Below, piece after piece: positions 1 to 18,691 of a DNA stretch of 18,691 bases. The notes under the pieces are model-generated. The model made no database searches. It worked only from the letters and a program-made list of their open reading frames with translations, and was not told where the DNA came from. This stretch comes from Gemmatimonadota bacterium (GTDB lineage: Bacteria > Latescibacterota > UBA2968 > UBA8231). Position 1 is the first letter of the stretch; every line of letters begins with the position of its first letter. Location of the stretch: positions 1 to 18,691 of the forward strand of contig PATE01000138.1 of assembly GCA_002712305.1 (NCBI GenBank), written 5' to 3'. Both the position numbers and the translations under genes were made by a program.

Positions 1-734
1 ACCTCGAAGTCGCCGAAATGTCCCCATGGATCGACCTGCGAGTGCCCCCCAAGGAGGTAAAGTTACCCGCCGTCGAAGCGATGACTCATCGGCGGTTTCT
101 CAAGACGCACCTTCCTGTGGATGCCCTCGTCTTCTCTCCCAAGGCGAAGTATCTCTATCTGGCGCGAGACGGCCGCGATGTGGTGTGGAGCATGCACAAC
201 CACCACGTGAATGCGAATCAGTTCTGGTACGACGCTCTCAATGAAACGCCCGGCCGCGTCGGGCCTCCCATCGAGCGTCAACCAGAGGATGTGGTCGACT
301 ACTGGAATGAGTGGCTCGACAAGGATGGCCATCCATTCTGGCCCTTCTGGGACAACATCCGCTCGTGGTGGTCCATTCGCGATCTGCCCAACGTGATGTT
401 CGTGCACTACAACTCGCTCAAGGCCGACATGCCGGGTCAGATGCGGCAGGTTGCCGAGTTCCTGCAGATCGACGTGCCCGATGATCGCTGGGAGTCGATC
501 ATCGAATACTGCTCATTCGATTGGATGAAGCAGAATGCCACCAAGAGCGTGCCGCTGGGTGGGGCATTCTGGGATGCGGGAGCGCAGGTCTTCATCAATC
601 GCGGGACCAACGGCCGATGGTGTGAACTTCTGTCGGCTGAAGACTCGGCCCGTTACGAGGCCATGGCGGTGGAGCAACTCGGCGAGGAATGCGCACACTG
701 GCTTGCCACCGGGCAGTTGGAACAGCCAAACTAG
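1..734 (+). CDS. Sulfotransferase family protein, 5'-truncated by the window edge
   Basis: PAPS-dependent sulfotransferases move sulfate from PAPS to a hydroxyl or amine. Counting from the ATG at 18, the sequence shows the KTHLP motif (K29, H31; the His is the catalytic base in cytosolic sulfotransferases) and the 3'-phosphate-binding segment with R50 and S58 at the classical eight-residue spacing (ARDGRDVVWS). A late NRGTNGRW matches the family's C-terminal RKG-x-x-G-x-W element. The N-terminal PAPS loop (PKSGTTW type) is absent. The frame stays open upstream of the ATG (codons 3-17 read LEVAE), so the gene begins before the window and the ATG at 18 is internal. No signal peptide or membrane segment is visible in the part present. 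It ends 58 bases before a plus-strand oxygenase, so the two may be cotranscribed. The substrate cannot be read from the sequence. Confidence 0.88.
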   Translation, partial: LEVAEMSPWIDLRVPPKEVKLPAVEAMTHRRFLKTHLPVDALVFSPKAKYLYLARDGRDVVWSMHNHHVNANQFWYDALNETPGRVGPPIERQPEDVVDYWNEWLDKDGHPFWPFWDNIRSWWSIRDLPNVMFVHYNSLKADMPGQMRQVAEFLQIDVPDDRWESIIEYCSFDWMKQNATKSVPLGGAFWDAGAQVFINRGTNGRWCELLSAEDSARYEAMAVEQLGEECAHWLATGQLEQPN

Positions 735-792
735 CGTCCGGGCCGCCGTCAGCCTCCACCTCTGAAACCGAAACGACTCGAGGTTTGCATCC

Positions 793-1725
793 ATGTCAGC
801 CGAAGAACAGATGGACCTGCCCTTTCCCGCACTCACGCCTGCTCAGCGCCTGCACCTGGATGTGTTCGGATATGTGGTGATCGAAGACACATTGACGACG
901 CAAGAGTGCGGCGTCCTCATCGAAGCTCTGCAGAGACTGAAGCATGATCTCATCGAGGCGGGGCGGCCATCCTCTCGCACGGACGAAGAAGAGACGAAGG
1001 TTCGCGGTGCCGGTCTCGCCGATTCGCGGCCAGCCCATCACGACTTCATGCGAGATATCGAGCAGGCCGATCCTGCGATCACGGCCTACATCACCCATCC
1101 CAGGATGGTGGGCATGGCAGCGGAGATCATCGGCGGGGAAGTGCGGATGGTGGAATCCAATGCGCACATCAATTCGCGTGCTCCTGATTGGGAAGCGTTA
1201 GATGCGGATGCCCACAGGTTCCCCTTCCATCGCGGCACCGACGTCCCCTTCGGGAGCCACTCCCGACATGGACTGTATCACTGCAACTTCGTGAAGACCC
1301 TGACCAATCTGACGGATCTGGGGCCCGACGATGGGGGCACGGTGGTCATCGCGGGCAGCCACAAGATGGACTTGCCTCCCGAACAGTTGATCGAGTGTGC
1401 CTATCAGGATCGTTCTCTGATCCACCAGGTGGTCGCCCCGGCGGGCTCCACCCTTCTGTTCGTGGAACCTCTGATTCACGCAACGGGTCGACTGATCTGC
1501 GAGCGGGAGCGCGTCATCATCATCACCGGTTATGGGCCGGCGCAGTTTCCATACTGGGGAGACGGTGAATTGACGGAGGAGTTCAAGGCACAGATCCCAC
1601 CCAACCAACACCTGCTGTTCCACGGACGGCAGAACTGGAATCGCCGAACGTTGGAGAGGCAAGATCTGATGACCCCCGCCGATTCACGCCGATTCGAACT
1701 GGGCGAGTGGAACAAGAGGGACTAG
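793..1725 (+). CDS. Phytanoyl-CoA dioxygenase (PhyH)-like Fe/2OG enzyme with His-X-Gly motif
   Basis: This 310-residue soluble protein has the PhyH layout. It has an N-terminal FGYVVIED strand, a central LTDLGPDDGG...AGSH segment (about 173-190), and a distal His229 followed by Arg240, the 11-residue His/Arg spacing of PhyH enzymes. These enzymes normally hydroxylate a substrate while decarboxylating 2-oxoglutarate. The odd point is the proximal iron site: where WHxD is expected the sequence reads FHRGTD (H146-R147-G148), so the usual carboxylate is glycine. Gly or Ala at that position is known in Fe/2OG halogenases, but some PhyH relatives also carry it without known activity. The substrate is unknown. 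A GAGG at 779-782 lies nine bases before the ATG. The gene follows the sulfotransferase and converges with the next gene, the stops being 20 bases apart. Confidence 0.82.
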   Translation: MSAEEQMDLPFPALTPAQRLHLDVFGYVVIEDTLTTQECGVLIEALQRLKHDLIEAGRPSSRTDEEETKVRGAGLADSRPAHHDFMRDIEQADPAITAYITHPRMVGMAAEIIGGEVRMVESNAHINSRAPDWEALDADAHRFPFHRGTDVPFGSHSRHGLYHCNFVKTLTNLTDLGPDDGGTVVIAGSHKMDLPPEQLIECAYQDRSLIHQVVAPAGSTLLFVEPLIHATGRLICERERVIIITGYGPAQFPYWGDGELTEEFKAQIPPNQHLLFHGRQNWNRRTLERQDLMTPADSRRFELGEWNKRD

Positions 1726-1745
1726 AGGGTTCGATCACTGGGTCA

Positions 1746-2585
1746 CTAGGACCAGACGAAGATCTCCTCGTCCTCCGGCGACATCCCTATGAAGACGGCA
1801 AGGACGACCCGGGTTTCACTCCTGATCGCCTTGGGCACTTCGTGGATGTTTTCGGTGTAGAAGAAATAGAGATCTCCCGCATTCAGTTCGACTCGTGCCC
1901 TGGGAATCGTGTTCTGCTCGGCGTACGTCTCGAACTCACCGTCATCGACGGCTTGCTCGACTGCGCCCTCACCTTTGGCACGGTAGATGGTCGATTCTCC
2001 CCCGACGGATCCCTTCTTCACGCACAGGATTCCAGCGAATTGGTGCGTGAATCGAGCCACCTCGATATCTGTCTTGGCCCGTCTTCGTACCGAATCGTAG
2101 TGCGCTCTGTGGCCCTCTTCGTTCTGGTAGATACGAAAGATGGCGGGTCCGTAGCGGCGACCATCTGCCGTTTCTGCCGTCTTGACGGTCTTTCCAGGTG
2201 ACAACGTGGACAGATTCCGATAGATCAAGGCCACCGGATCGGTGAGTCCTTCAAACAGGCGTGGAAACAGATCATGCGTGCGTTCGGCGTGCGCGAAGAA
2301 TTCATCACGGTTCGCCCCCACGCGTCCGAGGCTCGTTCCCAGGTCCAGATAAGGACCACCGCTGAGTTGTGACTCTCGGCCTCCCACGGTGTCGTTGTCG
2401 AAGTATCCCCGCTCTTCAAAGCGGTCCATCAGTGCCGCACAGTCTGTGGCCGGATACGCACCACGCAGGATAAGGGCCGGCACCTGGCCCTCGGCCAGAG
2501 CCATCAGGGGGGCCGGGAACTGTACCGCAATTGTGAGTGCGTCGGCCTCCATTGGGGACCAGGTGGGAAATGTTTTCTCGGTCAT
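1746..2585 (-). CDS. 2OG-Fe(II) oxygenase (prolyl-hydroxylase-like fold)
   Basis: This 279-residue protein has the double-stranded beta-helix iron site H162-Y-D164, distal H248 and R259, consistent with a working Fe(II)/2-oxoglutarate hydroxylase. Around the site, HYDSVRRR, GGESTIY and a GDLYFFYTENIHEV segment followed by the Arg strand resemble the 2OG-FeII_Oxy superfamily more than the PhyH family of its neighbours. I recognise no closer family; relatives of the WelO5/BesD halogenases have similar size and layout, but the Asp at the HxD position argues for hydroxylation. The open frame extends to a GTG at 2606. I chose the ATG at 2585 because GAAGG lies seven bases upstream of it, whereas the GTG has no clear ribosome site. 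It has no signal peptide. It is convergent with the 793 gene and divergent from the 2858 gene. Confidence 0.8.
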   Translation of the reverse strand: MTEKTFPTWSPMEADALTIAVQFPAPLMALAEGQVPALILRGAYPATDCAALMDRFEERGYFDNDTVGGRESQLSGGPYLDLGTSLGRVGANRDEFFAHAERTHDLFPRLFEGLTDPVALIYRNLSTLSPGKTVKTAETADGRRYGPAIFRIYQNEEGHRAHYDSVRRRAKTDIEVARFTHQFAGILCVKKGSVGGESTIYRAKGEGAVEQAVDDGEFETYAEQNTIPRARVELNAGDLYFFYTENIHEVPKAIRSETRVVLAVFIGMSPEDEEIFVWS

Positions 2586-2705
2586 GCCAGTGCCTTCGTC
2601 ATCCACGTGTTCTCACGTCATTCACTCGTTCAGCGACGCGTCTCGATCCGCCAGCCGATCTTGAAAAGACGGGCCCCAACATTAGGAAGTTCAGAGGATG
2701 CCCGC

Positions 2706-2734
2706 TTGCCTCGGAGGCACCCTGCACGGATAAT
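2706..2734 (+). promoter_or_regulatory. Sigma70-type promoter for the 2858 oxygenase operon
   Basis: TTGCCT (2706-2711) and GATAAT (2729-2734) are separated by 17 bases, a good vegetative promoter. The predicted transcript start is near 2741, about 117 bases before the ATG at 2858. The -35 box lies in a small dyad, TGCCT-CGG-AGGCA (2707-2719), which might bind a regulator. This is pattern recognition only. Confidence 0.5.
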
Positions 2735-2827
2735 GAGCGGTCGTCCATCTTCTAGCAGCCTCGGGTTAGGAGTGGAAGATGAGATTCTCGAATTCGTGCC
2801 ACCCAGATCGGCAGCGGGCCGTGCCAT

Positions 2828-2842
2828 GGCGGATCCTCCGCC
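2828..2842 (+). repeat. Inverted repeat in the leader of the 2858 gene
   Basis: GGCGGA-TCC-TCCGCC has perfect six-base arms with a three-base loop. It ends seven bases before the AGGA ribosome site (2849-2852) of the oxygenase. It could form a leader hairpin that affects translation or be chance in GC-rich DNA. The rest of the divergent gap 2586-2857 shows the promoter above and nothing else I can support. Confidence 0.35.
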
Positions 2843-2857
2843 TCCAACAGGACAGTG

Positions 2858-3529
2858 ATGAACGTGCATGAACTTTCTTCGAAGCATCTGACGGACTACG
2901 TGCAGGATGGATTCACACTCGTATCGGGGTTGATGGGTGATTCTATCGCAACCGCTGCAGAGTTGGCCATGTGGTCTTGCATGAAGGCTCGTCCTGACGA
3001 CCCCGATACCTGGCCCGATAGTTTTGCCGAGGGTGTCGACCATCCAGACATCATCGCTTGCTACACCGACGCGTTCCTGCAGGTTGCCGCTCAGCTGGGT
3101 GGCGAATCATCCGCTCGCTTCGAAGCGCCAGGCGGCGCGCTGGCGATCAACATCTTCCCAACAGAAGAACCCTGGCAACCACCCGGACCACACATCGATC
3201 ACGCGATCAAAGAACATGGCCACCGGACCTTTCCGCGCCCTTTCCGGGTGGCGACGATGACCTTTCTCGACGATGTCGAGTACCACTGTGGCGGCACCGC
3301 GGTCTGGCCCGGCTCACACCAGGCGATCGAACGACTGGCGCGCTCGGATGAGGAGCGATACGGATTCATGTGGACGCTAAATCAGGATCTGCACCGGGCC
3401 GAGGTCGGAGACCCCGTCATATTGACGCCGAGACGAGGAGACGTGCTCTTCTACGACGCCCTCTGTGCGCATGGTGGAAGTGCAAATACCGGTTCGCGGC
3501 CACGTCTGGCGCTGAACCACAAATGGTAG
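2858..3529 (+). CDS. Short PhyH-type Fe/2OG dioxygenase
   Basis: This 223-residue PhyH family protein is shorter than the usual 260-310 because the N-terminal helices are trimmed. It carries a complete iron site: H112-I-D114, distal H205 and 2-oxoglutarate-binding R216. The FLDDVEYHCGGTAVWPGSH segment (136-154) is the typical loop before the second half of the barrel. It should be a cytosolic, iron-dependent hydroxylase; the substrate is unknown. The frame also allows GTG at 2855, but AGGA at 2849-2852 sits five bases from the ATG at 2858 and only two from the GTG, so I chose the ATG. A promoter-like sequence lies at 2706-2734. The next oxygenase starts 11 bases after the stop, so the two are probably one operon. 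Confidence 0.85.
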   Translation: MNVHELSSKHLTDYVQDGFTLVSGLMGDSIATAAELAMWSCMKARPDDPDTWPDSFAEGVDHPDIIACYTDAFLQVAAQLGGESSARFEAPGGALAINIFPTEEPWQPPGPHIDHAIKEHGHRTFPRPFRVATMTFLDDVEYHCGGTAVWPGSHQAIERLARSDEERYGFMWTLNQDLHRAEVGDPVILTPRRGDVLFYDALCAHGGSANTGSRPRLALNHKW

Positions 3530-3540
3530 AATGAGTGATC

Positions 3541-4314
3541 ATGGGATTGCGTGAGGAATATGACGAGAAGGGTTACTGTGTCGCTCGCAGTGCCATCGAT
3601 GCGAGCCTCGCGGGGGAGATGGTGAATCACGTACACTGGCTCATGGAGCGTCACCCAGACACTCGCCCCGAACGTCTCGGACACTCCTTGCTGGTCGACG
3701 ATCCCTTCATGCATCGGCTGGTGACCGACGAACGCCTCGTGGACGTGGCCGAGCAATTCCTCGGCCCCAATGTGGCCATGTTTGCTGCACACTACATTGC
3801 AAAGAAGCCTCACAAGGGCCAGGCAGTGCAGTGGCATCAGGACGGATCCTACTGGCCGTTGGAACCCATGGAGGTGGCCACCCTCTGGGTCGCCGGCACC
3901 GACTCGGTCGTCGACAACGGTTGCATGCGTGTTCTGCCTGGAACCCAGAATGTCCGCCTGCGAAAGCAGAGCGAGATGGTGGAACTCGATCGCGAGAAGT
4001 TTGTCCTGGGGGTCGGCATCCATCCCGATGAGATCGACGACGAGGATGCCGTCGATCTCGAACTGATGGCAGGCGATGTGTCCATCCACAATCCGACGAT
4101 CATTCACGGCTCCAATGCGAATGCGTCAGATCGCTGGCGCGTGGGGCTGACCCTACGCTACATCCCTACATCCACTCATGTGACCAATCCGGATCACGAA
4201 AGCATTCTCTGCCGGGGTCATATCGATTCCAGCGTGGCCAATGCCTATGCCACCACACCCACATGGGTGCAAGGCGACCACATGCCCTTTCAGGGCGCCG
4301 AAGACTGGGCCTGA
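3541..4314 (+). CDS. PhyH-type Fe/2OG dioxygenase with canonical WHQDG motif
   Basis: This 257-residue protein is a classic bacterial PhyH-family member. EEYDEKGYCV opens the fold, WHQDG supplies iron ligands H99 and D101, NGCMRVLPGTQ (126-136) is the usual loop, and H189 plus R200 complete the iron and co-substrate site. Relatives hydroxylate alkyl, amino-acid or natural-product substrates; the sequence does not say which. The frame extends two codons further to GTG at 3535. I prefer the ATG at 3541, although neither start has a strong ribosome site, so translation may be coupled to the gene ending at 3529. The similar but non-identical neighbour suggests diverged paralogues rather than a recent tandem copy. 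It converges with the minus-strand lyase-like gene that ends at 4383. Confidence 0.88.
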   Translation: MGLREEYDEKGYCVARSAIDASLAGEMVNHVHWLMERHPDTRPERLGHSLLVDDPFMHRLVTDERLVDVAEQFLGPNVAMFAAHYIAKKPHKGQAVQWHQDGSYWPLEPMEVATLWVAGTDSVVDNGCMRVLPGTQNVRLRKQSEMVELDREKFVLGVGIHPDEIDDEDAVDLELMAGDVSIHNPTIIHGSNANASDRWRVGLTLRYIPTSTHVTNPDHESILCRGHIDSSVANAYATTPTWVQGDHMPFQGAEDWA

Positions 4315-4359
4315 CCACCGTCTGCACGGCACCCTGTCGGCCATCATCGAGACACGGAG

Positions 4360-4378
4360 AACGACTGCGCTCGTCGTT
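4360..4378. terminator. Hairpin in convergent gap, possible bidirectional terminator
   Basis: AACGAC and GTCGTT (4360-4365 and 4373-4378) are perfect six-base arms around a seven-base loop. They lie in the 68-base gap between two convergent genes. There is no T-tract on either side, so it is at best a weak or factor-assisted terminator. Confidence 0.3.
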
Positions 4379-4382
4379 GGCC

Positions 4383-6926
4383 TCACCCGGACGGCTCATC
4401 GAGTTCAGCTTCCCGCAAGGCCTCAAGCAGATAGGGGACACCGAAGAACACGAGGCTCACATACATGGGGCTCATGGCCAGTGCGCCACGTCGCATGGGA
4501 TCGTCACTCGTGTCCTGCATCTGCACGACCGTTTCCAGGACGTCCTGACCGATCTGTAGATACCTTACGTCGCCCGTGAGTCGCCAGTTGTAGGCCAGAT
4601 GGCGGCACAGAATCCCCCCGTAGTGCTGTTGCCGGGCAAATTCGGACCCCTGCCCAGGATCGCCGCCACAGAACCAATCGACGGCGCGCCGGTACACCTG
4701 CGCCGCATCCTGGCGACCGGTCATGCGGTGGAACAACTCGATACCGATCAGCAGATAGTGGGTCTGATAACCTTTCTGATCCTCGATCGGTACTTCGCGA
4801 CGTATGGGCTTCTTATCCCCGGACAGCGCCAGGTGTTCCTCGTCGGTAAAGGCAGGAGCTCCCAACTCGACGGCGAAGGTTGTGCCTTCCGTAGCCATGC
4901 CAAAGGGGAGCTGCGATGGCAGGCGATCCGGAGTTGAGATCTGGAAACGCTTGTGCCAGCTACCGTCCTCGTTCTGCCCGCGCGCAATGGCCTCGAACAC
5001 CTCCACGGCGCGATCCATGTATCGCTGCTCCCCGGTGGCCTCAAAGACATAGAGCAGGCCCCGCAGCGTGTTGGCGATGCTGCGAAGGGAGAAGCTGAAA
5101 CGCGCGTCTTCGGTCCATCGATATCGCAGAAAGAAGTCGCCTGCTTCGCACAATACTTCCAGTGTGCGTAGATCACCCGTCAGGTAGTAGTGGTCGATCC
5201 AGTTGTCGAGAAACGTGTGCGAAGCGACAGGTTCATCGCTGAAGTGATCGACACTGTGGCGATAACATCCACCGACGAAATAGGGTCGGAAGGGATGCCA
5301 ATGACACGTGTCGACATCGACGGAGTGCCGCGTCATCGCCTCGCCCAGGTAGAACAGGTCGGCGTCGCCGGTCCGCAGATACTGAATCCACACCCCATGA
5401 CGGGGGTCCCACTCGCTGTTGCACCAACCCCATCGTCCGTGGTATCTCCACGTCTGTGCTGCTTCTTCCCAGGCAATGAGAAAGTCGCCATGGTTGAAGA
5501 AGCCATACCAGCGGCCCAACTGAATCTGCCGCTGCAACCAGTCGACGACGCCCTGCAGCAAGGCATCGGAACGCGGGAATCGATCGCCGGCGACTTCGAA
5601 GCCGCCTGTCGCTCTGCAGCCGGCCATCTGCGAAGGAGAGACGCTGACATGAGGTGGTGTGAGTAGTCCCTGCAGAGATGCCCGGGCATGGTCACCCTGG
5701 CCACTGTCGTAATACGTGACGAAAAGTTCCGTCGTTTTCGCCGTACCTGTGCCGTCGCTGTAGATCCCCTCCCCCTCGTGCCAGGCCACGTCCTCGGCGT
5801 ATCTGGACAGTTGCATGCGCTCATCTTCAGCGGGGCAGTAGGGAAGAGCTTCGATTCCTGTATCGGGTGATACGTGCAGGGCCTTTGGAAACTCCTTGGC
5901 CATGTGTCGCATGGCGACGCCGACCCCACCTGATGCGCCCTCGGCCAACAACCATGGTTCTGGCTGCTGCTTATCCTCGCTCTGCCGCCCCGCAGACGTC
6001 TGGTGTGTCAGGTGAGCGACCTCATCGTCGACATGGTGTAGTTCGAGGCGATCTCCCGCCTCCAGGGAGACTGACTCGCCGGATGTCCTGCAATGAAGGG
6101 AAGCCGACTGAGGAATCGACCACCGGAGTCCGATCTGCTCGATCTGTGTCTCGCGCGCATTGAGGGTCATCACCGTGGAGTACAGACAGCGGATGTAGGG
6201 CTGCCCCGCATAGAAGTGCAGCCGTAGCACGAACTGCAGGGGGCGGTATCCTGCGTAGTGATGCATCGGTGTGTCCAACTCAAGCGCACCTCGGCATGTT
6301 ATCACCACGCGAAGTGGCCCTGCCTCCTCCACCTCCACCGACCAGGCATCGGGCGCCAGGTGGGCAGAACAGCGCCCGTCAGGGCCATAGATCCTTCGGC
6401 GTGTGCCGCCGAAGGACTCGCCCTCGCAGACCCTGGCCCACAGTTCGAGGCCAGTAGCTCCAAACCGTGTCGTGGGTACGAAGGTGTCCTGTGACCGGTG
6501 GCCGAGTTCGACATCCTCGCAGACTCCGACACGATCACGGCGCAGCGTCAGGCGCAGTCGTCCCGTACAGACTCGGATGGAGTCATCTTCCTCCTCCACA
6601 AGGATCTGCGATGTCGGTATGGAGGTGGGACCCTCACCCGGGCCCAGGATCAAATCTAAAGACTCACCGGCGACGAGGTCGCTCTGCCAGTCCGCCAGGA
6701 CCCACTTCAACGACCCGTCAGGCCAGTGAGCCAACGGCTTCAGCTGGGTCGGGATCTGCTCGCCACTTGCTGTAGTGAGTCGTAGATCTTCGGTCCGGTG
6801 AACGGCGCCAGGTGGAAAGGGGACACCTCGGGTCAGAGGACACCTTTCACGGTCCAGGCCCGTAAGTTCTCGCAGTGTAAGAGGTGCCTGGGGCGACACC
6901 GCCTGAAGTGAATCAGCGTCGCTCAT
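4383..6926 (-). CDS. PcRGLX/YetA-like protein (exo-rhamnogalacturonan-lyase-like, PL26-type)
   Basis: This 847-residue protein is close to the length of Bacillus YetA. Its start reads like the PcRGLX/YetA N-terminal RIFT barrel: RGVPFPPGAVH, then IPTQLKPLAHWPDGSLKWV (about 33-75). A beta-sandwich middle follows (about 110-430). The C-terminal half is an alpha/alpha toroid with YHGRWGWCNSEWDPRHG, YLRTGDADLFYLGEAM and HYYLTGDLRTLE repeats, typical of polysaccharide lyases and glycosidases. Family members include the fungal exo-rhamnogalacturonan lyase PcRGLX, which releases unsaturated disaccharides from rhamnogalacturonan I. There is no signal peptide, so it probably acts in the cytoplasm on imported oligosaccharides. 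The start ATG shares ATGA (6923-6926) with the upstream gene's stop, indicating translational coupling. The exact substrate is inferred; some family members are uncharacterised. Confidence 0.82.
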   Translation of the reverse strand: MSDADSLQAVSPQAPLTLRELTGLDRERCPLTRGVPFPPGAVHRTEDLRLTTASGEQIPTQLKPLAHWPDGSLKWVLADWQSDLVAGESLDLILGPGEGPTSIPTSQILVEEEDDSIRVCTGRLRLTLRRDRVGVCEDVELGHRSQDTFVPTTRFGATGLELWARVCEGESFGGTRRRIYGPDGRCSAHLAPDAWSVEVEEAGPLRVVITCRGALELDTPMHHYAGYRPLQFVLRLHFYAGQPYIRCLYSTVMTLNARETQIEQIGLRWSIPQSASLHCRTSGESVSLEAGDRLELHHVDDEVAHLTHQTSAGRQSEDKQQPEPWLLAEGASGGVGVAMRHMAKEFPKALHVSPDTGIEALPYCPAEDERMQLSRYAEDVAWHEGEGIYSDGTGTAKTTELFVTYYDSGQGDHARASLQGLLTPPHVSVSPSQMAGCRATGGFEVAGDRFPRSDALLQGVVDWLQRQIQLGRWYGFFNHGDFLIAWEEAAQTWRYHGRWGWCNSEWDPRHGVWIQYLRTGDADLFYLGEAMTRHSVDVDTCHWHPFRPYFVGGCYRHSVDHFSDEPVASHTFLDNWIDHYYLTGDLRTLEVLCEAGDFFLRYRWTEDARFSFSLRSIANTLRGLLYVFEATGEQRYMDRAVEVFEAIARGQNEDGSWHKRFQISTPDRLPSQLPFGMATEGTTFAVELGAPAFTDEEHLALSGDKKPIRREVPIEDQKGYQTHYLLIGIELFHRMTGRQDAAQVYRRAVDWFCGGDPGQGSEFARQQHYGGILCRHLAYNWRLTGDVRYLQIGQDVLETVVQMQDTSDDPMRRGALAMSPMYVSLVFFGVPYLLEALREAELDEPSG

Positions 6927-7789
6927 CGCCCATCACCGGCCGATGTCGTTCCAGCTGCGACCAGGCCTTCCAAGTAGAGACGTGATCGTTCCAACTCGGC
7001 CGTCACGTCGGAGGCCGTGTCCAGAATCGGGATGCCGCGTGGTACGGGATGCATGAAGATCTCCGTCCAGCCGCGAAAGTTGATCTTACGCAAGGCGTCC
7101 ACGAGCGGAAGAAAGTCGAGGTCGCCTCTGCCCGGCAACTGCAGGAGCTCCTGTTCCTTCGGCAGCTTTTCGTGACAGCCCATCCCATGCTGCCAGGCGT
7201 AGAACAGACACAGATGCTGTCCGAGATCTTCAATTAACTTCGCGATCATCGATGCATCATCGGGCAAGTGATAAGGGGCAAGAGCGATACCCAGGTGACG
7301 GGAGTCGGTAAACTCTACGAGCCACTTCATCGAGTCAGGACTCTCGATGAGGGCATTGCCGTGATTCTCGATGCCTATCGTGACGTCGTGGCCGGCGGCT
7401 GCCTCGATGTGGGGCTTCAGCGCTTCTGCAAGCTCGGCCACCGCCCCGCGAAGTTCGTCCCCGGCCAACCCTTTGGGCCCTTTGCTGCCACACACCAGAA
7501 GGGACGCGCCGAACTCCTGCGCGAAAGCCATCTCCGACTTCAGTTCAAAGGGGCCCAGATCAAATCTGGTGGAGGCCCCCAGCTTCACACGGTGGGCCTG
7601 GAGCAGCTCGGCGAAGGCGTCGTGCCCCATCGCCTCAACCTGCTCACGTTGATCGCCGTGAACTCGCGGCCAGATGTCGAGGGTGTCGCTGTGGTTCCTG
7701 CTGACCTGCGGCAGAATCTCAGAAAGAGGTAGTGTACCGTAGAGAGATGAGCCAACGATATATCGAAGACGGAAGGGGTCCTGCGTCAC
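6923..7789 (-). CDS. Sugar phosphate isomerase/epimerase-like TIM-barrel protein (xylose isomerase-like)
   Basis: This 288-residue xylose-isomerase-like (AP endonuclease 2 superfamily) barrel opens with a strand (RLRYIVGSSLYG). The IENHG motif carries E141, YAWQHG gives H201, LPGRGDLDFLPLVDAL is the family's signature before the last strand, and E243 (WTEIF) is the final metal ligand. Relatives isomerise or epimerise sugars and polyols using a divalent metal. At the usual DxxH position the sequence reads A171-P-Y-H174, so one expected metal ligand is missing. The start is a GTG: the frame closes with TGA a few bases upstream, no ATG occurs before the first barrel strands, and only a weak AGG precedes it. 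The stop overlaps the next gene's ATG, and 56 bases separate it from the dehydratase-like gene upstream. It is cytoplasmic and probably processes sugars released by that operon. Confidence 0.8.
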   Translation of the reverse strand: MTQDPFRLRYIVGSSLYGTLPLSEILPQVSRNHSDTLDIWPRVHGDQREQVEAMGHDAFAELLQAHRVKLGASTRFDLGPFELKSEMAFAQEFGASLLVCGSKGPKGLAGDELRGAVAELAEALKPHIEAAAGHDVTIGIENHGNALIESPDSMKWLVEFTDSRHLGIALAPYHLPDDASMIAKLIEDLGQHLCLFYAWQHGMGCHEKLPKEQELLQLPGRGDLDFLPLVDALRKINFRGWTEIFMHPVPRGIPILDTASDVTAELERSRLYLEGLVAAGTTSAGDGR

Positions 7790-7845
7790 GATTCAACCTG
7801 TCGATGGAAATGGTGAGGGCCACCCGTTGGTCCACCGGGACGAGT

Positions 7846-8973
7846 CTACCAGTCGACGACAGCCCCGTCGTCGTCGTCGTAGGCGGTTGGGTAGGGTTTG
7901 GGTTCGCCGACCATGCCCATAAGTTTGTCCTCATCGATGGTCACACCAAGTCCTGGCGCGGTGGGCAGCGGGCGATGGCCTTCGGTGACCGGGGGCAGGG
8001 GAGTGGCCAGCAGTTCCTCGTATTCGCTGTCACCCCGCTCCTGGGCAAGAAAATTGGGGATGGCCCCCGCGATCTGCAGACTTGCCGCCAGCGATAGCGG
8101 GCCCTGCGGGTTGTGCGGTGCCAGCGGCGTATAGTAGGCCTCCGCCATCCCGGCGATGATCTTCAATTCGGTGATTCCGCCCGCGTAACAGACGTCAGGC
8201 TGCAGGATCACGGCGGCCCTTTTCTCGATGATCTCGCGGAATCCCCACTTCGTGAAGATGCGCTCCCCCGTGGCGACGGGGATATGCGTCTTAGCGGCCA
8301 GTTCAGCCATGACATCCACATTCAATGCCTGCACGACCTCCTCATAGAACCAGGGCTGATAGGGTTCCAGCGCCTTCATCAGCAGCATCGCCGTCGGCGG
8401 TTGAACGGCGCCATGGAAGTCGACGGCAATGTCGACGCCGGATCCATGTTTGTCACGCAGAGCCTTGAATCCCTCGACGACTTCATCGACGAATCTCTGA
8501 CCTTCGACGTACTTCGACGCCCTGCGCGATGCAGGTGGGCCAATCTTCATGGCATTGACCCCCGTCTTCTCGTCTACATGTCCGTAGACGCGAACGCGCT
8601 CGCGCGTCGGGCCGCCGAGCAGTTTGTACACGGGGACACCGTGACACTTACCGGCAATATCCCAGAGGGCCTGATCGATACCTGAAAGAATGGCGGTCTT
8701 GATGGGGCCACCGCGATAGAACGCCCCGCGGTGAATTGCTTGCCAATGATGGACGACAGGGCGCGGATCCTTGCCGACCAGGTAGTCGGCCACCTCAAGG
8801 GCACCGGCGGCACAGGCCTTGGCGTCGTCCTTCAGCATCTCACCCCAGCCAGTGATGCCGGCATCGGTGGAGATCTTCACGAAGACCCACGAATTGACGA
8901 GGACGAAGCTCTCGATCTTGGTGACTTTGATCGCTTCGTCGGGACCGATGAGGCGGGCAGTAGAATCGGACAT
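7846..8973 (-). CDS. Enolase-superfamily dehydratase, D-galactonate-dehydratase-like (MR/MLE family)
   Basis: The 375-residue sequence aligns by eye with E. coli DgoD. It has the N-terminal capping domain (GAFYRGGPI, GIDQALWDI), then the barrel with metal ligands D185 (DFHG), E211 (FYEE) and E237 (GER), plus H187 and the catalytic H287 in LAPHNP. Each lies two residues after its DgoD counterpart. DgoD dehydrates D-galactonate to 2-keto-3-deoxygalactonate; this protein probably dehydrates a related acid sugar. Two features are odd. There are about 14 extra N-terminal residues, and about 14 residues equivalent to the first barrel helix of DgoD are missing between VYGHV and AMKIG. The start ATG lies nine bases after the topA stop, with AGGA of the stop region (TAGGA) as ribosome site, so it is cotranscribed with topA. 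Substrate specificity is not provable here. Confidence 0.85.
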   Translation of the reverse strand: MSDSTARLIGPDEAIKVTKIESFVLVNSWVFVKISTDAGITGWGEMLKDDAKACAAGALEVADYLVGKDPRPVVHHWQAIHRGAFYRGGPIKTAILSGIDQALWDIAGKCHGVPVYKLLGGPTRERVRVYGHVDEKTGVNAMKIGPPASRRASKYVEGQRFVDEVVEGFKALRDKHGSGVDIAVDFHGAVQPPTAMLLMKALEPYQPWFYEEVVQALNVDVMAELAAKTHIPVATGERIFTKWGFREIIEKRAAVILQPDVCYAGGITELKIIAGMAEAYYTPLAPHNPQGPLSLAASLQIAGAIPNFLAQERGDSEYEELLATPLPPVTEGHRPLPTAPGLGVTIDEDKLMGMVGEPKPYPTAYDDDDGAVVDW

Positions 8974-8982
8974 GAGTGGGTC

Positions 8983-11733
8983 CTACTCTGCGGACTTCTT
9001 CGCTGCGGCCTTCTTTTTTGGTGCCTTTTTCTTGGCCTTCTTCTTGGCAGCTTTTTTCTTGGGGGCCTTCTTGGCCCTCGGGTCCTTGCCCTCGTCGCGC
9101 ATCTTCTGTTCGCGAGCAGCGATCAGTTCGACGGCTTGTTCGAGGGTGATCTGTTCGGGCTCCTTGTCCTTCGGAAGGGTGGCATTCACCTCACCATCCG
9201 TCACATAGTTGCCGTAGCGCCCGCTCTTGATCTGAACCGGCAGCTCTGAAGTCGGGTGATTGCCAAGTTCGGCCAGAATCGTGCCCCCCGACCGGCTGCG
9301 GCCACGACCACTCGGCTGCTTCAGGAGTTCCACCGCCTCGTCGACGTTGATCGTGGCCAGCTTCGAATGGTCGGCAAGAGATCGACTCTCGGTCCCCATC
9401 TTGATGTAGGGGCCGTATCGCCCATCCTGGGCGGTGATCTTCTCTCCGGATTCGGGATGCGGACCGACTTCACGGGGAAAGCTCAGCAACATGAGTGCTT
9501 CCTCTATGGTCACTGATTCGATTGACATCTCGGGCCACAGACTGGCCATCTTGGGTTTGCCACCGGCTTTCACATTGCCCTTCGGTGTCAGCTCGGGGTC
9601 ACCGAGTTGAACGTAGGGGCCAAAACGTCCCGTCTTCAGATAGATGGGTTTGTCCGTTTCAGGATCGACGCCGAGTTCCTTGTCTCCCTGCTCGGCGTCC
9701 TCCAGCAATCGGATCGCACGTTCCACATTCAGTTCATCGGGTGCGATGTCGTCGGGCACGGTGGCCCGTAGATCCTGATCGCCAATCTGGATGTAGGGGC
9801 CGTATCTGCCCACACGGCAGACGATTTCTTCACCTGCCGGGTTCTTTCCCAGGGGGATCGCCGAGATGGCTCGCGGATCGATCTCATCGGCGTGAGAGCC
9901 AATCAGGTGTTTGAGACCGACTTCGGCCAAATGATTGCCCTCGCTGCCTTCACGCTCGCCAAAGTAAAAGTCATGAAGCCACGGTACAGGATCAGCTTCG
10001 CCGCGTGAGATCGTGTCGAGGCCATCTTCCATGCGCGCCGTGAACCCATAGTCCACCAGATCGGGCAGATGTCGCTCCAGTAGATTGACGACGGCGAAGG
10101 CCGTGAAGGTCGGTACAAGAGCCGAACTCTTGAGTCGTACGTATCCGCGATCCTGGATGGTCTGGATAATCGAGGCATAGGTCGAGGGTCGGCCGATGCC
10201 ACGCTCTTCGAGTTCGCGAATCAAACTCGCTTCGGTATAGCGACCCTTGGCCTGCGTGAAGTGTTGCTGAGGCTCGATTTTTTCCGTCGCTACCTGCTGC
10301 TCGGGTCGAAGCGGTGGCAACACCTTCTCCTGGTCGTCCAGAGCCGCGGCCGGATCGTCGCTGCCCTCTACATAGGCACGCAGAAAACCTGGGAAGGAGA
10401 TGACCTTTCCTGACGTCGAGAAAACCGCGTCTCCCCGGTCACCTGCAGGCGCGCTGATGCGGACATTCGTCCGCATGCCGTGGGCATCCTTCATCTGCGA
10501 AGCGACCGTCCGCTTCCAGATCAGGTCGTAGAGCCGCAACTGGTCGGTATCGAGTTGATTGCTCACCTGCTTCGGCGTGCGGAAGGACTCGCCGGCGGGG
10601 CGGATGGCTTCGTGGGCCTCCTGTGCGTTCTTCGACCGGCTGCGATAGACCCGAGGCTCATCGGGCAGATACTCTTTGCCGTACAACTCTTCAACCTGTG
10701 AACGGGCCGCATTCAGAGCCTGCGACGACAAGGTCGTCGAGTCGGTACGCATGTAGGTGATGAAACCGTTCTCGTAGAGGCTCTGCGCCAGCCGCATGGT
10801 GCGCTGCGCAGTAAACCGGAGCTTGCGTCCCGCCTCCTGTTGCAGCGTGGACGTAATGAATGGCGCGTAAGGCTTGTTCGTGAAGGGTTTCTCCGTCACC
10901 TGGCTCACGGTGAAGGTCTGATCCCGAAGCGTTTCGGCCAGCGCCGCCGCGTCCTGGGCCTGCAGATGGGTCACCGCATTGGGGTCTTCCAGTTCACCGG
11001 TCGTGTCGACGAAGTGCCGGCCTGTGGCAACGGGCCGATCGCCCAATTCGACCAGTCCCGCCGCCAGTTGCCCATCCTCGGTCTTGAATTCCGCTTCCAG
11101 GTCCCAATATTCGGCCTGATTGAAACGCATGCGGATGCGTTCGCGCTCCACCACCAGGCGTGTCGCCACAGATTGTACACGCCCCGCGGAGAGTTTTGGT
11201 TTGACCTTCCGCCACAGGACCGGGGAAATCTCGTATCCATAGAGTCGATCGAGAATTCGGCGCGATTCCTGCGCATTGACCAGACGTTGATCGATTTCCC
11301 GGGTGGACTCGATGGCTGCTTCGATGGCGGGACGGGTGATCTCGTCGAAGACCATCCTGCGCACGGGAACCTTTGGTTTGAGTACTTCGGTCAGATGCCA
11401 GGCAATGGCCTCCCCTTCGCGGTCTTCGTCGCAGGCGAGGAAGAGGGCGTCAGCGTCTTTCAGCAGTTTACGCAGTTTCGTCACCTGCGGCTGCTTGCTG
11501 GCCGGGATCACATAGAGGGGGGCGAAGTCGTCGTCGACGTTTACGCCCAGACGTGCCCATGGCTGGTTGCTGACGGTGGCTGGAATCTCTCGAGCACTGG
11601 AAGGAAGATCACGAATGTGACCGACCGAGGATTCCACGACGTAGCCCTCACCGAGGTATCCTTCGATGGTTCGGGCTTTCGCCGGTGACTCCACGATCAC
11701 CAGCGCGTAACTCTTATTGGCCTTTTTCGCCAT
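8983..11733 (-). CDS. topA: DNA topoisomerase I (type IA) with Toprim_C repeats and lysine-rich tail
   Basis: The 916-residue enzyme relaxes negatively supercoiled DNA by single-strand passage. The Toprim domain has E15 (VIVESPAKA) and D102-E-D104-R-E106; the catalytic Tyr is Y327 in GFITYMRTDST; GRVQSVATR and the ERGIGRPSTYASI element mark the core. Instead of the E. coli zinc-finger tail, the C-terminus holds four Toprim_C-type repeats (GRYGPYI, GRFGPYV, GRYGPYI, GRYGNYV) and about 30 residues rich in KKA, as in actinobacterial TopA; the lysine tail probably binds DNA. A promoter with a dyad lies at 11792-11823. It heads a run of sugar-metabolism genes, the next one beginning nine bases after its stop, which is unusual for a housekeeping gene. 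The start ATG leads directly into the Toprim strand. Confidence 0.98.
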   Translation of the reverse strand: MAKKANKSYALVIVESPAKARTIEGYLGEGYVVESSVGHIRDLPSSAREIPATVSNQPWARLGVNVDDDFAPLYVIPASKQPQVTKLRKLLKDADALFLACDEDREGEAIAWHLTEVLKPKVPVRRMVFDEITRPAIEAAIESTREIDQRLVNAQESRRILDRLYGYEISPVLWRKVKPKLSAGRVQSVATRLVVERERIRMRFNQAEYWDLEAEFKTEDGQLAAGLVELGDRPVATGRHFVDTTGELEDPNAVTHLQAQDAAALAETLRDQTFTVSQVTEKPFTNKPYAPFITSTLQQEAGRKLRFTAQRTMRLAQSLYENGFITYMRTDSTTLSSQALNAARSQVEELYGKEYLPDEPRVYRSRSKNAQEAHEAIRPAGESFRTPKQVSNQLDTDQLRLYDLIWKRTVASQMKDAHGMRTNVRISAPAGDRGDAVFSTSGKVISFPGFLRAYVEGSDDPAAALDDQEKVLPPLRPEQQVATEKIEPQQHFTQAKGRYTEASLIRELEERGIGRPSTYASIIQTIQDRGYVRLKSSALVPTFTAFAVVNLLERHLPDLVDYGFTARMEDGLDTISRGEADPVPWLHDFYFGEREGSEGNHLAEVGLKHLIGSHADEIDPRAISAIPLGKNPAGEEIVCRVGRYGPYIQIGDQDLRATVPDDIAPDELNVERAIRLLEDAEQGDKELGVDPETDKPIYLKTGRFGPYVQLGDPELTPKGNVKAGGKPKMASLWPEMSIESVTIEEALMLLSFPREVGPHPESGEKITAQDGRYGPYIKMGTESRSLADHSKLATINVDEAVELLKQPSGRGRSRSGGTILAELGNHPTSELPVQIKSGRYGNYVTDGEVNATLPKDKEPEQITLEQAVELIAAREQKMRDEGKDPRAKKAPKKKAAKKKAKKKAPKKKAAAKKSAE

Positions 11734-11791
11734 GTATCTGTATGCCTGCTTTCGTTGCTTTGGTTACATCGGTCCGGGATCTGAACACTGC

Positions 11792-11821
11792 ATTATCACC
11801 AGTTTCCTTGCGTTATGGCAA
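11792..11821 (-). promoter_or_regulatory. Sigma70-type promoter for topA
   Basis: On the minus strand, TTGCCA (11816-11821) and GATAAT (11792-11797) are 18 bases apart, five of six matches in each box. The predicted start is near 11785, giving a leader of about 50 bases before the topA ATG. No equally good plus-strand promoter is visible for the divergent gene at 11973. Confidence 0.6.
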
Positions 11822-11823
11822 GG
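11806..11823. repeat. Inverted repeat overlapping the topA -35 box
   Basis: CCTTGC-GTTATG-GCAAGG has perfect six-base arms and a six-base loop. It covers the -35 element of topA in the 239-base divergent gap 11734-11972. It could be an operator for a dimeric regulator or a supercoiling-sensitive element; it may also be chance. Confidence 0.35.
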
Positions 11824-11972
11824 GGCAAGCCCTCTATTCTATGGCCAAGATGATGATTGGCCACAGAAGATTCATCGACATCAAGCGTGAATCCGTCAAT
11901 GGCTGTCGCGCACCGATTGGGCACATTATAGCTTGCAGTCTGATCTGATGAACCTACAACAATAGGCCGAAG

Positions 11973-13262
11973 ATGACGTTTCAGTGTGGTGTGGCCCGGG
12001 CAGATATTACGCCGCCGGTGGGCATTCCCATGGTAGGTTTCGCTGGCCGTGACGCGGCGGCGGCAGTGCACGACCCCCTCGAAGCCACCGTGCTTGCCGC
12101 AAGCGACGGGGATGATCAACTGCTCATCGTCAGCCTCGACCTCCTGCAACTCACAGCGGAGAGCGTCGCATGCATTCGGCAGAAGATCTCCACTGCGACG
12201 GGGGTTGCACCCACCAGCATTGCACTGGCCTGTTCTCACACTCACTACGGGCCGTCGGTGAATGATCACGACGTCGACCTGGTGGACAGTTATCGAACAT
12301 ATCTGTCGCACGTGCTGGCCGGTGTGTGTCGGGAAGCCATGGAGAGGTGTCAGCCGGCAAGAATGGGCGTCGACTGGGGGGCGTCTGACATCGGCATCAA
12401 TCGGCGCGAACTGCGCGACTCGCGAATCGTGCTGGGTCAGAATCCATCTGGCCCCGTCGATCGCAGCGTCGGCATCGCTCGCATCGACCACGCCAACGGG
12501 CAGCCCATAGCGACGGTACTGAACTTCGCCTGCCACCCCGTGAGCCTCGGAGGACGCATGGCTGAGATCTCGGCCGGCTTTCCCGGGAAGGCGAGAAGAG
12601 TCGTCGAGGAGATGACCGGTACGTTGTCCCTTTATCTTCAGGGCGCCTGTGGCGATGTGAATCCCATCCGGATGGAGCATGATCACGACGCGGCGCGCTC
12701 CCTTGGCGTCCGCCTGGGTTGTGAGGCCACTCGCATCTGGGAGACGATTCAAGTACAGGATGTTCGCAGTGTCGCGTTCGCTTCGAAGACGATCCACCTG
12801 CCCGGCTATCGCTACGACTCACAGACCAACGCCGAGAATCTGCAGCAGGAGCTGTTGCGAGATATTGCGGTTCGAGAGAAAGAAGGCGAGCAGAACAGTG
12901 GGCCTCTCTGGTGGGCGAGGCACCGACTCGAACACGTAGAAGCGGCAATCGTGAGCTGGCAGACCGACGAAGCGCTGTCGGCTGTAGAATGTGAGGTGTC
13001 CGCGCTGCGTTTGGGCCAGCTTGGGCTGGCCACCGCGCCCGGCGAGATCTTCGCCGAAACGGGACAGTCGGTGAAACGGACGTCTGCTTTTGAGGATACC
13101 TTCTTTCTGGGGTATACCAATGGGCTGATAGGTTATGTCCCCACTCGTTCCGCCTACACAGAAGGTGGATACGAGGTGACCCACGCCTGTCGGGTCGATC
13201 CGGGTGCCTCAGAGATGATTGATGCTGCGTGTTGCCAGGTGCTGGACACACTATATGAGTGA
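11973..13262 (+). CDS. Neutral/alkaline ceramidase-like N-terminal-domain metallohydrolase
   Basis: The 429-residue protein matches the neutral ceramidase catalytic domain. ADITPPVGIPMVGFAGR opens it, SHTHYGP (H89, H91) and NFACHP (H188) provide zinc ligands, GACGDVNP is the conserved loop, PGEIFAETG (E358) and GYTNGLIGYVPT supply the late Glu and Tyr. Neutral ceramidases hydrolyse ceramide to sphingosine and fatty acid. This protein lacks the C-terminal Ig-like domain and the signal peptide of the secreted enzymes, so it probably acts in the cytoplasm on another amide or ester; the true substrate is unknown. AGG six bases before the ATG at 11973 serves as ribosome site. It diverges from topA, and a small secreted-protein gene follows about 35 bases after its stop. 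Confidence 0.82.
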   Translation: MTFQCGVARADITPPVGIPMVGFAGRDAAAAVHDPLEATVLAASDGDDQLLIVSLDLLQLTAESVACIRQKISTATGVAPTSIALACSHTHYGPSVNDHDVDLVDSYRTYLSHVLAGVCREAMERCQPARMGVDWGASDIGINRRELRDSRIVLGQNPSGPVDRSVGIARIDHANGQPIATVLNFACHPVSLGGRMAEISAGFPGKARRVVEEMTGTLSLYLQGACGDVNPIRMEHDHDAARSLGVRLGCEATRIWETIQVQDVRSVAFASKTIHLPGYRYDSQTNAENLQQELLRDIAVREKEGEQNSGPLWWARHRLEHVEAAIVSWQTDEALSAVECEVSALRLGQLGLATAPGEIFAETGQSVKRTSAFEDTFFLGYTNGLIGYVPTRSAYTEGGYEVTHACRVDPGASEMIDAACCQVLDTLYE

Positions 13263-13298
13263 CAGACTCGTCATGATCAACCAGCAAGGAGTCAGATG

Positions 13299-13801
13299 AT
13301 GAAGATCTGCAGACAGATTGCCTACCTTATCGTTGCCACCGGTTCGATGGCCCTGGCGGGGCCTGGCGAGAGCGGAGCGTTCCAGGAGCGCGTCGTCGTC
13401 GTCGACATTCTCACGTTCTTTGCCTCGGCGCAGAATATGGTCCCCGATTCATCGTCGATCGCGGCACCCTTCTACACGTCGATCAGTTGGACCTCATCAC
13501 GACGGTGCCGCTCATCGATTTCGGCCGCCTCCGTTCCGACCCGGGGCGCCAGGTGACCCTCGAGGGGGTCAACAAGTGCCAGTGTGGGCTGGCCGTAGCT
13601 GACCTGCCGCACTCCTGTAAGCTCGGCCATCTCCATCACCTGGAAGCTGACGATGGGAAGATCTATCACAACCTGCAGACGGAGCCAGGCAAGCAGGCCT
13701 TTCTCGGGCGAGTGGCCCACTTCCAACCCGCGGGTGTGACGGCTCTGCTCCTTCCTGGCCAGTTTCTATTGGTGCAGCAGTTGGACGTGAAGACGGAGTA
13801 G
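13299..13801 (+). pseudogene. Small secreted protein of unknown family, frameshifted near 13442
   Basis: I do not recognise the family. AAGGAG (13286-13291) lies seven bases before the ATG at 13299 (ATG at 13296 is also possible). The first residues KICRQ followed by IAYLIVATGSMALAG form a signal peptide, so the product would be exported. The first frame runs off into low-quality sequence and stops at 13556. A second plus-strand frame, continuous upstream to about 13400, encodes a sensible mature domain (RFIVDRGTLLHVDQL, KCQCGL, a His-rich KLGHLHHLE and a hydrophobic end) up to TAG at 13799-13801. Adding one C to the CCCC run at 13442-13445 joins the two frames into about 167 residues. This may be a real mutation, a sequencing error or programmed -1 slippage. 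The gene sits directly behind the ceramidase-like gene and may be cotranscribed. Confidence 0.6.
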
Positions 13802-13861
13802 GTCTGCCCGAGAACGGAGTACGTCATCACGTCGTTCAGTATCACGGCGTAGATCTGCCCG
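13793..13861. repeat. Imperfect 18-base direct repeat across a convergent junction
   Basis: Positions 13793-13810 and 13844-13861 match at 16 of 18 bases (ACGGmGTAGrTCTGCCCG, where m is A/C and r is A/G). A third partial copy, ACGGAGTA, is at 13814-13821. The copies overlap the stop codons of the two convergent genes. No terminator hairpin with a T-tract is visible in the gap between them. Confidence 0.6.
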
Positions 13862-15392
13862 CGGCGAGGCGGCGATGCACGCGCTTCCAACGACCCACCA
13901 TGTCGGGGCGCTGGATCACCGGTTTAAAGCCTAGATCCAGATAGACCTTCAGAGCAGCAAGCCGAAAGTCATCGGTGCTCAATGTGACCTCCGTATACCC
14001 CTTTGCCGTCAGGTAATTCAAAACCCCGAGGCAGACCGCCCGTCCCAGGCCCCTGCCGCTGTGGTCGGGATGGGCGGCAACGTAGTCGAGGGCACCTGTG
14101 GTCGGACTGTTGCGGGTGGCGAAGGTGGCGGCCACGACCTGCCCCTCATGAATGACGACACGGGAGCCATCCCGGCGTTCAGGTGCGGCCAGCCATTCGT
14201 CGATCCTGGCACGGGTCCAACCCGCGAAACCGGCAGCTCGCATCATCTTTGCCCAGCTGCCCTTGTCCTTGCTGCGAATGCTTCGAATCTCGTACGTCGC
14301 GGGTAACGACGCGGCAGGCAGGGCGCTGACCGTCTGCGCTCCAATGGACATTCTCAGTTGCATGGGTTCCTGCCCAAAAGAGACGGGTTCGTGTGGGCAA
14401 CCGCTGGACAAGGACCGAAACGCGGCGTCACACACCGACACGACGGTTGCACCATCCCGGGCGGTAATCGGGTTCTCCCGCTTACCCTCGAGCACATCGA
14501 GGAAGTCCACCACCGAACCGCCCCATCCATGCCCACCCACGGTACTCCCAGGTGATCGTTCGGCGAGTTGTCGCGTACGGGCCCCCCGTCGATAGATACG
14601 ACCATTCCACAGACTGCCCTCGGTCCCATAGACGGCCAGGGGACCTCCTCCCATGCCGTGCCCTGAACAACCACTGCTGACGAAGACCTTGCCCAAGACG
14701 CCGTTGGCGAACTTGAGGGACAGGATATAACAGTCGTCACTGGGAAATTCGGGAATACTCATCTTGCTGCTGTAGGCGTGCACCTCGGACACCGGCGCCC
14801 CCACGGCCCACAGCATCAGGTCGATGGGATGGCAGCCGCCGCCGAGCAGGATGTTCTGCGGATGGTCCGAGTCGATGCGCCAGGGCGTGTGCGATTCACC
14901 CTCCGGCGAGTAGTAGGACCACATGTCATGGATATAGTCCCCTTGAACGAAGAACACGTCTCCCACCTTTCCTTCCTTGGCCGCCAGCGCCGTCTCGCGC
15001 CACGGATGCATGTAGCGGAAGGTGTGATCCGTCATCACCTCCAGTCCCGTCTCTTCGGCTTTGTCGATGACGCGCTGGGCATCGTCGATCGTCGTGGCGA
15101 GCGGTTTTTCCACGAGTGCGTGGCATCCATGTTCGAGGGCTTGGAGGGTTTGCGCGGCATGGAGATGATCCGGACCGCCTACGACAACCACATCGGGGCG
15201 CGTCTGCTTCAGCAGGGCCTCGTAATCGTCGCCGACGACGGCCTCAGGAAGCGCAGCTTGGGCCCGCTCAAGGGCACGGGGTACGGGGTCGAAAAAACCC
15301 ACTGTTTCTCCGCGACCATCTGCGGCAGCGACCTGAGCTACGTGGAGGGACGCGCTGCCCGCTCCACAGACCAGCAATCGAAAGGCGGCCAT
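13842..15392 (-). CDS. Gfo/Idh/MocA-type oxidoreductase fused to a GNAT acetyltransferase
   Basis: This 516-residue protein has two domains. Residues 1 to about 340 are a Gfo/Idh/MocA NAD(P)-dependent dehydrogenase: Rossmann motif LLVCGAGSAS (6-15), the EKP signature E95-K96-P97, and GGGCHPIDL with catalytic-type H188 and D191. These enzymes oxidise or reduce a sugar or cyclitol hydroxyl. Residues about 367-510 are a GNAT fold: YVAAHPDHSGRGLGRAV contains the acetyl-CoA motif R447-x-x-G450-x-A452, followed by ALKVYLDLGFKPV. GNATs acetylate amines. Both halves are in one frame with no internal start that clearly separates them. The fusion suggests a redox step and an N-acetylation of the same or linked substrate, for example an amino-sugar; this is inference. 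It is cytoplasmic. GAGG lies nine bases before the ATG. It diverges from the aldo/keto reductase gene. Confidence 0.85.
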   Translation of the reverse strand: MAAFRLLVCGAGSASLHVAQVAAADGRGETVGFFDPVPRALERAQAALPEAVVGDDYEALLKQTRPDVVVVGGPDHLHAAQTLQALEHGCHALVEKPLATTIDDAQRVIDKAEETGLEVMTDHTFRYMHPWRETALAAKEGKVGDVFFVQGDYIHDMWSYYSPEGESHTPWRIDSDHPQNILLGGGCHPIDLMLWAVGAPVSEVHAYSSKMSIPEFPSDDCYILSLKFANGVLGKVFVSSGCSGHGMGGGPLAVYGTEGSLWNGRIYRRGARTRQLAERSPGSTVGGHGWGGSVVDFLDVLEGKRENPITARDGATVVSVCDAAFRSLSSGCPHEPVSFGQEPMQLRMSIGAQTVSALPAASLPATYEIRSIRSKDKGSWAKMMRAAGFAGWTRARIDEWLAAPERRDGSRVVIHEGQVVAATFATRNSPTTGALDYVAAHPDHSGRGLGRAVCLGVLNYLTAKGYTEVTLSTDDFRLAALKVYLDLGFKPVIQRPDMVGRWKRVHRRLAAGRSTP

Positions 15393-15435
15393 TCTTCATC
15401 ACCTCGTTCTTACGATCCACATCGGTTACGCAACG

Positions 15436-15465
15436 ACCGTACATCGTTCGACGGAGGAGTGTCAA
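15436..15465 (-). promoter_or_regulatory. Possible promoter for the dehydrogenase-acetyltransferase gene
   Basis: Minus-strand TTGACA (15460-15465, perfect) is 18 bases from TACGGT (15436-15441, only three matches to the -10 consensus). The start would be near 15430. The weak -10 makes this tentative. The rest of the 221-base divergent gap 15393-15613 shows nothing else I can support. Confidence 0.3.
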
Positions 15466-15613
15466 CTGCCGTCGGCGATGCTTGACAGCGCTCTTCCGTG
15501 GCGCCTGACTCATACGACGTGCGCGACTCACACGGTCTCGATCGGCATACAGCATGCGACCGATCACCATGGCATGTGGGCCATCTAACGTCACTGAAAA
15601 GAGCGAGGGGTGA

Positions 15614-16525
15614 ATGAAAACGAGAGAACTCGGTCGCCAGGGACCGGAGGTCTCCGTCATCGGACTGGGGGCGTGGCCCATCGGCGGGGGGATGGGTGTC
15701 GTAGACGCGGCGGTGGCGATCTCTACAGTTCGTTCAGCCATCGATGCGGGCATCACACTACTGGACACGGCCCAGGCTTACCGCACGAGCGAATCCACGC
15801 TGGGCAGGGCCTTGGGCGATGGATATCGGGATCGGTGCTTTCTCGCCACCAAGGTCAGTTCTGATTACTCACCCACGGGGATCAGGACGGCCATGGACAA
15901 CAGCCTGCGCGCCCTTGGTGTTGACCACGTGGACCTCTATCAGGTTCACAGCTGGCGTGCAGATGTCTATCCCATCGAATCAACGATGGAGACGATGGCC
16001 CGACTGCAGGAGGAGGGGAAGACACGGTTCATCGGCGTGTCCAACTTCAACGCCGAACAGATGAGCCAGGCCTACGGCGTGGCACCCTTCCACTCGAGCC
16101 AGCCTCGCTACAACATGATCGACCGACACATCGAACCCACGGATCTACCATTCTGCGAACAGCGTGGAATCGGAAATCTCGTCCACAGTCCTCTCGCCAA
16201 AGGACTGCTCACGGGCAAGTATCGAGCAGATCACGTGTTTCCTGACGAGGACGAGAGATCCGGGTTCCCGCGTTTTCAAGGCAAACAGTTTGCGGCCTAC
16301 ATGCAGCTGGGTGACCGACTCCGAGAGGTGGCCCACGACGTGGGGTGCACGATGGTCCAGCTTGCGATCGCCTGGTGCCTCCGGCAACCAGCCGTCAACT
16401 GCGTTCTCGTCGGCGCGAAGAGTCCATCTCAGGTCGCTGACTATGTCCCCGCCGCCGACATCGAGTTGTCAGCCGACGAGTTGGCGCGCCTCGATCAGAT
16501 CCTCGCCGGTGCGCCCGTCGATTGA
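15614..16525 (+). CDS. Aldo/keto reductase
   Basis: The 303-residue NADPH-type aldo/keto reductase has the full catalytic tetrad: D51 and Y56 (DTAQAY), K80 (FLATK) and H112 (QVHSW). The IGVSNF and SPLAKGLLTGKY elements shape the cofactor site. It reduces aldehydes or ketones, or oxidises sugars, in the cytoplasm; the substrate is unknown. A GAGGGG ribosome site is placed just before the ATG. The stop overlaps the next gene's ATG (TGATG at 16523-16527), so the two are translationally coupled and probably act on the same carbohydrate. It is divergent from the dehydrogenase-acetyltransferase gene, a common arrangement for sugar loci. Confidence 0.93.
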   Translation: MKTRELGRQGPEVSVIGLGAWPIGGGMGVVDAAVAISTVRSAIDAGITLLDTAQAYRTSESTLGRALGDGYRDRCFLATKVSSDYSPTGIRTAMDNSLRALGVDHVDLYQVHSWRADVYPIESTMETMARLQEEGKTRFIGVSNFNAEQMSQAYGVAPFHSSQPRYNMIDRHIEPTDLPFCEQRGIGNLVHSPLAKGLLTGKYRADHVFPDEDERSGFPRFQGKQFAAYMQLGDRLREVAHDVGCTMVQLAIAWCLRQPAVNCVLVGAKSPSQVADYVPAADIELSADELARLDQILAGAPVD

Positions 16526-17580
16526 TGGCGAAACGATCTGCTCAAACCCCTCTCCGCTGGCTTCGAGAGGCGGGCCCGCGCGTGGCCGGTTCGCGCGATC
16601 TGGATCGTTCCAAAGTGCAGGCACCGGGCATCGTCCGCGATCCGTCAGGTGGATACCGGCTCTTCTACACGGCGATCGGTTCCGACAGACCCTTCGAAGC
16701 CTGCCAGGGAAGTATCTTCAGCGCGTTTTCCAACGATGGACTGAACTTTGTTCCCGACGATGGGATTCGCGTGGCGCCCGATCCGGCGGTCCCAGACAGG
16801 TCTCTTCGCGTCCTCGCTCCCTCCGTCACACAGGTCGAAGACCGTCTGTGGCGAATGTATTTCGAGTCGCGAGGTCCGGCGGACCGGCCAACCCTCATCG
16901 GCAGTGCGCGGTCGACCGACCTGCTCGAATGGGAGGTGGAAGAGGGGGCACGTCTGGCGAGTGCCGAGGGTGTGGGTGGGCCTCGGTACGTGAGCCTCGG
17001 CGATGGGCGAGGTCGACTCTACTACTCTGAGTCGCACTTTGATGAGGGCGGACTGGCTGATGGGGAACGAATGTCTCAGAGCATCATCAGTGCCGTCACG
17101 ACCGATGGTCTGCACTTCGAACGCGAATCGGGTGATCGGATGCAGGATCGGTATTCGGAGCAGGAAGACGTGGGGATCACCGCGGCCGATGTCATGGTTC
17201 CAGCCAACGAGACCGAGCGTTGGTGGATGCTCTATTCCGCCTGGCAGGACGTACCCGCTGGCACGCAGAAACCACTTCACCCGAGCAACGACCCTCAGGC
17301 TGTTGATCGTGGCACAAGTGCCGATTTCGCCGTGGCGTCTATCGCCAGTGACATGGCCGGCTATCGATCGCGCATCTTCGCGGCCTCATCGGACGATGGG
17401 CTCTCGTGGACGCGCGAGGGTTGTGTCATCGAGGGTGAAGGGCATGAGCAGGCAGGAATCGACGCAGTCCATGCAGAGGATATGAGTGTGATCCGGCTCG
17501 ACGACGGGGGATACCGGATGTACTACGCGGCGTGCGATCGGGCAGGAAACTGGTGCATCGCGAGTGCGAAAACAGGATGA
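16525..17580 (+). CDS. Five-bladed beta-propeller glycoside hydrolase-like protein (GH43/32/130-like)
   Basis: This 351-residue protein has five propeller blades, each marked by an aromatic strand: YRLFYTA (44-50), WRMYFES (109-115), RLYYSES (164-170), WWMLYSAW (233-240) and YRMYYAA (330-336). SNDGLNF, STDLLEW, TTDGLHF and SSDDGLSW turns lie between. This is the fold of arabinanases, fructosidases and GH130 phosphorylases. I cannot identify the catalytic acids securely, and many relatives are uncharacterised, so the activity (hydrolysis, phosphorolysis or sugar binding) is open. There is no signal peptide. TTG at 16522 is in frame, but the ATG at 16525, which overlaps the aldo/keto reductase stop, is the better start. 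It converges with the oxygenase ending at 17670. Confidence 0.78.
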   Translation: MAKRSAQTPLRWLREAGPRVAGSRDLDRSKVQAPGIVRDPSGGYRLFYTAIGSDRPFEACQGSIFSAFSNDGLNFVPDDGIRVAPDPAVPDRSLRVLAPSVTQVEDRLWRMYFESRGPADRPTLIGSARSTDLLEWEVEEGARLASAEGVGGPRYVSLGDGRGRLYYSESHFDEGGLADGERMSQSIISAVTTDGLHFERESGDRMQDRYSEQEDVGITAADVMVPANETERWWMLYSAWQDVPAGTQKPLHPSNDPQAVDRGTSADFAVASIASDMAGYRSRIFAASSDDGLSWTREGCVIEGEGHEQAGIDAVHAEDMSVIRLDDGGYRMYYAACDRAGNWCIASAKTG

Positions 17581-17598
17581 CGATCGCCATGACAGAGG

Positions 17599-17623
17599 GG
17601 TGATCGGATGGATTCTGATCACC
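17599..17623. terminator. Inverted repeat in convergent gap, possible terminator
   Basis: GGTGATC and GATCACC (17599-17605 and 17617-17623) are perfect seven-base arms with an 11-base loop, in the 89-base gap between convergent genes. There is no T-tract, so any terminator role is weak or factor-dependent. Confidence 0.35.
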
Positions 17624-17669
17624 GTCTTCGTCATCTCACTCGACAAGACCTGGATCGTGCACTAACGCA

Positions 17670-18404
17670 TCAAGCTCCCACGGTTCTCGGTCGATGCTGT
17701 TGAGCACCGAGCAGCTGCTGCAGGAGCTCCGGCGGGTCCTCGACGTCGGACAGCTGAGCACCCATGTCTTCTTGAGGCAGGAACCAGGGCATGATGTACA
17801 TGCCTAGAAGACACGAACGGGGGTTCTTCGACCGATTCGGTCGAGCCGTATGCCACCAGGCGCCATCGGCAAACACCACCGAACCAGCCGTCCCTGTCAG
17901 AACCTTGCCGTCGTCACGCCATTGGTCTGTTGGCTGTTCCGGGGGATGTGCCTTCTTGTGTGAGCCCGGCACGACCCCGGTGGCACCATTCTCGTCGGTA
18001 AAGTCGTCGAGCATCCAGACTGTCTGGCCCGCCATCAGACCCTCGGGCCAGGGGGCTTGTTTCGACCAATAGGGATAGTCCACGTGCCAGCCGATCGATT
18101 CGTGACCCGGAAACACCGTATTGGCCGACCAGGACGAGCAGATGATGTCGGCGCCGAGCAACTGCTGCCATACATCGACGACAAACTGGTTGCACAACAG
18201 CTCTATGAACACCGGATGTTTGTTCACGAGCCGGCCGACGCGCTGAGATCCAGTGGCAGAGGTATCAGTTGTGGCCTCTTCTGCCAGCAGGCGGTTCAGC
18301 ACTTGGCGAGCCTGATCGATCGTCTGCTTGTCGATCAGATCAGGCACGACGCAGAATCCTTGTGTAGCGAGTTGCTGCTGAATGGTCTCTACACGGACGT
18401 CCAC
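17670..18404 (-). CDS. PhyH-type Fe/2OG dioxygenase
   Basis: The 244-residue protein has a complete PhyH iron site: WHVDYPYW with H107 and D109, distal H185 (WWHTARPN) and R196. The FTDENGATGVVPGSHK loop (135-150) matches family members close to ectoine-hydroxylase-like and natural-product oxygenases; the substrate is unknown. The open frame extends 47 codons further to a TTG at 18545, but that extension is rich in Arg, Ala and Glu with no domain. I chose the GTG at 18404, which has AGGAG (18414-18418) nine bases upstream and leads directly into the first helix, ETIQQQLATQGFCV. The start falls in the divergent gap with the 18560 ORF. It is a fifth oxygenase of the window, more than 13 kb from the others. 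Confidence 0.84.
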   Translation of the reverse strand: MDVRVETIQQQLATQGFCVVPDLIDKQTIDQARQVLNRLLAEEATTDTSATGSQRVGRLVNKHPVFIELLCNQFVVDVWQQLLGADIICSSWSANTVFPGHESIGWHVDYPYWSKQAPWPEGLMAGQTVWMLDDFTDENGATGVVPGSHKKAHPPEQPTDQWRDDGKVLTGTAGSVVFADGAWWHTARPNRSKNPRSCLLGMYIMPWFLPQEDMGAQLSDVEDPPELLQQLLGAQQHRPRTVGA

Positions 18405-18474
18405 TGGCGTTCTCTCCTGGCTGCGAGCGGCGGCTTGCGGCTCCGCGTCGCTCAATTCGATCGGCCTGGCCGAT

Positions 18475-18503
18475 TTGCCCCTTCGGGCCCGGGTTGATTT
18501 AAT
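18475..18503 (+). promoter_or_regulatory. Sigma70-type promoter for the 18560 ORF
   Basis: TTGCCC (18475-18480) and TTTAAT (18498-18503) are 17 bases apart, with CGGGCCCG palindromic sequence in the spacer. The predicted start is near 18510, 50 bases before the ATG at 18560. It lies upstream of the chosen GTG of the minus-strand oxygenase, which supports that start. Confidence 0.45.
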
Positions 18504-18559
18504 GTCGTGAGTTTTTCCATCGTCGCTGAAACCGAACCAATACAACGCAAGCTGAGAGT

Positions 18560-18691
18560 ATGGGCCTACCTACCGAAATGTCTACCGAACGGTCCGAATC
18601 GACGGCCATCCTCCATGCGCAGAACAAGATCCTGGAGGAGATCGCTCGCGGTCGACCTCTACAGGAGATCCTTGATTAGCTATGTCTCCAT
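18560..18691 (+). pseudogene. Sensor-type (pre-GAF) N-terminus with in-frame TAG, continues past window
   Basis: ATG at 18560 opens a 39-codon frame ending in TAG at 18677-18679. The peptide contains ILHAQNKILEEIARGRPLQEILD, written here by its parts: a coiled AQNKILEEIA segment and GRPLQEILD. This closely resembles the short helix that precedes GAF domains in sensor kinases and diguanylate cyclases (AQNRLLEMIAxGAPLxEVLDxLC type). After the TAG the same frame reads LCLH, which is where that motif would continue (LD-x-LCLLIE). So the gene probably runs on past the window, and one codon has become a stop; it may be a broken gene, a sequencing error or a readthrough site. The family recall is from memory, and the window ends too soon to see the GAF domain. 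A promoter-like sequence at 18475-18503 fits. The ribosome site is poor. Confidence 0.45.

Follow-up and report, generated by a model that had tools for sequence, protein, structure and literature searches.

The question raised by this locus is whether a single open reading frame that runs through a Gfo/Idh/MocA dehydrogenase and a GNAT acetyltransferase encodes a genuine protein of two enzymes, and which reactions its two halves would catalyze. A sequence-only reading of the window, i.e., of the whole 18,691-nucleotide contig, did not recognize the architecture as a described one and predicted that redox chemistry and acetyl transfer are coupled on one substrate, possibly an amino sugar. The features of the gene are as follows.

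13842..15392, minus strand: Gfo/Idh/MocA-GNAT fusion gene (product P0001), 516 aa from ATG to stop; open frame, Pfam, AlphaFold2
14376..15392, minus strand: Gfo/Idh/MocA dehydrogenase half, residues 1-339; Pfam, folds of NAD enzymes, conservation, point at which stand-alone relatives terminate
14364..14375, minus strand: four-codon linker GGG CAG GAA CCC (G340-P343); position of the stop codon in stand-alone relatives
14368..14371, minus strand: AGGA, Shine-Dalgarno-like, 4 nt 5' of the internal ATG
14361..14363, minus strand: internal ATG (M344), first codon of MQLRM...; the stand-alone Poribacteria GNAT L122:2251 begins identically
13845..14363, minus strand: GNAT acetyltransferase half, residues 344-516, of the type of the MshD C-terminal domain; Pfam, fold, profile, conservation

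P0001 consists of a complete dehydrogenase and a complete GNAT domain with only four residues between them, in one frame as the sequence-only reading had stated. Both halves passed the Pfam cut-offs in the domain searches that this reading had proposed as a check. GFO_IDH_MocA (PF01408) matched residues 4-123 with 78.9 bits (cut-off 24), GFO_IDH_MocA_C (PF02894) matched residues 139-331 with 58.6 bits (cut-off 22.9) and Acetyltransf_1 (PF00583) matched residues 389-489 with 39.3 bits (cut-off 20.7). In addition, PF22725 matched the dehydrogenase half above its cut-off with 66.2 bits. AlphaFold2 yielded a confident two-domain model of full-length P0001 (mean pLDDT 89.5, pTM 0.78); for the GNAT half alone, the values were 94.3 and 0.89, respectively. 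The product of 13842-15392 is best read as a true two-enzyme protein.

With its Rossmann and alpha/beta C-terminal domains, the first half is a member of the Gfo/Idh/MocA superfamily. The EKP motif read at residues 95-97 was found as E95-K96-P97, and K96 and H188 are the expected lysine and catalytic histidine. K96, Y153, H188 and D191 were invariant in 73/73 rows of the alignment of this half. At 20-23% identity, its fold matched those of 1,5-anhydrofructose reductase, WlbA and dihydrodiol phthalate dehydrogenase (matched structures 2glx and 3q2k). No PDB sequence matched better than that of WlbA, which ranked second among the fold matches. Similar to P0001, inositol 2-dehydrogenase (IolG) and other Gfo/Idh/MocA enzymes possess these domains and the catalytic Lys/His; different from P0001, they lack a GNAT domain. 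P0001 also does not qualify as an IolG: TIGR04380 gave 80 bits, whereas the equivalog cut-off of this model is 355. Both halves were far below the NCBIfam cut-offs, and the closest known relatives are too distant to fix the substrate.

The second half is a member of the GNAT superfamily, with the Acetyltransf_1 domain, the Q/RxxGxG/A acetyl-CoA loop and a GNAT fold (Z up to 18.6). The RxxGxA motif noticed at residues 447-452 is this acetyl-CoA loop (R447-G-L-G-R-A452), and T473 and Y484 were invariant in 57/57 rows of the GNAT alignment. The closest folds were those of MAB_4324 (Z 18.6), MshD (18.3) and the Sphaerobacter protein 3tt2 (16.6), and 39 of 46 family members matched the MshD model. 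P0001 itself does not qualify as a mycothiol synthase (MshD): it reached 24.8 bits for TIGR03448, for which the cut-off is 163.1. From its first strand (QLRM) onward, the GNAT half aligns to the C-terminal domain of tandem-GNAT enzymes. These enzymes have two GNAT domains, whereas P0001 has one, and its dehydrogenase occupies the place of their N-terminal GNAT domain.

The same fusion, which the sequence-only reading had suggested looking for elsewhere, was found in four Chloroflexota genomes (G335, G162, G582, and G557), each with an open frame that encodes both domains in the order of P0001. The fusions of the sister genomes G335 and G162 were 41% identical to P0001 over residues 4-514 and had no stops. 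G582 and G557, which are the sole genomes of their order in the set examined, carried a more distant version with identities of 31-35%, also without stops. Pfam confirmed both domains at the fusion loci L101, L138, and L139. Between the G335 and G162 fusions, dN/dS was 0.14 in the dehydrogenase portion and 0.08 in the GNAT portion. Thus, both halves are maintained, and in this one sister pair of fusions both are under purifying selection. No fusion was found in the other genomes among the 64 searched from the window's own phylum, in the 84 genomes searched from the phylum of the Poribacteria locus or in the plasmid search. Nor was a described Gfo/Idh-GNAT fusion found in the open-access literature.

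In the dehydrogenase tree, the five fusions fell into three lineages. A single clade for all five was rejected by the dehydrogenase half (AU test, p 5e-88) and also by the GNAT half (p 0.0136). A common origin of P0001 and the G335/G162 fusions was not firmly rejected (p 0.051), and in the GNAT tree P0001, the G335 fusion and a stand-alone GNAT of G002 clustered together with moderate support. Since the dehydrogenase tree rejects one clade for the five fusions, the join arose at least twice, and probably three times. We consider it very likely that the architecture is a real and repeatedly evolved protein. Its parts are ordinary enzyme folds, and the architecture is probably meaningful because it evolved independently.

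The history of the join in the window's genome can be read in part from its relatives. At more than 30 loci, the dehydrogenase half has stand-alone relatives with 55-65% identity; the titles of these records name Latescibacterota, Caldilineaceae, Gemmatimonadetes, Chloroflexota, and Poribacteria. Most of those read end with a C-terminal phenylalanine followed by a stop. At the same point P0001 continues as V-S-F-G-Q-E-P-M-Q-L-R-M, of which MQLRM is the natural start of the Poribacteria GNAT. The AGGA within the linker is possibly a relic of the ribosome site of a separate GNAT gene. Because this Shine-Dalgarno-like site and the ATG are retained ahead of the GNAT half, the fusion looks recent, as judged from the sequence. 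The simplest history would be the loss of a stop between two neighboring genes.

Separate adjacent genes for the two domains, also suggested by the earlier reading as a thing to look for, do occur in relatives: Gfo/Idh and GNAT genes lie side by side in Latescibacterota and Poribacteria. The window's genome and a genus-mate each have another Gfo/Idh gene that shares ATGA with an overlapping GNAT gene, and in G015 the overlap is GTGA. One genus of the class contributes eight genomes in which a Gfo/Idh gene is followed by a stop and then by a GNAT gene in the same frame, with a spacing of the stop plus about one codon where inspected (G032, G025 and others). In Poribacteria G493, Gfo, GNAT, and Gfo genes are consecutive. 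In Caldilineaceae, the dehydrogenase orthologue and a GNAT gene were in one cluster at 14 of 15 loci. The one such locus examined in full (L103) also contained a sugar-type ABC transporter, two PhyH genes, and an esterase-like hydrolase gene. The counts do not support a wider link between this GNAT group and Gfo/Idh genes: in 25 genomes of the family, a Gfo/Idh gene was within 1.5 kb of the GNAT relatives at 4 of 27 loci, which is not clearly above the expectation from gene density.

Several other observations were made on these gene families. Three consecutive GNAT genes are found in the Caldilineaceae sugar-transport cluster (L103:12073-13972), two from the GNAT group of the fusion and one from another branch. 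In G015, an open reading frame with two GNAT stretches (L056:2355-3278) lies beside a Gfo/Idh gene and is possibly an intermediate between tandem GNATs and single-GNAT pairs. The whole genome G000 (4.8 Mb) yielded 78 matches to P0001, nearly all of them to the dehydrogenase half; thus, the Gfo/Idh/MocA genes are greatly expanded in this genome.

The claim that the fusion lies beside sugar genes on the opposite strand proved only partly right. The divergent neighbors in the window are an aldo/keto reductase gene (15614-16525) and a gene with a GH130-like match below the cut-off (16522-17580). The 580 bp that separate the fusion gene from the ceramidase-like gene (13263-13841) contained only short open reading frames and no Pfam match. 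Elsewhere in the 18.7 kb contig there are four genes for PhyH-type dioxygenases (793-1725, 2855-3529, 3535-4314, and 17670-18545), a family that also flanks the orthologue of the fusion in Caldilineaceae. The product of 1746-2606 on the minus strand matched the WelO5 halogenase family (78.4 bits, cut-off 27), but its HxD motif is of the hydroxylase type (HYD), which makes hydroxylation a likelier function than halogenation.

The neighborhood in G582 is the richest. Its gene order is solute-binding protein and permease genes, Gfo/Idh, NagA, TIM-barrel isomerase, fusion, DegT aminotransferase, amidohydrolase, and Nudix; NagA, two genes from the fusion, scored 252 bits against a cut-off of 225.65. 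L104 is another locus with a DegT gene, here 1.4 kb past the dehydrogenase orthologue. The suggested amino-sugar substrate is thus favored, indirectly, by the sugar isomerase, aminotransferase and NagA genes of the G582 operon, whereas the neighbors in the window lend it no support.

The chemistry suggests that another enzyme carries out an amination between redox and acetyl transfer. A stop codon would have been lost between the gene of a Gfo/Idh/MocA sugar or cyclitol dehydrogenase and a downstream GNAT gene, and the same pairing has been fused independently in other lineages. With substrate, direction, step order, and channelling as we infer them, the dehydrogenase half would act on a sugar or cyclitol with NAD(P), K96, and H188, turning a secondary alcohol into a ketone or the reverse. 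An aminotransferase of the DegT/DnrJ type, the product of another gene, would then convert the ketone to an amine, and the GNAT half would N-acetylate this amine with acetyl-CoA. The two halves of the fusion would thereby bracket the aminotransferase step. Since no aminotransferase gene was found in the window or beside the G162 and G335 fusions, this scheme depends on G582 and a second, weaker neighborhood. As a whole, we regard this mechanism as plausible, although somewhat short of probable.

The alternatives concern either the join or the chemistry. The join in the window could be an assembly error in this genome alone, in which a wrong consensus base or a wrong join deleted a stop and the organism has two adjacent genes. 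The sequence-only reading had seen the fusion as endangered if it occurred only in this assembly and if a stop was missing or a join was chimeric near 14290-14370, and the junction (14375-14364) does sit at the upper edge of that interval. The linker lies exactly at the stop of the relatives, and its second codon, CAG, is a single base away from TAG, so a consensus-base error is possible in this MAG. Moreover, the gene is single-copy in one draft MAG and the fusion is absent from the other genomes examined in the phylum. However, the same partners have been joined independently in other genomes, and GC3 is even over the join (0.70 and 0.72). The Chloroflexota fusions rule out, as a general explanation, an artefact confined to this MAG, and even for this genome we regard it as quite improbable. 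Alternatively, the stop could have been lost recently in the organism itself with nearly neutral effect. The two halves would then be separate enzymes with no shared substrate, and free GNAT would also be made from the retained ribosome site and ATG. The persistence of AGGA and ATG at the junction, the position of P0001 nested among stand-alone orthologues in the dehydrogenase tree and the usual distance of this GNAT family from Gfo/Idh genes would all fit such an event. Against it, the same partners were fused at least twice and the Chloroflexota pair is under purifying selection, which argues for a functional link; we regard a neutral join as unlikely.

If the two halves do share a pathway, its direction could be catabolic: an imported amino sugar would be N-acetylated by the GNAT half, then oxidized, and later isomerized and deacetylated by NagA, with no aminotransferase involved. 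ABC importer genes in the Caldilineaceae cluster and the G582 operon, the NagA and sugar isomerase genes of G582 and the presence of catabolic sugar and inositol dehydrogenases in the dehydrogenase family are all consistent with this order. The DegT aminotransferase gene directly downstream of the G582 fusion, however, encodes what is as a rule a biosynthetic sugar aminotransferase, and we consider the catabolic order rather unlikely. That the GNAT half is instead a regulator acetylating protein lysines, e.g., on the dehydrogenase itself, appears extremely unlikely. The protein acetyltransferases RimI and NatC were among its weaker profile matches, but the best fold and profile matches were to tandem GNATs such as MshD, a small-molecule enzyme, and the operon context is that of small-molecule metabolism.

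We return to the bracketing of an amination by dehydrogenase and GNAT. The repeated fusion of the same two enzyme families is strong evidence for one shared pathway, and the fusion ties the MshD-type GNAT group and some of the many Gfo/Idh genes to a step of that pathway. The same order of reactions is known from the Wbp pathway, in which a dehydrogenase, an aminotransferase, and an acetyltransferase act in turn, WlbA being the sugar-nucleotide 3-dehydrogenase (PMC10622841). WbpB/WlbA, WbpE, and WbpD/WlbB, i.e., a Gfo/Idh-type 3-dehydrogenase of UDP-GlcNAcA, an aminotransferase, and an N-acetyltransferase, work sequentially on one sugar. Of the solved structures, that of WlbA is one of the closest to the dehydrogenase half, yet it shares only the 20-23% identity given above, and the Wbp enzymes are separate proteins, different from the fused halves of P0001. 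The acetyltransferase WbpD/WlbB is a left-handed beta-helix protein and not a GNAT.

ArnA provides the closest parallel in design. Its folds are an SDR-type dehydrogenase and a formyltransferase, and its partner ArnB is a DegT-type aminotransferase. ArnA is a fusion of the dehydrogenase and the formyltransferase, and ArnB acts between the two steps (PMC12650200). Similar to ArnA, P0001 would join a sugar dehydrogenase to an N-acyl transferase with an aminotransferase step in between, and in G582 the aminotransferase gene is adjacent. The likeness is one of logic only: Pfam found neither a formyltransferase nor an SDR domain in P0001, its folds are Gfo/Idh/MocA and GNAT, and the domain order differs. 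As a tentative possibility, we suggest that the fusion is a repeatedly evolved analogue of ArnA built from unrelated folds, in which a Gfo/Idh dehydrogenase and an MshD-type GNAT would act around an amination to make or process an N-acetylated amino sugar or aminocyclitol, so far undescribed, in uncultured bacteria of the Latescibacterota and Chloroflexota. It would be a second instance of the ArnA design, without structural relation to the first.
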